Shown in pieces: positions 1-64,000 of a DNA stretch of 64,000 nucleotides. Positions within the stretch are counted from its first letter, which is position 1, and each line of letters begins with the position of its first letter. The notes below the pieces were generated by a model. That model was not told the DNA's origin. It worked only from the letters and a program-made list of their open reading frames with translations, and did not search any database. This DNA comes from Pseudomonas subflava (GTDB taxonomy: Bacteria; Pseudomonadota; Gammaproteobacteria; Pseudomonadales; Pseudomonadaceae): positions 124,001-188,000 of the forward strand of contig NZ_JAMXBF010000001.1 of the NCBI RefSeq assembly GCF_023823685.1, read 5' to 3'. A program made the position numbers and the translations under genes.

Positions 1-269
1 TCCGGGTGATCCTGCACTTCGGCTTCATGGAAGAAACGGACGTGCCGGCGGCCCTGCGCCTGTGCCATCTGGATGCACTCGACTTCAGCCCGATGAGCAC
101 CACCTGGTTCCTCAGCCGCGAGACGGTGGTGGCGAGCAAGCGCTTCGGCATGGCGCGCTGGCGCGAGGCGCTGTTCGCCTTTCTGCTGCGCAACGCCAAC
201 AGCAACCTGCGCTTCTTCAGGCTGCCGCTGAACCGGGTGATCGAGCTGGGGACTCAGGTCGAGATCTGA
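1..269 (+). CDS. kup: Low-affinity K+ uptake protein Kup, C-terminal part (truncated by window edge)
   Basis: The last 88 or so codons of a reading frame that is open from the window start (codon phase from base 3). Kup is an inner-membrane potassium/proton symporter of roughly 630 residues; only part of its cytoplasmic C-terminal region is visible. Recognition rests on the family's closing pattern: [12 protein letters not shown], then [11 protein letters not shown], then a [16 protein letters not shown] stretch, ending in [12 protein letters not shown]. The transmembrane core lies outside the window, so integrity cannot be judged. It converges on the cystine transporter genes, with only 19 bp between the two stop codons and no obvious terminator there. 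Confidence 0.9.
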
Positions 270-288
270 CCTGGGTGAGTGTGCGTCG

Positions 289-1038
289 CTAGCGTTCGAC
301 CAGGAACTTGCTGAGGAACTGGCGGGTGCGTTCTTCCTTCGGCGCGCTGAACAGCGTCCGGGCATCGCCCTGTTCGACGATCACGCCCTGGTCGATGAAC
401 ACCGCGCGGTTGGCCACGTCGCGGGCGAAGCTCATCTCGTGGGTGACGATGACCATGGTGCGCTTCTCCTCAGCCAGGCCGCGGATGGTCGCCAGCACCT
501 CGCCGACTAGCTCCGGGTCGAGGGCCGAGGTGGGCTCGTCGAACAGGATCACGTCCGGCTGCATGGCCAGGGCGCGGGCGATGGCCACGCGTTGCTGCTG
601 GCCGCCGGAGAGGCGCTTGGGGTAGGCGTCTTCCTTGCCGCTCAGGCCGACCTTAGCGAGCAGCGCGCGGGCGCGCTCGACGGCCTGGGCGCGCGGCTCC
701 TTCTTCACCTGTACCGGGCCCTCGATGACGTTCTCGAGGGCGGTGCGGTGGGGGAACAGATTGAAGTTCTGAAACACGAAGCCGACGTGCTGGCGCAGCT
801 TGCGCACCAGGCCCTGCTGGGCCTTGAGCGGTTTGTCCGCGTCAATGGCGATACTGCCGACGGTTATCTGCCCGCCGCTGGGCTCTTCCAGCAGGTTGAG
901 GCAGCGCAGCAGGGTGGTCTTGCCCGAGCCGCTGGGGCCGATGATGGCCACCACTTCGCCGGGCGCGACGTCCAGGTCGATGCCCTTGAGTACTTCCTGG
1001 CCCTTGAAGGCCTTTCTCAGGTTGCGGACGGAAATCAT
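289..1038 (-). CDS. tcyN: Cystine ABC transporter ATP-binding protein
   Basis: A 249-residue ATPase of the polar amino-acid ABC family, predicted to power cystine import with the permease and binding protein encoded just upstream. The Walker A motif GPSGSGKTT lies near residues 34-42, the signature LSGGQQQR near 143-150, Walker B ILFDEP near 163-168 and the H-loop histidine near 200. The ATG was chosen because it starts the usual MISVRNL N-terminus and overlaps the permease stop as TGATG, typical of translational coupling; the frame stays open further upstream only inside the permease gene. It is the last gene of the operon. The cystine assignment rests on neighbouring dcyD and the close likeness of the trio to E. 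coli TcyJLN; another polar amino acid cannot be excluded. Confidence 0.88.
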
Positions 1039-1706
1039 CAGGAGTCCTGCTCGTGCCGGTTGACCCGCGCCTCCAGGCGCGACTGGAAGTGCGCGAGGAT
1101 GCTGGCCAGCACCCAGTAGATCAGCGCGGCGGCTAGGTACATGGTGAAGATCTCGAAGGTGCGCGCGGTGATCAGCTGTGCCTGGCGGAACAGTTCCGGT
1201 ACCTGGATGGTGGCGGCCAGGGCGGTGTCCTTGACCAGCGAGATGAAGCTGTTGCCCAGTGGCGGCAGCGCGGTGCGCGCGGCCTGGGGCAGGATGGCGC
1301 GGTACAGGGTCTGCGCCTTGCCCATTCCGATGCTCGCCGCCGCCTCCCACTGACCGCGGTCGATGGAGGCGATGGCGGCGCGCAGAATCTCGGAGGTATA
1401 CGCGCCCATGTTCAGCGAGAAGCCGATCAGGGCGGCGGTCAGCGGCTCCAGCTGGAGACCCAGCTGGGGCAGGCCGTAATAGATCATGAACAGCTGGACC
1501 AGCAGCGGCGTGCCGCGGAAGAACGAGACGTAGATCCGCGACAGCCACTGCAGCGGCCAGTAGCCGTACAGCCGCAGCAGGGCCAGGGCGAAGCCGAGCA
1601 GCAGTCCGAAGAACATGCCGCCCAGGCTCAGTACCACGGTCCATATCGTGCCCTTCAGCAGGAAGGGCAGGGAGTCCAGCGCGAGCTGCAGGCTGCTTTC
1701 GATCAT
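1038..1706 (-). CDS. tcyL: Cystine ABC transporter permease
   Basis: A 222-residue inner-membrane permease of the HisM/GlnP type. Hydrophobic segments lie near residues 15-45, 55-75, 80-110 and 185-210. The EAA-type loop that docks the ATPase is visible as [22 protein letters not shown] around residues 140-161, interrupted only at the usual variable positions. The protein probably homodimerises to form the channel. The start codon overlaps the binding-protein stop by 4 bp and its own stop overlaps the ATPase start, so the three genes form a tight leftward operon. Substrate (cystine and related compounds such as diaminopimelate) is inferred from family and context. Confidence 0.88.
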
Positions 1707-2500
1707 TGGGTGACGTCAGCCTTGAACCACTTTTCCGACAGTTGCTTGAGGGTGCCGTCGGCCTTCAGCTTGGCGATGGCCTTGTCGATGGCCGCCAGCA
1801 GCTCGGGGTTGCCCTTGCGCAGCGCCACGCCCGACTCCTGGCGGGAGAAGGCGTCGCCGGCCACGGCCAGGCGGCCGCCGGTCTTCTCGACCATCTCGAA
1901 GGCGGCCAGGCGATCCACCAGGATCACGTCGATGCGGCCCACGGCCAGGTCCTGGAACTTAGTCGGGTCGTCGTCGTAGGTGCGGATGTCGGCCTGCGGC
2001 ACGTTTTCCTTCAGCCACTGCTCGTAGTTGGTACCGAGGCCCACGCCGACCTTCTTGCCGGCCAGGTCCTGGGCGCTCTTGATGCTGTCGCCGTCAGCCT
2101 TGCGGGTCAGCGCCTGAATGCCGGAGACGGTGTAAGGGGTGGAGAAGTCGTACTTCTGCTTGCGCTCTTCGGAGATGGTCACCTGGTTGATCACCACGTC
2201 GAGGCGCTTGGACTCCAGGGCGGCGAGGATGCCGTCCCACTTGGTCGGCTGGAATTCGGCGCTGACGCCCAGCTCCTTGGCCAGGGCCTGGGCGAACTCG
2301 ACCTCGAAGCCGGTCAGCTTGCCGCTCTCGTCCTGGTAGTTGAAGGGCGGATAGGTGCCTTCAAGGCCGACCTTGATCGCGCCCTCGGACTTGATCTCGT
2401 CTAGCAGGTCGGCGGCGAAGCTCGGGGTGGCCAGGCCGGCGCCGAGCATGAGGGTCAGGCTGCCGAGGAGGAAATGGCGACGCAGTGTGGAGAATGTCAT
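1703..2500 (-). CDS. tcyJ: Periplasmic cystine-binding protein
   Basis: A 265-residue solute-binding protein of family 3. An N-terminal signal peptide (basic start, hydrophobic core to about residue 25, cleavage near PSFAAD) leads into the mature domain, which begins with [14 protein letters not shown], the classic opening of amino-acid-binding proteins. Further family landmarks are [32 protein letters not shown] and a closing LSEKWF. It would capture cystine in the periplasm for the TcyL permease. It is the first gene of the transporter trio and sits 109 bp downstream of dcyD in the same orientation; an AT-rich inverted repeat lies in that gap. E. coli FliY/TcyJ has the same size and gene neighbours. 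Confidence 0.9.
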
Positions 2501-2547
2501 GGGATGCCTCTTGTCGTTGGGCTGTGGTGGGCCACTTTAGGGGCTAA

Positions 2548-2567
2548 ATTTTATTCCACAAAATAAT
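2548..2567. promoter_or_regulatory. AT-rich inverted repeat ahead of tcyJ, candidate operator
   Basis: In otherwise GC-rich DNA, the gap between dcyD and tcyJ holds a markedly AT-rich stretch with TTATT and AATAA arms separated by 6 bp (2551-2566). This suggests an internal promoter or operator for the transporter genes. Regulation by the sulfur regulator CysB is only a guess from gene function. Confidence 0.3.
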
Positions 2568-2609
2568 CAAAGTTTCTCTTTGGCTTCGATTGCGGAATAA
2601 GCCGCGTGT

Positions 2610-3608
2610 TCAGATCGCTTCTGGATGATAGGCGAACAATGCCGGCGCACCGCCGGTATGCAGGAACAGCAGCGGCCCGCTGCCGGCGAAGGCGCCGCGG
2701 GCCAGCCCGTCGAGCAGCCCGGCGAAGGCCTTGCCGGTGTACACCGGGTCGAGCAGCACGCCCTCCAGACCGGCCAGCAGGCGGATCGCCTCCAGAGTGG
2801 CAGCGTTCGGCTCGCCGTAGCGCGGCGCGAAGTAGCCATCCCAGAGTTCGATCTGCAGCGCGGCCGGCACGTCTACCTCGAGCAGCTCGGCGGTGCGTTG
2901 CAGCAGACCTTCCACCTTGGGTCGCTGGGTGGCGTCGGGGCGCGACACGGTGACGCCGACCACCCGCGTGCCTGGGCGCGCCTCCTCCAGCGCCAAGGCC
3001 AAGCCGCTGTGGGTGCCGGCGCTGCCGGAGGCCAGCACCACGGCGGCGAACGCCTGGCCGCTGCGTTCGATCTGCTCGGCCAGCTCCAGACCTGCACGCA
3101 CGTAGCCCAGCGCACCGAGGGCGTTGGAGCCGCCGATGGGCACCAGGTAGGGCTTGCGGCCGGCGGCACGCAGGCGCTCGCAGGCGTCGTCGAGCAACTG
3201 CTCGGCGTTGTCCAGGTTGGCGACCAGCTCGGTTTCGGCGCCGAACAGCTCGAGCAGCAGGCGGTTGCCGTTGGAGAGGTAGTTGCGGTCGACGGTGCCG
3301 ATCGGGTTTTCCAGCAGGGCCAGGCAACCCAGGCCGAGTTTGGCGGCGACGGCAGCGGTCTGGCGCACATGGTTGGACTGGATGGCGCCGGCGGTGACCA
3401 GCACATCGGCGCCCTGGGTCAGGGCGTCGGCGGCGAGAAATTCCAGTTTGCGTGCCTTGTTGCCGCCCAAGGCCAGCGGGGTGAGGTCGTCGCGCTTGAT
3501 CCAGATGTCGCGGCCCAGGTGCTGCGAGAGGCGCGGCAGGTGTTCCAGCGGCGTGGCAGTGGGGATCAGTTCGAGGCGGGGAAAGCGGGCGAGAGCTTGA
3601 CGCAGCAT
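2610..3608 (-). CDS. dcyD: D-cysteine desulfhydrase
   Basis: A 332-residue PLP enzyme of the ACC-deaminase/D-cysteine desulfhydrase family, which converts D-cysteine to pyruvate, sulfide and ammonia. The PLP lysine is predicted at residue 51 in [15 protein letters not shown], and [13 protein letters not shown] forms the substrate loop. The C-terminal [16 protein letters not shown] and [11 protein letters not shown] segments are typical of DcyD. The frame is open for 24 more codons upstream, but the ATG at 3606-3608 gives [15 protein letters not shown], aligning with E. coli DcyD (MPLHNLTRFPRLEFI); no strong ribosome-binding site is evident. It lies upstream of tcyJLN in the same orientation, supporting a D-cysteine/cystine detoxification and sulfur-scavenging unit. 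ACC deaminase is the main alternative but less likely in this context. Confidence 0.88.
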
Positions 3609-3681
3609 GCAGGCGGACCGGAATGGGAAAGCTGTCACTCTAGTCAGTTGCGCGGCTGCTCGGCAATTAACGCCGCACAAA

Positions 3682-3718
3682 AGAAAACGCCTCGATCGGT
3701 TTCCCCATCGAGGCGTTT
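3682..3718 (-). terminator. Rho-independent terminator of the last initiator tRNA gene
   Basis: An inverted repeat of CGCCTCGAT and ATCGAGGCG followed, on the minus strand, by TTTTCTTTTG. It lies directly 3' of the tRNA ending at 3727. Its sequence differs from the terminators of the other two copies, so the tandem duplication stops here. Confidence 0.8.
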
Positions 3719-3726
3719 CTTGAATC

Positions 3727-3803
<77 letters not shown>

Positions 3804-3809
3804 GCGGCC

Positions 3810-3837
3810 ATTCTACTCAGGGACGGGTTTGTGTCAA
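3810..3837 (-). promoter_or_regulatory. Sigma-70 promoter of tRNA-fMet copy 3
   Basis: On the minus strand a perfect -35 TTGACA and a -10 TAGAAT are separated by 16 bp, with the tRNA 5' end 6 bp beyond the -10 box. The same elements occur before each copy. Confidence 0.8.
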
Positions 3838-3879
3838 TCGATTTTTGCTTTTTAATCAATTAGATAAATCGTAGGCAAG

Positions 3880-3907
3880 AAAAAAGGCCACTCGTTTGAG
3901 TGGCCTT
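3880..3907 (-). terminator. Rho-independent terminator of tRNA-fMet copy 2
   Basis: The inverted repeat AGGCCACTC / GAGTGGCCT with an AAAC loop is followed on the minus strand by a run of six T. It lies just 3' of the tRNA at 3918-3994, so each tRNA is a separate transcription unit. Confidence 0.85.
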
Positions 3908-3917
3908 CTTCTGAATC

Positions 3918-3994
<77 letters not shown>

Positions 3995-4000
3995 GCGGCC

Positions 4001-4028
4001 ATTCTACTCAGGGACGGGTTTGTGTCAA
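4001..4028 (-). promoter_or_regulatory. Sigma-70 promoter of tRNA-fMet copy 2
   Basis: TTGACA, 16 bp, TAGAAT on the minus strand: an exact copy of the promoter 191 bp away. Confidence 0.8.
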
Positions 4029-4070
4029 TCGATTTTTGCTTTTTAATCAATTAGATAAATCGTAGGCAAG

Positions 4071-4098
4071 AAAAAAGGCCACTCGTTTGAGTGGCCTT
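4071..4098 (-). terminator. Rho-independent terminator of tRNA-fMet copy 1
   Basis: The same GGCCACTC stem and T-run as at 3880-3907, placed 3' of the tRNA at 4109-4185. Confidence 0.85.
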
Positions 4099-4108
4099 CT
4101 TCTGAATC

Positions 4109-4185
<77 letters not shown>

Positions 4186-4191
4186 GCGGCC

Positions 4192-4219
4192 ATTCTACTG
4201 GCGAAAGCCGGGCTGTCAA
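4192..4219 (-). promoter_or_regulatory. Sigma-70 promoter of tRNA-fMet copy 1
   Basis: TTGACA, 16 bp, TAGAAT on the minus strand. The boxes match those of the other copies but the spacer differs. Confidence 0.8.
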
Positions 4220-4313
4220 CCGCTAGGTCAGAAAAAACTGTTTTTCCTTCAGATGCTTAGCGCGGGGCGGATGGTAGAATTCGGGGCCCAGGGCAGGCCG
4301 GACGGGGCTTGGC

Positions 4314-5366
4314 GTGCGAAAGATCATCCACATCGACTGCGACTGCTTCTACGCCGCCATCGAGATGCGCGACGACCCGCGTTTGGCCGGTCGCCCGCTG
4401 GCGGTGGGCGGCGCCGCGGACCGGCGCGGGGTGGTCGCCACCTGCAATTACGAGGCACGGGCCTGGGGCGTGCGCTCGGCCATGCCGATGGGCCAGGCGC
4501 TCAAACTGTGCCCGGACCTGCAGGTGGTGCGTCCGCGCATGGACGCCTACAAGGCGGTGTCGCGGGAGATCCACGCGATCTTCCGCGACTACACCGAGGT
4601 CATCGAGCCGCTGTCACTGGACGAGGCCTACCTGGACGTCTCCGCCAGCCCGCACTTCGAGGGCAGCGCCACGCGCATCGCCCAGGACATCCGCCGGCGG
4701 GTATCGCAGGAGCTGCACATTACGGTGTCCGCCGGGGTGGCGCCGAACAAGTTCCTGGCCAAGATCGCCAGCGACTGGCGCAAGCCCAACGGGCTGTTCG
4801 TCATCACCCCGGATCAGGTCGAAGAGTTCGTCGCCGCGCTGCCGGTGAGCAAGCTGCACGGGGTGGGCAAGGTCACGGCGAGCAAGATGGAGCGGCTGGG
4901 CATCGTCAGCTGCTTCGACCTGCGCGACTGGAGCAAGCTGGCGCTGGCCCGGGAATTCGGCAGCTTCGGCGAGCGTCTGTGGAACTTGGCCCGCGGCATC
5001 GACGAGCGCGTGGTGCAGGTGGACAGCCGACGCCAGTCGGTGAGCGTGGAGAACACCTTCGACAAGGACCTGCCGGACCTGGCCGCCTGCCTGGAACAGC
5101 TGCCGGAGCTGCTGCAGCAGCTCGACACGCGCATGGCACGGCTGGATGCCAGCTACCGGCCGGACAAGCCCTTCGTGAAGATCAAATTCCATGACTTCAG
5201 CCAGACCACGCTGGAACAGGCCGGCGCCCGTCGAGACCTGGAGAGCTACCAGCGCCTGTTGAGCGCCGCCTTCGCCCGAGGCGGCAAGCCAGTGCGCCTG
5301 CTCGGAGTGGGGGTGCGGCTGCTGGATCTGCGCGGGGGGCATGAGCAGCTGGAGTTGTTCGAGTAG
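4314..5366 (+). CDS. dinB: DNA polymerase IV (translesion)
   Basis: A 350-residue Y-family polymerase performing low-fidelity bypass of damaged template. Seen: the catalytic N-terminus IIHIDCDCFYAAIEMRDDP with a metal-binding aspartate, the finger motif VATCNYEARAWGVRSAMP, the second catalytic pair in PLSLDEAYLDVS, and helix-hairpin-helix residues LHGVGKVTASKMERLG. A C-terminal little-finger domain follows. The protein ends LELFE, resembling a beta-clamp-binding motif (QLELF). The start is GTG at 4314, giving the usual MRKIIHIDCD. A CTG-N9-CAG sequence lies upstream, one base short of a LexA box spacing, so SOS control is possible but not shown. Confidence 0.95.
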   Translation: MRKIIHIDCDCFYAAIEMRDDPRLAGRPLAVGGAADRRGVVATCNYEARAWGVRSAMPMGQALKLCPDLQVVRPRMDAYKAVSREIHAIFRDYTEVIEPLSLDEAYLDVSASPHFEGSATRIAQDIRRRVSQELHITVSAGVAPNKFLAKIASDWRKPNGLFVITPDQVEEFVAALPVSKLHGVGKVTASKMERLGIVSCFDLRDWSKLALAREFGSFGERLWNLARGIDERVVQVDSRRQSVSVENTFDKDLPDLAACLEQLPELLQQLDTRMARLDASYRPDKPFVKIKFHDFSQTTLEQAGARRDLESYQRLLSAAFARGGKPVRLLGVGVRLLDLRGGHEQLELFE

Positions 5367-5430
5367 CCGGTCGGGCTGCTGCGTGCCTCTTACTCACAGG
5401 AAGGGCTATGGTCCGCGCCCTCTCCCTGGC

Positions 5431-5529
5431 CCTCTCCCGTGAACGGGAGAGGGGACGGTGGCGTTAGGCTCGAGTAGTCCCGCGGCCGCGAGTGTGCGGC
5501 ACGGTTTTCCCGGATTGCATCCGGGCTAC
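5431..5529. repeat. Intergenic direct repeat, copy A
   Basis: A stretch of about 98 bp that begins with a CTCTCCCGT/ACGGGAGAG hairpin and ends in GGATTGCATCCGGGCTAC. It recurs with scattered substitutions at 5604-5700. It looks like a non-coding repeat of the REP-like type scattered in Pseudomonas genomes; genome-wide copy number cannot be seen here. Confidence 0.7.
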
Positions 5530-5540
5530 GGGCGTCGATG

Positions 5541-5566
5541 CCCCTCTCCCACTTGTGGGAGAGGGG
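5541..5566. repeat. Perfect 12-bp inverted repeat between the direct repeats
   Basis: CCCCTCTCCCAC and its exact complement flank a 2-nt loop. There is no T-run on either side, so it is more likely part of the repeat element than a simple terminator, though it could form the 3' end of the dinB transcript. Confidence 0.6.
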
Positions 5567-5603
5567 TTAGGGGAGAGGGCAAAAGTTCGCGGCCTTCCTT
5601 AAT

Positions 5604-5700
5604 CCTCTTCCGTGAGCGGGAGAGGCGGTGGCGTCGGGGCTTAAGTAGTCTCGCGGCTGCGAGTGCGCGACACGGTTTTCCCCGGATTGCATCCGGGCTA
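5604..5700. repeat. Intergenic direct repeat, copy B
   Basis: The second copy of the element at 5431-5529, in the same orientation. Together with the hairpin between them, the two copies fill most of the 361-bp gap between dinB and the next gene. I see no coding sequence in this gap. Confidence 0.7.
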
Positions 5701-5727
5701 CCGCGGAAAGAGGCCGCGGAAGGCTGC

Positions 5728-6132
5728 TCAGCCTTCTTCCGGGGATAGGCGGATCGGCTTGCCCTCGGCCGGCCACAGGCGCAGCTGGCCGACGCCGGAC
5801 ACGTCCCAGCGCTGCACTTGGCCCAGGGCCTCGAGAAAGCGCTGTTCCTGCTCCATCAGCTCCGGCGCGCACAGCTTGCGGGTGGCGCCGGCCTGGCCGA
5901 AGTTCAGCTTGTCGCCGTCGCGGCTGTAGTTGGCGAACCAGTGGTTGCAGCCGGCGTTGCCGTACGCACGACCATCGTCGCCGAGGGTAATGGTCAGGTG
6001 GCTGCGCTCGACCAGCGGGCGCTCGCCGATCCACTCAACCTGGTAGGTCTTGTCGCTCTCCAGCTGCACCGGGTCGCCGGCGCAGCCGGCCAGGGTGGCG
6101 GCGAGCAGGGCGGGGATGAGGGCGTGTTTCAT
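5728..6132 (-). CDS. META-domain lipoprotein (HslJ-like)
   Basis: A 134-residue predicted lipoprotein: MKHALIPALLAATLAGC forms a type II signal peptide with the lipobox LAGC, so cysteine 17 would be lipidated. The rest is a META domain, recognised by GDDGRAYGNAGCNHWFANY, the following GATRKLCAPELMEQEQRFLEAL, and a closing LRLWPAEGKPIRL. META/HslJ proteins are envelope or secreted proteins linked to stress and motility but without a defined activity. The ATG overlaps the stop of the upstream gene by 4 bp, so the two are co-transcribed. The longer open frame upstream is only overlap with that gene. Confidence 0.82.
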   Translation of the reverse strand: MKHALIPALLAATLAGCAGDPVQLESDKTYQVEWIGERPLVERSHLTITLGDDGRAYGNAGCNHWFANYSRDGDKLNFGQAGATRKLCAPELMEQEQRFLEALGQVQRWDVSGVGQLRLWPAEGKPIRLSPEEG

Positions 6133-6566
6133 GCGCGTTGTTCCTTGCAGGCGGGGCAGAAGTGCTTGCCGGCGCGGCTGGTCCAGCCCAGTTCGACCAG
6201 GCGCTGTTCCGCGGCCGGTGCCTGGGCCTTGGCACCGAGCGAGGCGTCGACGGCGAATTCCAGGTCGATGCGCTTGCCGCAGCCGTCGCAATCCACCTGC
6301 CAGTTGTGGATTGCCAGCTCGCGGAAGGCCGGGCCGCTGGCCACTGCCATCCACTGGCCGGGCGGGTTGATCAGGTGGCGGACCTTCTCCACGGCCAGGC
6401 TCATGGACAGCTCGCGGCTGCCCTTGAGGGTGACCAGCAGGGTGTCGCCGGCCTGGATGGCGCCGCCGTTGCCGGTGACCTGGTAGCGGCCCGGTGCCAG
6501 GGCGCGGCACTCGGTCAGGGTGTGTTGCGGGTTGAGCAGGGTGTAGCGGAAATCGTGGGTGGTCAT
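6129..6566 (-). CDS. Conserved hypothetical protein with Cys-pair metal-binding motifs
   Basis: A 145-residue cytoplasmic protein (no signal peptide or membrane segment). I recognise it only as a conserved Pseudomonas protein that precedes a META-domain lipoprotein gene. Two CxxC pairs, CDGC near residue 93 and CPAC near 139, could together hold a zinc ion. The N-terminal half has the LPG/RYQVTGNGGAIQAGD look of a small beta-barrel. It overlaps the downstream lipoprotein gene by 4 bp and lies 28 bp downstream of ldhA in the same orientation, so it is probably part of the ldhA transcript. No function is proposed. Confidence 0.72.
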   Translation of the reverse strand: MTTHDFRYTLLNPQHTLTECRALAPGRYQVTGNGGAIQAGDTLLVTLKGSRELSMSLAVEKVRHLINPPGQWMAVASGPAFRELAIHNWQVDCDGCGKRIDLEFAVDASLGAKAQAPAAEQRLVELGWTSRAGKHFCPACKEQRA

Positions 6567-6594
6567 GAAGCCTCCTGAAGCTGCGCGGATGCTA

Positions 6595-7590
6595 TCACGC
6601 GGCCGGCGTCACCCGGTTGACCGGCGCGCCGGCGGCCCAGGCGGCGATGTTGTCCAGGGTGGTGCTGGCGATGGCGGCCAGCGCCTCGCGGGTGAGGAAG
6701 GCCTGGTGGGCGGTGACGATGACGTTGGGGAAGGTCAGCAGGCGCGCCAGCACGTCGTCTTGCAGCGGCTGGTCGGAGCGGTCCTCGAAGAACAGCTCGG
6801 CCTCTTCTTCATAGACATCCAGGCCCAGGTAGCCGAGCTGGCCGCTCTTCAGCGCGTCGATCAGCGCCGGGGTGTCGACCAGGGCGCCGCGGCCGGTGTT
6901 GATCAGCATGGCGCCGTGCTTCATCTGCGCCAGGCTTGCGGCATTGATCAGGTGGCGGCTGCTCTCGGTCAGCGGGCAATGCAGGCTGATCACGTCGCTT
7001 TGCGCGATCAGCTCGTCCTGGCCGACCTGGCGGGCGCCGATCTGCTCCAGGCCGGCAATGGGGTAGGGGTCGCTGATCAGCAGCCGGCAGCCGAAGCCGG
7101 CCATGATCCGCGCAAAGGCCAGGCCGATCTGCCCGCCGCCGATCACGCCGACCGTCTTGCCGTGCAGATCGAAGCCGGTCAGGCCATGCAGGCTGAAGTC
7201 GCCCTCGCGGGTGCGGTTGAAGGCGCGGTGGATGCGCCGGTTCAGCGCCAGGATCAGCGCCACGGCGTGCTCGGCCACCGCATGCGGCGAATAGGCCGGC
7301 ACCCGCACCACGGCGAGTCCCAGGCGCTCGGCGGCGGGCAGGTCGACGTGGTTGTAGCCGGCCGAGCGCAGGGCAATCAGCCGCGTGCCGCCGGCGGCCA
7401 GACGCTCCAGCACCGGCGCGGAAAGATCGTCGTTGATAAAGGCGCACACCACCTCGCTGCCCTCGGCCAGGGCGACGGTATCCAGGGTCAGAAGGCTGTC
7501 CTGGAACTGCAGCTGCCAGCCGGATGGCAGCGCCTGCGTCTCGAAGCTGGCGCGGTCGTAGGGCTTGCTGCTGAACAGGGTGATGCGCAT
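6595..7590 (-). CDS. ldhA: D-lactate dehydrogenase (fermentative, NAD-dependent)
   Basis: A 331-residue D-2-hydroxyacid dehydrogenase that reduces pyruvate to D-lactate with NADH. Seen: substrate-binding ALRSAGYNHVD with the catalytic arginine, the Rossmann motif VGVIGGGQIG, the INTGRGALVDT loop, GLDVYEEEAELFFED, and a catalytic histidine in TAHQAFLT. The DVYEEEAELFFEDRS stretch is typical of the LdhA subfamily rather than of glyoxylate or phosphoglycerate dehydrogenases. It starts with ATG at 7588-7590. It lies 36 bp downstream of gacS, a gene pairing conserved in Pseudomonas. In this genus the enzyme supports anaerobic pyruvate fermentation. Confidence 0.92.
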   Translation of the reverse strand: MRITLFSSKPYDRASFETQALPSGWQLQFQDSLLTLDTVALAEGSEVVCAFINDDLSAPVLERLAAGGTRLIALRSAGYNHVDLPAAERLGLAVVRVPAYSPHAVAEHAVALILALNRRIHRAFNRTREGDFSLHGLTGFDLHGKTVGVIGGGQIGLAFARIMAGFGCRLLISDPYPIAGLEQIGARQVGQDELIAQSDVISLHCPLTESSRHLINAASLAQMKHGAMLINTGRGALVDTPALIDALKSGQLGYLGLDVYEEEAELFFEDRSDQPLQDDVLARLLTFPNVIVTAHQAFLTREALAAIASTTLDNIAAWAAGAPVNRVTPAA

Positions 7591-7626
7591 GGCGTTCTCC
7601 TTGGGCCGGCCGGGCGTCGCCCTGGC

Positions 7627-10377
<2,751 letters not shown>

Positions 10378-10456
10378 GATGTTCTCCAGCAAGGTGATGG
10401 GTGCAGTTTAGCGAGTCGCCGGGTGGGAATCTGCCCGAGCTTTTGGCAGAATGCTC

Positions 10457-10475
10457 GATAATTATTCTCATTCGA
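10457..10475. promoter_or_regulatory. Fur box upstream of pirR
   Basis: GATAATTATTCTCATTCGA matches the 19-bp Fur consensus (GATAATGATAATCATTATC) at 13 positions, including the first six and the TCATT core. It lies 12-30 bp before the pirR ATG, fitting iron repression of the pirRS operon, and could also affect the divergent gacS promoter. Confidence 0.75.
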
Positions 10476-10486
10476 GATTCATCCGC

Positions 10487-11188
10487 ATGTCTGCCGCCTC
10501 TGCCCGTATCCTCGCCATCGAGGATGACCCGGTGTTGGCCGCGCATCTGCAGGAGCACCTCGGCCGCCGCGGCTTCGACGTGACCCTGCGGGGCGACGGC
10601 GACGCCGGCCTGACGCTGGCCTGTACCGAGCCCTTCGATCTGGTGCTGCTGGACATCCTGCTGCCCGGTCGCAATGGCCTCGACGCCCTGGCCGAACTGC
10701 GTCGTCGCCGTGGCGTGCCGGTTATCCTGATGTCTGCCCTGGGCGCCGAACAGGATCGCATCGCCGGTTTCAGCCAGGGCGCCGACGACTACCTGCCCAA
10801 GCCCTTCGCCATGGCCGAGATGGAGGTGCGTATCGACGCCATCCTGCGTCGCGTGGCTTATGAACGCCGCGAGCGGGAGCCCGCGAGCGCAGCGCTGCCG
10901 GAGCTGGATGAGGCGCACCAGGATGTGCGCCATGCCGGGCAGTGGGCGCAGCTGACCGGCACCGAATTCCGATTGCTGGAACTCCTGGTGCGCCATGCCG
11001 GCGAGGTGCTGAGCAAGGCGTTTCTCTACCAGCAGGTGCTGCACCGCCCCTGGTCGCAGCACGACCGCGGGCTGGACATGCACGTCAGCCACATCCGTCG
11101 CAAGCTGCAGGCCATCGGCTACCAGGCCGGCCGCGTGGAGACGGCCTGGGGCAAGGGCTACCTGTTCCAGCGCGACGAGAATCAATGA
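10487..11188 (+). CDS. pirR: Response regulator PirR (siderophore receptor regulation)
   Basis: A 233-residue OmpR-family regulator. The receiver domain has acidic residues IEDD near 11-14, the phospho-acceptor Asp 56 in LVLLDILLPGRNG, and a lysine in YLPKPFA. A winged-helix DNA-binding domain follows (about 130-230) with TGTEFRLLELLVRHAG and the typical VETAWGKGYLF end. The ATG at 10487 gives MSAASARILAIEDD; an upstream in-frame ATG at 10451 would run through the Fur box and is unlikely. It overlaps pirS by 4 bp. Placement directly before a sensor kinase and a catecholate-type receptor matches PirR of P. aeruginosa, which activates pirA. Confidence 0.88.
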   Translation: MSAASARILAIEDDPVLAAHLQEHLGRRGFDVTLRGDGDAGLTLACTEPFDLVLLDILLPGRNGLDALAELRRRRGVPVILMSALGAEQDRIAGFSQGADDYLPKPFAMAEMEVRIDAILRRVAYERREREPASAALPELDEAHQDVRHAGQWAQLTGTEFRLLELLVRHAGEVLSKAFLYQQVLHRPWSQHDRGLDMHVSHIRRKLQAIGYQAGRVETAWGKGYLFQRDENQ

Positions 11189-12528
11189 TGCTCACCCTGC
11201 ACTCGGTGTTCTGGCGCCTGGCGGTGTTGCTCATCAGTTTCTGCCTGCTGATCGTCTGGCTGGTGTGGTACTGGGGCGGGAGCGTCGAGCAGGTCGGCTA
11301 CCGCCTGAATGAGGAGTCCCAACGCCAGTTGCTGGAATATGCGGCCGAGGCCGAGCAGGCCTGGCGCGGCGGCGGGCGCGGGGGTGTCGATCGCTGGCTC
11401 GAACAGATGCGGCAGCGCGAGGCGGGCTGGGTCGCCGTGCTCGGCCCGGGCCTGCATTCGTTATCGAGCCGCGAGCTGAGCGGTGCCGAACTGGAGCGGC
11501 TGACCTTCGTCCGGCGCATCGATTGGCCGATGAGCAAGCGCAGCATCGGTCTGCCCTGCCTGCTGGTGCCGTTCCCCGGGGTGCCCGATGAGGGGCGCCT
11601 GGCCATCGAATTGCCCGAGCGCATGTTGCCACCGGGTTTCACCCTGACGACTCAATTGCTGGTGCATGGCCTGGTGCCGGGGGTGTTGGCATTGCTGTTG
11701 TGCCTGTTGATCTATCGCCTGCTCATCGCGCCGCTGAAACACCTGCGGGAACAGGCCGACGCCCTGCGGGGCGATCACCTGAATACCCGCGTGGCGCCAC
11801 AGGTCAGTCGCCGCGACGATGAACTGGGTGCATTGGGGCGCGCCTTCGATCACATGGCCGAGCGGCTGGAATACACGGTGAGCTATCAGCGCCAGTTGCT
11901 GCGCGATCTGTCCCACGAGCTGCGCACGCCGTTGTCACGGCTGCGCGTGGCCGGCGAATGCGCCAGCGACGTGGAAGTGCTGCGCCAGCGTCTGGAACGC
12001 GAGGTGGAATGCATGCAGCGGCTGGTCGACGACACTCTCGAACTGGTCTGGCTGGACACCGAGCGGCCCCAGCCGGAGCTGGAGGAGATCGACGTGCCGG
12101 CGCTGTGGAGCGTGCTTGGCGAAGACGCCTGCTTCGAGAGTGGCTGGGAGGCGGCGCGGCTGCGTTGCGAGCTGCCTGCCGACTGCAGGGTGCGTGGCCA
12201 TCTCAACGGCCTGGCCCAGGCTCTGGAGAACATCCTGCGCAATGCCATCCGCCATTCGCCTGCGGATGGCGTGGTGCGCCTCGGTGGCAAGCGCGACGGC
12301 GACCATTGGCACCTGCACCTCGAGGACCAGGGCGGCGGTGTGGCGGCTCAGCAACTGGAAACCATCTTCCGCCCCTTCACCCGCCTGTGCGCCGCCCGCC
12401 CGGGGGGAGAAGGATTCGGACTGGGGCTGGCCATCGCTCGCGGCGCGTTGCGTATGCAGGGTGGCGAGCTGTGGGCGGAGAACGGTCGCGAGGGTTTGCG
12501 CCTGAATATACGGCTGCCAAGTGTATAA
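11185..12528 (+). CDS. pirS: Sensor histidine kinase PirS
   Basis: A 447-residue inner-membrane kinase expected to sense ferri-siderophore in the periplasm and phosphorylate PirR. It has an N-terminal transmembrane helix (about 7-30), a periplasmic segment of about 120 residues, a second helix (about 150-180, GLVPGVLALLLCLLIYRLL), then HAMP, HisKA with the phospho-histidine in RDLSHELRTPLSRLR, and HATPase with N-box NILRNAIRHSP and G-boxes including GEGFGLGLAIARG. Two ATG codons stand in tandem at 11185 and 11188; the first overlaps the pirR stop. It is 136 bp upstream of pirA. Confidence 0.88.
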   Translation: MMLTLHSVFWRLAVLLISFCLLIVWLVWYWGGSVEQVGYRLNEESQRQLLEYAAEAEQAWRGGGRGGVDRWLEQMRQREAGWVAVLGPGLHSLSSRELSGAELERLTFVRRIDWPMSKRSIGLPCLLVPFPGVPDEGRLAIELPERMLPPGFTLTTQLLVHGLVPGVLALLLCLLIYRLLIAPLKHLREQADALRGDHLNTRVAPQVSRRDDELGALGRAFDHMAERLEYTVSYQRQLLRDLSHELRTPLSRLRVAGECASDVEVLRQRLEREVECMQRLVDDTLELVWLDTERPQPELEEIDVPALWSVLGEDACFESGWEAARLRCELPADCRVRGHLNGLAQALENILRNAIRHSPADGVVRLGGKRDGDHWHLHLEDQGGGVAAQQLETIFRPFTRLCAARPGGEGFGLGLAIARGALRMQGGELWAENGREGLRLNIRLPSV

Positions 12529-12546
12529 ATTGTAAATGCACTTTAC

Positions 12547-12568
12547 TGACAAATAGGAATTTCTATCA
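12547..12568. promoter_or_regulatory. Imperfect palindrome ahead of pirA, candidate operator
   Basis: In the 135-bp AT-richer gap between pirS and pirA, a TGACAAATAGG / TTTCTATCA arrangement forms an imperfect inverted repeat. It partly resembles a diverged Fur or PirR target. No clean Fur consensus is present. Confidence 0.3.
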
Positions 12569-12663
12569 TTTGCGCCGATTTCCACGCGCGGAGCGTGGTC
12601 GCGTCGGCATTCCCGCTCATTCGTCGATCGTTTCCGCGCCTGTCTGCCTTCAGGAGAAGATCG

Positions 12664-14931
12664 ATGTCCGCGCGATTCAACTTGAGTCACCTGTCCATGG
12701 CCTTGCTGGCCGCCACGGCGGTGGCTGCCCCCGCCACGCCGTTGCTGGCCGCCCCGCAGGCCGACCAGGTGCCGGTCATGGCCGATGATCTGCCGGTGGA
12801 GGGCAGCGAGCAGGCCCTGCAACTGGAAGAGACCCGCGTGCTGGGCACCGCCGAGGAAGAGCTGAAGCAGGCTCCGGGCGTGTCGATCATCACCGCCGAG
12901 GACATTCGGAAGCTGCCGCCGACCAACGACCTGTCCGAGATCATCCGCCGTGAGCCGGGCGTCAACCTGACCGGCAACAGCACCAGCGGCAGCCGCGGCA
13001 ACAACCGCCAAGTCGACCTGCGCGGCATGGGCCCCGAGAACACCCTGATTCTCATCGACGGCCAGCCATCCACCTCGCGCAACGCGGTGCGCTATGGCTG
13101 GAACGGCGATCGCGACACCCGCGGTGAGACCAACTGGGTACCGGCGGAGCAGGTCGAGCGCATCGAAATCCTGCGGGGTCCAGCGGCCGCGCGCTACGGT
13201 TCCGGCGCCATGGGCGGGGTGATCAACATCATCACCAAGCGCCCGACCGAGAAGCTCAGCGGTTCGGTCACAGCCTACACCTCGCTGCCCGAGGATGACG
13301 CCGAGGGGATGAGCAAACGTACCAACTTCAGCCTCAGCGGCCCGCTCAGCGACGCCTTCTCGTTCCGCCTGTACGGCGGTGTCAGCACCACCGATGCCGA
13401 CGACGCCGACATCAATGCCGACCACCAGGCCAGCGCCGACGCTATGGTTTCCGGCCGCGAGGGCGTGCGCAACAAGGACATCAACGGCCTGCTCAGCTGG
13501 CAGCTGAACCCCGAGCAGGTCCTCGACCTGGAGGCCGGCTACAGCCGCCAGGGCAACATCTACGCCGGCGACACCATGAACAACAACGGTGGCGGCAACC
13601 CCGAGTTCATCAGCAGCCTGTATGGCCGGGAAACCAACGTGATGCAGCGCACCAGCTATGCGCTGACCCACAAGGGCGACTTCGACTGGGGCACGTCCAA
13701 GGCCTCGTTGGGCTACGACTACACCCGCAACTGGCGCCTCAACGAAGGCCTGGCCGGCGGCCCCGAGGGTGCGCCGAGCGAGGGCGCCGGCGCCTTCATG
13801 TCGCGCCTGCGCAACACCCGCGCCAATGCCGAAGTGAACCTGCCGCTCAGTGCCGGTTTCGAGCAGGTGCTGACTCTCGGCAGCGAGTACCTCTACGAGT
13901 CGCTCAACGACCCGGGCTCGCTGCGCACCCAGTCGGGCTGGGACCCGGTGCCGGGCGACATCCCCGGCTTCAGCCGCGGCGAAACCAAGACCACCGCGCA
14001 CAGCTATGCGCTGTTCGTCGAGGACAACATCGAGATCGGCGAGCGCACCATCGTCACGCCCGGCCTGCGCTTCGACGATCATGAGGAATTCGGCGGCAAC
14101 TGGAGCCCCAGCCTCAATGCCTCCCACGAGCTGACCGACGAGCTGACCCTCAAGGGCGGGATCGCCCTCGCCTACAAGACCCCCAACCTGTACCAGTCCA
14201 ACCCTGGCTATCTGCTGTACAGCCGCGGCAACGGCTGCAACGCCAGCGAGCCGAATACCGGCAGTGGCTGCTACCTGGTGGGCAACCCGGACCTGGAGCC
14301 GGAAACCAGCGTCAACAAGGAAATCGGCCTGGCCTTCGACAAGGGCAACTGGCGTACCAGCGCGACCTACTTCCGCAACGATTACCGCAACAAGATCGTT
14401 GGCAGCAACGAGTACATCTTCCGCCTGGCCAACGGCCGTCGCGTGCTGCAGTGGGAGAACACCGACGAGGCGGTGGTCGAGGGCGTGGAGGGCAACTTGT
14501 TCGTCGAGCTGACCCCGAGCCTGGACTGGAACACCAACTTCACCTACATGCTCGAGTCCGAGGACAAGGAAACCGGCGAGCCGCTGAGCGTCATCCCCGA
14601 GTACACCCTCAACAGCAGCCTCGACTGGCAGGCCACCGCGCAGCTGTCGTTCCAGTTGACCGGCACCTACTACGGCAAGCAGGAGGCGCCGAGCCTGAAC
14701 CGTCGCACCGGCCAGGAAATCGATGCGCAGGCTCAGCAGGACGTCGATCCCTACGGCCTGGTGGGCGTCAGCGGTGGCTACGAGTTCAACCAGAACTACA
14801 GCCTGCGGGTCGGCATCAGCAACCTGTTCGACAAGCAGATCTACCGCGAAGGCAACGCCAACGACGCCGGTGCCAACACCTACAACGAGCCGGGACGCGC
14901 CTACTACGCATCCGTCACCGCCTCGTTCTGA
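12664..14931 (+). CDS. pirA: TonB-dependent catecholate siderophore receptor PirA
   Basis: A 755-residue outer-membrane receptor. A signal peptide (about 1-30, cleavage after LLAAP) is followed by a TonB-box-like LEETRVLG near residue 55, the plug domain with APGVSIITAEDIRKLP and VERIEILRGPAAARYGSGAMGGVINIIT, and a 22-strand barrel ending in the outer-membrane signature ASVTASF with terminal phenylalanine. It imports ferric enterobactin-type or related catecholate complexes. The ATG at 12664 has an AGGAG 9 bp upstream; the frame is open for 23 more codons but these lack a ribosome-binding site. Position after pirRS supports PirA over the paralogue PfeA. Confidence 0.9.
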   Translation: MSARFNLSHLSMALLAATAVAAPATPLLAAPQADQVPVMADDLPVEGSEQALQLEETRVLGTAEEELKQAPGVSIITAEDIRKLPPTNDLSEIIRREPGVNLTGNSTSGSRGNNRQVDLRGMGPENTLILIDGQPSTSRNAVRYGWNGDRDTRGETNWVPAEQVERIEILRGPAAARYGSGAMGGVINIITKRPTEKLSGSVTAYTSLPEDDAEGMSKRTNFSLSGPLSDAFSFRLYGGVSTTDADDADINADHQASADAMVSGREGVRNKDINGLLSWQLNPEQVLDLEAGYSRQGNIYAGDTMNNNGGGNPEFISSLYGRETNVMQRTSYALTHKGDFDWGTSKASLGYDYTRNWRLNEGLAGGPEGAPSEGAGAFMSRLRNTRANAEVNLPLSAGFEQVLTLGSEYLYESLNDPGSLRTQSGWDPVPGDIPGFSRGETKTTAHSYALFVEDNIEIGERTIVTPGLRFDDHEEFGGNWSPSLNASHELTDELTLKGGIALAYKTPNLYQSNPGYLLYSRGNGCNASEPNTGSGCYLVGNPDLEPETSVNKEIGLAFDKGNWRTSATYFRNDYRNKIVGSNEYIFRLANGRRVLQWENTDEAVVEGVEGNLFVELTPSLDWNTNFTYMLESEDKETGEPLSVIPEYTLNSSLDWQATAQLSFQLTGTYYGKQEAPSLNRRTGQEIDAQAQQDVDPYGLVGVSGGYEFNQNYSLRVGISNLFDKQIYREGNANDAGANTYNEPGRAYYASVTASF

Positions 14932-14947
14932 TTCAACCTTGCTCCTG

Positions 14948-15004
14948 CCCGCCGCTCCGGCGGGCCCTCGGCTCCGCCCGGCTTCGGCCTGGCGGGGCCT
15001 TTCC
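14948..15004 (+). terminator. Double hairpin between pirA and the esterase gene
   Basis: A perfect CCCGCCG/CGGCGGG stem with 3-nt loop (14948-14964) is followed by a 9-bp GGCTCCGCC/GGCGGGGCC stem (14970-14999) and a short T-rich stretch. It may partly terminate pirA transcripts or protect their 3' end, lowering expression of the genes behind it. Confidence 0.5.
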
Positions 15005-15019
15005 TTGAGAGGTACTCGC

Positions 15020-15967
15020 ATGCGTCGCTTTGATCGCCGACTCATTGCCTCCCTGCTCGGCCTGCTGCTGAGCCTGCTGGCGTCGACCGCGCCGGCCCGC
15101 CCCGATGCCCAGCAGCGCCTCGGCGAGACCCTGGTCGAACGCGGCTCAGCGCACTACCGCTTCGAGCACTTCGAGCTGGCCTCGGCCGACGGCCAGCGCC
15201 ACTATCGGGTGCGCCTGGGCATTCCGCGTAGCGCGCCTCCGGCGGCCGGCTACCCCGCGCTCTATTTGCTCGACGGCAACGCTGCGCTGGCAGCGCTGCG
15301 CGAGGACTGGCTGGCTGAGCTGAGCCAGGGCCAGCCGCCGTTGCTGGTGCTGATCGGCCCGGCCAGCGACAACCGCCTGGACCTCGAAGCGCGGATGCTC
15401 GACTACACTCCCGCGCCACCCGCCGGTCCCGGCACCTTGGACCCGGCGCTGGGCGATCGCCCCAGCGGCGGTGCGGAGGCGTTTCGCGAACTGCTGGTGC
15501 AGCGGATCCGCCCGCAAGTATTGAAGCGGGTCGCCGTGGACGAGAGCCGTCAGGGCATCTGGGGCCATTCGCTGGGCGGGCTGTTCGTACTCGACAGCCT
15601 GTTTTCCATGCCGGCCGCCTTCCACTTCTATATCGCCGCCAGCCCCTCGCTCTGGTGGCAATCCGGCCTGCTGCTCGAGCGCCATCGCGACTTCGCCGGG
15701 GCCCAGGCGCGCCTGCTGATCCTGCGTGGCAGCGAGGAGCGCCCGTCATATCGTGCGGGTGCGGTGGACTCGCCGCGGGTGCGGGCCATGGCGGCGGTGC
15801 CGGCGGACGCGCCGCTGCGGCTTGCCGAGCGTCTGGATGCGCTGCCGGGCATGCACGCCGAGTTCCGCCAGTTCGCCGGCCTCGGCCACGGGCCGATGCT
15901 GGCAGCATCGCTGCGTCCGGCGCTGCGCCTGCTCGCCGGTCTCGAACCGTGGGAGGCCACTCCATGA
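15020..15967 (+). CDS. Periplasmic siderophore esterase-like alpha/beta hydrolase
   Basis: A 315-residue secreted hydrolase of the esterase D/IroE/PfeE type. It has a signal peptide (about 1-27, ending TAPARP). The nucleophile elbow GHSLGG puts the serine at residue 184, and AGLGHGPM near the C-terminus supplies the likely histidine. YPALYLLDGNAAL and IAASPSLWWQ are typical of enterobactin-class esterases. Such enzymes cleave triscatecholate esters in the periplasm to loosen iron. It lies 88 bp behind pirA, and its stop overlaps the DUF3649 start, so it belongs to an iron operon. The exact substrate is not readable from sequence. Confidence 0.8.
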   Translation: MRRFDRRLIASLLGLLLSLLASTAPARPDAQQRLGETLVERGSAHYRFEHFELASADGQRHYRVRLGIPRSAPPAAGYPALYLLDGNAALAALREDWLAELSQGQPPLLVLIGPASDNRLDLEARMLDYTPAPPAGPGTLDPALGDRPSGGAEAFRELLVQRIRPQVLKRVAVDESRQGIWGHSLGGLFVLDSLFSMPAAFHFYIAASPSLWWQSGLLLERHRDFAGAQARLLILRGSEERPSYRAGAVDSPRVRAMAAVPADAPLRLAERLDALPGMHAEFRQFAGLGHGPMLAASLRPALRLLAGLEPWEATP

Positions 15968-16233
15968 GAGCCGTGTTTTCCCGCGCCATGGCTGCGCTGC
16001 TGGGCGGCTATGCCTTCACCTACGCCTTTACCGCCTGCCTGGCGCGTCTGCTGCCGTTGGATCGAGTCGACTCGTTGCTGGTCGCCAGCCTGCCGGCGTT
16101 CGTCGTTTACGCCCTGGCGGTGCTGTGGGCCTTTGCGGCGCGTGACGCCTGGCGCGCCTGGCTTGGTGTGCCGCTGGCGCTGCCACTGGCGCTGATCGGC
16201 TTTTGGCCGCAACTGCTGGAGCATCTGGGATGA
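15964..16233 (+). CDS. DUF3649 small inner-membrane protein (iron uptake)
   Basis: An 89-residue protein with three predicted membrane helices (about 8-28, 35-60, 63-82). It matches DUF3649, a family found next to PepSY and DUF3325 genes at siderophore loci; the module recalls FpvH of the pyoverdine Fe-release system, though I cannot confirm homology by eye. The ATG overlaps the esterase stop by 4 bp and the gene's own stop overlaps the PepSY start, so translation is probably coupled. It likely acts as a partner subunit of the PepSY membrane protein. Confidence 0.75.
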   Translation: MRAVFSRAMAALLGGYAFTYAFTACLARLLPLDRVDSLLVASLPAFVVYALAVLWAFAARDAWRAWLGVPLALPLALIGFWPQLLEHLG

Positions 16234-17768
16234 AAAAGCAGACCCTGACGCAGGCCATGGCCTGGCTGCATACATGGAGCGGCCTGCTGTTCGGCTGGCC
16301 GTTGTTCGCCATTTTTCTCACCGGCAGCCTGGCGGTGTTCGACCAGGAGATCGACCACTGGATGCAGCCGGAAGTCCAGCGCCAGGACGTGCCCGTCGCC
16401 CTGGCGGCCGAGCATGCCGTGGCCTACCTGCAGCGCCACCACGCCGACGCCGGCGCCTGGAACATCGCCTTGCCTAGCGAGCGCGATCCTGGCCTGCGGG
16501 TAACCGCCGGGGATCGTCGCCGCGGCATCAGCACCGACCTCGACCCGCGCACCGGCGAGCCGCTGAAGGTGCGCGAAGCCGCCGGTGGCAGCTTCTTCTT
16601 CCATTTTCACTACACCCTCAACCTGCCGCGGCAGATCGGCATCTGGGTGGTTGGCCTGGTGGCGCTGGTGACCCTGGCCACGCTGGTCAGCGGCATCATC
16701 ATCCACAAGAAGCTGTTCAAGGAGTTCTTCACCTTCCGCCCGAACAAGGGGCAGCGGTCCTGGCTGGACTTCCACAACGCCAGTGGCGTGCTGTTGATGC
16801 CGTTCCACCTGATGATCGTCTATACCGGGCTGGTCATCTTCGGCCTGATCTATCTGCCGGCCGCACTGCACGCCTTGTATGACGGCGACTTCGAAGCCTT
16901 CTATCAGGAGGCCATCGGGGAGGCCCCCCATCATCACGGACCGAGCCGCGCGCCGCTAGCGACGCTGGTCGCCCTCGGTCCGTTGCTGGCGCAGGCGGAG
17001 GAACGCATGGGGCCGCTCTCGGCAGTGAGCATCAGCCATCCCGGCCGGTCCGACGCTCTGGTCGAGGTGCGCCGCGTGTTGGGCAATCGCATCGCCCTGA
17101 GCAAGGGCCACAACATGGTGTTCGACGGCGTCAGCGGCAAGCTGCTCGCCGGCCCGCCGGAACTGCGGCCGAGCGTGTTGACCCAGCGGGTGATGTTCGG
17201 CCTGCACTTCGCCCAGTTCGGCGGCTACCCGATGCGCTGGCTGTACTTCTTCTGTGGCCTGGTGGGCAGCGCGATGATCGCCAGCGGGCTGGTGCTGTTC
17301 ACCGTCAAGCGTCGACGCAAATATCTGGTCGAGGGTAGGGCAGGGGACTTCGGTCATCGTCTGATCGAGGGCCTGAATGTTGCCGTGATCGCCGGTCTGA
17401 CCCTGGCCTGCATCGGCCTGTTCTGGATCAACCGCGTGTTGCCGGTGGAGCTGGCTCAGCGTGCCGGTTGGGAGCTGCGCCTGTTCTTCGCGCTTTGGGC
17501 GCTCACTCTGCTGCACGGCTGGTGGCGCCCGCACCTGCAGGCCTGGAGGGAGCAGCTTGGGCTGGCCGCGCTGTTGTGCCTGGGCCTGCCGCTGCTCAGC
17601 GCGCTGACCGTCGACCACCCCTGGGACGATCGCACCCGGCTGTTGCTGGAGGCGACCAGCGTGATCTGCGGCGCGCTGCTGGCCTGGACCACCTGGCGCA
17701 TCGGTCGACGCGCCGAGCAGCCGGCACCGCGGCGGCACAAGGCGAGCGCCGCGCTGGAGGTGAACTGA
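16230..17768 (+). CDS. PepSY-associated transmembrane protein, candidate ferri-siderophore reductase subunit
   Basis: A 512-residue inner-membrane protein of the PepSY_TM family (PiuB/FpvG-like). Helices are predicted near residues 15-37, 150-175, 190-215, 335-360, 380-405, 420-440, 450-470 and 480-500. Large extracytoplasmic parts lie between the first and later helices. Conserved histidines sit at helix ends (LHTWSG, FHFHYTLN, LDFHNASG, MPFHLMI, GLHFAQFGG) and could ligate haem or metal, as proposed for FpvG, which reduces ferric siderophore in P. aeruginosa. It starts at an ATG overlapping the DUF3649 stop and ends 1 bp before the DUF3325 gene. The reductase role is inferred. Confidence 0.8.
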   Translation: MKKQTLTQAMAWLHTWSGLLFGWPLFAIFLTGSLAVFDQEIDHWMQPEVQRQDVPVALAAEHAVAYLQRHHADAGAWNIALPSERDPGLRVTAGDRRRGISTDLDPRTGEPLKVREAAGGSFFFHFHYTLNLPRQIGIWVVGLVALVTLATLVSGIIIHKKLFKEFFTFRPNKGQRSWLDFHNASGVLLMPFHLMIVYTGLVIFGLIYLPAALHALYDGDFEAFYQEAIGEAPHHHGPSRAPLATLVALGPLLAQAEERMGPLSAVSISHPGRSDALVEVRRVLGNRIALSKGHNMVFDGVSGKLLAGPPELRPSVLTQRVMFGLHFAQFGGYPMRWLYFFCGLVGSAMIASGLVLFTVKRRRKYLVEGRAGDFGHRLIEGLNVAVIAGLTLACIGLFWINRVLPVELAQRAGWELRLFFALWALTLLHGWWRPHLQAWREQLGLAALLCLGLPLLSALTVDHPWDDRTRLLLEATSVICGALLAWTTWRIGRRAEQPAPRRHKASAALEVN

Positions 17769-17769
17769 G

Positions 17770-18105
17770 ATGCTGAGCGCTTTCTTCGGCGGGCTGGTGC
17801 TCGCCTACGCCGGCATGGTCGGCCTGTGTCAGGGCCTGGAGCGTCACTACAAGCAGGTGTGGCAACGTTTGCCGGCACCGGTGTTGCGCCGTGGGCTGCG
17901 CCTGGCAGGCTGGGCTAGTCTCGCGGCCAGCTTCGCCGCCAGCGTGGCGGCCTGGGGGTGGGCCATGGGTCCTGTGGGCTGGTTCGGCCTGATTTCTCTG
18001 GCGGGCTTCGCCCTGGTCATGCTGCTGCCCTATGCGCCACGCCTGAGCCTACTGCTGGTACCAGCGGGGGCGTTCGCCTGGGGCCTGGCCTGGCTGATCG
18101 CCTAA
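17770..18105 (+). CDS. DUF3325 small inner-membrane protein (iron uptake)
   Basis: A 111-residue protein with three or four predicted helices (about 4-20, 44-64, 68-85, 90-110). It fits DUF3325, which occurs with PepSY and DUF3649 genes near siderophore receptors. It is the last gene of the pirA-linked cluster and follows the PepSY gene immediately. It probably forms part of the same membrane complex. A GC-rich stretch of about 110 bp separates it from cysM; no clear terminator with a T-run is seen there. Confidence 0.72.
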   Translation: MLSAFFGGLVLAYAGMVGLCQGLERHYKQVWQRLPAPVLRRGLRLAGWASLAASFAASVAAWGWAMGPVGWFGLISLAGFALVMLLPYAPRLSLLLVPAGAFAWGLAWLIA

Positions 18106-18219
18106 CCGCGTGTACCGGGCGGGTGGCCTGGCGCGCGCCGCCCGGGCGCCCGGCAGTAGGGTCGCGGCGGGTTTGCCGCTATCATAGGCGCCCCTTCCGT
18201 GTCTGGACCGAACACCGCC

Positions 18220-19122
18220 ATGACCGTGCAGTACCCCACCATTGCCGACTGCATCGGCAACACCCCGCTGGTCCGCCTGCAGCGCCTGCCCGGCAACACC
18301 TCGAACACCCTGCTGGTGAAGCTTGAGGGCAACAACCCGGCTGGCTCGGTGAAGGACCGTCCGGCGCTGTCGATGATCACCCGCGCCGAACTGCGCGGCG
18401 ACATCCAGCCCGGCGACACGCTGATCGAGGCCACCAGCGGCAATACCGGCATCGCCCTGGCGATGGCGGCGGCGATCAAGGGCTACAAGATGATCCTGAT
18501 CATGCCGGACAACTCCACCGACGAGCGCAAGTGGGCGATGACCGCCTACGGCGCCGAGCTGATCCTGGTCAGCCGCGAGGAGGGCATGGAGGGCGCCCGC
18601 GACCTGGCCGAGCGTCTGCAGGCCGACGGCCGCGGCAAGGTGCTGGACCAGTTCGCCAACGGCGACAACCCGGAGGCCCACTATCTGAGCACCGGCCCTG
18701 AGATCTGGCAGCAGACCCAGGGCGGCATCACCCATTTCATCAGCTCCATGGGCACCACCGGGACCATCATGGGCACCTCGCGCTACCTCAAGGAGCAGAA
18801 CCCGGCGATCCAGATCGTCGGCCTGCAGCCCCAGGAGGGCTCGGCCATTCCCGGCATCCGCCGCTGGCCGGAGGAATACCTGCCGAAGATCTACCAGGCC
18901 GAGCGGGTCGACCGGGTTATCGACATGTCCCAGGCCGAGGCCGAAGACACCATGCGGCGCCTGGCGCGTGAGGAGGGCATCTTCTGCGGCGTGTCGTCCG
19001 GCGGTTCGGTGGCCGGCATGCTGCGCCTGTCGCGCGAGGTGGAGAACGCGGTGATGGTGGCGATCATCTGCGACCGCGGCGACCGCTATCTGTCGACCGG
19101 TATCTACCAGCAGCCCCAGTGA
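18220..19122 (+). CDS. cysM: Cysteine synthase B
   Basis: A 300-residue PLP enzyme of beta-substitution type that makes cysteine from O-acetylserine with sulfide or, in the CysM class, S-sulfocysteine with thiosulfate. Seen: [18 protein letters not shown], the PLP lysine at residue 45 in [12 protein letters not shown], the TSGNTG substrate loop, the [13 protein letters not shown] phosphate-binding loop and [13 protein letters not shown] took the ATG at 18220 ([11 protein letters not shown]), as in CysM homologues; a GTG 21 bp upstream would only add seven unusual residues. Position before rlmD and relA is the conserved Pseudomonas order. Confidence 0.93.
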
Positions 19123-19171
19123 TTTTTCGCCGGGGCCCGTGCCCCGGCCAGCAGTTCAGCAGGTGAGAAAG

Positions 19172-20539
19172 ATGGCCAAGCGCAGCGGCGGTTTGCGTTT
19201 CCAGCCCAGCGGCGGCGAGCGCAAGGCGCAGGTGCCGGTAGGCAAGAAGCAGCGCCTGCTCGTCGAGCGGATGGCGCACGACGGGCGCGGCATCGCCTTC
19301 CAGGACGGTCGCAGCTGGTTCATCGCCGGCGCGCTGCCGGGCGAGGAGGTCGAGGCCCGTGTGCTCAGTGCCCGTGCCCAGGTGGTGGAGGCGCGCGCCG
19401 AGCGCGTGCTGCGCGCCGCCGAGCTGCGCCGCGCGCCGCACTGCGTTCATGCCGGCAGCTGTGGCGGCTGCACGCTGCAGCATCTGCCCCATGACGAACA
19501 GCTCGCCCTCAAACAGCGCACCCTGGCCGAGCAACTGAAGCGCTTCGCCGGGCTGGAGCCGGAGATGTGGGTCGCCCCGCTGACCGGCCCGGAATTCGCC
19601 TACCGCCGTCGCGCGCGCATCGCCGTACGCTGGGATGCCAAGGCCCGGCGCCTGGACATCGGTTTCCGCGCCGCCGCCAGCCAGGACATCGTCGCCATCG
19701 ACCAGTGCCCAGTGCTGGTACAGCCCTTGCAGCCGATCCTGCAGGCGTTGCCGGCGCTGCTGCGTGGCCTGGACAAGCCCCAGGCCCTCGGCCATGTCGA
19801 GCTGTTCCATGGCACCCGCTCGGCCGTACTGCTGCGCCACATGGCGCCGCTGGGCGAGGCCGACCTGCAGCGCCTGCGCGCTTTCTGTGCCGATCACGAT
19901 GCGCAGCTGTGGCTGCACGGGGCCGGCGAGCCGGAGGCCGATCAGGCCGGCGCCGATGGTGCGGGCGAGCCGCTGGGCTATCGCCTGGACGCCTTCGGCC
20001 TGGAGCTGCAGTACCGCCCTGGCGACTTCGTCCAGGTCAACGGGGCGGTCAATCAGGCCATGGTCGAACAGGCGCTAGAATGGCTGGCGCCGCAGACTGG
20101 CGAACGGGTGCTGGACCTGTTCTGCGGCTTGGGCAACTTCGCCCTGCCGCTGGCGCAGCGGGTGGCCGAGGTAGTGGCGGTGGAAGGCGTGGAAGCCATG
20201 GTCGAGCGGGCGCGGGCGAATGCAGAAGCCAGCGGTCTGGACAATCTGCACTTTCACCAGGCCGACCTGTCGAAGCCGCTGGCCGAGGCGGCGTGGGCAG
20301 CCCGGGGTTTCGACGCTATCCTGCTGGACCCGCCGCGCGACGGCGCGTTCGAGGTGGTGAAGGACATGCGACGGCTGGGCGCGCGGCGTCTGATCTACGT
20401 GTCCTGCAACCCGTCGACCCTGGCGCGCGACAGCGCCGAGTTGGCGCGACAGGGCTACCGGCTGAAACGGGCCGGCATTCTCGACATGTTCCCGCAGACG
20501 GCGCATGTGGAGGCGATGGCGTTATTCGAGATGGGCTAG
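19172..20539 (+). CDS. rlmD: 23S rRNA (uracil-1939-C5)-methyltransferase
   Basis: A 455-residue SAM-dependent RNA methyltransferase (RumA). An N-terminal TRAM domain (about 25-85) is followed by the iron-sulfur cysteines [10 protein letters not shown]; a fourth ligand lies later in DQCPVL. The SAM site is [15 protein letters not shown], then DPPRDGAF and the catalytic cysteine in [12 protein letters not shown]. The ATG at 19172 (MAKRSGG) has an upstream AGGTGAG; the longer open frame begins inside the leader. It lies 50 bp downstream of cysM and 81 bp upstream of relA. Confidence 0.93.
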
Positions 20540-20620
20540 GACGCCCATGCAATCCGACCGGTCCGGAAGAAGGCCGGCGACAGTTCGGCGAGTGAACGGA
20601 ACGCCGTAGGGAAGGTAGCG

Positions 20621-22867
20621 ATGGTACAGGTGAGAGCGCACCAGCCGATCAACCTCGATGGCAGCATCGATCTCGAGGCCTGGCTGGACCATATTCTGTG
20701 CGTCGATGCGGCACTGGACCGCGAGGCGCTGAAGCAGGCGTGCGAGTTCGCCCGCGAGGTGGAACAGCAGGCCAACGCGGCGCAGAACCTCTGGGCTGAG
20801 GGCACCTCGAGCTTCCAGATCGGGCTGGAGATCGCCGAGATCCTCGCCGACCTCAAGCTCGACCAGGACAGCCTGGTGGCCGCGGTGATCTACCGCGCCG
20901 TGCGCGAGGGCAAGACCAGCCTGAAGGTGGTGGCGGAGCAATTCGGCGCGGTGGTGGCCAAGCTGATCGAGGGCGTGCTGCGCATGGCCGCCATCAGCAA
21001 CAGCGTCAACCCGCGTGAATCGGTGGTGGTCGGCTCCCAGGCCCAGGTGGAGAACCTGCGCAAGATGCTGGTGGCCATGGTCGACGACGTGCGCGTGGCC
21101 CTGATCAAGCTGGCCGAGCGCACCTGCGCGATCCGTGCGGTCAAGCATGCCGACGACGAGAAGCGCCATCGCGTCGCCCGCGAGGTGTTCGACATCTACG
21201 CGCCGCTGGCCCATCGCTTAGGGATAGGCCACATCAAGTGGGAGCTGGAGGACATCTCCTTCCGCTACCTGGAGCCGGAGCAGTACAAGCAGATCGCCAA
21301 GCTGCTGCATGAGCGCCGCCTGGACCGCGAGCAGTACATCGCCGACGTGATGCAGCAGCTGCGCGAGGAACTGACCGCCACCGGCATCAAGGCCGACATC
21401 AGCGGCCGCGCCAAGCACATCTATTCGATCTGGCGGAAGATGCAGCGCAAGGGCCTGCAGTTCAGCCAGATCTACGACGTGCGCGCCGTACGCGTGCTGG
21501 TGCCGGAGGTACGCGACTGCTACACCGCGCTCGGCATCGTGCACACCCTGTGGCGGCACATCCCCAAGGAATTCGACGACTACATCGCCAACCCCAAGGA
21601 GAACGGCTACCGCTCGCTGCACACCGCGGTGATCGGCCCGGACGGCAAGGTGCTGGAGGTGCAGATCCGCACCAGCGCCATGCACGAGGAAGCCGAGCTG
21701 GGCGTGTGCGCGCACTGGAAGTACAAGGGCACCGACGTCAAGGGCGGCTCCGACCACTACGAAGAGAAGATGGCCTGGCTGCGCCAGGTGCTGGAGTGGC
21801 ACGAAGAGCTGGGCGACATCGGCGGCCTGGCCGAGCAGCTGCGCGTGGATATCGAACCCGACCGGGTCTACGTGTTCACCCCCGACGGCCACGCCATCGA
21901 CCTGCCCAAGGGCGCCACGCCGCTGGACTTCGCTTACCGCGTGCACACGCAGATCGGCCACAACTGCCGCGGCGCCAAGGTCAATGGCCGCATCGTGCCG
22001 CTGACTTACAGCCTGCAGACCGGCGAGCAGGTGGAGATCATCACCTCCAAGCAGGGCGCGCCGAGCCGCGACTGGCTCAACTCCAACCTCGGCTACGTCA
22101 CCACCAGCCGCGCGCGGGCCAAGATCGTCCACTGGTTCAAGCTGCAGGACCGCGAGCAGAACGTGGCCGCCGGCAAGGCCATGCTCGAGCGCGACCTGGC
22201 GCGCCTGGCGCTGGCGGCGGTGGACTACGCCAAGCTGGCCGAGAAGTGCAACCTGCGCACCGCCGAGGACATGTACGCGGCGCTCGGCGCCGGCGATCTG
22301 CGTCTGGCCCACGCGGTGAACCTAGCGCAGCAACTGGTGGAGCCGGAACGTGGCAGCGAGCAGCTCGAACTGATCCCGCGCAGGATGCCGAGTCAGCGCC
22401 TGGGCAAGCGCGGCGACATCCAGATCGAGGGCGTCGGCAACCTGCTCACGCAGATGGCCGGCTGCTGCCAGCCACTGCCGGGCGACCCGATCGTCGGCTA
22501 CATCACCCAGGGCCGTGGCGTGTCCATCCACCGCCAGGACTGCGCCTCGGTGCTGCAGCTGGCCGGTCGCGAGCCGGAGCGGATCATCCAGGTGAGCTGG
22601 GGCCCGGTGCCGGTACTGACCTACCCGGTGGACATCGTGATCAAGGCCTACGACCGTTCCGGCCTGTTGCGCGACGTGTCCCAGGTGCTGCTCAACGACC
22701 GCATCAACGTGCTGGCGGTGAACACCCGCTCGAACAAGGAGGACAACACCGCCTCCATGCAGCTGACCATCGAGATCCCGGGGCTGGACGCCCTGTCGCG
22801 GTTGCTGGCGCGCATCAGCCAGCTGCCCAATATCATCGAGGTCCGCCGCAACCGTTCCGGCACCTGA
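20621..22867 (+). CDS. relA: (p)ppGpp synthetase RelA
   Basis: A 748-residue ribosome-associated alarmone synthetase that transfers pyrophosphate from ATP to GTP/GDP during amino-acid starvation. Order: inactive HD hydrolase-like domain (about 30-190, the HD pair replaced around VIYRAVREG), synthetase (about 230-370) with YDVRAVRVLV and NPKENGYRSLHTAV, TGS (about 405-465, YVFTPDGHAIDLPKGAT), helical and zinc-finger-like region with GCCQPLPGD, and C-terminal ACT (about 670-745). The EFDDYIA motif is the RelA-type acidic EXDD form, as in monofunctional synthetases. A hairpin and mazG follow, in the E. coli-like order relA-mazG. Confidence 0.95.
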   Translation: MVQVRAHQPINLDGSIDLEAWLDHILCVDAALDREALKQACEFAREVEQQANAAQNLWAEGTSSFQIGLEIAEILADLKLDQDSLVAAVIYRAVREGKTSLKVVAEQFGAVVAKLIEGVLRMAAISNSVNPRESVVVGSQAQVENLRKMLVAMVDDVRVALIKLAERTCAIRAVKHADDEKRHRVAREVFDIYAPLAHRLGIGHIKWELEDISFRYLEPEQYKQIAKLLHERRLDREQYIADVMQQLREELTATGIKADISGRAKHIYSIWRKMQRKGLQFSQIYDVRAVRVLVPEVRDCYTALGIVHTLWRHIPKEFDDYIANPKENGYRSLHTAVIGPDGKVLEVQIRTSAMHEEAELGVCAHWKYKGTDVKGGSDHYEEKMAWLRQVLEWHEELGDIGGLAEQLRVDIEPDRVYVFTPDGHAIDLPKGATPLDFAYRVHTQIGHNCRGAKVNGRIVPLTYSLQTGEQVEIITSKQGAPSRDWLNSNLGYVTTSRARAKIVHWFKLQDREQNVAAGKAMLERDLARLALAAVDYAKLAEKCNLRTAEDMYAALGAGDLRLAHAVNLAQQLVEPERGSEQLELIPRRMPSQRLGKRGDIQIEGVGNLLTQMAGCCQPLPGDPIVGYITQGRGVSIHRQDCASVLQLAGREPERIIQVSWGPVPVLTYPVDIVIKAYDRSGLLRDVSQVLLNDRINVLAVNTRSNKEDNTASMQLTIEIPGLDALSRLLARISQLPNIIEVRRNRSGT

Positions 22868-22875
22868 CGCCCTCT

Positions 22876-22906
22876 CCCCAGCCCCATTCCGTGAGAGGGG
22901 CTGGGG
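22876..22906. other. Perfect hairpin between relA and mazG
   Basis: A 10-bp CCCCAGCCCC / GGGGCTGGGG inverted repeat with an 11-nt loop and no T-run. Its flanks resemble the CCCTCTCCC-type hairpins near 5431-5566. It may reduce read-through or stabilise the relA mRNA end. Confidence 0.55.
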
Positions 22907-22925
22907 CCATCCCAGAGACCGATTC

Positions 22926-23765
22926 ATGCCCGACCGCTATTCCCTCGACGACCTGCTGCACCTGATGGCCCGCCTGCGCGACCCGCAGCACGGCTGCCCC
23001 TGGGACCTGAAGCAGAGCTACACGACCATCGTGCCGCACACCCTCGAGGAGGCCTATGAGGTGGCCGATGCCATCGAGCGCGGCGACTTCGCCCACCTGC
23101 CCGGCGAGCTGGGCGACCTGCTGTTCCAGGTCGTCTACTACAGCCAGCTTGCGCGGGAGGAAGGCCGCTTCGACTTCGCCACCGTGGTCGACGCCATCAC
23201 CCGCAAACTGGTGCGCCGCCATCCCCACGTATTCCCCGATGGTGACCTGTACGGCGCACCGGACATGGCGCGGCTGGAGGAGGCGGCGATCAAGCAGCGC
23301 TGGGAAGAAATCAAGGCCGAGGAGCGCGCCGAGCAGGCCGCCGCGCCGGAGCAGCTGTCGCTGCTCGACGATGTGCCCCACGCCCTGCCGGCGCTGAGTC
23401 GCGCCGCCAAGCTGCAGAAGCGCGCGGCCCAGGTCGGCTTCGACTGGCCGGAGGCGCTGCCGGTGGTGGACAAGCTGCGCGAGGAGCTGGACGAAGTACT
23501 GGAGGCGATGAGCGAGAACGACGCCGAGGCCGTTGCCGAAGAGATCGGCGATCTGCTTTTCGTCGGCGTAAACCTTGCGCGCCACCTCAAGGTCGACCCG
23601 GAGAGTGCCTTGCGCGCGGCCAACGCCAAGTTCGAGCGGCGCTTCCGTTTCATCGAACAGGCGTTGCGCGATGCGGGGCGTCCCATTGAAGATTGCACCC
23701 TGGAAGAGCTGGATGCCCTGTGGGGCGAAGCCAAGAAACAGGAAAAACTCAGCCTTGGCTGTTAA
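22926..23765 (+). CDS. mazG: Nucleoside triphosphate pyrophosphohydrolase MazG
   Basis: A 279-residue all-alpha NTP pyrophosphohydrolase that cleans aberrant nucleotides and lowers (p)ppGpp indirectly. There are two tandem MazG domains: in the first, CPWDLKQSYTTI, then EEAYEVADAIE and ELGDLLFQVVYY provide metal-binding acidic residues; in the second (about 160-260), ELDEVLEAM and EEIGDLLFVGVNLAR. The C-terminus TLEELDALWGEAKK is typical. ATG at 22926 after a GA-rich stretch. It directly follows relA, with the DUF2058 gene 20 bp downstream, so these genes are probably co-expressed. Confidence 0.93.
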   Translation: MPDRYSLDDLLHLMARLRDPQHGCPWDLKQSYTTIVPHTLEEAYEVADAIERGDFAHLPGELGDLLFQVVYYSQLAREEGRFDFATVVDAITRKLVRRHPHVFPDGDLYGAPDMARLEEAAIKQRWEEIKAEERAEQAAAPEQLSLLDDVPHALPALSRAAKLQKRAAQVGFDWPEALPVVDKLREELDEVLEAMSENDAEAVAEEIGDLLFVGVNLARHLKVDPESALRAANAKFERRFRFIEQALRDAGRPIEDCTLEELDALWGEAKKQEKLSLGC

Positions 23766-23785
23766 CTCGAGAGACTGAACCGTTC

Positions 23786-24325
23786 ATGAGCCTTTCCCTC
23801 CGTGACCAGTTGCTGAAAGCCGGCCTGGTCAATGAAAAGCAGGCCAAGCAGGCCACCAAGCAGAAACAGAAACAGCAACGCCTGGAGAAGAAGAACCAGG
23901 TCGAGGTGGACGATTCCCAGCAGCAGGCGGTGCAGCAGGCCAAGGCCGAGAAGCTGGCCAAGGACCAGGAGCTGAACCGCGAGCAGCAGGAAAAGGCGCA
24001 GCAGAAGGCCATCGCCGCGCAGATCAAGCAGCTCATCGAGAGCGCCCGTCTGCCCAAGCTGACCACCGAGGACTACTACAACTTCGTCGACGACAAGAAG
24101 GTCAAGCGCCTGTCGGTGAATAACCTGATGCGCGACAAGCTGAGCCGCGGCTCGCTGGCCATCGTCCGTCACGGCGGCGGCTACGAGGTGATCCCGCGCG
24201 AGGCCGCGCTGAAGATCCAGGAGCGCGACGAGCGCCGCATCGTGCTGCTCAACACGCCGACCGAAGCGCCGGACGAGGACGACCCCTATGCCGCCTACCA
24301 GGTGCCGGACGACCTGATGTGGTAA
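23786..24325 (+). CDS. DUF2058 protein (nucleoprotein/polynucleotide-associated family)
   Basis: A 179-residue DUF2058 protein (YaiL in E. coli). It begins MSLSLRDQLLKAGLVNEKQAK, followed by a long charged, Gln/Lys-rich helix likely to be coiled coil (about 20-90), then a folded C-terminal part with LTTEDYYNFVDDKKVKRL and IVRHGGGYEVIPREAA. Members are described as polynucleotide-associated, but the role is unknown. The start at 23786 follows the family start. It lies 20 bp behind mazG and is followed by a strong bidirectional terminator. Confidence 0.85.
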   Translation: MSLSLRDQLLKAGLVNEKQAKQATKQKQKQQRLEKKNQVEVDDSQQQAVQQAKAEKLAKDQELNREQQEKAQQKAIAAQIKQLIESARLPKLTTEDYYNFVDDKKVKRLSVNNLMRDKLSRGSLAIVRHGGGYEVIPREAALKIQERDERRIVLLNTPTEAPDEDDPYAAYQVPDDLMW

Positions 24326-24326
24326 C

Positions 24327-24355
24327 GAAAAGCCGGGCAATCGCCCGGCTTTTTA
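24327..24355. terminator. Bidirectional Rho-independent terminator
   Basis: The AGCCGGGC / GCCCGGCT stem has an A-run on one side and a T-run on the other. It serves the DUF2058 gene from the left and the rof-like gene from the right. Confidence 0.85.
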
Positions 24356-24364
24356 TTGGTCGCC

Positions 24365-24643
24365 TCAGCAGCTCGGCCGATCGTGCAGTAGCACGCGGCC
24401 GAAACGGGCGCCGGGGTCGAGCGGGGTGATCGCCAGCAGCCGGTCCAGACGTAGGCGCCGCTCGCCCTGGGTGTCGCGCACCACGAGGAATTCTTCCTTG
24501 GCCGCCGAGGTCTCGGTGGTCATGGCCTGGGCCTCGAGTTCGCCGCCGTCCACCCATTCGATGCGCAGCCGGTAGCGGTGCAGGCAGGCGACTTCGAGAT
24601 GGTCGTACAGGGCGCAGGCGAGTGGGCGGTAGGCATCGTTCAT
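24365..24643 (-). CDS. Rof-like Rho-binding antiterminator
   Basis: A 92-residue protein resembling E. coli Rof (YaeO), which binds Rho and blocks termination. The match is the N-terminal pattern YRPLACALYDHLEVACLHRY (E. coli: YQPINCDDYDNLELACQH), then an Sm-like beta fold, IEWVDGGELEAQAM, and the RRLRLDRLLAITPL end. The length is close to Rof (about 84). It is a single-gene leftward unit between two terminators. The assignment is by eye on a short family; direct Rho binding is inferred. Confidence 0.72.
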   Translation of the reverse strand: MNDAYRPLACALYDHLEVACLHRYRLRIEWVDGGELEAQAMTTETSAAKEEFLVVRDTQGERRLRLDRLLAITPLDPGARFGRVLLHDRPSC

Positions 24644-24692
24644 CGAGATGACTCCAAGTGGATAGGCGCATCCTATTCCTTGCCACAGGCAT

Positions 24693-24718
24693 GAAAAAGC
24701 CGGGCATTGCCCGGCTCG
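24693..24718 (-). terminator. Rho-independent terminator of the DUF3108 gene
   Basis: GCCGGGC / GCCCGGC stem followed by TTTTT on the minus strand, 17 bp beyond the DUF3108 stop codon. Confidence 0.8.
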
Positions 24719-24734
24719 TTCGCTGCCAAGGCGT

Positions 24735-25451
24735 TTACTCGGCGATGCCGGTGACGGTGCGGCCGTCGACCTCGCCGTCCTTGAGCATGATCTGGTATTC
24801 CTTGCCGTCCTTCTCGACCTGGTGCAGGCGCACCAGCAGGTAGTTCCAGTCCTTGGCGAACCACAGCACGGTCTTGCGGCTGCTCTGGGTCGGATCGCGC
24901 ACGCGCTCGACCTTGATCGCGTCGATCAGTCCGGCCTTGGTGCGCACGCGCTCCTCGCCCAGTACGCGGAAGTCGTAGGTCTCGATCTCGTCGCCGTCCA
25001 CCACCTGGTAGCTCATGCTCTGCTTGCCGGCAGCGACATCGTGCTGCAGCACCAGCTGGTAGGTGGACTTGTCCTGGATGCCGCGGTTGAGGGGGAAGCG
25101 CACCGGGTCGCCGCGGTCGTTGCCCAGCACCTGCTTCTCGGTCCAGTCGAAGTCCAGTTCGATCTGCTTGCTCTTGCCCAGGCCGCTGCGCTCGAAGCGG
25201 TAGGTCAGCGGCAGGAACGCGGTGTTTTCCATGCGGAAGGTGCTGGTTTCCTTGAGGCTGGCGACCAGCATGGAAGCCTCGAAGCTCAGCTCCCAGCGGC
25301 CGTTGTCCAGGGCCGTGAGGCTGCGGCCGGCGGTGCCGCTGATCGGCACCTGCTTCCAGTCGGCGGTGTAGCTGGCGGAGAAGGGCTTGAGCTCCAGGGC
25401 CTGAGCCGGCAGGGCCAGCACGGCGAGCAGCATCAGCAGAACGCGGGACAT
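24735..25451 (-). CDS. DUF3108 periplasmic protein
   Basis: A 238-residue secreted protein: signal peptide at 1-18 (LLAVLALPAQA), then a predominantly beta DUF3108 domain with FSASYTADWKQVPISGTA, LTYRFERSGLGKSKQIELDFDW and a closing YQIMLKDGEVDGRTV. The family is common in proteobacteria, usually beside purMN, and has no assigned activity; an envelope role is likely. It starts 8 bp after the purN stop in the same orientation, so it is transcribed with the purine genes. Confidence 0.83.
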   Translation of the reverse strand: MSRVLLMLLAVLALPAQALELKPFSASYTADWKQVPISGTAGRSLTALDNGRWELSFEASMLVASLKETSTFRMENTAFLPLTYRFERSGLGKSKQIELDFDWTEKQVLGNDRGDPVRFPLNRGIQDKSTYQLVLQHDVAAGKQSMSYQVVDGDEIETYDFRVLGEERVRTKAGLIDAIKVERVRDPTQSSRKTVLWFAKDWNYLLVRLHQVEKDGKEYQIMLKDGEVDGRTVTGIAE

Positions 25452-25459
25452 GGAATCTC

Positions 25460-26104
25460 CTATGTGCGAATCAGATGACCGGCGGCCGGCAGGTCCTTGC
25501 CGTCCAGTTGTGCGCCGGACGTGCCCAGTTTCAGGCGACCCTCGGCGAACCAGCGCATCGCCAGAGGATAGATGCGGTGTTCCTGAGTGTGCACGCGCTG
25601 GGCCAGACGTTCCGGCGTATCGCCAGACTCTACCGGCACTACCGCCTGTACGACCAGAGGCCCGCCGTCCAGTTCCTCGGTAACGAAGTGCACGCTGCAG
25701 CCGTGCTCGCTGTCGCCGGCCTCCAGCGCGCGCTGGTGGGTGTGCAGGCCCTTGTGCTTGGGCAGCAGCGAGGGATGGATGTTCAGCAGGCGCCCCGTGT
25801 AGTGGTTGACGAACCCGGGGGTGAGGATGCGCATGAAGCCGGCCAGCACCACCAGCTGCGGGTCGAAGCCGTCGATGGCCTCGATCAGCGCGGCGTCGAA
25901 GGCCTCGCGCCCGTCGAACTGCTTGTGGTCCAGCACCCGCGTGGCGATGCCGGCATTCTGCGCGCGGACCAACCCGTAGGCATCGCCGCGGTTGGAGATC
26001 ACCGCGGCGATGCGGGCCGGATTGCCGTCGTGGGCGATGCTGTCGATCAGGGCCTGCAGATTGCTGCCCGACCCGGAGATCAGGACGACGACGTTGCAGG
26101 CCAT
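25460..26104 (-). CDS. purN: Phosphoribosylglycinamide formyltransferase 1
   Basis: A 214-residue folate-dependent GAR transformylase, the third step of purine synthesis. Seen: N-terminal VVVLISGSGSNLQAL, AVISNRGDAYGL, the catalytic HPSLLPKHKG with its histidine, and CSVHFVTEELDGGP with the conserved aspartate loop. The ATG at 26102-26104 overlaps the purM stop, giving a coupled purM-purN pair; the frame extends far upstream only as overlap with purM, not as a fusion protein. It uses 10-formyl-THF. Confidence 0.95.
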   Translation of the reverse strand: MACNVVVLISGSGSNLQALIDSIAHDGNPARIAAVISNRGDAYGLVRAQNAGIATRVLDHKQFDGREAFDAALIEAIDGFDPQLVVLAGFMRILTPGFVNHYTGRLLNIHPSLLPKHKGLHTHQRALEAGDSEHGCSVHFVTEELDGGPLVVQAVVPVESGDTPERLAQRVHTQEHRIYPLAMRWFAEGRLKLGTSGAQLDGKDLPAAGHLIRT

Positions 26105-27162
26105 CAGTGGGCTTTCAGGTTGTTCAGCACGACCAGTTCGGCACCTTCGGCGGCCTGGGCGATCTGGCCGATCACCCACGGAGCTTCGCCCGAGGCGCGC
26201 AGGCTGGCGAGGGTGGCCTCGACCTGATCCTGGGCGACGCAGATGACCATGCCGACGCCGCAGTTGAGCACACGGTGCATCTCGTGCTCGTCGACGTTGC
26301 CTTTTTCCTGCAGGAAGTCGAACACCGCCGGGCGGGTCCAGCTGGCCACGTCGATCACCGCCTGGGCGCCTTGCGGCAGCACGCGCGGGATGTTGTCGAG
26401 CAGGCCGCCACCGGTGATGTGGGCCATGGCCTTCACGGCGCCGGTGTCCTTGATCAGCTTGAGCAGCGGTTTGACGTAGATGCGCGTCGGCGCCATCAGC
26501 AGGTCGGCGAGCTTCTGGCCGTTCAGCTCGGTGGCTTCGATGTCTACGCCGGAGACCTCGAGGATCTTGCGGATCAGCGAGTAGCCGTTGGAGTGCGGGC
26601 CGGAGGAGGGCAGGGCGATCAGCGCGTCGCCGGTGACCACTTTCGAGCCGTCGATGATCTCGCTCTTTTCGACCACGCCGACGCAGAAGCCGGCCAGGTC
26701 GTAGTCTTCGCCTTCGTACATGCCCGGCATCTCGGCGGTCTCGCCACCGACCAGGGAGCAGCCGGCCAGTTCGCAGCCGGCACCGATGCCGGTGACCACG
26801 GTGGCGGCCACGTCGACATTGAGCTTGCCGGTGGCGTAGTAGTCGAGGAAGAACAGCGGCTCGGCGCCGCACACGACCAGGTCGTTGACGCACATGGCGA
26901 CCAGGTCCTGGCCGATGCTGTCGTGCTTGTTCAGGTTCAGCGCCAGGCGCAGCTTGGTGCCGACGCCGTCGGTGCCGCTGACCAGTACCGGCTGCTTGTA
27001 GCCGGCCGGGATCTCGCAGAGGGCGCCGAAGCCGCCCAGGCCACCCATGACCTCCGGACGCGCGGTGCGCTTGGCCACGCCTTTGATGCGCTCGACCAGG
27101 GCTTCGCCGGCGTCGATGTCGACACCCGCATCCTTGTAGCTGATGGAGGGTTGCTTGCTCAT
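26104..27162 (-). CDS. purM: Phosphoribosylformylglycinamidine cyclo-ligase
   Basis: A 352-residue AIR synthetase, the fifth step of purine synthesis, ATP-dependent. Seen: [20 protein letters not shown] at the N-terminus, [50 protein letters not shown], and [15 protein letters not shown]. It starts with ATG at 27160-27162. It is divergent from the DUF2066 gene over a 197-bp gap that must hold promoters for both; I see no certain -35/-10 pair there. It heads the purM-purN-DUF3108 unit. Confidence 0.95.
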
Positions 27163-27359
27163 GGGTTTCAGGCCTTTGAAAAGGGGGAAATGCAGGGGGC
27201 GGCCGGCACGCCAGGGCCGACCCGCGAAGGCGCGCGATTTTATCAGGCTTGCCCGCCAGCGACCACCGGGCGCGACGGTTGCCGGGGGGCAGGCGGCTGT
27301 TTAAGGTATAGCCCTTCGCGTGCCGCGCCGGCACCTTCCCTTGAGCCGAGACCCTACCG

Positions 27360-28385
27360 ATGCGCCTGTCCGCCCGCCTGCTTGCCCTTTGTCTTCCCTT
27401 GTTCAGCCTGCCGGTGCTGGGCGAGACGGTGGACGACCTCTATCAGGTGCGCGAGCCGGTCACCAGCCAGCAGCCGGAGGAGCGCGGCGCGGCCCTCAAT
27501 CGCGCCCTGGAGACCCTGGTGTTGCGCCTGACCGGTGACGCCAAGGCGGTGCAGAGCCCGGCGCTGGAGGGCGTGCGCCAGGACCCGCAGCAGCTGGTCA
27601 GCCAGTACGTCTACGAGGGCGATAGCCTGGTGGCGGACTTCGATCCGCTGACCACCGAGAACAAGCTGCGCCAGGCCGGCCTGCCGATGTGGGGCGCCAA
27701 TCGCCCGGCGATCCTGACCTGGTGGCTGAACAGCGGAGTCGAAGGCGCGACCCTGATCGGCGATGGCCAGGAGGCCGCCGCGCCGCTGCGTCAGGCCGCC
27801 CAGCACCGCGGCCTGCCGTTGCGTCTGCCCCTGGCCGACCTGCAGGAGCAACTGGTGGCCACGCCGGAGAACCTTGCCGCCAGCCAGCCGGATGCGCTGC
27901 AACCGGCCTCCGAGCGCTACGGTGCCGATGCCCTGCTGGCCGTGCAGGCCCGTGAAGAGGGCGGCCAGTGGCAGGCCGAATGGCGTCTGTGGCTCGGCGA
28001 CTCCCGCGAGCAGGGCAAGGCCCAGGGCGCCGATCAGCAGGCCCTGGCCGACGCCGTGTTGCTGGCGGTCAGCGAGCGCCTGGCGCCGCGCTTTGTGGTC
28101 AAGCCCGGCGCGGCCGGCGCCCTGACCCTGGAAGTCCAGGGCGCCGACCTCGCCCGCTACGCCGAGCTGGAGCGTCTGCTCGAGCCGTTCGCCGCTCGCC
28201 TGCAGCGGGTCAAGGGCGATCAGCTGGTCTGGCAGGTCAATGCCAGCGCCGAGCAACTGCGCGCCCAGCTGGGCCTGGCCGGCCTGCAGGAAGTACCGGC
28301 CGACGCCGCGCCGCTGGATGCCGGTGCGGAGCCCCAAGCCACGCCCGCTCCGGCGCCAGCCAATGTCATGCGGTTCCGCTGGTAA
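27360..28385 (+). CDS. DUF2066 secreted protein
   Basis: A 341-residue protein with a cleavable signal peptide (about 1-21, LPVLGET). It matches DUF2066: VDDLYQVREPVTSQQ, then NRALETLVLRLTGD, and LRQAGLPMWGANRPAILTWWL are family landmarks. The C-terminus is Pro/Ala-rich and ends NVMRFRW. Family members are predicted periplasmic and adjoin purM and a permease in many gammaproteobacteria; function unknown. It is divergent from purM and 86 bp ahead of the permease gene. Confidence 0.83.
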   Translation: MRLSARLLALCLPLFSLPVLGETVDDLYQVREPVTSQQPEERGAALNRALETLVLRLTGDAKAVQSPALEGVRQDPQQLVSQYVYEGDSLVADFDPLTTENKLRQAGLPMWGANRPAILTWWLNSGVEGATLIGDGQEAAAPLRQAAQHRGLPLRLPLADLQEQLVATPENLAASQPDALQPASERYGADALLAVQAREEGGQWQAEWRLWLGDSREQGKAQGADQQALADAVLLAVSERLAPRFVVKPGAAGALTLEVQGADLARYAELERLLEPFAARLQRVKGDQLVWQVNASAEQLRAQLGLAGLQEVPADAAPLDAGAEPQATPAPAPANVMRFRW

Positions 28386-28471
28386 GCCGGCGGTTCGTTG
28401 TTCAAGGACCGATGCGGTAGCCGCCCGATGCGTGGCTTGCCGATTTCATCACCAGAGGCGGAGTGCCTGAA

Positions 28472-29566
28472 ATGACCGATTCGCGGCGCTGGATGTGGTT
28501 GGCCGGACTGTTTCTGTGCGGCTGGCTGATCTACCTGCTCACCCCCATTCTGTCGCCCTTCCTGGTGGCGATGCTGCTCGCCTACATGGGCGACCCGCTG
28601 GTGGACCGCCTGGAGCGGCGCGGCATGTCGCGCACCTGGGGCGTGGTGATCGTCTTCAGCCTGTTCAGCCTGGTGTTGCTAGTCATGCTGCTGGTGCTGA
28701 TCCCCATGCTCGGCCGCCAGCTGGTGCGGCTCTACGAGCTGGCGCCGCAGGGTCTGGACTGGGCCCAGCACCAGGCGCTGCCGTGGGTGCAGGCGCAGTT
28801 CGGTCTGGCCGACGGTTTCTGGCGCTTCGATCAGGTCAAGCAGGCGTTGTCCGGCCATCTCGGCAAGACCACCGACATCGTCGGCGGTCTGCTGGCCCAG
28901 GCAACCGCCTCCAGCCTGGCGCTGCTGGCCTGGCTGGGCAACCTGCTGTTGATCCCCGTGGTGGCCTTCTACCTGCTGCGCGACTGGGACCTGATGATGG
29001 CCAAGCTGCGCAACCTGCTGCCGCGCGCACGCGAAGGCATAGTGGTGCGGCTGGTCGGCGAATGCCACGAGGTGCTCGGCGCCTTCATGCGTGGCCAGTT
29101 GCTGGTGATGCTGGCCCTGGCCGCCATCTACTCGATCGGCCTCATGGTGGTCGGCCTCGAGCTGGGCCTGCTGATCGGCCTGCTCGCCGGTCTGGCCAGC
29201 ATCGTGCCCTACATGGGCTTCATCGTCGGTTTCGGCGCCGCCGTGGTGGCCGCGCTGTTCCAGTACGGCGGCTTCGAGCTCTATCCGCTGATCGGCATCG
29301 TCGTCGTGTTCAGCATCGGCCAACTGCTGGAGGGCATGGTGCTGACCCCCATGCTGGTGGGCGATCGCATCGGCCTGCACCCGGTGGCCGTGATCTTCGC
29401 CATCCTCGCCGGCGGCCAGCTGTTTGGCTTCACCGGTGTGCTTTTGGCCCTGCCAGTGGCGGCAGTGATCATGGTTCTGCTGCGTCATGCCCATGATTTC
29501 TATAAACTTTCCGCCCTTTACGGAGAGTCTCCCGGCGATTCGCAAGAACCGCCGGCCAGTGCATGA
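28472..29566 (+). CDS. AI-2E family transporter (PerM-like permease)
   Basis: A 364-residue membrane protein with about eight helices in the AI-2E exporter family arrangement: two N-terminal pairs (about 8-40 and 55-85), a soluble stretch, and a C-terminal bundle ending in GLHPVAVIFAILAGGQLFGFTGVLLALPVAAV, the family signature region. Substrates in this family are varied and often unknown; sodium/proton antiport and autoinducer export have both been reported. The ATG at 28472 has GGAG 8 bp upstream; a GTG nine bases earlier is less well placed. The stop overlaps the hda start by 4 bp. Confidence 0.85.
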   Translation: MTDSRRWMWLAGLFLCGWLIYLLTPILSPFLVAMLLAYMGDPLVDRLERRGMSRTWGVVIVFSLFSLVLLVMLLVLIPMLGRQLVRLYELAPQGLDWAQHQALPWVQAQFGLADGFWRFDQVKQALSGHLGKTTDIVGGLLAQATASSLALLAWLGNLLLIPVVAFYLLRDWDLMMAKLRNLLPRAREGIVVRLVGECHEVLGAFMRGQLLVMLALAAIYSIGLMVVGLELGLLIGLLAGLASIVPYMGFIVGFGAAVVAALFQYGGFELYPLIGIVVVFSIGQLLEGMVLTPMLVGDRIGLHPVAVIFAILAGGQLFGFTGVLLALPVAAVIMVLLRHAHDFYKLSALYGESPGDSQEPPASA

Positions 29567-30267
29567 AACCTGTTCAGCTGCCCCTCGGCATCCGTCTGCG
29601 TGACGATGCCACCTTCGCCAACTACTACCCCGGCGCCAACGCCGCGGCGCTCGGCTATGTCGAGCGCCTGTGCGAGGCAGACGCCGGCTGGACCGAGAGT
29701 CTGATCTACCTGTGGGGCGGCGAGGGCGTGGGGCGCAGCCATTTGCTGCAGGCGGCCTGCCTGCGCTTCGAGCAGCGCGGCGAGCCAGCGGTGTATCTGC
29801 CGTTGTCGGAAGTGGTGGAACACGGCCCGGAGTTGCTCGACGGCCTGGAGCAGTGCGAACTGGTCTGCCTGGACGAACTGGACGCCGTGGCCGGCCGCTC
29901 GGACTGGGAGGAGGCGCTGTTTCATCTGTTCAATCGCCTGCGCGATGCCGGCCGCAAGCTGCTGCTGGCCGCCACCGTGTCGCCACGCGAGCTGCCTGTA
30001 CAGCTCCCGGACCTGCAATCGCGTCTGACCCTGGCTCTGGTGTTCCAGCTCCACGCGTTGTCCGACGAAGACAAGCTGCGCGCCCTGCAGCTACGCGCCT
30101 CGCGCCGCGGCCTGCACCTGACCGACGAGGTCGGCCGCTTCATCCTCACCCGCGGCGAGCGTAGCATGAGCGCGCTGTTCGAACTGCTCGAACGTCTCGA
30201 CCAGGCCTCGCTACAGGCCCAGCGCAAGCTGACCATTCCCTTCCTCAAGGAAACCCTGGGCTGGTAG
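29563..30267 (+). CDS. hda: DnaA regulatory inactivator Hda
   Basis: A 234-residue DnaA-like AAA+ protein that, with the beta clamp, stimulates ATP-DnaA hydrolysis and limits re-initiation. It starts MKPVQLPLGIRLRDDATF, containing the clamp-binding QLPLGI motif. The Walker A equivalent is GGEGVGRSHLLQ, with arginine in place of lysine as in E. coli Hda. LVCLDELDAVAGR is Walker B, and an arginine finger is likely in the DLQSRLTLAL region. It lacks the DnaA DNA-binding domain. It is coupled to the upstream permease gene by a 4-bp overlap. Confidence 0.93.
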   Translation: MKPVQLPLGIRLRDDATFANYYPGANAAALGYVERLCEADAGWTESLIYLWGGEGVGRSHLLQAACLRFEQRGEPAVYLPLSEVVEHGPELLDGLEQCELVCLDELDAVAGRSDWEEALFHLFNRLRDAGRKLLLAATVSPRELPVQLPDLQSRLTLALVFQLHALSDEDKLRALQLRASRRGLHLTDEVGRFILTRGERSMSALFELLERLDQASLQAQRKLTIPFLKETLGW

Positions 30268-30282
30268 AGCCCAAGGGGCGCC

Positions 30283-31678
<1,396 letters not shown>

Positions 31679-31708
31679 CTAGAAGGCATAACGGGCTAAG
31701 GAGTAGGC

Positions 31709-32926
31709 ATGCGACAGCGGCTGGTGGACTGGTTGGAGTTCTGGCGCTTCGTGTGGCATCGCTTTCTCGTCGATCGCGCCATCAACAGCGCCGCCGCGCT
31801 GACCTACACCACGCTGTTCGCCGTGGTGCCGGTGATGACCGTGACCTTCGCCATCCTCTCGGCGGTGCCGGCCTTCCAGGGCACCGGCGAGCAGATCCAG
31901 TACTTCATCTTTCACAACTTCGTGCCGTCGTCGGGTGAAATGGTGCAGGAGTACCTGCGCGAGTTCACCGCCCAGGCGCGCCAGCTGACCTGGGCGGGCG
32001 TGGTGCTGCTGGCGATCACCGCGTTCTTCATGCTGCTGACCATCGAGAAGGCTTTCAACGCCATCTGGCGGGTGCGCCAGCCGCGCCGCGGGATCTCCAG
32101 CTTCCTGCTGTACTGGGCCATCCTCAGCCTCGGCCCGTTGCTGCTTGGTGCGGGTTTCGCGGTGACCACCTACATCACCTCGCTGATGCTGCTGTCGGGG
32201 CCCGAGTCGTTGGCGGGAGTGCAGACGCTGCTGCGCTTCGCGCCGCTGCTGTTCAGCACCGCGGCCTTCACCCTGATCTATTCGGCGGTGCCCAATACCC
32301 GCGTGCCGCTGCGTCACGCGCTAGCCGGCGGCCTGTTCACCTCGGCGCTGGTAGAGGTCGCCAAGAACGTCTTCGGGCTGTTCGTCAGCTGGTTTCCCGG
32401 CTACCAGCTGATCTACGGCGCGTTCGCCACGGTGCCGCTGTTCCTGCTGTGGATCTACCTGTCCTGGCTGATCGTGCTGTTCGGCGCGGAGCTGGTGTGC
32501 AATCTCTCTTCGTCGCGCAGCTGGCGGCGCCGGGCACTGCCGCGTCTGCTGGTGCTGCTCGGTGTGCTGGAGGTGTTTCACGAGCGTCAACAGCGCGGGC
32601 GTTCGGTGCGCCATCGCGACGTGCAGCGCCAGGGCTGGTCGATGCCGGAGGATGAATGGGCCGAGCTGGTCGAATTCCTCGAGCAGGAACAGCTGATCTG
32701 CCGGACCAGCGAGGGCGCCTGGGTGCTCTGCCGCGACTTGGAGCACTACAGCCTGCAGCGCCTGATCGCCCACAATCCCTGGCCGTTGCCGCGGCTCAAC
32801 CAGTTGCCGGAGCGGCTGGACGCGGCCTGGTATCCAGCGCTGCGCCAGGCCTTGGAGCAGATGCACATGGAGCAAGAGGCGCTGTTTGGCGGAAGCCTGG
32901 CGCATTGGCTCAAGGCCCGGGAATAG
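31709..32926 (+). CDS. YihY/virulence factor BrkB family inner-membrane protein
   Basis: A 405-residue protein. The N-terminal 270 residues hold six predicted helices with family landmarks [43 protein letters not shown], the [17 protein letters not shown]-like loop, and [26 protein letters not shown]. The last 130 residues are soluble and resemble a winged-helix domain. The family was once annotated as ribonuclease BN; that is now regarded as wrong. Function (possibly transport or envelope assembly) is unknown. Confidence 0.85.
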
Positions 32927-33105
32927 GGCTTGTCAGAAGTGACGAAAAAAGTCAGTTTAAGGCGAGGCGCAGCTGGCTGAACGGCTGCGGGCGCGCTCAG
33001 GCGCGACAAACTACCGGCCCGGGAAGGCTGGCACGCTTCTGGCAATTACCCAGCAACATGCTGGCAGACTGCTAGCGGCCTGAATGACTCAGGGAAGTCG
33101 AGTGG

Positions 33106-33297
33106 ATGAGCAGTAGCAAGAACAAGATAGTGCCGTTGCAACCGCGGGATTCCGAGGAGGCGCTGGAACGCCTCAACCGCATCACCGGCCTGCGTTTCTC
33201 CCGCTGGCCGGAATCGTTGGCCTCCCTGGCCCGACAGGCCGCCGAAGAGAGCGAACCATCCAAGCCCAGCAGCGTGGTGCGCTTCGGCGTGTTCTGA
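33106..33297 (+). CDS. Small conserved hypothetical protein
   Basis: A 63-residue basic, soluble protein of unknown function, with no signal peptide or cysteines. Sequence features are RDSEEALERLNRITGLRFSRW and a C-terminal SVVRFGVF. It is plausible as a gene because the ATG is followed by codon use like its neighbours and the frame ends just before a terminator. The 179-bp gap upstream holds a TATA-like and T/A-rich patch but no clear promoter, and I see no other gene there. Confidence 0.5.
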   Translation: MSSSKNKIVPLQPRDSEEALERLNRITGLRFSRWPESLASLARQAAEESEPSKPSSVVRFGVF

Positions 33298-33304
33298 CCC
33301 CCAA

Positions 33305-33330
33305 AACAAAACCCCCGCCGAAGCGGGGGC
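33305..33330 (-). terminator. Rho-independent terminator
   Basis: CCCCCGC/GCGGGGG stem with a CGAA-type loop, followed on the minus strand by TTTTGTTTTGG. It ends the leftward gene at 33351-33743. Confidence 0.75.
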
Positions 33331-33350
33331 CGGGAAACGGGGGTGACGAC

Positions 33351-33743
33351 TCAGGCCATGGCCTGGCGCGACGCGCTGTCCAGCAGCTCCACAGCCTGGA
33401 CGAACAATTCCTCGACGATCAGCGTCTGCGCCGGTACCGCCGAGCGCAGGCGAATCTGCATGTCCTCGATCTTGGTCTTCATCGGCAGACGGGCGATGCC
33501 GGAGAGCATCACCTTGTTGTGCACGTTGACCTTGCCGTGGTCGACCGCCACGTCGCGGACCTGGCTGCCGTCACGGTAGCGCACCATCAGCGATACCGGC
33601 AGATTCGCCAGCCCCGGCAGATGCAGCCAGACCGCCACGTTGAACTCGCCGACACGCCCTTCGTAGGGCGTCACGCTCAGGCGAGCGCTGTTGACGATGC
33701 TGGCAGGAACTGGACCGATCAGCTTGTCGTTGGCTTGGGACAT
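33351..33743 (-). CDS. Conserved hypothetical protein
   Basis: A 130-residue protein without a signal peptide or membrane helix; I do not recognise its family. Predicted beta-rich core: YEGRVGEFNVAVWLHLPG, VSLMVRYRDGSQVRDVAVDHGKVNV, then LIVEELFVQAVELL. The ATG at 33741-33743 gives MSQANDKL with GGAG 7 bp upstream; an in-frame ATG 21 bp earlier is less likely. A TATAAT-like -10 box lies on the minus strand at 33783-33788. It is monocistronic, with its own terminator. Confidence 0.6.
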   Translation of the reverse strand: MSQANDKLIGPVPASIVNSARLSVTPYEGRVGEFNVAVWLHLPGLANLPVSLMVRYRDGSQVRDVAVDHGKVNVHNKVMLSGIARLPMKTKIEDMQIRLRSAVPAQTLIVEELFVQAVELLDSASRQAMA

Positions 33744-33947
33744 GAAGGCTCCGGCAGAACTCATTGGTATAGGAATGGGCGGATTATAGGCGGGGGCTTT
33801 GGCCGGAAACTGTGCACTGAGGCTTCGGCCGGCGAGACCTGTGTCGCAGAACCCGGCTGAATGTTCAGGGGCTTTTCGGTGTCTGGCGCGGCGGGGTTGA
33901 ACCGGCTTCTTGCCCGACAGACATCCCTCGAAGCGCCTCGGCAGCCA

Positions 33948-35357
33948 TTAGGCCAGGCGCAGCGGGTGGCGGATCACCGAGGGCGTACTGAGGTTGGCTG
34001 CCGGCAGTGGCAGCACGGCCTGGTTGTTGACGTTGGCCAGTTGCAGCCAGAGGTTTTCGCCCTCCACGAACTGGCCGCACGGCAGCCACAGGCCGTGGTG
34101 CCAACCCGCACCCGGTTCGGGCGTGCTCTGCAGCACGCCGGGGTGGGTCTGTGCGCTGGGCGCCCGGCGCAGCCATACGGCGCGCGGCAGGCCCTTGAGA
34201 TAGCGCAGCCCGAGATGCAGTCCTTCACGGTTGAGATGACGCCAGCGCACCAGGGCCAGGGTCGGAGTGCCGCTGTGGGTCAGCACCAGGACCAGTTGGC
34301 CGACCGGCAGCTGCTGGGCGAACTCGACCTGGCAGATCAGGCGAGCGCCGCCGGGGCTGGCGTCGAGCATCTGAGCCGAGCTGTTCGGCGGCCGCTTCTC
34401 CAGCAACTGGGCATGTACCGCCAGCAACCCGATCACCAGGCTGCAGTCGGCGCTGAAGTCGGCGCGCGGATGGCGGCGTTGCTGGCGACCCAGCCAATGC
34501 GGACGCACCCGCTCCAGCAACTCGCGTTGATGGCTGCCCTGCAGCGGCGCCGGTTCGTGGAGCGCGACCAGCAGGGCGCCCAGCTCCAGGCGCCGCAGGT
34601 ATTCGATCTCGCCCTGAGGTTCGGCATCGTAAGGCAGGCAGGGCTGCGACTGGCGCAGGTCGATCAGCGGGCCTTCGCCTTCCTCGTCTTCGTCCCAGGG
34701 CAGCAGGCGAGCCAGTTCGGCCAGCGGCGTGAGCGCGCCGAACAGCAGCTCGCATTCGCCCTCGGCCAGATGAAACGGGTTGCTGAGGGCGAGCATCAGG
34801 GTCTGTTGGTAAAGGCCACGCAGGGAATTGGCCGGGGCCGGCTGAAAGGAAGCGGCGACATGCTCGTCGAGACAGCCCTGGTGCTCGCCGATCCAGTACA
34901 GCAGGTGACTGTCGCTCCATAGCGAGGCGGGCGGCTCCTGATACAGCTGATAGTGGCGCATCAGGCTCTGGGCCAGGAAATGCTCGGCCATGTACAGGCA
35001 CCAGGCCAGGTGCGGGCGCGATGGCTGGCGACCCTGCAGAATCTGCAGCAGCAGGCGCTTGAAGCCGGCGGCCAATTCTTCACACAGCTGCACGAACAGA
35101 CTCGAAGGTGCAATGCCGCTGCGCCGCGCGGTGCAGTAGTGGCGGTATTCCTCGCAGAAGCTTTGCAGGGCGCGCTGCCTTTCCAGTAAGGTCATGGCGC
35201 TGCGGTTGAGGCGGAACAGCAGGTCCAGCGCCTGTGACAGGCCGTCATCACCCGGCTGGCGACGGGCGTCCGCGAGCCTGGCGTTGAGGTCGGCCAGCGG
35301 CGTGGCATCCTCTTCAAGGATGTCCGGCACTTCGAGGCGCAGGGCATCCAGCGTCAT
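33948..35357 (-). CDS. PilZ-like domain protein with long helical N-terminal region
   Basis: A 469-residue cytoplasmic protein. Residues 1-290 are mostly predicted alpha helix with no family I recognise. Residues about 290-400 carry PilZ-type c-di-GMP-binding signatures: RRHPR at 294-298 (RxxxR) and DASPGG at 332-337 (DxSxxG), followed by strands such as GLHLGLRYL. This points to a c-di-GMP effector, perhaps linking the second messenger to a partner bound by the helical part. The ATG at 35357 gives MTLDALRLEV; the longer frame runs over the opposing thioredoxin gene and is not real. It is divergent from that gene with 30 bp between starts. Confidence 0.68.
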   Translation of the reverse strand: MTLDALRLEVPDILEEDATPLADLNARLADARRQPGDDGLSQALDLLFRLNRSAMTLLERQRALQSFCEEYRHYCTARRSGIAPSSLFVQLCEELAAGFKRLLLQILQGRQPSRPHLAWCLYMAEHFLAQSLMRHYQLYQEPPASLWSDSHLLYWIGEHQGCLDEHVAASFQPAPANSLRGLYQQTLMLALSNPFHLAEGECELLFGALTPLAELARLLPWDEDEEGEGPLIDLRQSQPCLPYDAEPQGEIEYLRRLELGALLVALHEPAPLQGSHQRELLERVRPHWLGRQQRRHPRADFSADCSLVIGLLAVHAQLLEKRPPNSSAQMLDASPGGARLICQVEFAQQLPVGQLVLVLTHSGTPTLALVRWRHLNREGLHLGLRYLKGLPRAVWLRRAPSAQTHPGVLQSTPEPGAGWHHGLWLPCGQFVEGENLWLQLANVNNQAVLPLPAANLSTPSVIRHPLRLA

Positions 35358-35387
35358 ACCAACCCTGCGGGTACGAGGAGCGATTGC

Positions 35388-35855
35388 ATGGGAAGACCAC
35401 TCCGGATGGTGATGGGGCTCTGCGCCGGTCTTCTGCTGGCCGGCTGCGCCGACGACTGGGGCGTCGATCAGCATGGACGAAAGGTAACGGCTGAGCAGCT
35501 GGAAGGCCAGTGGTTGGTGATCAATTACTGGGCCGAGTGGTGCAAGCCGTGCCGCACCGAAATTCCCCAGCTCAACCGGCTGGAGGCGGAGTTGCAGGGC
35601 AAGGGCACGCGGGTGATCGGGGTGAATTTCGATGCCCTGCAGGGCGAGAAGCTCGGCAAGGCCGCGGACGCCTTCGACATCCGCTTCACCGTGCTGGCGC
35701 AGGATCCGGCTCCGCGCCTGGACCTGCCGCGCAACGACGTGTTGCCGGTGACCTACATCATCGACGCCAATGGCAGACTGCGCGAGCGCCTCGTCGGCGA
35801 GCAGACCGCCGCCGGCCTGCAGGCACGACTGGCCCATTGGCAGGCTGAGGAGTAA
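35388..35855 (+). CDS. TlpA-family thioredoxin-like lipoprotein
   Basis: A 155-residue predicted lipoprotein: signal MGLCAGLLLAGC with the lipobox LAGC (lipidated cysteine near 20). The thioredoxin fold includes WLVINYWAEWCKPCRTEIPQL with the CKPC redox pair and the cis-proline LPVTYIID. It probably acts as a periplasmic disulfide reductase in cytochrome c maturation or oxidative repair. It lies 6 bp upstream of acyP in the same orientation, as in P. aeruginosa. Confidence 0.85.
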   Translation: MGRPLRMVMGLCAGLLLAGCADDWGVDQHGRKVTAEQLEGQWLVINYWAEWCKPCRTEIPQLNRLEAELQGKGTRVIGVNFDALQGEKLGKAADAFDIRFTVLAQDPAPRLDLPRNDVLPVTYIIDANGRLRERLVGEQTAAGLQARLAHWQAEE

Positions 35856-35860
35856 CGCAG

Positions 35861-36133
35861 ATGCAGATCTGTTTACACGGGTTCGTCAGTGGCAAGGTTC
35901 AAGGTGTGAGCTTTCGCCAGCACACACTGGAAGAGGCGGAGCGCCTCGATTTGAACGGATGGGTGCGCAACCTCGCCGATGGCCGCGTCGAGGTGCTGGT
36001 CGAGGGCGAAGAGGCCGCCGTTCGCGAATTGGCGGCCTGGCTGGAGCATGGGCCGGCTCAGGCTCGAGTGGACTCGCTGGAACTCGAGCCGCAGCCGATG
36101 CAGGGCGTCGCCGGCTTCATCATCCGACGCTGA
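35861..36133 (+). CDS. Acylphosphatase
   Basis: A 90-residue enzyme that hydrolyses acyl phosphates. The signature GKVQGVSFRQHTLEEAERL supplies the catalytic arginine, and GWVRNLADGRVEVLVEGEE the catalytic asparagine. The length is typical (about 90). ATG at 35861, only 5 bp after the thioredoxin-like gene. Its stop codon abuts the stop of the convergent lipoprotein gene, with no intergenic bases at all. Confidence 0.92.
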   Translation: MQICLHGFVSGKVQGVSFRQHTLEEAERLDLNGWVRNLADGRVEVLVEGEEAAVRELAAWLEHGPAQARVDSLELEPQPMQGVAGFIIRR

Positions 36134-37084
36134 TCAGTCCTCGCCGGGGTCGGCGGCCAGGCGGCCGGCATCCTTCATCAGCGATTCGAGGAACGCTTCC
36201 TGTAGCTCCGGATCGTTGCGGGTCAGTTCGATCAGGCTCTGCTCCAGCTCGCTGGCTTCCTCTTCCAGCCCAAGGTCGGACAGGCGCTTGACCCGGTAGA
36301 CCCACTGACTGACATCGTCGTCTTCGAGGTCGTCATAGATCAGCGCATGCGCCTCGCCCAGCTTGCCACGCAGATCGCGGCTGACCAGCAGGGTGGCCTC
36401 GGCTCGGGTGCCGTCCTGCGGATCTTCCACGCTCAATAACAGGGTGCCGACCTTGCTGGCATCGTGGTCGGCGAACGGGCCGTCGAGCAGATTGAGGCGC
36501 AGCACGCCACCGCGGTCGGTGGTCAGCTCGTGGTTTTCCCCGCCGGCCTTGACCTGCACCGGGCGTTCGGCCCAGGGCAGGCTCGAGTACTCCATGCGCT
36601 TGTCGTGCTGTTTCTCGTTGATGGCCGCCAGGTTTTGTTGGGAGCGGCCATTGGATTCCACGTTCATCGCCGGGTTGAGCCCGGCGACGCCATAGCTGAT
36701 CCAGTCTTTGGTAACGCTGTCCGGGAGGCGACCGAGCAGTACCACATTGAGCACGTTCGCGCCGATACCGGCCACTACCGCTACCGCGCCCAGCGGCGCT
36801 TCGTAAAGCTCGCGCCAGGGCTGGTAGGGGGTGTAGCGATCATAGTGGCGGGTGACCTCGAACTCGGTGACTTCGAAGGTCTTCTGCTCGTGGATGCGCA
36901 CGCGCCGTTGCGGCAGCTCCAGTACCCGTGGCTCGCCCACGTCGATCTGCAGGCTGTGGTCGAGCAGGCGGCGCTCGAAGCGCTCCTCGTGCTCGCTGCG
37001 TTGCGGCAGATGGTTGGCACAGCCGACCAGCAGGAAGGCGCCGAGCAGGGCGGCGCCGGTGCGAAGGGTATGACGCTGGAACAT
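36134..37084 (-). CDS. Conserved hypothetical lipoprotein
   Basis: A 316-residue predicted lipoprotein: TGAALLGAFLLVGCAN gives a lipobox cysteine near residue 22. The remainder is not a family I can name; residues about 95-120 (GAVAVVAGIGANVLNVVLLGRL) are hydrophobic and may be a second membrane-contacting segment. The C-terminus (about 240-316) is acidic and helical. It is downstream of proS by 19 bp in the same orientation, so probably cotranscribed, and matches the conserved gene next to proS in P. aeruginosa. No function is known to me. Confidence 0.68.
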   Translation of the reverse strand: MFQRHTLRTGAALLGAFLLVGCANHLPQRSEHEERFERRLLDHSLQIDVGEPRVLELPQRRVRIHEQKTFEVTEFEVTRHYDRYTPYQPWRELYEAPLGAVAVVAGIGANVLNVVLLGRLPDSVTKDWISYGVAGLNPAMNVESNGRSQQNLAAINEKQHDKRMEYSSLPWAERPVQVKAGGENHELTTDRGGVLRLNLLDGPFADHDASKVGTLLLSVEDPQDGTRAEATLLVSRDLRGKLGEAHALIYDDLEDDDVSQWVYRVKRLSDLGLEEEASELEQSLIELTRNDPELQEAFLESLMKDAGRLAADPGED

Positions 37085-37103
37085 TCAGGCTTCTGGCTCG
37101 GGT

Positions 37104-38819
37104 TCAGCGGGCGATGCGCGAGGCGAGGAAGCTCGGCAGGTCGGCGGCAGCCACCTGCTGAGCGTCGCTGTCACGGCGGTTCTTGTATTCGAAAGTGCCG
37201 TCGGCCAGGCCGCGCTCGCCGACCACAAGGCGGTGCGGGATGCCGATCAGCTCCATGTCGGCGAACTTCACGCCGGGGCTGGTCTTTTTGTCGCGGTCGT
37301 CCAGCAGCACCTCGTAGCCGGCGGCGGTCAGCTCGGCGTAGAGCTTGTCGGTGGCTGCGCGCACGGCCTCGTTCTCGTATTTCATCGGCACGATAGCGAT
37401 CTGGAACGGCGCCAGGGCGTCGGTCCAGAGAATGCCGCGCTCGTCGTAGTTCTGCTCGATGGCGGCAGCCACGACGCGGGAGACGCCGATGCCGTAGCAG
37501 CCCATGGTCAGGGTGACCGGCTTGCCGCTTTCGCCCAGCACCTTGCAACCCATGGCTTCGCTGTACTTGGTGCCGAGCTGGAAGATGTGGCCCACTTCGA
37601 TGCCGCGTTTGATCACCAGGGTACCTTGGCCGTCCGGGCTGGGGTCGCCAGCCACCACGTTGCGCAGGTCGGCGATGGCCGGCAGCGGCAGGTCGCGTTC
37701 CCAGTTGAGGCCGAAATAGTGCTTGTCGTCGACGTTGGCGCCGGCGCCGAAGTCGCTCATCAGTGCCACGCTGCGGTCGATCACGCAGGGGATCGGCAGG
37801 TTCAGCGGGCCGAGGGACCCCGGGCCCGCACCGATGGCGGCGCGGATCTCGGCCTCGGAGGCGAATGCCAGCGGGCTGGCGACCAGCTCGTGATTGGCGG
37901 CCTTGATCTCGTTCAGCTCGTGGTCGCCGCGGACGATCAGGGCGATCAGCTTGCCTTCTTCGGCCGCGTGCACGACCAGGGTCTTGACGGTCTTCTCGAT
38001 GGCCAGGCCGAACTGGGCAACCAATTCGTCGATGGTCTTGGCATTCGGCGTGTCGACCAGGCGCAGCTCTTCGCAGGCGGCGTCTCGCGCGGTCTCGCGC
38101 GGAATGGCTTCGGCCTTCTCGATGTTGGCGGCGTAGTCGGAGCTGTCGCTGAAGGCAATGTCGTCTTCACCGGACTCGGCCAATACATGGAATTCGTGGG
38201 AGCCGGTGCCGCCGATGGAACCGGTGTCGGCCTGCACCGGGCGGAAGTTCAGGCCCAGGCGGGTGAATACATTGCAGTAGGCCTGGTGCATGCGGTCGTA
38301 GGTTTCCTGCAGCGAGGCCTGGTCCAGGTGGAAGGAGTAGGCGTCCTTCATGATGAACTCGCGGCCACGCATCAGGCCGAAGCGCGGGCGGATCTCGTCG
38401 CGGAATTTGGTCTGGATCTGGAACATGTTGATCGGCAGCTGCTTGTAGCTGTTCAGCTCGTTGCGGGCCAGATCGGTAATGACTTCCTCGTGGGTCGGGC
38501 CGAGGCAGAAGGCGCGGTCATGGCGGTCCTTGATGCGCAGCAGCTCTGGACCGTATTGCTCCCAGCGTCCCGATTCCTGCCACAGCTCGGCCGGCTGCAC
38601 GGCCGGCATCAGTACTTCCAGTGCCCCGGCGGCGACCATCTCCTGGCGTACCACGGCCTCGGCCTTGCGCAGTACACGCAAGCCCATGGGCATCCAGGTG
38701 TACATGCCGGAGGCCAGCTTGCGGATCATGCCGGCGCGCAGCATCAGCTGGTGGCTGATCACTACGGCATCGGAGGGGGTTTCCTTGAGGGTCGAGAGCA
38801 GGTACTGACTGGTACGCAT
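37104..38819 (-). CDS. proS: Prolyl-tRNA synthetase
   Basis: A 571-residue class II synthetase of the bacterial type. Motif 1 is within [24 protein letters not shown], motif 2 [25 protein letters not shown], motif 3 [17 protein letters not shown]. The insertion editing domain (about 225-405), which removes Ala-tRNA(Pro), lies between motifs 2 and 3, and a C-terminal anticodon-binding domain follows. ATG at 38817-38819. It is divergent from the thioesterase gene over 92 bp. Confidence 0.95.
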
Positions 38820-38911
38820 GTTTGGCCGTTATGTCGGTTGCGAGGGCAAATAATGACTCGGCATTGTACGGTGCCAGCCATGTGGCGTACAGGATAGAGC
38901 GGGAGTTGAAC

Positions 38912-39328
38912 ATGGCGGAACTGACCGCTGAACAGGTGCAGGCGCTGATTCGCGCGGGCGTGCCGATGGCGGAGGATATCGACCTGCGCATCGACCGCCT
39001 CGAGGCCGATCTGGCGGTGGCCCGGGTGCCCTTTCACTCCAAGCTGGTGCGGCCGGGTGGAACCCTGTCGGGGCCGACCATCATGTCGCTGGCCGATGCG
39101 GCCATGTATGCGGTTGTGTTGGGCAGGCTGGGGCGAGTCGAGATGGCGGTGACGGCCAACCTCAATATCAACTTTCTGGCCCGGCCGAAACCGGTGGACC
39201 TGATCGCTGAGGCACGCATCCTTCGTTTATCGAAGCGCCAGGCCGTGTGCGAGGTCCAGCTCTATTCGCAAGGCGAGGAGGGCGAGCTGGTGGCGCATGT
39301 CACCGGGACCTATGCGCTGCCGCTCTGA
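38912..39328 (+). CDS. PaaI-like hot-dog thioesterase
   Basis: A 138-residue hot-dog protein of the PaaI family. Landmarks: GGTLSGPTIMSLADAAMYAVVLGRLG (central helix with the catalytic aspartate) and TANLNINFLARPKPVDLIAEARIL. It would hydrolyse acyl-CoA thioesters; substrate unknown. The ATG at 38912 (MAELTAEQVQAL) is preceded by GGGAG; the frame extends 30 codons upstream across the proS promoter and is not used. It ends 14 bp before a strong bidirectional terminator. Confidence 0.83.
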   Translation: MAELTAEQVQALIRAGVPMAEDIDLRIDRLEADLAVARVPFHSKLVRPGGTLSGPTIMSLADAAMYAVVLGRLGRVEMAVTANLNINFLARPKPVDLIAEARILRLSKRQAVCEVQLYSQGEEGELVAHVTGTYALPL

Positions 39329-39342
39329 GTCGGAAGGGTGGA

Positions 39343-39375
39343 TAAAAAAGAACCCGGCCTAGGCCGGGTTCTTTT
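39343..39375. terminator. Bidirectional Rho-independent terminator
   Basis: AAGAACCCGGCC / GGCCGGGTTCTT stem with A- and T-runs on both sides. It separates the thioesterase gene from the convergent porin gene. Confidence 0.88.
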
Positions 39376-39399
39376 ACGCTGAGTGCAGGTCGCTAGGAC

Positions 39400-40683
39400 T
39401 TACAGCACGTCCAGCGGGTAGTCAACAATCACGCGGAAGTCATTGTTGTCTGCACCGTTGTAGGCGTTGTAGGCATCGTTGGCGCGCCAGATGGCGTGGC
39501 GAACTCGGAACGACAGGTCTTTAGCAGCGCCTTCTTGAATGACGTACTTGGTCTCGAAGTTCCACTCGTGCTCTTTGCCTTCCTCCTCGAAGCCGTCAAC
39601 CTTGGCGTTGTCGCCAGTAACGTAGCGGGTCATGAAGCTCAAGCCCGGGACGCCATAGGAAGCCATGTCGAGGTCGTAGCGAACCTGCCAGGAACGTTCG
39701 TCTTCGCCGTAGAAGTCCGAGTATTGAACGGAGTTGTTCAGCCATACGGTGCCATTGCCATCAACACCGTAGTCATAGCCGTGGTCGCCAGAGGAACGCT
39801 GATAGGCCAGTGTGAACTTGTGGGCGCCAATGCTGTAGGCGGTTGCCAAGCTCCAAATGGTGTTGTCGTCGAACTCGCCGTTGGAGTACTCGTCTTCGTA
39901 ATCGGTTTTGTAGATGTTGAAGTCGAAGTTCAGGGCCTGCTCTTCAGCCAGCGGCAGGGTGTAGTTCAGGTTGCCGTAGTACTTTTTCCAGTAGTCTTCG
40001 ACGTCGGAAGCGTGAACGGAGCCGCTGAAGTTTTCAGTGAACGCATAGCTGGCGCCAACGATATCAGCAGTTTCGATGCCGAAGGTGTCGCGGTCGGTGG
40101 AGGCCTGGCTGCTCAGGGCGGTAAAGCGACCGGCGCTCAGCTCCAGACCTTCGATTTCGTTGCTGACCAGGTAGGTACCAGTAGCGACTTCCGGCAGGAT
40201 GCGGCTGTCGTCGGTGGAGAATACCGGGCTGCCGACGAACTGATTACCGTACTTCAGGACGGTGTCAGAGATACGGAATTTAACAGCGCCGCCCACTTCG
40301 GTCTGGGTGTCATCGCCGCGACCGTCACTGGTCTGGTCAAATAGGCCGTTGCCGAATTTACCACGGCCGCTGTCGAGCTTGATGCTGGAAAGGGAATGAG
40401 CATCAACACCAACACCGACGGTACCTTGGGTGAAACCGGATTCGAACAGCAGGCGAATGCCCAGGCCGGTCTCTTCGCGATAGCCGGCCGGGTTGGCCGA
40501 GGTGCTGTTGCCGTTGGCGGCACCATTTTTGAAATCGCGGTTCATGTACAGAACGCGGTTGAAGATGTCGAAGCTGCTGTCTTCAACAAAGCCCTTGGAC
40601 TCGGACTGTGCGCTGGCGAAAGCCAGTTGGGTGGTACCGGCGGTCACGGCCAGAGCCAGTGCGCTCCACTTCATCACTTGCAT
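39400..40683 (-). CDS. OprD-family outer-membrane porin
   Basis: A 427-residue porin of the OprD family, 18-strand barrel channels for basic amino acids and related small solutes. Signal peptide MQVMKWSALALAVTAGTTQLAFA, then SKGFVEDSSFDIFNRVLYMNRDF, typical of the mature OprD start, and a C-terminal FRVIVDYPLDVL strand. Codon use is less GC-extreme than its neighbours, as expected of a highly expressed gene. The position between the thioesterase and HIT genes matches oprD of P. aeruginosa, but the family has many paralogues, so specificity is not assigned. Confidence 0.87.
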   Translation of the reverse strand: MQVMKWSALALAVTAGTTQLAFASAQSESKGFVEDSSFDIFNRVLYMNRDFKNGAANGNSTSANPAGYREETGLGIRLLFESGFTQGTVGVGVDAHSLSSIKLDSGRGKFGNGLFDQTSDGRGDDTQTEVGGAVKFRISDTVLKYGNQFVGSPVFSTDDSRILPEVATGTYLVSNEIEGLELSAGRFTALSSQASTDRDTFGIETADIVGASYAFTENFSGSVHASDVEDYWKKYYGNLNYTLPLAEEQALNFDFNIYKTDYEDEYSNGEFDDNTIWSLATAYSIGAHKFTLAYQRSSGDHGYDYGVDGNGTVWLNNSVQYSDFYGEDERSWQVRYDLDMASYGVPGLSFMTRYVTGDNAKVDGFEEEGKEHEWNFETKYVIQEGAAKDLSFRVRHAIWRANDAYNAYNGADNNDFRVIVDYPLDVL

Positions 40684-40765
40684 TGTGATTGCTCCTTTGG
40701 TTTAGAAGATTTGTGCTGCCCATTGTTGTGTTGTGGGCAACTCTTTCTTTTTGTGTCGGCGCTAA

Positions 40766-40793
40766 CTTATAGCACGGGGCCTTAAGTTGGCGA
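40766..40793 (-). promoter_or_regulatory. Candidate promoter of the OprD-family porin gene
   Basis: On the minus strand a -10 TATAAG is separated by 16 bp from a poor -35 (TCGCCA), and that -35 lies within a TGTCGC motif. A weak -35 overlapped by an activator half-site is typical of activator-dependent promoters. Confidence 0.5.
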
Positions 40794-40830
40794 CAGATAT
40801 CATTGATTCCCTACGGGTTATTTACGTGCA

Positions 40831-40876
40831 CGTCGCAAAAATGCATGTTCGGTGTCGCAATCCTGTAGGTTGTCGC
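40831..40876. promoter_or_regulatory. TGTCGC direct repeats, candidate ArgR sites
   Basis: TGTCGC occurs at 40853-40858 and 40871-40876, with CGTCGC at 40831-40836; another copy lies on the opposite strand at 40790-40795. Pseudomonas ArgR recognises TGTCGC-type half-sites and activates oprD in P. aeruginosa, so these may be arginine-response sites. The rest of the 691-bp gap to 41374 is AT-richer and holds no gene I can support. Confidence 0.45.
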
Positions 40877-41374
40877 CGGTCAGTTCCCCGTTGTAGTCCA
40901 TTTTCCGAAAAACCTTGCAATCCAACTATTTAGGGGCTTGCAGGACGAATTTCGGTGTGCTGGCGTCGACGGTATATCTGGCAAAGCAACTTTCGTGCAC
41001 AAATGCTGTCCGCTTCGGCAGTCTGCTCAATTTTTCTTGGCCAGACCGGCGTGTCGCTGAATTCGCGATTGCGGCACGGCGGGTACATGGCATGCGCGAG
41101 CCCGGGATGCGCGGCGGCGCGTTACCGGTGCTGCGGCTGGCGGTGGAATTTACCCGTCGGTAACGCTTTTTCCTGTGAGGTTGTTCAATTTGTGGGCGTT
41201 GGGGCGCGCGGCGCGGCTCTTTTTGGTGCGTCTCCAGGACTTGGCGTCATCACTCCGTTGCGGTCGTCTAAGGGGTCGCCCGGATGGCTGATGCGCGTGA
41301 TTGGGTGAAGCGTTTGGGTGCAGTAGGCGCATCCCGTCGTTATGCTGCCGGCCGGTGCCCATTCGTAGGAGACG

Positions 41375-41803
41375 ATGATGTTCAGCCTTGACCCACGCTT
41401 GCAGCAGGACTGCATCGTATTGGGAGATTTTCCGCTCTGCCGCTTGCTGCTGATGAACGACGCCAACTATCCCTGGTTCATTCTGGTGCCGCGTCGTGAA
41501 GCCATCAGTGAGCTGTTCCAGCTGGATGAGTCCGATCAGCAGCAACTATGGCGGGAAACTACGCGCCTGGCGGAATGGCTCAAGGGTGCGTTCGCCGCGG
41601 ACAAGATGAATGTCGCTACCCTGGGTAACGTCGTGAGCCAGCTGCACATGCATGTCATCGCGCGTGCGCAGCAGGATCCGGCCTGGCCGGGGCCGGTCTG
41701 GGGCAGGCATCCTGCTCGGCCCTATATAGAGGAAGAGATCGCTGCCATTCGTGCGCGACTGCGCCCGGTGCTGACGGGCGACTTCCGGTTCGTCGAGGAA
41801 TGA
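41375..41803 (+). CDS. HIT-family protein
   Basis: A 142-residue histidine-triad protein, a nucleotide hydrolase or transferase. It begins [33 protein letters not shown]; the active-site region is [25 protein letters not shown]. The first histidine of the usual HxHxH is glutamine here (QLHMHV), which is normal for this proteobacterial subgroup. Either of two tandem ATG codons could start it; the second (41378) has the better spacing from AGGAG. Its stop is a few bases before slyX. Confidence 0.82.
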
Positions 41804-41808
41804 GGGTG

Positions 41809-42015
41809 ATGGATATGGAATCTCGCATCATCGAGCTGGAAAGTCGGCTGGCCTTTCAGGATGACACCATTGCCGCGCTAAACGACGTGGTGGTCGAGCA
41901 GCAGCGGGCGATCGAGCGCTTGCAGTTGCAGGTTGCGGTGCTGGCTCGTCGGCAGGAGGAAATGGCGGGGCAGTTCGGTATTGCCGAGGACGAAGCGCCG
42001 CCGCCGCATTATTGA
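41809..42015 (+). CDS. slyX: SlyX family protein
   Basis: A 68-residue, strongly heptad-patterned coiled-coil protein: [20 protein letters not shown], then [26 protein letters not shown], ending PPPHY, the hallmark of SlyX. I start it at MDMESR (41809), which aligns with MSLEAR of homologues; an in-frame ATG at 41800 is also possible. It follows the HIT gene almost directly and is closed by a terminator. Function unknown. Confidence 0.88.
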
Positions 42016-42022
42016 TATCCAT

Positions 42023-42052
42023 AAAAAAGCCCGCATCAGCGGGCTTTTTTAA
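42023..42052. terminator. Bidirectional Rho-independent terminator
   Basis: AAAAAAGCCCGC / GCGGGCTTTTTT, between the convergent slyX and cold-shock genes. Confidence 0.9.
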
Positions 42053-42063
42053 TCGCGATGGAA

Positions 42064-42666
42064 TCAGCGGGGCAGAGCGATGATCACGTCTTCGGCCTGC
42101 AGGCCTTTGTCACGCTGCATTACCGAGAACTCTACGCGCTGGCCTTCCACCAGGACGCGATGGCCCTCGCCGCGGATGGCGCGGAAGTGCACGAAGATGT
42201 CGTCGCCGCTGTCTCGCGAGATGAAGCCGAAGCCCTTGGACGTATTGAACCACTTGACGGTACCGGTCTCGCGGCTGTCGTCGTTGTCGCGGCGAACGGC
42301 AGGGGCGCTCGGAATGCGCTTGCCGAGATTGATGGCCAGGTGCAGCGCGGCGGCGATCAGTAATGTGGCGAGGCTCAAGGCGACGGCCGGCTGGCTGCCA
42401 ATCTGCGCCAGCGGCGCGAGCAGGATTAGCGCCTGCAGGACGCTGGCGAAGACCAGCAGAGCGGAGACCAGGGCTTGCAGCTGGCTGCGAACGCCCTCGT
42501 GGCGAACCGGCAGCAGCGGGGCGATCAGCAGATTGAGCAGGCCGAACAGGGCCAGGTAGATGGCATCGGGTTGCTGCAGATAAGGCATGGCCTCGCTGCG
42601 CAGGGTGGGTGCGAAGGACAGCAGCAGAGCGCCGCCGCCTGTGATCAGGTGAACGATCTTCAACAT
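42064..42666 (-). CDS. Membrane-anchored cold-shock domain protein
   Basis: A 200-residue fusion. The N-terminal 120 residues contain three or four predicted helices (about 5-20, 35-52, 65-85, 92-115). Then a cold-shock domain (about 133-200) begins [17 protein letters not shown] with RNP1 KGFGFI and continues DDIFVHF (RNP2), ending ADVIIALPR-like. The domain would bind single-stranded RNA or DNA at the membrane surface. The same architecture is present next to slyX and dps in other pseudomonads. Role unknown beyond the RNA-binding prediction. Confidence 0.83.
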
Positions 42667-42795
42667 GTCAGGGACTCACTTGTTCGAGAAAGGCTGTCAA
42701 TGAGCGGGCTGCCCGATGATTGGGCTCGGCTCCGCCTATGCCGCAACAATGCGACACCGGGCGCTATTTAACAGCAAAGGGGATGTCTACTCAAA

Positions 42796-43863
42796 TCAAG
42801 CGGTTAGCGCGGTTTCCGGCGCAGGCGGGTGAATCTGGTTGCGGCCGTTGCGTTTGGCCTGATAAAGCGCATCGTCGGCGCGGGTGACCAGGCTGTCGAA
42901 GGTGTCGCCGGGCTTGGCCAGGGCCAGGCCGAACGACGCGGTGATGGTGTCCAGCACCTTGTCGGTGCTGCGCACCTTCACGCGCAGGGCCTGGATCTTC
43001 TGGCGAAGCCGTTCGGCGAATTCGCCGGCGGTCTCCAGATCGAAACAGTCGTGCAGGATCACGCAGAACTCCTCGCCGCCATACCGGGCGGCGACGCCGC
43101 GGGCGGGAAGCAGTTCGCGAAGCAACTGTCCAACATGCTGAAGTACGCGATCACCCAGCGGATGGCCGTATTGGTCGTTGAACTGCTTGAAGTGGTCGAT
43201 ATCCAGCATCACCAGGGCCAAGCCTTTGGTGTCACCGGCGAGTGCCTGCTCGAGAAGGCGGGTGAAAGCGTGGCGATTGAACACGTGGGTCAGGCTGTCC
43301 AGGGTGGCCGCAGCCTGGGCGCGTTCGAGCTGGCTGCGCAGATTCTGGATCTCGGACTGCGCCGAGCGCAGGCGGTAGAGAAATTTCTCCTGTTGCTCCT
43401 GCATCTGCTGAGTGCTCAGCTGCAGGTCGTTGAGCACGCTGGGCAGGTCGTCGACGATCGGTTCCTGCAGAGCGGCGAGGCCGTGCGACAGACTGGCCTG
43501 GTAGTGCTGGCTGCCGGTCACGCTGCGTTGCACGTCGCCCTCGATGTCGTCCACCAGCTCGATCACCTGCTGCTGGCCCGCGCGCGCCTCGTCGAGCTCG
43601 CCGCGAATGATGTAGTCGCGGAACAGTTTGGTGGCGCTTTCGGGCGGGAAGCTGGAGAAATCGCTGACGATCTTGTCAAGGCGGCGGTTCAGCTCGGGCT
43701 CGGTGCCTTTGCAGTAGCTGTACCAGAGTGCGTAATGCACCGGGTTCGGCGGAATATCGTGGCGCACCATGTGTGGCACCGCCTGCTTGAGCAGATCAGC
43801 GGCCTCACGCGTCTCTTCGGGGTAGAGATCGAGAAGGGAAGGGGCTTTCGGCGGCTGGCTCAT
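42796..43863 (-). CDS. Diguanylate cyclase (GGDEF domain)
   Basis: A 355-residue soluble protein that would make c-di-GMP. The N-terminal about 180 residues are helical, with HYALWYSYCKGTEPELNRRLDKIV near residue 45 and a coiled coil at about 140-185 leading into the GGDEF domain, which has DSLTHVFNRHAF and the active-site ARYGGEEFCVIL. The usual inhibitory RxxD motif five residues before GGEEF is absent (PARG instead), so product inhibition may be lacking. The ATG at 43861-43863 (MSQPPKAPSL) is chosen; a TTG 30 bp upstream is in frame but lacks a ribosome-binding site. Confidence 0.88.
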   Translation of the reverse strand: MSQPPKAPSLLDLYPEETREAADLLKQAVPHMVRHDIPPNPVHYALWYSYCKGTEPELNRRLDKIVSDFSSFPPESATKLFRDYIIRGELDEARAGQQQVIELVDDIEGDVQRSVTGSQHYQASLSHGLAALQEPIVDDLPSVLNDLQLSTQQMQEQQEKFLYRLRSAQSEIQNLRSQLERAQAAATLDSLTHVFNRHAFTRLLEQALAGDTKGLALVMLDIDHFKQFNDQYGHPLGDRVLQHVGQLLRELLPARGVAARYGGEEFCVILHDCFDLETAGEFAERLRQKIQALRVKVRSTDKVLDTITASFGLALAKPGDTFDSLVTRADDALYQAKRNGRNQIHPPAPETALTA

Positions 43864-43925
43864 GCGTGTCACTAGGCGGGAGAAATTTTGCAAAGGATAG
43901 ATTAGCGGCAGGGGCTTCGCCTAGT

Positions 43926-43949
43926 AAAAGGCCCGGACTAGCCGGGCCT
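43926..43949 (-). terminator. Rho-independent terminator of the Dps-like gene
   Basis: GAGGCCCGGC / CCGGGCCTTTT arrangement on the minus strand, following the stop at 43971. Confidence 0.75.
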
Positions 43950-43970
43950 CGTGTCGTCGAGCTGCTGCCG

Positions 43971-44441
43971 TCAGGCGGCGAGCAGGCTGCGCAGCATCCA
44001 CGCGGTCTTCTCGTGCACCTGCATGCGCTGGGTCAGCAGGTCGGCGGTCGGCTCGTCGGAAACCTTGTCCAGCAGCGGGAAGATGCCGCGAGCGGTGCGC
44101 ACAACGGCTTCCTGGCCCTGGACCAGCAGCTTGATCATCTCGTCCGCGGAAGGCACGCCTTCCTCTTCCTTGATCGAGGACAGGCGGGCATAGGCGGCAT
44201 AGGTGCCGGGTGCCGGGAAGCCCAGGGCGCGGATGCGCTCGGCGATGGCATCGACGGCCAGGGCCAGCTCGGTGTACTGCGCCTCGAACATCAGGTGCAG
44301 GGTGTTAAACATCGGACCGGTCACGTTCCAGTGGAAGTTGTGGGTCTTCAGATACAGGGTGTAGGTGTCCGCCAGCAGGCGCGACAATCCTTCGGCGATG
44401 GCGGCGCGATCCTGTTCGGCGATGCCGATGTTGATTTCCAT
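43971..44441 (-). CDS. dps: Dps-like DNA-protection/ferritin-like protein
   Basis: A 156-residue protein of the Dps family (dodecameric iron-storing nucleoid protein). Landmarks: [23 protein letters not shown] with the ferroxidase histidine, [23 protein letters not shown] with the conserved aspartate and glutamate, and a C-terminal [15 protein letters not shown] helix. The ATG at 44439-44441 ([11 protein letters not shown]) is chosen; the frame is open 24 codons upstream without support. It lies between the cyclase gene and aspS, as in P. aeruginosa. The symbol is by family. Confidence 0.86.
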
Positions 44442-44706
44442 ACCTCGTACTCCTCTTCGGGCTCTCAGGTGGCCGGGGTAGACGCTTCCCCGCGATGGCT
44501 TCGAGCCTATCACAGTGCATGCGCCGCTCCCGCCCGATCTCTCTTAATGGAAGCGATGCTTGGAGGCTATTGCGGGTTCGCCGGTTCCGTCTATCACCGA
44601 TGTGCCATTTTCGAGTGCGACGCGGGCTGTCATAGCGCGCAGGTGTGTGCCGGCAGGGTGCGCCACGAATGCGCAAAGGCCGGCTGCGTCTGGGCGATTA
44701 ACTCGA

Positions 44707-44859
44707 TATAATCCCGCCCTTGTCCGCGGGCAACGGCCTTGGCGTCAGTCGCCATCGGCCCTTTCCCGCCCCGCTGGAAAATGCCCGCTCTCCGCAGCGG
44801 GGCGAGCCCGGGCCGGCCGGGTGCGAATTCAAGACTGATCTAGAGAAGCGAACACGACC
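44707..44859 (+). promoter_or_regulatory. aspS promoter and structured leader
   Basis: A perfect TATAAT at 44707-44712 lies about 145 bp before the aspS ATG, implying a long untranslated leader. The leader can form CCCCGCTG / CAGCGGGG (44769-44802). The -35 region is weak. The remainder of the gap back to 44442 (about 265 bp) shows no gene. Confidence 0.45.
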
Positions 44860-46635
44860 ATGATGCGCAGCCACTATTGCGGCCAGTTGAACGAGAGCCT
44901 GGACGGCCAGGAAATCACCCTTTGCGGCTGGGTACACCGCCGTCGCGACCATGGTGGCGTGATCTTCCTCGACATCCGCGACCGTGAAGGCCTGGCCCAG
45001 GTGGTGTTCGACCCGGATCGCGCCGAGACCTTCGCCAAGGCCGACCGCGTCCGCAGCGAGTACGTGGTGAAGATCACCGGCAAGGTGCGCCTGCGCCCCG
45101 AGGGTGCGCGCAACGCCAACATGGCGTCCGGTGCCATCGAGGTACTGGGCTACGAGCTGCAGGTGCTCAACGAGGCGGAAACCCCGCCGTTCCCGCTCAA
45201 CGAATACACCGACGTCGGCGAAGAAACCCGTCTGCGTTACCGCTTCATCGACCTGCGCCGCCCGGAAATGGCCGAGAAGCTGAAGCTGCGTTCGCGCATC
45301 ACCAGCAGCATCCGCCGCTACCTCGACGAAAACGGCTTCCTCGACGTCGAAACCCCGATCCTGACCCGCGCCACCCCGGAAGGCGCGCGCGACTATCTGG
45401 TGCCGAGCCGCACCCATGCCGGCAGCTTCTTCGCCCTGCCGCAGTCGCCGCAGCTGTTCAAGCAGCTGCTGATGGTCGCCGGCTTCGACCGCTACTACCA
45501 GATCGCGAAGTGCTTCCGGGACGAAGACCTGCGTGCCGATCGTCAGCCGGAATTCACCCAGATCGACATCGAGACCAGCTTCCTCGACGAAGACGACATC
45601 ATGGGCATCACCGAGACCATGATCCGCAACCTGTTCAAGGAAGTGCTGGATCTGGAGTTCGGCGATCTGCCGCACATGACTCTGGCCGAAGCGATGCGTC
45701 GCTTCGGTTCCGACAAGCCGGACCTGCGTATTCCGCTGGAGCTGGTGGACGTCGCCGATCAGCTCAAGGACGTCGAGTTCAAGGTGTTCTCCGGCCCGGC
45801 CAACGATGCCAAGGGCCGCGTCGCCGCCCTGCGCGTGCCGGGCGCCGCCTCCATGCCGCGCAGCCAGATCGACGACTACACCAAGTTCGTCGGCAACTAC
45901 GGCGCCAAGGGCCTGGCCTACATCAAAGTCAACGAGCGCGCCAAGGGCGTCGAAGGCCTGCAGTCGCCGATCGTCAAATTCATTCCGGAAGACAACCTCA
46001 AGGTCATCCTCGATCGCGTCGGCGCCGTCGATGGCGACATCGTGTTCTTCGGCGCCGACCGCGCCAAGGTGGTCTGCGATGCCCTGGGCGCGCTGCGCAT
46101 CAAGGTCGGCCACGATCTGAACCTGCTCACCTGCGAGTGGGCGCCGCTGTGGGTCGTCGATTTCCCGATGTTCGAAGAGAACGACGATGGCAGCCTGACC
46201 GCCATGCACCACCCGTTCACTTCGCCCAAGTGCAGCCCGGAAGAGCTCAAGGCCAACCCGGCCGCGGCGCTGTCCCGTGCCTATGACATGGTGCTCAACG
46301 GCACCGAACTGGGTGGCGGCTCCATTCGTATCCACGACAAGAAGATGCAGCAGGCCGTGTTCGAGGTTCTCGGCATCAGCGAGGCGGAGCAGGAAGAGAA
46401 GTTCGGCTTCCTCCTCGACGCACTGAAGTTCGGTGCGCCGCCCCACGGTGGCCTGGCCTTCGGCCTGGACCGCCTGGTGATGCTGATGACCGGCGCCAGC
46501 TCGATTCGCGAAGTGATCGCCTTCCCGAAGACCCAGAGCGCCGCCGACGTGATGACCCAGGCGCCCGGCGTGGTCGACGCCAAGGCCCTGCGCGAGCTGC
46601 ATATCCGCCTGCGCGAACAGCCCAAGGCTGAGTAA
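44860..46635 (+). CDS. aspS: Aspartyl-tRNA synthetase
   Basis: A 591-residue class II synthetase of bacterial type. An N-terminal OB-fold anticodon domain (about 15-105, with [19 protein letters not shown]) leads to motif 1 (about 145), the catalytic region with [42 protein letters not shown]-type motif 2, a GAD insertion (about 285-420), and motif 3 [15 protein letters not shown]. Pseudomonas AspRS is generally non-discriminating (charges Asp and Asn tRNAs); sequence alone does not settle that here. ATG at 44860 after an AGAAG-type site. A terminator follows. Confidence 0.95.
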
Positions 46636-46644
46636 GTCGAAACA

Positions 46645-46670
46645 AGAAGCCTGGATTTCCAGGCTTCTTC
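46645..46670 (+). terminator. Rho-independent terminator of aspS
   Basis: AAGAAGCCTGG / CCAGGCTTCTTC, 10 bp after the aspS stop. Confidence 0.85.
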
Positions 46671-46674
46671 GTTA

Positions 46675-46707
46675 TGGGGTGGGCGGAGAGACTCGAACTC
46701 TCACACC
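46675..46707 (-). pseudogene. tRNA 3'-end remnant (T-arm and acceptor strand, tRNA-Leu-like)
   Basis: On the minus strand a perfect T arm (GAGAG stem, TTCGAGT loop, CTCTC stem) is followed by CGCCCAC, a C discriminator and CCA. Upstream of the T arm GGTGT resembles the end of a leucine-type variable arm. The 5' half, with acceptor strand, D arm and complete anticodon arm, is missing: the sequence next to it leads directly into the yebC ribosome-binding region. It therefore looks like the kind of tRNA end left behind by integration or deletion of a mobile element. Confidence 0.7.
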
Positions 46708-46743
46708 TCTGCAATCTCAAGTGCTAAAGAAACGGAGTGAGTT

Positions 46744-47493
46744 ATGGCCGGTCATTCCAAATGGGCCAACATCAAGCACCGCAAGGGGCGCCAGGACGCC
46801 AAGCGCGGCAAGATCTTCACCAAGCTGATTCGTGAGCTGACCGTGGCCGCCAAGCATGGCGGCGGCGTGCCGGCGGACAATCCCCGCCTGCGCCTGGCGG
46901 TGGACAAGGCGCTGACCGCCAACATGTCGCGTGACGTGATCGACCGCGCCATCGCCCGCGGCGCCGGCAACACCGAAGCCGACAACATGATCGAGCTGAG
47001 CTACGAGGGCTACGCGCCGAGCGGCGTGGCGATCATCATTGAGGCCATGACCGACAACCGCAACCGCACCGCCGCCGACGTGCGCCACGCCTTCACCAAG
47101 TGCGGCGGCAACCTGGGTACCGATGGTTCGGTGGCCTACATGTTCGAGCGCAAGGGGCAGATCAGCTTCGCTCCGGGCGTCGATGAAGATGCGTTGATGG
47201 AGGCCGCCCTGGAGGCCGGCGCCGATGATGTAGAGATGGGCGAGGATGGCTCGGCCATGGTCTCGACCAGCTTCGCCGACTTCCTCGCGGTCAACGAGGC
47301 GCTGACCGCGGCCGGCTTCAAGGGCGAGGAGGCCGAAGTGGCGATGATTCCCTCGACCATGGCGCCGATTGCCGACCTGGAGACCGCCAAGAAGGTGCTC
47401 AAGCTGATCGACATGCTCGAAGACCTGGACGACGTGCAGAACGTCTACCACAACGCGGAAATTCCCGACGAGATCATGGAGCAGCTCGACTGA
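46744..47493 (+). CDS. yebC: YebC/PmpR-family regulator
   Basis: A 249-residue protein of the YebC/TACO1 family. It begins [25 protein letters not shown], continues [17 protein letters not shown], and has the conserved [31 protein letters not shown]. YebC members aid translation of polyproline stretches and are also described as transcription regulators (PmpR in P. aeruginosa represses pqsR). Because the pqs genes are not seen in their usual neighbouring position here, the general name is safer. ATG with GGAG 7 bp upstream. Confidence 0.93.
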
Positions 47494-47510
47494 TCCCTGC
47501 TCGTAGGCAG

Positions 47511-47549
47511 AAAAGCCGGAAGTCGCCTCGCGCGCTTCCGGCTTTTTTA
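47511..47549 (+). terminator. Rho-independent terminator of yebC
   Basis: AAAGCCGGAAG / CTTCCGGCTTTTTT stem and T-run. Confidence 0.88.
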
Positions 47550-47576
47550 TAGGCGCGGCGCTCCGTATACTCGCGG

Positions 47577-47592
47577 CTGGATAAATAGACAG
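47577..47592. promoter_or_regulatory. LexA-like box ahead of ruvCAB
   Basis: CTGGATAAATAGACAG fits CTG-N10-CAG with an AT-rich centre. It lies 40 bp upstream of the ruvC start and just after a TATACT -10-like element (47566-47571), where a repressor would block transcription. Confidence 0.6.
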
Positions 47593-47631
47593 TGTGCCGG
47601 CCCTCGGGTTGGCGTTGGAGCAAGCGGCGGC

Positions 47632-48156
47632 ATGACCCTGATTCTTGGCATCGACCCCGGCTCGCGCATCACCGGCTACGGCGTGGTGCGCGACACCGGG
47701 CGCGGCTGCGAGTATGTCGCCTCCGGCTGCATCCGCACCGGCGACGGCGACCTGGCCAGCCGGTTGCAGGTGGTGTTTCGCGGAGTCAGCGAGGTGATCC
47801 GTCAGCATGGGCCGGTCACCATGGGCATCGAGCAGGTGTTCATGGCCAAGAATGCCGATTCGGCGCTCAAGCTCGGCCAGGCCCGCGGTGCCGCCATCGT
47901 CGCCAGCATCGAGGCCGGGCTGGACGTCAACGAGTACACCGCCAGCCAGGTCAAGCAGGCCATCGCCGGCACCGGTGGCGCCGACAAGCAACAGGTGCAG
48001 ATGATGGTGATGCACCTGCTCAAGCTGGTGCAGAAGCCGCAGATCGATGCCTCCGATGCCCTGGCCATCGCCCTCTGTCACGCCCATCACCGGCAGAGCC
48101 TGATTCCCCATAACCTGCTCGGTGCCAAGCGCCGCAGCGGGCGCCTGCGCCTGTAA
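47632..48156 (+). CDS. ruvC: Holliday junction resolvase RuvC
   Basis: A 174-residue endonuclease that cuts Holliday junctions symmetrically. The catalytic acidic residues lie in [13 protein letters not shown] (Asp 7), [11 protein letters not shown] (Glu 66), and [11 protein letters not shown] (two aspartates near 139 and 142). The N-terminus [11 protein letters not shown] is typical. It is first of ruvCAB, downstream of the LexA-like box and 17 bp before ruvA. Confidence 0.95.
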
Positions 48157-48173
48157 ACAGAAGGAAGCGAATT

Positions 48174-48779
48174 GTGATCGGACGCCTCAAGGGCACCCTG
48201 GCGGAGAAGCAGCCGCCGCACATGATCCTCGACGTCAATGGCGTCGGCTACGAAGTGGAAGTGCCGATGACTACGCTCTATCGGCTGCCCGCCGTAGGGC
48301 AGCCGGTCACCCTGCACACCCACCTGGTGGTACGAGAAGATGCGCATCTGCTCTATGGCTTCGCCGAGAAGCGCGAGCGCGAGCTGTTCCGCGAGCTGAT
48401 CCGCCTCAACGGCGTCGGCCCCAAGCTGGCTCTGGCGCTGATGTCCGGCCTGGAAGTGGACGAGCTGGTGCGCTGCGTGCAGGCCCAGGACACCTCGACC
48501 CTGGTGAAAATCCCTGGCGTCGGCAAGAAGACCGCCGAGCGCCTGCTGGTGGAACTCAAGGATCGCTTAAAGGCCTGGGAGACCATGCCGTCCATCGCGC
48601 CGCTGGTGGTGGAACCCCGCGCCGGCGTGGCAGTCTCAAGCGCGGAGAGCGACGCCGTGAGCGCGCTGATCTCGCTCGGCTTCAAGCCGCAGGAGGCCAG
48701 CAAGGCCGTGGCGGCCGTACAGGAAGAAGGGCTGTCCAGCGAAGAGCTGATCCGCCGTGCCCTGAAAGGAATGGTGTAA
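48174..48779 (+). CDS. ruvA: Holliday junction branch migration protein RuvA
   Basis: A 201-residue DNA-binding subunit that forms tetramers on Holliday junctions and loads RuvB. Domains: OB fold (1-64, [28 protein letters not shown]), tandem helix-hairpin-helix region (about 65-140) with [18 protein letters not shown] and [16 protein letters not shown], flexible linker, and C-terminal RuvB-binding domain (about 155-201). The start is GTG at 48174 after AAGGAAG. It ends 3 bp before ruvB. Confidence 0.95.
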
Positions 48780-48782
48780 GAA

Positions 48783-49832
<1,050 letters not shown>

Positions 49833-49885
49833 ATGAAAAACAGCGCCTCGCCCGGATTGGCAAGGTCAGGAGTAAGCACTAGAGT

Positions 49886-50341
49886 ATGCGCGCGCCAAAC
49901 GAGGCCCAGCCTTTCGCCTTCCCATGTCGGGTGTACTACGAGGACACCGACGCCGGCGGCATCGTCTACTACGTCAACTACCTCAAGTTCATGGAGCGTG
50001 CTCGTACCGAATGCCTGCGCAGCCTGGGTTTCGCCCAGTCGCAGCTGGCGGACGAGAACACTCTGTTCGTCGTGCATTCCGCCGAAGCGCGCTACCACGC
50101 GCCGGCCCGGTTGGACGACGAACTTTTCGTTACCGCCGAGGTGGTGGAGTTGAACCGAGCCAGCCTGCGCTTTCGTCAACAGGTACGGCGGGCATCGGAT
50201 GAGGCACTGCTCTGCGAAGGGCGGTTCGTGGTGGCCTGTGTGCGGGCCGACAATTTGAAACCCCGTGCCATCCCCGAAGCGCTGCGCGCAGCCTTCGCCG
50301 CGGGCATGGGTCTAGTCACAGCAGGACCGGTAGGAGAGTAG
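49886..50341 (+). CDS. ybgC: Tol-Pal-associated acyl-CoA thioesterase
   Basis: A 151-residue 4-hydroxybenzoyl-CoA-thioesterase-type hot-dog protein. The signature [31 protein letters not shown] holds the catalytic aspartate and the tyrosine; the gene leads the tol operon in most gammaproteobacteria. It acts on short acyl-CoAs or acyl-carrier protein, linked to phospholipid metabolism. Its stop is 1 bp before tolQ. Confidence 0.93.
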
Positions 50342-50342
50342 C

Positions 50343-51044
50343 GTGGAAGCAACAGCCAACGCCGTTGACCATATGTCGATGTGGAGCCTGATCAGCAACG
50401 CCAGCCTGGTGGTGCAACTGGTCATGCTGACCCTGGTGGCCGCATCGGTCACCTCCTGGATCATGATCTTCCAGCGCAGCACCATGCTGCGAGCGGCGAA
50501 GAAGTCCCTGGAGGTGTTCGAGGAGCGCTTCTGGTCCGGCATCGACCTGTCCAAGCTGTATCGCCAGGCGGGCAGCAACCCGGACCCGGATTGCGGCGTC
50601 GAGCAGATCTTCCGCGCCGGCTTCAAGGAATTCTCCCGCCTGCGCCAGCAGCCGGGCGTCGACCCGGATGCGGTGATGGACGGCGTGGCTCGTGCCATGC
50701 GCGTGGCCATCTCCCGCGAGGAAGAGAAGCTCGAGCAGAGCCTGCCGTTCCTCGCCACCGTCGGCTCCACCAGCCCCTACATCGGCCTGTTCGGCACCGT
50801 GTGGGGCATCATGAACTCCTTCCGCGGTCTCGCCCAGGTGCAGCAGGCGACGCTGGCTACCGTGGCTCCGGGCATCGCCGAGGCGCTGATCGCCACCGCC
50901 ATCGGCCTGTTCGCCGCGATTCCGGCGGTGATCGCCTACAACCGCTTCTCCGCCCGTGGCGAGATGCTGATCGGCCGTTACTACACCTTCGCCGACGAGT
51001 TCCAGGCCATCCTGCACCGCAAGGTCCACACCTCGGACGAGTGA
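50343..51044 (+). CDS. tolQ: TolQ, proton-channel subunit of Tol-Pal
   Basis: A 233-residue inner-membrane protein homologous to ExbB and MotA. Three helices: about 15-40, 135-158 (PYIGLFGTVWGIMNSFRGL) and 170-195 (APGIAEALIATAIGLFAAIPAVIAYN). With TolR it harvests the proton gradient to energise TolA at the division site. The start is GTG at 50343. It lies 10 bp upstream of tolR. Confidence 0.95.
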   Translation: MEATANAVDHMSMWSLISNASLVVQLVMLTLVAASVTSWIMIFQRSTMLRAAKKSLEVFEERFWSGIDLSKLYRQAGSNPDPDCGVEQIFRAGFKEFSRLRQQPGVDPDAVMDGVARAMRVAISREEEKLEQSLPFLATVGSTSPYIGLFGTVWGIMNSFRGLAQVQQATLATVAPGIAEALIATAIGLFAAIPAVIAYNRFSARGEMLIGRYYTFADEFQAILHRKVHTSDE

Positions 51045-51054
51045 GGCTCAGCCA

Positions 51055-51513
51055 ATGGCCAGAATCCGCAACAGACGCAAGCCAGTCGCCGAGATGAACG
51101 TCGTGCCCTACATCGACGTGATGCTCGTGCTGCTGGTGATCTTCATGGTGACCGCGCCCATGCTCAACCAGGGCGTCAAGGTCGACCTGCCCAAGGTCTC
51201 CAGCGAGGTGCTGCCGCAGGACAACGACTCCCGCGTGCTGACCATTTCGATCAAGGCCGACAAAACCTACTACTGGAACATGGGCGAGGAAGTCGACCCG
51301 GACCAGGGCAAGGCCAGCGAAACCGCCACCGCACTGCCGGAGCTGGTGAAGACCGTCTCGGCGATCATGAGTCAGAACGCCGGGCAGGGTAAGAAAGTCC
51401 AGGTGTTCGTGCGCGGCGACAAGGCGGTCGATTACGGCTCGGTCATGGCCGTCATGGGCGGCCTGCAGGAAGCCGGCGTCGGCAACGTCGGGCTGATCAC
51501 CGAGGCGCCCTGA
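51055..51513 (+). CDS. tolR: TolR, proton-channel subunit of Tol-Pal
   Basis: A 152-residue ExbD-type protein: single N-terminal helix with the critical aspartate in MNVVPYIDVMLVLLVIFMVT (near Asp 22), and a periplasmic domain (about 60-150) with FVRGDKAVDYGSVMAVMGGLQEAGVGNVGLIT. It pairs with TolQ. Its stop overlaps the tolA start by one base (TGATG). Confidence 0.95.
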   Translation: MARIRNRRKPVAEMNVVPYIDVMLVLLVIFMVTAPMLNQGVKVDLPKVSSEVLPQDNDSRVLTISIKADKTYYWNMGEEVDPDQGKASETATALPELVKTVSAIMSQNAGQGKKVQVFVRGDKAVDYGSVMAVMGGLQEAGVGNVGLITEAP

Positions 51514-52466
51514 TGCAGCAGAAGAGCGTGCGCTCCTCCTCGGAAAGCTATTTCTGGCCGACCGTCTGGGCCGTGGCCATCCACGCCCTGCTGTTCGCCA
51601 TGCTGTTCGTCAGCTTCCACTTCGCCCCCGAGCTGCCGCCGGCGCGTCCCATCGTCCAGGCTACGTTGTACCAGCTGAAGTCGCAGAGTCAGGCGACGAC
51701 CCAGACCACGCAGAAGATCGCCGGCGAAGCCGAGAAGACCAAGGCCCGCCAGTACGAGGTTGAGCAGCTGGAGACCAAGAAGGAAGAGCAGCAGAAGCAG
51801 GAAGCGGCGGAACAAAAGAAAGCCGAAGCGGCCAAACAGGCTGAAGCGAAGAAGCAGGCCGAGGCCAAGAAGGCCGAAGAGGCGAAGAAGGCGGCCGAGC
51901 AGAAGAAGCAGGCCGACATCGCCAAGAAGAAGTCCGAGGAAGAGAAGAAGAAAGCTGCCGCCGAAGAGGCCCGCAAGAAAGCGGCCGAGCAGGCGAAGAA
52001 GAAAGCCGCGGAGGACGCCAAGAAAAAGGCCGCTGCCGAGGCTGCGAAGAAAAAGGCCCAGGAAGCCGCGCGCAAGGCTGCTGAGGACAAGAAGGCACAG
52101 GCCCTCGCCGAGCTGCTGGGCGACACTACCGAGCGGCAGCAGGCGCTGGCCGACGAGGTGGGCGACAAAGTAGCCGGCAGCCTTGATGACCTGATCATCA
52201 AGCTGGTCAGCGAGCAGTGGCAGCGTCCACCGTCCGCGCGCAACGGCATGAGCGTCGAGGTGCTGATCCAGATGCTGCCCGATGGCACCATCGTCAACGC
52301 CTCGGTCACTCGTTCCAGCGGCGACGCGCCTTTCGACAACTCCGCCGTGGCGGCCGTGAAGAACGTCGTACGTATCCCGGAAATGCAACAGCTGGATAGT
52401 GCAACCTTCAACGCCATGTACCGACAGCGGCGGATGATTTTCAAACCGGAGGATTTGTCTCTGTGA
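51513..52466 (+). CDS. tolA: TolA, trans-envelope energy-transducing protein
   Basis: A 317-residue protein. One membrane helix (about 15-38, [21 protein letters not shown]), then a long Lys/Ala/Glu/Gln-rich helical domain (about 70-210) that spans the periplasm, then a globular C-terminal domain (about 220-317) with [27 protein letters not shown] contacting Pal and TolB. The repetitive domain is of the length expected. It overlaps tolB by 4 bp. Confidence 0.95.
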
Positions 52467-53761
52467 ATACCTTGATTCGTATTGCCCTGCTCGGTCTGGC
52501 CATGCTGGTCGGCTCGGTGCAGGCCGCGGACCCGCTGGTGGTGACCACCGGTAGCGACCGCGCCATTCCGATCGCTGTGGTGCCGTTCGGCTGGCAGGGC
52601 GGCACCGTGCTGCCCGAGGACATGTCCACCATCATCGGCAATGACCTGCGCAACAGCGGCATGTACGAGCCGATTCCGCGGCAGAACATGATCAGCCTGC
52701 CGACCTCGGCCGCCGAAATCATCTACCGCGACTGGCAGGCCCTGGGCGCCCAGTACGTCATGGTCGGCAGCATCGTGCCGAACGGCGGTCGCCTGCAGGT
52801 GCAGTTCGCCCTGTTCAACGTGGCGACCCAGCAGCAGGTGGTGGCCGGCACCGTCGGTGGCACCAACGACCAGCTGCGTGACATGGCCCACCACATTGCC
52901 GATCAGGCCTTCGAGAAGCTGACCGGCATCAAGGGTGCCTTCTCCACCAAGATGCTCTACGTCACCGCCGAGCGTTTCGGCGTGAACAACACCCGCTACA
53001 CCCTGCAGCGCTCCGACTACGACGGCGCGCGTGGCGTGACCCTGCTGCAATCGCGCGAGCCGATCCTCTCGCCGCGCTATGCGCCGGACGGTCGCCGTAT
53101 CGCCTATGTGTCCTTCGAGCAGCGTCGCCCGCGCATTTTCATGCAGCACATCGACACCGGCCGCCGCGAGCAGCTGACCAATTTCGAGGGCCTCAATGGC
53201 GCCCCGGCCTTCTCGCCGGATGGCAATCGCCTGGCCTTCGTGCTGTCCAAGGACGGCAACCCGGAGATCTATGTGATGGACCTGGGCTCGCGGCAGATCC
53301 GGCGCGTGACCAATTCCGGTTCGATCGAGACCGAGCCGTTCTGGGGCAAGGACGGGCAGAGCCTTTACTTCACCAGCGACCGCGCCGGCAAGCCGCAGAT
53401 CTACAAGCAGAGCATCAACGGTGGGTCTGCCCAGCGCGTGACCTTTACTGGCAACTACAACGCCAACCCGAAGCTCTCGGCCGACGAGAAGACCCTGGTG
53501 ATGATCCATCGCCAGGACGGTTTCACCAACTTCAAGGTGGCCGCTCAGGACCTGGTGACCAGCCGCCTGCGCATTCTTTCGGAGACCAGTCTGGACGACT
53601 CGCCCACTGTTGCGCCCAATGGCACCATGCTAATCTACGCCACCCGCCAGCAGGGCCGGGGAGTCTTGATGCTCGTGTCCACCAATGGGCGCGTTAGGCT
53701 CCCAATTCCTACCGCTCAAGGCGATGTCCGAGAGCCTTCGTGGTCCCCTTACCTGAACTGA
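52463..53761 (+). CDS. tolB: TolB, periplasmic beta-propeller protein
   Basis: A 432-residue protein with a signal peptide (about 1-21, [10 protein letters not shown]), an N-terminal alpha/beta domain (about 25-160), and a six-bladed propeller whose blades show repeated [23 protein letters not shown]-type units. It binds Pal and TolA. The start is GTG at 52463. The C-terminus [10 protein letters not shown] is typical. pal follows after 60 bp. Confidence 0.95.
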
Positions 53762-53821
53762 TGCGGTAATCAGAAAATCAATACTTTGTACAACACCCCT
53801 GGGATCATTTTGGAGTCCATC

Positions 53822-54319
53822 ATGGAAATGCTGAAATTCGGCAAGTTTGCTGCTCTGAGCCTGGCTCTGGCCGTCGCTGTTGGCTGTTCTTCCAAGGGCG
53901 GCGACGCCTCCGGCGAAGGCGCTGTCGACCCGAACGCGGGCTACGACGCCAACTCCGGTGCCGTTGACGGTTCCCTGAGCGAAGAAGCCGCTCTGCGCGC
54001 CATCACCACCTTCTACTTCGAGTACGACAGCTCCGACCTGAAGCCGGAAGCCATGCGTGCTCTGGACGTCCACGCCAAGGACCTGAAAGGCAACGGCGCT
54101 CGCGTCGTGCTGGAAGGCCACACCGACGAGCGCGGCACCCGCGAGTACAACATGGCTCTGGGCGAGCGTCGTTCCAAGGCCGTTCAGCGCTACCTGGTAC
54201 TGCAGGGCGTTTCCCCCGCTCAGCTGGAACTGGTTTCCTACGGCGAAGAGCGTCCGGTTGCCACTGGCACCGACGAGCAGTCCTGGGCCCAGAACCGTCG
54301 CGTCGAGCTGCGCAAGTAA
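53822..54319 (+). CDS. pal: Peptidoglycan-associated lipoprotein Pal (OprL)
   Basis: A 165-residue lipoprotein: lipobox AVGC with the acylated cysteine near 22, a Gly/Asp-rich linker, then an OmpA-like domain (about 65-165) with [35 protein letters not shown] that bind diaminopimelate in peptidoglycan. I chose ATG 53822 ([11 protein letters not shown]), which has GGAG 6 bp upstream; the frame is open 12 codons earlier without such a site. Known as OprL in Pseudomonas. Confidence 0.95.
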
Positions 54320-54325
54320 TTTGCC

Positions 54326-55138
54326 ATGCGTAAGTGCCCTCGTATCCTGACCGCACTGGTGATGGCCACGCCGCTGATGGCGATGGCCGAAGTTCCCGTG
54401 GTGGATGGCGGCTCCGGCAGCTACCCGCCAGCGGGCTACGGTACGAGCGGCGCCTACGCCGGAGCCGGGGCACAAGCCCCGACTTCGGCGCAGGGCCAGC
54501 TGTTCATGCAACTGCAGCAGATGCAGGGCGAGATCGCCCAGCTGCGTGGGTTGCTCGAAGAACAGCAGAACGAGATCGAGCGCCTCAAGCAAGAGAGCCA
54601 AGCGCGCTACCAGGATCTCGACAGCCGCCTGCAAGGCGGTGCCGCCGGTGCACAACAGGCACCCGCACAGAATCCCCCGGCTGACGGCGCGATCGACGCC
54701 GCCGGCACCCCTTCGGCTCCCGCTCAGCAGCCAGCTCCGGCCGCCAGCAACGAGCCGGCCGATCCGGCGAAGGAAAAGCTTTACTACGACGCTGCCTTCG
54801 ACCTGATCAAGGCCAAGGACTTCGCCAAGGCCAGCCAGGCCTTCGAAGGTTTCCTGCGCAAGTTCCCGCAGAGCCAGTACGCCGGCAATGCCCAGTACTG
54901 GCTGGGTGAAGTGAATCTGGCGCAGGGCAACCTGCAGGGCGCCGGCAAGGCCTTCGCCCAGGTTGCCGCCACCTATCCGACCCACGCCAAGGTGCCGGAC
55001 TCGCTTTTCAAACTGGCCGATGTGGAGAAGCGCCTGGGCAACACCGACAAGGCCCGTGGCATCCTCCAGCAGCTGATCAGCCAATACCCCGGCTCGTCGG
55101 CCGCGCAGTTGGCGCAACGCGACCTGCAGCGCCTCTGA
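54326..55138 (+). CDS. cpoB: Cell division coordinator CpoB (YbgF)
   Basis: A 270-residue periplasmic protein: signal peptide (1-22, LMAMAE), a coiled-coil trimerisation part (about 55-100, QLQQMQGEIAQLRGLLEEQ), an Ala/Pro linker, and a TPR domain (about 145-268) with YYDAAFDLIKAKDFAKASQAFEGFLRKFPQS. CpoB couples outer-membrane constriction with peptidoglycan synthesis through TolA and PBP1B. Start ATG 6 bp after pal; a terminator follows. Confidence 0.93.
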   Translation: MRKCPRILTALVMATPLMAMAEVPVVDGGSGSYPPAGYGTSGAYAGAGAQAPTSAQGQLFMQLQQMQGEIAQLRGLLEEQQNEIERLKQESQARYQDLDSRLQGGAAGAQQAPAQNPPADGAIDAAGTPSAPAQQPAPAASNEPADPAKEKLYYDAAFDLIKAKDFAKASQAFEGFLRKFPQSQYAGNAQYWLGEVNLAQGNLQGAGKAFAQVAATYPTHAKVPDSLFKLADVEKRLGNTDKARGILQQLISQYPGSSAAQLAQRDLQRL

Positions 55139-55153
55139 GGATCCCGCTGTCCC

Positions 55154-55181
55154 AAAGCCCGCGCTCATCGCGGGCTTTTTT
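55154..55181 (+). terminator. Rho-independent terminator of the tol-pal operon
   Basis: AAGCCCGCG / CGCGGGCTTTTTT, 16 bp after the cpoB stop. Confidence 0.88.
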
Positions 55182-55330
55182 GTGGCCGCCGTTTCCTGCC
55201 GAGACCGGCTCCGCCCGGCGGCGGGTGGCTTTAAAAATGTCTCCCGGAAATTTTTCTGTTTAGAATCGGCGCCCCGATTCACCCGCAACGGAGGCGGATG
55301 GCCTGTTTCGCCGTCACGCCCGGTGCCGAT

Positions 55331-55978
55331 ATGCAAACTACCCTGCGCATTACCGAAATTTTTTACTCGTTGCAGGGCGAGACATTCACCAGTGGTTTGC
55401 CCACGGTGTTCGTCCGCCTGACCGGCTGCCCATTGCGCTGCCGGTACTGCGACACCGCTTATGCCTTCAGCGGCGGCGAGATCATGAGCCTCGACGCCAT
55501 CCTCGATCGTGTGGCCGGTTACCGACCCCGCTACGTCTGTGTCACCGGTGGCGAGCCGCTGGCCCAGCCCAACTGCGTGCCGCTGCTCGAGCGTCTGTGC
55601 GATGCCGGCTACCGCGTTTCGCTGGAGACCAGCGGCGCCCTCGACATCGCGGCAACCGACAGGCGCGTCAGCCGGGTGGTCGACCTGAAGACCCCTGGCT
55701 CCGGGGAAGTCGCGCGCAATCTCTACGGCAACCTCGACGAGCTGACCGGCAACGACCAGGTCAAATTCGTCATCTGCTCGCGCGAGGACTACGACTGGGC
55801 CGTCAGCAAGCTGATCGAATACCGCCTGGACGAGCGCGCCGGCGAGGTGCTGTTCTCGCCCAGCCATGGGCAGGTGGAAGCCCGCGCGCTGGCCGACTGG
55901 ATCATCGCCGACAACCTGCCGGTACGCTTCCAGCTGCAACTGCACAAGATCCTCTGGAACGACGAACCCGGCCACTGA
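55331..55978 (+). CDS. queE: 7-carboxy-7-deazaguanine synthase
   Basis: A 215-residue radical-SAM enzyme of queuosine synthesis, converting 6-carboxytetrahydropterin to 7-carboxy-7-deazaguanine. The cluster motif is [13 protein letters not shown] (CxxxCxxC); [21 protein letters not shown] precedes it and VTGGEPLAQ follows. The ATG at 55331 ([15 protein letters not shown]) is family-typical; the frame is open 11 codons earlier. It lies 13 bp upstream of queC. I looked for a preQ1 riboswitch in the 150-bp leader and saw none. Confidence 0.93.
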
Positions 55979-55991
55979 AGGAGGCACTGAT

Positions 55992-56666
55992 ATGACCGAC
56001 AAGAAAGCCGTGATATTGCTCTCCGGTGGCCTGGACTCCGCCACCATCCTGGCCCAGGCCAGAGCGGCGGGGTTCGCCTGCTACAGCATGAGTTTCGACT
56101 ATGGCCAGCGCCACCGGGCCGAACTGCGGGCCGCCGAGCGCGTGGCCCGCGAGCTGGGCGTGGTCGAGCACAAGGTGATCGGCCTCAATCTCGACGGCAT
56201 CGGCGGCTCGGCCCTGACCGACAGCGCGATTGCCGTGCCCGAAAGCCCGACCGAGGGCATCCCGGTCACCTACGTGCCGGCGCGCAATACCGTTTTTCTC
56301 TCGCTGGCGCTGGGCTGGGCCGAGGTGCTGGGCGCCCGAGACATCTTCATCGGGGTCAATGCGGTGGACTATTCCGGCTACCCGGACTGCCGGCCCGCGT
56401 TCATCGAGGCGTTCGAGCGCGTGGCCAATCTGGCGACCCGTGAGGGCGTGGAGGGCAGGGGCTTTCGCATTCAGGCGCCACTGCAAAATCTGTCGAAGGC
56501 GCAGATCGTGCAGATCGGCGTACGCCATGGCGTGGACTATGGCTTGACGGTGTCCTGTTACCAGGCGGATGAGGACGGCCGCGCCTGCGGTAAATGCGAC
56601 AGTTGCCGTCTGCGCGCCGCCGGCTTCGCCGCGGCCGGCGTGGCGGACCCAACTCGCTACGCCTGA
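55992..56666 (+). CDS. queC: 7-cyano-7-deazaguanine synthase
   Basis: A 224-residue ATP-dependent enzyme that makes preQ0 from 7-carboxy-7-deazaguanine. The PP-loop is [29 protein letters not shown] and [16 protein letters not shown] follow, and zinc is held by cysteines in [21 protein letters not shown] at 55992 after AGGAGG. It ends 58 bp before tRNA-Lys. Confidence 0.94.
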
Positions 56667-56684
56667 GTTTTTTTCTTCGGAGTG

Positions 56685-56712
56685 TTGATTTTCTGAATCA
56701 AATCAGTATCAT
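56685..56712 (+). promoter_or_regulatory. Promoter of tRNA-Lys
   Basis: TTGATT and TATCAT separated by 16 bp, with the tRNA starting 12 bp after the -10 box. Confidence 0.65.
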
Positions 56713-56724
56713 GCGCTCCGCATT

Positions 56725-56800
56725 GGGTCGTTAGCTCAGTCGGTAGAGCAGTTGGCTTTTAACCAATTGGTCGTAGGTTCGAATCCTACACGACCCACCA
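56725..56800 (+). tRNA. tRNA-Lys (UUU)
   Basis: A 76-nt cloverleaf with encoded CCA: acceptor GGGTCGT pairs with ACGACCC, the anticodon loop is CTTTTAA (UUU), and the T loop is TTCGAAT. This gene after queC is a known insertion site of PAPI-1-type islands in P. aeruginosa. Confidence 0.97.
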
Positions 56801-56821
56801 TACGAGCTTCTAAGGAAGCAG

Positions 56822-56856
56822 AAAGGCCTGGCCATCGAGAGATGGCCAGGCCTTTT
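56822..56856 (+). terminator. Rho-independent terminator of tRNA-Lys
   Basis: A 14-bp perfect stem AAGGCCTGGCCATC with GAGA loop followed by TTTT. It also faces the convergent lipoprotein gene. Confidence 0.85.
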
Positions 56857-56872
56857 CGTTTGTCCCCTTTTT

Positions 56873-57223
56873 TCAGCTACAGGGCGTACCGGCGCTTCCG
56901 GCGAGGGTTTCGACGTTGTCGAGCACCTCCTGGCCCTGGTTGACCTTGCGCATGTTCTCCGCACCCTTAACCGCCTGGGCATAGCTCGAGTCGTTGATGC
57001 CCTGCAGATCCTGGTGGGTCGCCAGCACGTTGTTGGTGATTGCCAGCAGGTTGCGCCCCGTGGCGATCAGGTCACTGGTGGCCCCGGGCGTGCACGGCGA
57101 AGTCCCGGCATCCGCCAGCTGGTTTCCGGCGCCGAGCCGGTGCTGGCCATTCGGCGCCGCGCAGCCGGCCAGGGCGAACAGAAGGGGCAAAGCGAGCAGT
57201 GCAGCGGTGCCTGTGAGTTTCAT
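56873..57223 (-). CDS. Small hypothetical lipoprotein
   Basis: A 116-residue predicted lipoprotein: LLALPLLFALAGCAAPN supplies a lipobox (lipidated Cys near 21). The mature part is hydrophilic, with TSPCTPGATSDLIATGRNLL and a cysteine next to the C-terminus (TPCS), which could form a disulfide with the earlier one. I do not recognise the family. It starts with ATG at 57221-57223 and ends close to the tRNA-Lys terminator. Its location between tRNA-Lys and a two-component pair marks it as accessory relative to P. aeruginosa. Confidence 0.6.
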   Translation of the reverse strand: MKLTGTAALLALPLLFALAGCAAPNGQHRLGAGNQLADAGTSPCTPGATSDLIATGRNLLAITNNVLATHQDLQGINDSSYAQAVKGAENMRKVNQGQEVLDNVETLAGSAGTPCS

Positions 57224-57431
57224 GTTCTTGTCCTTCGCAGAGCGGTCGGGGGCGGCGGAACGGCTCGCCAGGGGAGTTCGGCCAGTCTAGGAATCCCGCC
57301 GGGTCTCATGAATAGGCCTGCTGTACTAGGTCATTTGCGCTACTGTGCGCTCGCCGTTTTTCTGGTAGATGCCCTTACAGAGGTCGTGGCCGTGCGGATG
57401 CCACGACTTTTCGGGCCGATCGGGGGACTGA

Positions 57432-59072
57432 ATGAAGACTGGGGTGAACAAGGGCTACGACACGGAGCGCAGCCAGGCCTGGGTGCGTCTGCTGGTGTCG
57501 GGTGCGGCGATGGTCTACGTGCTGACGGTGTTTCTCACCGCCCGCTCCACGTCCGGCGCCATCGAGCTGATCCTCCATTACATCCCGGTGTTCATGGCCG
57601 TATCGGTGGTGCTGCTGGTCGACATCATCCGTCGTCCGGGTGTGCGGCCGCTGCGGCGGGTGATGGCCATGGCGCTGGATTACGTGTCCATTGCCGTGTG
57701 CATGTACCTCGGTGGTGAGGCCCTGCTGCCGGTGTATGGCGCCATCCTCTGGGTCACGGTGGGCAACGGCGTGCGCTATGGCCCGCGTTACCTGGCGATT
57801 GCCACGGCGATGGCGCTGATCTGCCTGCTGGCCCTCGCGCAATTCTCGCCCTATTGGCGCAGCCAGCCGTATCTGGCGATCACCCTGGTCATCGCCACGC
57901 TGGTGGTGCCCGCCTATGTGAACACCCTGCTGGCCCAGAGCCGGCGAGCCAACGAGGCGGAGCACGCCGCCAACCAGGCCAAGTCGCAGTTCCTCGCCCA
58001 GGCCAGCCACGACCTGCGCCAGCCCATCCATTCCATCGGCCTGTTCACCGCCTGCCTGCGCGACGGCAACCTGGAGCCGGCGCAGCGGCAGATGGTCGAT
58101 AGCATCGACAAGTCGCTGCACAGCGTGGCGCAGCTGTTTCGCTCGATCCTCGACATGTACACCCAGGACGGCGGGCGGGTGACGCCGCGCGCGGAGGCGG
58201 TGGCGCTCGACGAGCTGCTGCAGGGCATCGCGCAACAGAATGCCGAAGCCGCGCGCTGGGCCGGCGTCGACATCCGGGTGCATGCGCCGCACCAGCGGGT
58301 GCTGGTCGACCCTGGCCTGCTGACCACCATGGTGCAGAACCTGCTCTCCAACGCGCTGAAGTACGCCGCGGGCCATCCGGTGCTGGTCGGTTGCCGGCGC
58401 CGTGGCGGCGGCTTCGCCATCGAGGTCTACGACAAGGGGCGGGGCATCGAGCCGCAGCACCTGGCCAGCGTGTTCGACGAGTTCTACCGGGTGCGCGAGG
58501 TACGTGACAACGACATCGAGGGCGTCGGCCTGGGCCTGGCCATCATCCGTCGCCTGGCGAATCTGATGGGGCTGCAGGTGCGCATGCGGTCCCGGGTCGG
58601 ACGGGGCACCTCGGTGGCGATCGAGGGGCTGGTCGCGGTGCGCGCGGAGGTCAGCTCGCCGGTAGCCGCGCTGCGCCAGTCTTCGACCACGCCGCGCATG
58701 CTCGACGGCCTGCGCGTGAGCCTGATCGAAGACGACCGCAGCGTGCTGCTCGCGACCGCGACCCTGCTGCGCAAATGGGGCTGCGAGGTGCAGGCCAGCC
58801 CGTCGATTCCGGTAGAGGGGCATGGCGATATCGATCTGGTCATCACCGATTTCGACCTGGGGCGCGAGGCTTCGGGGGCCGACTGCATTCGATATCTGCG
58901 CGAGCTGAGCGGCCGGCACATTCCGGCGGTGGTGATCACCGGCCACGAGGTCAAGCGGGTTCGGGAGGCGGTCGGCGATGCGGATATTCCGGTGCTATCC
59001 AAGCCGCTCCATCCGGCTGAGCTGCGCTCCACGCTGGTGGCGCTGAAGAGGGGGCTGGCGCAAGGTGCCTAG
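57432..59072 (+). CDS. Hybrid sensor kinase with RpfC-like membrane sensor
   Basis: A 546-residue protein. Residues 1-165 contain five or six predicted helices (about 17-38, 48-66, 78-95, 98-113, 118-138, 147-165) with a WVTVGNGVRYGPRYLAIA segment typical of RpfC-type sensors. A HisKA domain follows with His 193 in QASHDLRQPIHSIG, HATPase (about 290-410) with NLLSNALKY and GVGLGLAIIRR, and a C-terminal receiver (about 425-540) with the acceptor aspartate in LVITDFDLG. No Hpt domain is seen. The arrangement resembles P. aeruginosa PA1396, linked to DSF-signal responses, but the ligand here is unknown. Its stop overlaps the opposite response-regulator stop by 4 bp. Confidence 0.82.
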   Translation: MKTGVNKGYDTERSQAWVRLLVSGAAMVYVLTVFLTARSTSGAIELILHYIPVFMAVSVVLLVDIIRRPGVRPLRRVMAMALDYVSIAVCMYLGGEALLPVYGAILWVTVGNGVRYGPRYLAIATAMALICLLALAQFSPYWRSQPYLAITLVIATLVVPAYVNTLLAQSRRANEAEHAANQAKSQFLAQASHDLRQPIHSIGLFTACLRDGNLEPAQRQMVDSIDKSLHSVAQLFRSILDMYTQDGGRVTPRAEAVALDELLQGIAQQNAEAARWAGVDIRVHAPHQRVLVDPGLLTTMVQNLLSNALKYAAGHPVLVGCRRRGGGFAIEVYDKGRGIEPQHLASVFDEFYRVREVRDNDIEGVGLGLAIIRRLANLMGLQVRMRSRVGRGTSVAIEGLVAVRAEVSSPVAALRQSSTTPRMLDGLRVSLIEDDRSVLLATATLLRKWGCEVQASPSIPVEGHGDIDLVITDFDLGREASGADCIRYLRELSGRHIPAVVITGHEVKRVREAVGDADIPVLSKPLHPAELRSTLVALKRGLAQGA

Positions 59073-59689
59073 ATGCCGAACTTGGCGGCGATGGCGGCGG
59101 CCGCGGCCCGGGAGCCGACGTTGAGCACGCGCAGCAGCGACGAAACGTGGATGCGCACGGTGAAGGGCGAGATGGCCAGCTGGCGGGCGATTTCCTTGTT
59201 GGACAGGCCCCGGGCGATCAGGCGCAGCACGTCCTGCTGGCGCGGGGTGAGCTGATCCAGCCCATTGTCATGAGGCAGGGCGGTGGGGCCGACGGTGACC
59301 ACGAAGTCGCCGGCGCGAATCGCCAGAATCGCCTCGGCCATATCGTCCGGCGGTACCGACTTGCCGATGAAGCCGTCCGCGCCTGCGGCCATGGCCTCGT
59401 CGATCAGGGCGCGGTTGTCGACCATCGAGACGATGACGATCGAGCAGCGCTTGAACTCCTGGCGCAACGCGCCGATGGCTTCCGAAGACTGGCCGGGGAA
59501 GAGCAGGTCGAGGATCAGCAGCGTCGGTGGCACGCCCTGCCTGGCCAGCTCCAGGACGGCGTCCATGTCGCCGGCCTCGTCGATCTCAGCGTGCGGCATG
59601 ATGCGTTGAACGATGCGGGCCAGGCCATCCCTGAACACGGGGTGGTCGTCGGCAACTATCACGCGTTCCTGATGGTGTTCTGCAGGCAT
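59069..59689 (-). CDS. LuxR/NarL-family response regulator
   Basis: A 206-residue regulator: receiver with acidic pair VADDHPVFRDGL, phospho-acceptor Asp 61 in LLILDLLFPGQ, and lysine in GADGFIGKSVPPDD; then a LuxR-type helix-turn-helix (about 145-200) with LTPRQQDVLRLIARGLSNKEIARQLAIS. It lies tail to tail with the hybrid kinase, sharing 4 bp at the stops, and is its likely partner; the kinase's own receiver could compete for phosphate. Targets are unknown. The 242-bp gap to nadA contains only the nadA -10 box that I can see. Confidence 0.85.
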   Translation of the reverse strand: MPAEHHQERVIVADDHPVFRDGLARIVQRIMPHAEIDEAGDMDAVLELARQGVPPTLLILDLLFPGQSSEAIGALRQEFKRCSIVIVSMVDNRALIDEAMAAGADGFIGKSVPPDDMAEAILAIRAGDFVVTVGPTALPHDNGLDQLTPRQQDVLRLIARGLSNKEIARQLAISPFTVRIHVSSLLRVLNVGSRAAAAAIAAKFGI

Positions 59690-59891
59690 CCGCTTGATCT
59701 TGTGTGGTTATCGGTGGAGCGAGTCCGCGGTGGAACAGAGACTACGGGCTTATGGCGGACGATGACAGCGCGCGGTTCGCACTCCTGACCGGCTGATCGC
59801 GTCGATGGCCGGATTCACAATGCGTCGAGCCGATCGTCCCGCCATCGCGCACGCGGCTGCAACCGCGATGCCACAGGCCGAGGGCGGTGCG

Positions 59892-59897
59892 TATAAT
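59892..59897 (+). promoter_or_regulatory. nadA -10 box
   Basis: Perfect TATAAT 35 bp before the nadA ATG. No convincing -35 box lies 16-18 bp upstream. Confidence 0.5.
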
Positions 59898-59931
59898 CGC
59901 CGCACTGAAAGCATATTCAGAGCCTGATGAC

Positions 59932-60990
59932 ATGACCCAGATTTCCGAGCGCCTGCTGGTCCAGGCCCACCTCGCCGCCAAGCAGCCCAAGCCGCTGACC
60001 GCCGACGAGGAAGCCTTTTACCGCAGCGAGATCGCCGCCGAGCTGAAGAAGCAGAATGCCGTGCTGGTGGCCCATTACTACTGCGATCCGGTGATCCAGG
60101 CGCTGGCCGAAGAAACCGGCGGCTGCGTCTCCGACTCCCTGGAGATGGCCCGCTTCGGCAACCAGCACGAGGCGCAGACCGTGGTGGTGGCCGGGGTCAA
60201 GTTCATGGGCGAGACGGCGAAGATCCTCAACCCGGAAAAGCGCGTGCTGATGCCGACCCTGGAGGCCACCTGTTCGCTCGACCTGGGTTGCCCGGTGGAT
60301 GAGTTCTCGGCCTTCTGCGACCAGCACCCGGACCGCACCGTGGTGGTGTATGCCAACACCTCGGCAGCGGTGAAGGCGCGCGCCGACTGGGTCGTGACAT
60401 CCAGCTGCGCGCTGGAGATCGTCGAGAGCCTGATGGATAACGGCGAGAAGATCCTCTGGGCGCCGGACCAGCACCTGGGGCGCTACGTCCAGCGCGAAAC
60501 GGGCGCCGACATGCTGCTGTGGGACGGCGCCTGCATCGTCCACGAGGAGTTCAAGGCCAAGCAGCTGGAAGACATGAAGGCGCTGCATCCGGAGGCCGCC
60601 ATCCTGGTCCATCCGGAGTCGCCCGAGGCGGTGATCGAGCTGGCCGACGCGGTGGGCTCCACCAGCCAGCTGATCAAGGCGGCGCAAACCCTGCCGAACA
60701 AGACCTTCATCGTCGCCACCGACCGCGGCATCTTCTACAAGATGCAGCAGCTGTGCCCGGACAAGGTCTTCGTCGAGGCGCCCACCGCCGGCAACGGCGC
60801 CGCCTGTCGCAGCTGTGCCCACTGCCCGTGGATGGCCATGAACACCCTGCAGCGCACCCTGCAGTGCCTGCGCGAGGGCAGCAACGAGATCCTCGTCGAG
60901 CCGGCGCTGATCCCGCGAGCGATCAAGCCGCTCAAGCGCATGCTGGACTTCACCCAGGAGGCGCGGCTGAAGTTGGCCGGCAACGCCTGA
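59932..60990 (+). CDS. nadA: Quinolinate synthase
   Basis: A 352-residue 4Fe-4S enzyme that condenses iminoaspartate with dihydroxyacetone phosphate in NAD synthesis. The three cluster cysteines fall in [23 protein letters not shown] and [33 protein letters not shown] and [14 protein letters not shown] are typical. The ATG at 59932 ([11 protein letters not shown]) is chosen; the frame is open 15 codons further but across the -10 box. A terminator follows, convergent with bepA. Confidence 0.95.
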
Positions 60991-61005
60991 GTTTTCGGTA
61001 TGCAG

Positions 61006-61036
61006 AAAAAAGCCCGGTGATTGCCGGGCTTTTTCA
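61006..61036. terminator. Bidirectional Rho-independent terminator
   Basis: AAAAAAGCCCGG / CCGGGCTTTTT between nadA and bepA. Confidence 0.88.
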
Positions 61037-61045
61037 TGGCCAAGT

Positions 61046-62476
61046 TCAGCGCATCATCTTCTCTAGCGCGCGTTTCTCTTCAATCAGCTCCTGCTGGCGC
61101 GCGTCGATGCGCGAGGCCATGGGGAAGTTGCTGCTGGCGCGGCGCTTGGCCAGGTCGAGCTGTTCCAGGGCCTGGTCGTAGTCGCCGACCAGGGCGAAGA
61201 ACTCGGCGCGGGCCTGATGCAGGCCGATGATGTTGCCGGTCAGGCCGCGTACTTCGGCCACCTGATACCAGACGTCCGGGTCGTTGCCGCGTTGCTTGAG
61301 CAGCTCGTCCAGCGCGGCCTCGGCCTGTTGCTGCTGGTTCAGCTTGAGCATCAGGTCGATGCGCGCCTGTTCCAGCGGATAGCTATCCGGGTACAGGCTG
61401 CGCAGCCGCTCGACGCGCTTGCTGGCGTCGGCCAGGCGATTGGCGTTCTCGTCCAGGTCGACCATGGCCAGGTTGTAGACGAGGTCGTCGGGCTCCTTGG
61501 TCAGCAATTCGGTGAGGATCTTGCGTGCATCTTCGCGTCGGCCGGCCTTGATCTGGGCGAGGGCCAAGCCATAGCGCGCGGCGTCCAGCTTGGGGTTCTT
61601 GTCGAGCATGTCGCGGAAGCGCTTGGCGGCGATGCCCGGGGTTTCCTCGAACATCAGCTGGGTGCGGGCGCGCATCAGCTGATAGTGCAGACTGTCTTCC
61701 TTGCCCTGGGGCGGGTATTGCTCGGCGCGGTTGCGGGTGTCGGCGATGCGCGACTCGGTCACCGGGTGCGTCAGCAGGAATTCCGGGGGCTTGGAGTCGT
61801 AGCGGTATTGGCGCATCAGGCGCTCGAACATGCTTGGCATGGCGCGCGGATCGTAGCCGGCCTTCTCCAGGTTGAGCAGGCCGATGCGGTCGGCCTCCTG
61901 CTCGTTCTGCCGGGAGAAGCGGCGCTGCTCCTGGATGGCGGCTGCCTGCGCGCCCATGACGGTGGCGATGCCCGCATCGCCGGCACCGGCCGCGGCGGCG
62001 ACGATGCCGGCGAGCATGGCGGCCATCACCGGCAGCTGCATGCGCTGCTGGGCCTCGAGGCCGCGGGCGAAGTGGCGTTGCGACAGGTGCGCCAGTTCGT
62101 GGGCCATCACCGAGGCGTATTCGGCCTCGGTCTTGGCGTGCAGCAACAGGCCACCGTTGACCCCGACGATGCCGCCGGGCGCGGCGAAGGCGTTGATCTG
62201 CGGGCTGTTGAGCAGGACGAATTCCAGTCGACGGTCTTCCAGCTGGCTGGTCTCCGCCAGGCGGTAGACGCTGGTCTCCACGTAGTCCTTGAGCAGCGGG
62301 TCGGACAGCTGGTCGACCTGGCCACGCAGCACGCTGAGCCAGGCGCGGCCGAGGCGGTGTTCCTGTTCCGGCGAGACGATGGATGAGCTGGCGTCGCCCA
62401 GCGAAGGCAGATCGTTGGCGCCGACGGGCAGCGCCAGGCAGGCGAGGGCAAGCAGGGTGGGGCGCAGAAAATTCAT
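61046..62476 (-). CDS. bepA: M48-family periplasmic metalloprotease BepA (YfgC-like)
   Basis: A 476-residue periplasmic protease/chaperone for outer-membrane protein assembly (LptD, BAM). Signal peptide 1-20 (LPVGAND). The zinc motif HELAHLSQRH (HExxH) lies near residue 127, with the third ligand in QEQRRFSRQNEQEADRIG-like EADRIG. A TPR domain (about 300-476) follows with ARYGLALAQIKAGRREDARKIL. The length agrees with E. coli BepA (487). ATG at 62474-62476; divergent from the TusA gene. Confidence 0.9.
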   Translation of the reverse strand: MNFLRPTLLALACLALPVGANDLPSLGDASSSIVSPEQEHRLGRAWLSVLRGQVDQLSDPLLKDYVETSVYRLAETSQLEDRRLEFVLLNSPQINAFAAPGGIVGVNGGLLLHAKTEAEYASVMAHELAHLSQRHFARGLEAQQRMQLPVMAAMLAGIVAAAAGAGDAGIATVMGAQAAAIQEQRRFSRQNEQEADRIGLLNLEKAGYDPRAMPSMFERLMRQYRYDSKPPEFLLTHPVTESRIADTRNRAEQYPPQGKEDSLHYQLMRARTQLMFEETPGIAAKRFRDMLDKNPKLDAARYGLALAQIKAGRREDARKILTELLTKEPDDLVYNLAMVDLDENANRLADASKRVERLRSLYPDSYPLEQARIDLMLKLNQQQQAEAALDELLKQRGNDPDVWYQVAEVRGLTGNIIGLHQARAEFFALVGDYDQALEQLDLAKRRASSNFPMASRIDARQQELIEEKRALEKMMR

Positions 62477-62576
62477 GCACGGGGCTCTGGCTTGGACTGA
62501 GCCGCTACTCTAGCCGGCCGCTTGGCCACCTGGCCAGGGTTGTGCGGTATCCTTGCCCGCCTTCGAGGAGAGCGCC

Positions 62577-62816
62577 ATGACCGATATTCCCGCCTGCGAC
62601 GCCGAACTGGACGCCCGCGGCCTGAACTGCCCGCTGCCGCTGCTCAAGGCCAAGCTGGAACTCAATCGCCTGGCCAGTGGCGCGGTGCTCAAGGTCATCG
62701 CCACCGACGCCGGTTCGCAGCGCGACTTCCGCGCCTTCGCCCGTCTGGCGGGGCACGAACTGCTGCGCGAGGAAGAGGGCGGCGGCGTGTTCCGCTATTG
62801 GTTGAAGAAGGCCTGA
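62577..62816 (+). CDS. TusA-family sulfurtransferase-like protein
   Basis: A 79-residue sulfur carrier of the TusA/YedF/SirA family. The persulfide cysteine lies in DARGLNCPLPLLKAKLELN (CPxP), and TDAGSQRDFRAFARLAGHELL is the second conserved block. In P. aeruginosa the gene at this place (PA1006) is tied to molybdenum cofactor thiolation and nitrate respiration, which may hold here. ATG 62577 has GGAG 7 bp upstream. Confidence 0.85.
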   Translation: MTDIPACDAELDARGLNCPLPLLKAKLELNRLASGAVLKVIATDAGSQRDFRAFARLAGHELLREEEGGGVFRYWLKKA

Positions 62817-62828
62817 CGGCCATGCAAT

Positions 62829-62856
62829 GAAAAAGGGCCGCATCGCGGCCCTTTTC
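62829..62856. terminator. Bidirectional Rho-independent terminator
   Basis: AAAAAGGGCCGC / GCGGCCCTTTT between the TusA-family and bcp genes. Confidence 0.85.
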
Positions 62857-62867
62857 ATTCATTCGGC

Positions 62868-63341
62868 TCAGCCCTTGTGCAGGGCCTGTGCCGCAGCCAG
62901 GACTGCATCGACATGGCCGGCAACCCGTAGGTTGCGCCATTCCTGGCGGAGAACGCCATGGGCGTCGAGCAGGAAGGTGCTGCGCACGATGCCCATGTAC
63001 TCCTTGCCGTAGTTCTTTTTCAGCTGATAGACGCCGAAGAGGTCGCACAGCTCGTGCTCCGGGTCGCTGATCAGCTCGAAGGGGAAATCCTGCTTGCACT
63101 TGAAGCTTTCATGCTTCTTCAGGCTGTCCATCGATACGCCAAAAATCTGGGTATTGGCGGCCTGGAAGTCGGCGTAGCGGGCGCGGAAGTCCAATCCTTC
63201 GGTGGTGCAGCCCGGCGTGCTGTCCTTGGGATAGAAGTAGATCACTACTTGCTTGCCCTTGAGGGCGCTCAGCGAGACCTGCTGGCCGCTGGTGGCGGCG
63301 GCGCTGAAATCGGCGACGGATTGGTCGAGGGTTACGGCCAT
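62868..63341 (-). CDS. bcp: Bcp-family thioredoxin-dependent peroxiredoxin
   Basis: A 157-residue peroxiredoxin reducing H2O2 and organic hydroperoxides. The peroxidatic cysteine is in FYPKDSTPGCTTEGLDFR; the position that carries the resolving cysteine in E. coli Bcp (five residues on) is leucine here. Other cysteines (FKCKQDF and HELCDLF) could take that role, or it may be a 1-Cys enzyme. ATG at 63339-63341. It is transcribed after gcvR, 10 bp away, towards the TusA-family gene. Confidence 0.92.
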   Translation of the reverse strand: MAVTLDQSVADFSAAATSGQQVSLSALKGKQVVIYFYPKDSTPGCTTEGLDFRARYADFQAANTQIFGVSMDSLKKHESFKCKQDFPFELISDPEHELCDLFGVYQLKKNYGKEYMGIVRSTFLLDAHGVLRQEWRNLRVAGHVDAVLAAAQALHKG

Positions 63342-63351
63342 GGTTGCTTCC

Positions 63352-63909
63352 TTACGGGTTCTGCGGGCGCCAGGGTTCGATCAGCGCGTCCAGGTTCAGC
63401 GCGTCGGCGAAGTCGAGGAACTGGTCGCGCAGCCAGCTGATCTGGGTGCCCGGCGGCAGGGTCACGGTCAGCGTGGCGTTGAGCAGCGTGCCGCCGGTCT
63501 GCGGCGCCTGGTGGGTGTCGCAGGTGATGTTCTCCAGCTCCACGCGATGATCGCTGAAGAACTGGCACAGCTCGTTGAGGATGTCCGGACGGTAGGCGCA
63601 GCTGACATAGGCCACATAGGGCAGGGCATTGGGGCGTACGTCGAGGGCGCCGCTGCGCACCATGTTGACGCTGAAGTCGTGGCGCTTGGCCAGGGCCGGC
63701 AGTGCAGTTTCCAGGCGGGCGAGGGCATCCCAGCTGCCGCTGACCTGGAGCACCAGGGCGCTGTATTCCCCATGGCGGGTGAGGCGGCTGCTGACGACGC
63801 CGCAGCGGTTTTCCTGGCTGGCCCGGCAGAGCACGCTGGTCAGCTCCATGGGGTTGGCGCCGAGGGCACTGATGACGAGGAATTGTTCGCGAACCGGGGC
63901 GGTGGACAT
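63352..63909 (-). CDS. gcvR: Glycine cleavage system transcriptional repressor GcvR-like (ACT domains)
   Basis: A 185-residue protein with two ACT domains: the first (about 8-85) with EQFLVISALGANPMELTSVLCRAS, the second (about 95-175) with YVAYVSCAYRPDILNELCQFFSDH. GcvR senses glycine and restrains GcvA in E. coli; in Pseudomonas no GcvA partner is visible in this window, so the regulatory role is by family. ATG at 63907-63909. Downstream is bcp. The last 91 bp of the window contain no gene that I can support. Confidence 0.85.
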   Translation of the reverse strand: MSTAPVREQFLVISALGANPMELTSVLCRASQENRCGVVSSRLTRHGEYSALVLQVSGSWDALARLETALPALAKRHDFSVNMVRSGALDVRPNALPYVAYVSCAYRPDILNELCQFFSDHRVELENITCDTHQAPQTGGTLLNATLTVTLPPGTQISWLRDQFLDFADALNLDALIEPWRPQNP

Positions 63910-64000
63910 GCAGCTTTCCTGAAACGATGGGGCTCGGCGCTGGCTGGCGGAGCAAAGGGGGAAGGGTAGCGAAAAGCGCCGCTCAGGGGAATGCTGGCGA

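What the first reader, a model, noticed from the sequence alone, without database searches (positions are those of the whole stretch)
14948..18105. Four-gene iron-release module added behind pirA
Between pirA and cysM lie an esterase with GHSLGG, DUF3649, a histidine-rich PepSY protein and DUF3325, the last four coupled by overlaps or 1-bp gaps. In PAO1, as I remember it, cysM follows pirA directly. The set combines import, periplasmic ester cleavage and a PepSY membrane protein like FpvG, which suggests that iron is freed from the siderophore both hydrolytically and reductively in the periplasm. A double hairpin behind pirA may set the ratio of receptor to processing proteins. The combination with a PirA-type receptor is the best candidate here for a poorly described system.
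Basis: partly seen in the sequence, partly recalled or inferred. Interest (0 to 1): 0.68.

Follow-up and report, generated by a model that had tools for sequence, protein, structure and literature searches.

The report
Iron-release operon behind catecholate siderophore receptor
Behind a siderophore receptor gene in a Pseudomonas of the P. alcaligenes group sit a ferri-enterobactin-type esterase and a three-gene membrane reductase cassette, an uncommon but recurrent pairing that offers a concrete candidate for the reductase still missing from the Pseudomonas enterobactin pathway.

Summary
pirR-pirS-pirA is followed by a PfeE-like esterase, DUF3649, a PepSY_TM protein and DUF3325 (two 4-bp overlaps, one 1-bp gap), then cysM. 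It is not a four-gene module unique to this place. It is a three-gene cassette (DUF3649-PepSY-DUF3325) that follows TonB-dependent receptors widely in Pseudomonas and at all seven loci read from other gammaproteobacterial genera, plus an optional esterase. Among 99 FepA-type receptor loci in a 299-genome sample of the genus, 9 have both, 29 the esterase only, 28 the cassette only, 33 neither. The same order stands in P. alcaligenes. Best reading: a catecholate xenosiderophore operon in which periplasmic ester hydrolysis is followed by PepSY (FoxB-fold, heme-type) reduction; the P. aeruginosa literature calls that reductase 'yet unidentified'. In one relative an ABC importer occupies the cassette's slot; in two others receptor type and esterase differ while the cassette stays. 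No FeoB was found in this genome, so how iron crosses the inner membrane is open. The turnerbactin cluster and Bacteroidota Xus operons are precedents. New variant of a known kind, moderate interest. Nothing here was shown experimentally.

The parts
10457..10475 (+). Fur-box-like site GATAATTATTCTCATTCGA, 13 of 19 matches to the P. aeruginosa consensus, just upstream of pirR
   Evidence: only 13/19 match in the 64-kb window; the pirR Fur box of PAO1 is experimentally verified and the consensus is given in PMC9426570
10487..11188 (+). pirR, response regulator
   Evidence: open frame translated; position next to pirS; named by synteny with PAO1 pirRS-pirA (PMC9426570)
11185..12528 (+). pirS, sensor histidine kinase
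   Evidence: Pfam HK_sensor, HAMP, HisKA, HATPase_c
12542..12569 (+). sigma-70-like promoter upstream of pirA (weak consensus match)
   Evidence: TTTACT-16-TATCAT, 9 of 12; the shuffles expect 0.9 such sites, so weak
12664..14931 (+). pirA-like FepA-family TonB-dependent receptor
   Evidence: NCBIfam FepA family 1094 bits; 60% identical to PAO1 PirA, 54% to PfeA; the only FepA-type receptor of the genome
14948..15002 (+). double hairpin between pirA and the esterase, no long U tract
   Evidence: fold z-score -3.2; stems kept in four relatives
15020..15967 (+). periplasmic PfeE/IroE-type siderophore esterase; Ser184 in GHSLGG, His290; predicted signal peptide 1-26
   Evidence: PF00756; phmmer to PfeE 6gi0 1e-60 over the whole mature chain and IroE 2gzr 2e-47; S184 and H290 invariant over 15 sequences; only such gene in the genome
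15964..16233 (+). DUF3649 small membrane protein, 89 aa, overlaps the esterase by 4 bp
   Evidence: PF12365 22.1 bits, cut-off 21.2; homologues in the same position at about 60 loci
16230..17768 (+). PepSY_TM protein, predicted heme-type ferrisiderophore reductase, with extra C-terminal transmembrane helices
   Evidence: PF03929 228 bits; predicted model matches only FoxB 7abw below E 0.001 (E 7e-8); invariant His14, 127, 159, 182, 326, 429 over 60 sequences
17770..18105 (+). DUF3325 small membrane protein, 111 aa
   Evidence: PF11804 99 bits; conserved position behind the PepSY gene

Best explanation
This is probably an iron-regulated, two-component-controlled operon for using catecholate xenosiderophores of the enterobactin type. 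The receptor brings the ferric complex into the periplasm. The PfeE-like esterase opens the ester backbone, which weakens chelation and raises the redox potential. The PepSY protein, with the two small membrane proteins DUF3649 and DUF3325 as partners, then passes electrons from the inner membrane through bound hemes to Fe(III) on the hydrolysed ligand and releases Fe(II) in the periplasm. Shown here: gene content, order, overlaps, homologies, FoxB-like fold of the predicted model, conserved histidines, recurrence and separability of the parts. Inferred: order of reactions, heme binding, ligand, complex formation, Fur and PirR control, co-transcription. Unknown: the inner-membrane iron importer.
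For: Esterase PfeE-like, with predicted signal peptide and catalytic residues. Receptor of the FepA family. PepSY model matches FoxB, a periplasmic ferrisiderophore reductase (as described in PMC10866019, and PMC13038864), with invariant His at both ends of the helices. PMC8001512 states that iron release from enterobactin in P. [quoted passage not shown] The cassette stands behind a receptor at nearly all loci read, also in six other gammaproteobacterial genera. Esterase and this cassette co-occur in genomes: 46 with the cassette, 61 with the esterase, 27 with both of 299, odds ratio 9, p 3e-10, not corrected for kinship. In G001 a binding protein, two FecCD permeases and an ATPase fill the cassette's slot between esterase and cysM, which points to the iron-handling step after the esterase. 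The only esterase of this kind and the only FepA-type receptor of this genome lie in this operon.
Against: No activity, heme, ligand or transcript data. The cassette is found without an esterase at most of its loci, and 12 of 28 cassette-only receptor loci lie in genomes with no PfeE-like esterase, so a sequential reaction is not required for its function. PAO1 PirRS responds to plant catechols and not to enterobactin, so the ligand may be something else. FeoB, the usual importer of Fe(II), was not found in this genome. The PepSY model is of middling confidence (pLDDT 73, TM-score to FoxB 0.38-0.50).
Confidence: 0.55

Rival explanations
1. Parallel rather than sequential: the esterase serves cyclic ester catecholates and the PepSY cassette serves other, non-ester catecholates imported by the same receptor; they share an operon only for common regulation.
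For: Esterase and cassette occur singly at 29 and 28 FepA-type receptor loci and together at only 9; cassettes without an esterase sit behind IrgA/CirA-like receptors.
Against: At the pirRS-cysM locus, receptor type and esterase differ between close relatives while the cassette stays (L061 vs L062, L063 vs L065), as if the cassette were the common downstream step; only 3 independent pairs, p 0.25.
Confidence: 0.2
2. The natural ligands are plant catechols, some of them esters such as chlorogenic acid; the esterase splits these and the cassette reduces the iron.
For: [quoted passage not shown] PirRS did not respond to enterobactin in PAO1 (PMC8001512).
Against: The esterase is most like PfeE and IroE, enzymes of enterobactin-type siderophores; this genome has no separate pfe locus, so this locus probably also covers enterobactin; sensing may have diverged.
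Confidence: 0.2
3. The cassette itself moves the iron across the inner membrane: the small proteins and the extra helices of the PepSY protein form a reductase-permease that replaces an ABC importer or Feo.
For: An FecCD-type ABC importer fills the cassette's slot in G001; FeoB not found here; the PepSY protein has helices beyond FoxB's four, with invariant residues such as His429.
Against: No homology to any transporter; PepSY relatives are described as reductases only; other Fe(II) carriers (NRAMP, ZIP, EfeU, Sit-type ABC) were not searched for.
Confidence: 0.13
4. The PepSY protein is a copper or respiratory-assembly reductase of the CrpH kind and only happens to lie here.
For: PepSY_TM proteins are diverse and some support heme-copper oxidases (PMC13038864).
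Against: Constant position behind siderophore-type receptors across genera; a PepSY-DUF3325 pair is listed in the Fur regulon of S. maltophilia (PMC6240677).
Confidence: 0.03

Closest known systems
P. aeruginosa PfeA-PfeE and PirRS-PirA (ferri-enterobactin/catechol uptake)
   Same: FepA-family receptor, two-component system, periplasmic esterase of the same family; pirRS upstream, Fur box upstream of pirR (PMC9426570)
   Different: In P. aeruginosa pfeE is regulated with pfeA by PfeRS and the reductase is unidentified (PMC8001512); here one locus holds TCS, receptor, esterase and a reductase-type cassette
FoxA-FoxB and FpvG (PepSY ferrisiderophore reductases of P. aeruginosa)
   Same: PepSY_TM domain, FoxB fold, conserved His, gene next to a receptor
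   Different: Weak sequence likeness to FoxB (phmmer E 0.012), extra C-terminal helices, two small partner proteins, catecholate-type receptor, esterase
HiuABC of Caulobacter (PMC12424826)
   Same: Receptor + PepSY protein + small inner-membrane partner, Fur-regulated
   Different: Hydroxamate ligands; neither DUF3649 nor DUF3325 was found in the Caulobacter control genome; no esterase
Turnerbactin cluster of Teredinibacter turnerae (PMC3795760)
   Same: TonB-dependent receptor, two small proteins of 87 and 100 aa, PepSY protein and a Fes-like esterase in one triscatecholate siderophore cluster
   Different: Biosynthetic cluster, different gene order; whether the small proteins are DUF3649/DUF3325 was not tested
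XusABC of Bacteroidota, with esterase BDI_3403 in Parabacteroides distasonis (PMC13142918)
   Same: Receptor, PepSY protein and periplasmic esterase in one xenosiderophore operon
   Different: Surface lipoprotein XusB, no DUF3649/DUF3325 reported; other phylum

Membership tests
PfeE/IroE-type periplasmic siderophore esterase | Full-length homology to a solved member | tested here: met
   6gi0 1e-60 over residues 27-302, 2gzr 2e-47
PfeE/IroE-type periplasmic siderophore esterase | Catalytic Ser in GHS-x-GG and catalytic His | tested here: met
   S184 and H290, invariant in 15 sequences; the PDB variant 6gi1 has Ala at this Ser
PfeE/IroE-type periplasmic siderophore esterase | Export to the periplasm | tested here: met
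   by prediction only: basic N-terminus, hydrophobic stretch 8-26, mature part aligns with the start of the crystal construct
PfeE/IroE-type periplasmic siderophore esterase | Hydrolysis of ferri-enterobactin | not testable with these tools
   needs an enzyme assay
PepSY_TM ferrisiderophore reductase (FoxB/FpvG/HiuB) | PepSY_TM domain and FoxB fold | tested here: met
   PF03929 228 bits; FoxB the only PDB match below 0.001
PepSY_TM ferrisiderophore reductase (FoxB/FpvG/HiuB) | Conserved His on both membrane faces as heme ligands | tested here: met
   H14, H127, H182, H326 invariant over 60 loci; H14, H127 and H326 align with His of FoxB; membrane faces inferred from helix positions, heme itself not tested
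PepSY_TM ferrisiderophore reductase (FoxB/FpvG/HiuB) | Reduction of a ferrisiderophore | not testable with these tools
   needs biochemistry
PirA of P. aeruginosa | pirRS upstream and cysM downstream | tested here: met
   window and relatives; for PAO1 pirRS-pirA is from PMC9426570, cysM only from memory
PirA of P. aeruginosa | One-to-one orthology by sequence | tested here: inconclusive
   60% to PirA, 54% to PfeA, while PAO1 PirA and PfeA are 61% identical to each other and pair outside the window's clade (quick tree, support 94, long branches)
HiuABC | Same small partner protein family | tested here: not met
   Caulobacter control genome has no DUF3649 or DUF3325 match
Fur-regulated operon | Fur box in the promoter region | tested here: met
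   13/19 at 10457, best of the window; binding and regulation not tested

The most novel reading that the evidence does not exclude
DUF3649-PepSY-DUF3325 is an inner-membrane reductase-importer complex: it reduces the iron of the esterase-opened catecholate and carries it across the inner membrane, so that it can stand in for an FecCD-type ABC importer at the same locus and works in a cell without Feo.
Probability: 0.13. Interest if true: 0.75.

Novelty: new variant of a known kind. Interest (0 to 1): 0.42.

Why it matters
The step after PfeE in Pseudomonas enterobactin piracy is an acknowledged gap: the reductase is unidentified and the route of the freed iron into the cytoplasm unknown (PMC8001512). 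An operon that puts a PfeE-type esterase and a FoxB-type reductase with two conserved small membrane proteins under one two-component system makes that gap testable by single-gene deletions. It also gives DUF3649 and DUF3325, families without known function, a likely role as partners of a PepSY reductase. PirA-type receptors also take up siderophore-antibiotic conjugates (PMC9426570), so what happens to the iron behind them is of practical interest.

Tried and rejected
Four-gene module unique to this place: rejected, the order recurs in P. alcaligenes, P. peli, P. anguilliseptica and others. Hairpins as a dispersed repeat: within the window only one exact copy of the first hairpin, near matches at chance level; not searched genome-wide. 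Known RNA element: no Rfam match. Search for P. aeruginosa in the sample with the PAO1 PirA sequence, to see whether it has the cassette elsewhere: best match 64%, so no P. aeruginosa genome was reached and the question stays untested. Formal test of receptor-esterase co-change: 3 of 3 pairs agree, too few for significance. FeoB: FeoB_C finds nothing in this genome although 7 control genomes ring; FeoB_N finds only low-scoring matches, which I take for other GTPases. FoxB structure paper not held. The first coordinates I used for the esterase were one base off.
Full report
OBSERVATION. The reported genes exist as described. Order on the + strand: pirR 10487-11188, pirS 11185-12528, pirA 12664-14931, hairpins 14948-15002, esterase 15020-15967, DUF3649 15964-16233, PepSY 16230-17768, DUF3325 17770-18105, cysM 18220-19122. 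Pfam supports every domain. The DUF3649 match is marginal in score but is backed by homologues in the same place at about 60 loci.

WHAT EACH PART IS. The receptor is a FepA-family receptor. It is 60% identical to PAO1 PirA and 54% to PfeA; those two are 61% identical to each other and pair outside the clade that holds this protein, so 'pirA' is a name by locus. The esterase is PfeE/IroE-like over its whole mature length with the catalytic Ser and His. The PepSY protein has the PepSY_TM domain. Its predicted structure (22-sequence alignment, pLDDT 73) matches only FoxB in the PDB below E 0.001. Six histidines are invariant over 60 loci; three of them align with FoxB histidines. DUF3649 and DUF3325 are small hydrophobic proteins with few invariant residues.

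HOW COMMON. A scan of one genome per species found the window's exact order in three loci of the P. alcaligenes group, and the same set with an added methyltransferase-type gene between receptor and esterase in the P. peli/anguilliseptica group. In 299 genomes of the genus, 83 hold a FepA-type receptor at 99 loci. Nine loci have esterase and cassette, 29 the esterase only, 28 the cassette only, 33 neither. Of the 28 cassette-only loci, 16 lie in genomes with an esterase elsewhere and 12 in genomes without one. These counts are approximate: some receptors sit at contig ends (for example G169), and the list of weak DUF3325 matches was cut. DUF3325 occurs in 207 of 299 genomes of the genus and in 7 of 274 genomes of the class sample, this one included. 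At all seven loci of that class sample outside this genome (six genera) the order is receptor-DUF3649-PepSY-DUF3325, taking the DUF3325 positions together with the neighbours. The three-gene cassette is therefore the conserved unit and the esterase an add-on.

NATURAL EXPERIMENTS AT THE LOCUS. In G291 and G013 the pirRS-to-cysM locus keeps the cassette but carries another receptor (28-29% identical; the one of G291 is nearest to IrgA/VctA/CirA-like families) and no esterase, while their near relatives G280 and G053 carry a FepA-type receptor with the esterase. The three independent receptor changes on the PepSY tree go with the esterase, too few for a significant test. In G001 the locus reads pirS-pirA-esterase, then binding protein-FecCD-FecCD-ATPase, then cysM: an ABC importer where the cassette would be. 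In G296, G031 and G190 PirS is followed by the cassette with no receptor between, and the FepA-type receptor of these genomes stands elsewhere.

REGULATION. The best Fur-box match of the whole window (13/19) lies 11 bp before the pirR start codon. In PAO1 the pirR Fur box is experimentally verified, and PirRS responds to plant catechols (PMC9426570). The hairpins are stable and conserved in four relatives. The second has only a short T-rich tail, so a partial stop or an mRNA-stabilising element is possible; neither was tested.

MECHANISM. The literature on PfeE says that iron release needs hydrolysis and a reduction by an unidentified reductase, and that the inner-membrane route is unknown (PMC8001512). 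PepSY proteins such as FoxB, FpvG, FhuB and HiuB are periplasmic ferrisiderophore reductases or proposed to be (PMC10866019; PMC12424826). That hydrolysis of enterobactin makes its iron easier to reduce is established chemistry (listed as 'hydrolyzed by esterase then metal reduction' in PMC8891985). Combining these gives the sequential model as the best explanation. What counts against certainty is that the cassette is usually found without the esterase, and that the ligand is unknown. FeoB_C was not found in this genome and FeoB_N gave only low-scoring matches, so the usual next carrier seems absent.

NOVELTY. The components and the idea of esterase plus PepSY protein in one cluster have precedents: the turnerbactin cluster (PMC3795760) and the P. 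distasonis Xus operon (PMC13142918). A full-text search found no paper on DUF3649 and one passing mention of DUF3325. This specific Pseudomonas operon seems undescribed in the library held, which lacks most subscription journals. I rate it a new variant of a known kind.

Noticed in passing
L110 (G001), pirA-esterase-cysM locus: A complete FecCD-type ABC importer (binding protein, two permeases, ATPase) occupies the slot held by the DUF3649-PepSY-DUF3325 cassette in the window.
   Followed up: yes
L061 (G291) and L065 (G013): Same pirRS-cysM locus and cassette, but the receptor is of another (IrgA/CirA-like) type and the esterase is missing: apparent receptor exchange at a fixed locus.
   Followed up: partly
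L037-L039, L041, L045, L064, L066: A methyltransferase with a MethyTransf_Reg domain stands between receptor and esterase or cassette; its role in siderophore use is unexplained.
   Followed up: partly
L068, L083, L084 (G296, G031, G190): PirS-like kinase gene followed directly by the cassette without a receptor; the FepA-type receptor of these genomes lies elsewhere.
   Followed up: no
own genome G000, all contigs: No FeoB_C match and only low-scoring FeoB_N matches: the genome seems to lack the Feo ferrous iron importer.
   Followed up: partly
own genome G000:C21:541000-556000 (L058): A second DUF3649-PepSY-DUF3325 cassette behind a receptor with an N-terminal signalling-type extension.
   Followed up: partly
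window 3727-4185, - strand: Three tRNA-Met (CAT) genes in tandem, evenly spaced (191 bp).
   Followed up: no

Follow-up and report, generated by a model that had tools for sequence, protein, structure and literature searches.

A lipoprotein, sensor kinase and response regulator cassette between tRNA-Lys and nadA in Pseudomonas subflava, related to the PA1396/PA1397 pair

The interval between tRNA-Lys and nadA in the window, the 64,000-nucleotide stretch of Pseudomonas subflava DNA analysed here, holds a three-gene cassette of a membrane sensor kinase, a DNA-binding regulator and a small lipoprotein (Table 1). Judged from sequence, the cassette is a cousin, not an equivalent, of the P. aeruginosa DSF sensor pair PA1396/PA1397. 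The locus probably acts as a local, autoregulated two-component cassette linking a signal from the membrane or envelope to the lipoprotein, and the interval in which it lies is a variable insertion site.

Table 1. Features of the tRNA-Lys/nadA interval, in window coordinates.
Feature	Position	Strand	Basis
tRNA-Lys(TTT), left border of the insertion interval	56725..56800	+	ARAGORN
Terminator-like stem-loop between tRNA-Lys and the lipoprotein gene: perfect 15-bp inverted repeat followed by T's	56822..56855		Repeat search and sequence
Small lipoprotein gene, 116 aa, lipobox LAGC, Cys21	56873..57223	-	ORF; homologues in other cassettes
Predicted operator: degenerate repeat copy TAGGCCTGCTGTACTA, 2 mismatches	57313..57328		Alignment of 8 intergenic regions
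Hybrid histidine kinase, 546 aa	57432..59072	+	ORF and Pfam
NarL/LuxR-type response regulator, 206 aa	59069..59689	-	ORF and Pfam
nadA, right border of the insertion interval (longest ORF; alignments suggest a start further in)	59887..60990	+	Longest ORF

Composition of the cassette

The kinase and regulator genes lie tail to tail, and their stop codons overlap by 4 bp (CTAG, positions 59069-59072). An earlier note on this DNA had described a two-gene unit, a kinase and a LuxR-type regulator sharing 4 bp at the stop within the tRNA-Lys to nadA segment. Both open reading frames, the overlap and both flanks were found as described, but the third gene, encoding the lipoprotein, and the operator-like site had been missed.

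The HisKA-HATPase-receiver order read from the kinase holds, with all three domains above Pfam cut-offs (HisKA 183-247, HATPase_c 293-397, receiver 429-534). No Hpt domain was found in the window kinase with Pfam. The phospho-accepting residues are intact (His193 of the kinase, Asp473 or Asp475 of its receiver, Asp61 of the regulator), as are all catalytic residues. The regulator consists of a receiver and a GerE helix-turn-helix domain (145-201), both above Pfam cut-offs, which together with Asp61 place it among NarL/LuxR response regulators. The best NCBIfam match of the kinase/receiver core was the NahK/ErcS-type hybrid kinase model NF041832, at 283 bits and below the 400-bit cut-off; the window kinase differs from this type in having a membrane sensor before the core.

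The window lipoprotein had no Pfam or NCBIfam match. In six further cassettes that were aligned, homologues 46-54% identical hold the corresponding position, and regulator homologues (68-71% identical) lie tail to tail with the kinase in other cassettes. The lipoprotein-kinase-regulator cassette was present in all nine sampled genomes with the window's kinase clade, and in the eight other carriers match coordinates place it away from nadA. A profile search detected the lipoprotein in 16 of 298 genus genomes; these included all nine kinase-clade genomes, where the gene is always beside the kinase (and split into two pieces in genome G163). In the remaining seven genomes it lies apart from any such kinase match, and five of these regions were fetched (L144-L148), with no kinase of the cassette type within the stretch. 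Genes labelled by eye near these kinase-less loci include Lrp-type regulators and flavin-dependent monooxygenase-like genes. G163 carries two tandem copies of the cassette kinase (L094, C1:111000-120000) and a third, orphan copy (L095, C1:4461000-4469000), which has no adjoining regulator and keeps the family repeat described below with 1 mismatch.

Relationship of the sensor to RpfC and PA1396

By sequence comparison, the window sensor is a genuine relative within the RpfC/PA1396 five-helix superfamily; the name "five-helix" follows PMC6536496. The sensor is colinear with the superfamily, and the GNG-RYG-RYL and P-x-Y motifs are present. The multi-helix N-terminus with GNGVRYGPRYL reported earlier was confirmed, the structure model of the sensor being all-helical (mean pLDDT 77). 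No solved structure matched the model at an E-value of 0.001 or better. Pfam gave no match over cut-off for the sensor part, only DUF2070 below cut-off (E 0.37), and no 7TMR or MASE model was matched, the families with which, according to the earlier note, a grouping would refute its assignment.

The sensor was found in 67 of 274 gammaproteobacterial genomes by an alignment-based search, with many matches on proteins of ~800-950 aa. Two such large-protein loci checked by Pfam were RpfC-type (HisKA, HATPase, receiver, HPt) with an adjoining enoyl-CoA-hydratase-type synthase, and an HD-GYP regulator was also checked in one of them. The sensor of RpfC, encoded in rpfG-rpfC/rpfF clusters, is homologous to that of the window kinase, but the proteins differ in other respects. 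RpfC-type proteins of rpf loci are ~850 aa long with HPt (two references), whereas the window kinase has 546 aa and lacks HPt. RpfC is flanked by an HD-GYP regulator (rpfG) and an enoyl-CoA-hydratase-type synthase (rpfF), and the window kinase by the lipoprotein, the regulator and nadA. The rpfC-cluster kinases separate in the sensor tree (100/99), and the family repeat was absent from 20 rpfC-type loci (206 kb). In one rpf cluster (L190, 4492-5634), an RpfC-type sensor fused to GGDEF (381 aa) is encoded by a gene with the HD-GYP regulator on one side and the RpfC-type kinase on the other. A scan of viral contigs with a PA1396-like kinase revealed no relative.

Trees were inferred from full-length kinases (57 rows) and from the sensor only (67 rows, i.e., 78 minus eleven near-duplicate kinase rows). 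In both, PA1396-like kinases form their own clade (100/100 for full length and 100/99 for the sensor), and the window kinase stands outside it, still within the RpfC/PA1396 superfamily. The group holding the window kinase received support of 95/83 with full-length sequences and 82/63 with the sensor only, a value that makes the kinase's own placement, on a long branch, less firm.

PA1396 was recognised in P. aeruginosa record NZ_CP131792.1, where the kinase agrees with the published protein at 33 of 33 residues. In this record the regulator is divergent from PA1396 (head to head), in contrast to the convergent genes with a 4-bp overlap in the window. The tail-to-tail order, which the earlier note had likened to PA1396/PA1397, is common in the window's own kinase clade and also occurs in several alphaproteobacterial relatives. 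The claimed likeness to this pair survives as to sensor family and domain order; it fails as to clade and gene order, and both trees and gene order rule out orthology of the window pair with PA1396/PA1397. The two pairs share the HisKA-HATPase-receiver order without HPt and the regulator class, their kinases are 50% identical over the full length, and the strict family repeat occurs near the P. aeruginosa pair too. They differ in their small-gene neighbours and in the repeat, which is degenerate in the window. Record NZ_CP131792.1 (L218; 847 kb) is filed as a P. aeruginosa plasmid and has nadA, pqs and PA1396-type chromosomal genes together with conjugative-element genes; it is therefore probably chromosomal or a fusion.

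PA1396 has been studied as a route by which P. aeruginosa eavesdrops on its neighbours, and PMC6536496 lists PA1396 residues tested in helices IV-V. Eleven of 17 experimentally tested residues from that list are identical in the window kinase in an ungapped alignment with register +4. At this register 16 of 26 positions match, and eleven other registers gave at most 4 each. The conserved N-terminal glutamate is kept (PA1396 Glu8, window Glu12), and the triad T121/L123/L128, reported there as DSF-blind in PA1396, corresponds to T125/M127/L132. With most of the residues that PA1396 requires preserved, the window kinase could be a dedicated sensor of foreign DSF-family cis-2-unsaturated fatty acids, with DSF inserting beside helices IV-V and activating the kinase. 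A search of the genome gave no clear RpfF-type DSF synthase (best match 35% over 154 residues), which also speaks for this reading. We nevertheless consider this rather unlikely: the window kinase belongs to a clade distinct from that of PA1396, and the majority of these positions are conserved throughout the sensor family, untested members included, so that they may reflect the sensor fold rather than the ligand.

The tRNA-Lys/nadA interval

The gene nadA was found in 293 genomes, and 40 regions with 8 kb upstream were fetched, mostly from the closest relatives. The interval was measurable in 31 of them; 27 have a spacer of 58-331 bp and the other four one of 1.5-2.8 kb, compared with 3087 bp in the window. 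The closest relative that could be used, with a 98% identical nadA, has 78 bp between tRNA-Lys and the nadA match. No tRNA was located in the other nine regions, where, among the matches listed and labelled by eye, nadA was adjoined by giant adhesin, RND efflux and catabolic genes.

The earlier note had stated that PQS genes sit at this site in PAO1, and in the P. aeruginosa record NZ_CP131792.1 mvfR-phnBA-pqsEDCBA do lie directly upstream of nadA. It had gone on to suggest that one quorum-sensing locus may be absent here and a foreign-signal sensor present at the same site. On a stronger reading, the cassette would have replaced PQS there and serve as another module for signalling between cells. 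A PqsC search of the window's genome gave no match, and KAS III C-terminal domains had only three scattered matches, each on a different contig. However, among 298 sampled genus genomes the best listed PqsC match by E-value was only 31% identical, so that lack of PQS is the rule and its absence here is ordinary. Together with the 27 of 31 measurable relatives that have only a short spacer and the unrelated cargo of further species, this makes replacement highly improbable. The interval contents look like an independent insertion, and the idea of a quorum-system swap is corrected to that of a variable insertion site.

A tyrosine-recombinase island at tRNA-Lys was also considered and rejected: the window contains no further same-strand copy of the tRNA 3' end of at least 10 bp, the only match being one of 10 bp on the reverse strand, and no integrase ORF was recognised in the interval. 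Elsewhere in the window (3727-4185), three tandem tRNA-Met(CAT) genes occur with 191-bp spacing.

The inverted repeat and the genes beside it

Alignment of 8 lipoprotein/kinase intergenic regions revealed an inverted repeat, TAGTAC-N4-GTACTA, whose strict form was counted as TAGNACNNNNGTNCTA. Across the 49 family loci the strict repeat was counted 42 times, with at least one site in 32 of them, versus none in 40 background loci (363 kb), counts to be read with the reservation that the motif was drawn from cassette loci included in these sets and that family loci share ancestry, so the sites are not independent. By set, there were 7 sites in 9 cassette loci (7 loci with a site), 26 in 32 other Pseudomonas family loci (21 loci) and 9 in 8 alphaproteobacterial loci (4 loci). 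A reversed control pattern was absent from the family, background (363 kb) and rpfC-type (206 kb) loci. The only test outside the motif-defining loci was a held-out set of 12 loci from plasmid records, for which 13 of the best 20 kinase matches were fetched; it contained 5 strict sites in 4 loci, versus a shuffled mean of 0.03 and maximum of 1, the matches in L215 and L216 being known before the count. All five lipoprotein genes fetched from genomes without the cassette keep the strict repeat 89-90 bp upstream.

Genome-wide numbers of the strict pattern were near chance, with 0-5 occurrences of the control pattern per genome, so the informative signal is co-location. The cassette site is the sole strict site of the genome in G062, G119, G176 and G201. 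When up to 1 mismatch was allowed, it was the sole genome match in G062, G119, G176 and G247 and one of 2-3 matches in G001, G163 and G201; the site of G146 needs 2 mismatches, and G000 has none at up to 1 mismatch. The window copy has a degenerate left half and falls outside the strict set. It is the only site with at most 3 mismatches in the 64-kb window, compared to 7.4 in mononucleotide shuffles. With one half degenerate, the operator may be weak or lost here.

The putative rule joining operator and lipoprotein was not found in the literature searched: among the sources listed on PA1396/PA1397, RpfC, CrbR/ErdR and two-component DAP-seq, none showed either the operator or the lipoprotein link. 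A DAP-seq study of P. aeruginosa response regulators reportedly exists and may contain a PA1397 motif. The ErdR/CrbR ACTU motif is a candidate source of the repeat, and the accessible part of PMC8402216 gives no sequence for it.

The homology, gene order, domain residues, cassette recurrence and site conservation are direct observations, and the following scheme would explain how the cassette operates. The five-helix inner-membrane sensor would detect a membrane-soluble or envelope-derived cue, upon which the kinase would autophosphorylate at His193. The phosphate would pass to Asp61 of the regulator, either directly or via an HPt protein encoded elsewhere, a route considered because the kinase has no HPt domain. 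PMC4504480 describes an orphan HPt protein as the intermediary in PA1396 signalling, evidence that speaks against direct phosphotransfer. The receiver within the kinase probably modulates the phosphate flow or draws phosphate off. Once phosphorylated, the regulator is predicted to bind the inverted repeat (consensus TAGTACA-N2-TGTACTA) that lies between the lipoprotein gene and the oppositely oriented kinase gene, and would set the expression of the lipoprotein, presumed to be the main local output, and of the kinase, more probably by activation than by repression.

In Pseudomonas family loci, 27 of 33 strict sites had a predicted lipoprotein start within 300 bp, versus 46 of 1454 positions drawn at random from those loci. 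The corresponding values were 2/9 in alphaproteobacteria, 5/5 in lipoprotein-only loci and 0/5 in held-out loci, giving 34 of 52 sites for the four sets together under the wider lipobox rule. The held-out loci thus failed to reproduce the lipoprotein association, which counts against the scheme. An earlier, narrower rule, widened after missed LNGC-type lipoboxes were noticed, had given 31 of 47 sites plus 2 double-glycine peptides versus 49 of 800 background positions. The lipoproteins beside the repeat fall into six groups by BLAST, one scoring over the YecR cut-off and one BamE-like below cut-off. A strict site in NZ_CP131792.1 precedes a gene annotated as hypothetical by ~0.1 kb; behind that gene comes another that looks lipoprotein-like by eye and has no Pfam match. 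Outside Pseudomonas, a Rhizobium site lies upstream of a double-glycine peptide gene annotated as bacteriocin, accompanied by a peptidase-domain exporter, and a Paracoccus site precedes an HlyD-type adaptor gene (by eye); further sites precede regulator genes. Autotransporters were found near enterobacterial kinase/regulator pairs.

Among these neighbours in relatives, the envelope or secretion genes (YecR and BamE-like lipoproteins, bacteriocin with exporter, HlyD-type adaptor), together with the enterobacterial autotransporters, are consistent with a sensor of envelope stress or competition. Its cue would be the membrane state or a bacteriocin-like peptide, and the lipoprotein would protect the envelope or feed back on the sensor. 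We regard this as possible, though short of likely, since the window cassette itself has no exporter or peptide gene and its lipoprotein belongs to no known family.

We tentatively propose that PA1396-type sensors are a widespread family distinct from RpfC quorum receptors, whose NarL-type regulators share the operator TAGYACA-N2-TGTRCTA and act mainly on the adjoining gene, which would be a small envelope lipoprotein in Pseudomonas and a secretion, autotransporter or bacteriocin gene elsewhere. Such a family would form a transferable module for envelope surveillance or competition. If so, the DSF response that P. aeruginosa mounts via PA1396 would be a particular instance of it, and the direct target would be predicted to lie next to the pair. 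According to PMC6536496, its results are hard to reconcile with a simple scheme in which PA1397 controls pmr genes directly. The common operator and the recurrent adjoining lipoprotein would offer a concrete prediction for the whole family, P. aeruginosa included.

Several loci are of separate interest. On a plasmid of Rhizobium sp. L51/94 (L217, 10026-13804), a PA1396-family pair is found together with the annotated bacteriocin, a peptidase-domain ABC exporter and an HlyD adaptor; copies of the family repeat precede the bacteriocin gene and occur near the adaptor gene as well. Short peptides with double-glycine leaders, possible microcins, are encoded near Pseudomonas PA1396-family kinases in L110 (4205-4426 and 12528-12740) and L120 (1793-2005 and 2424-2645).
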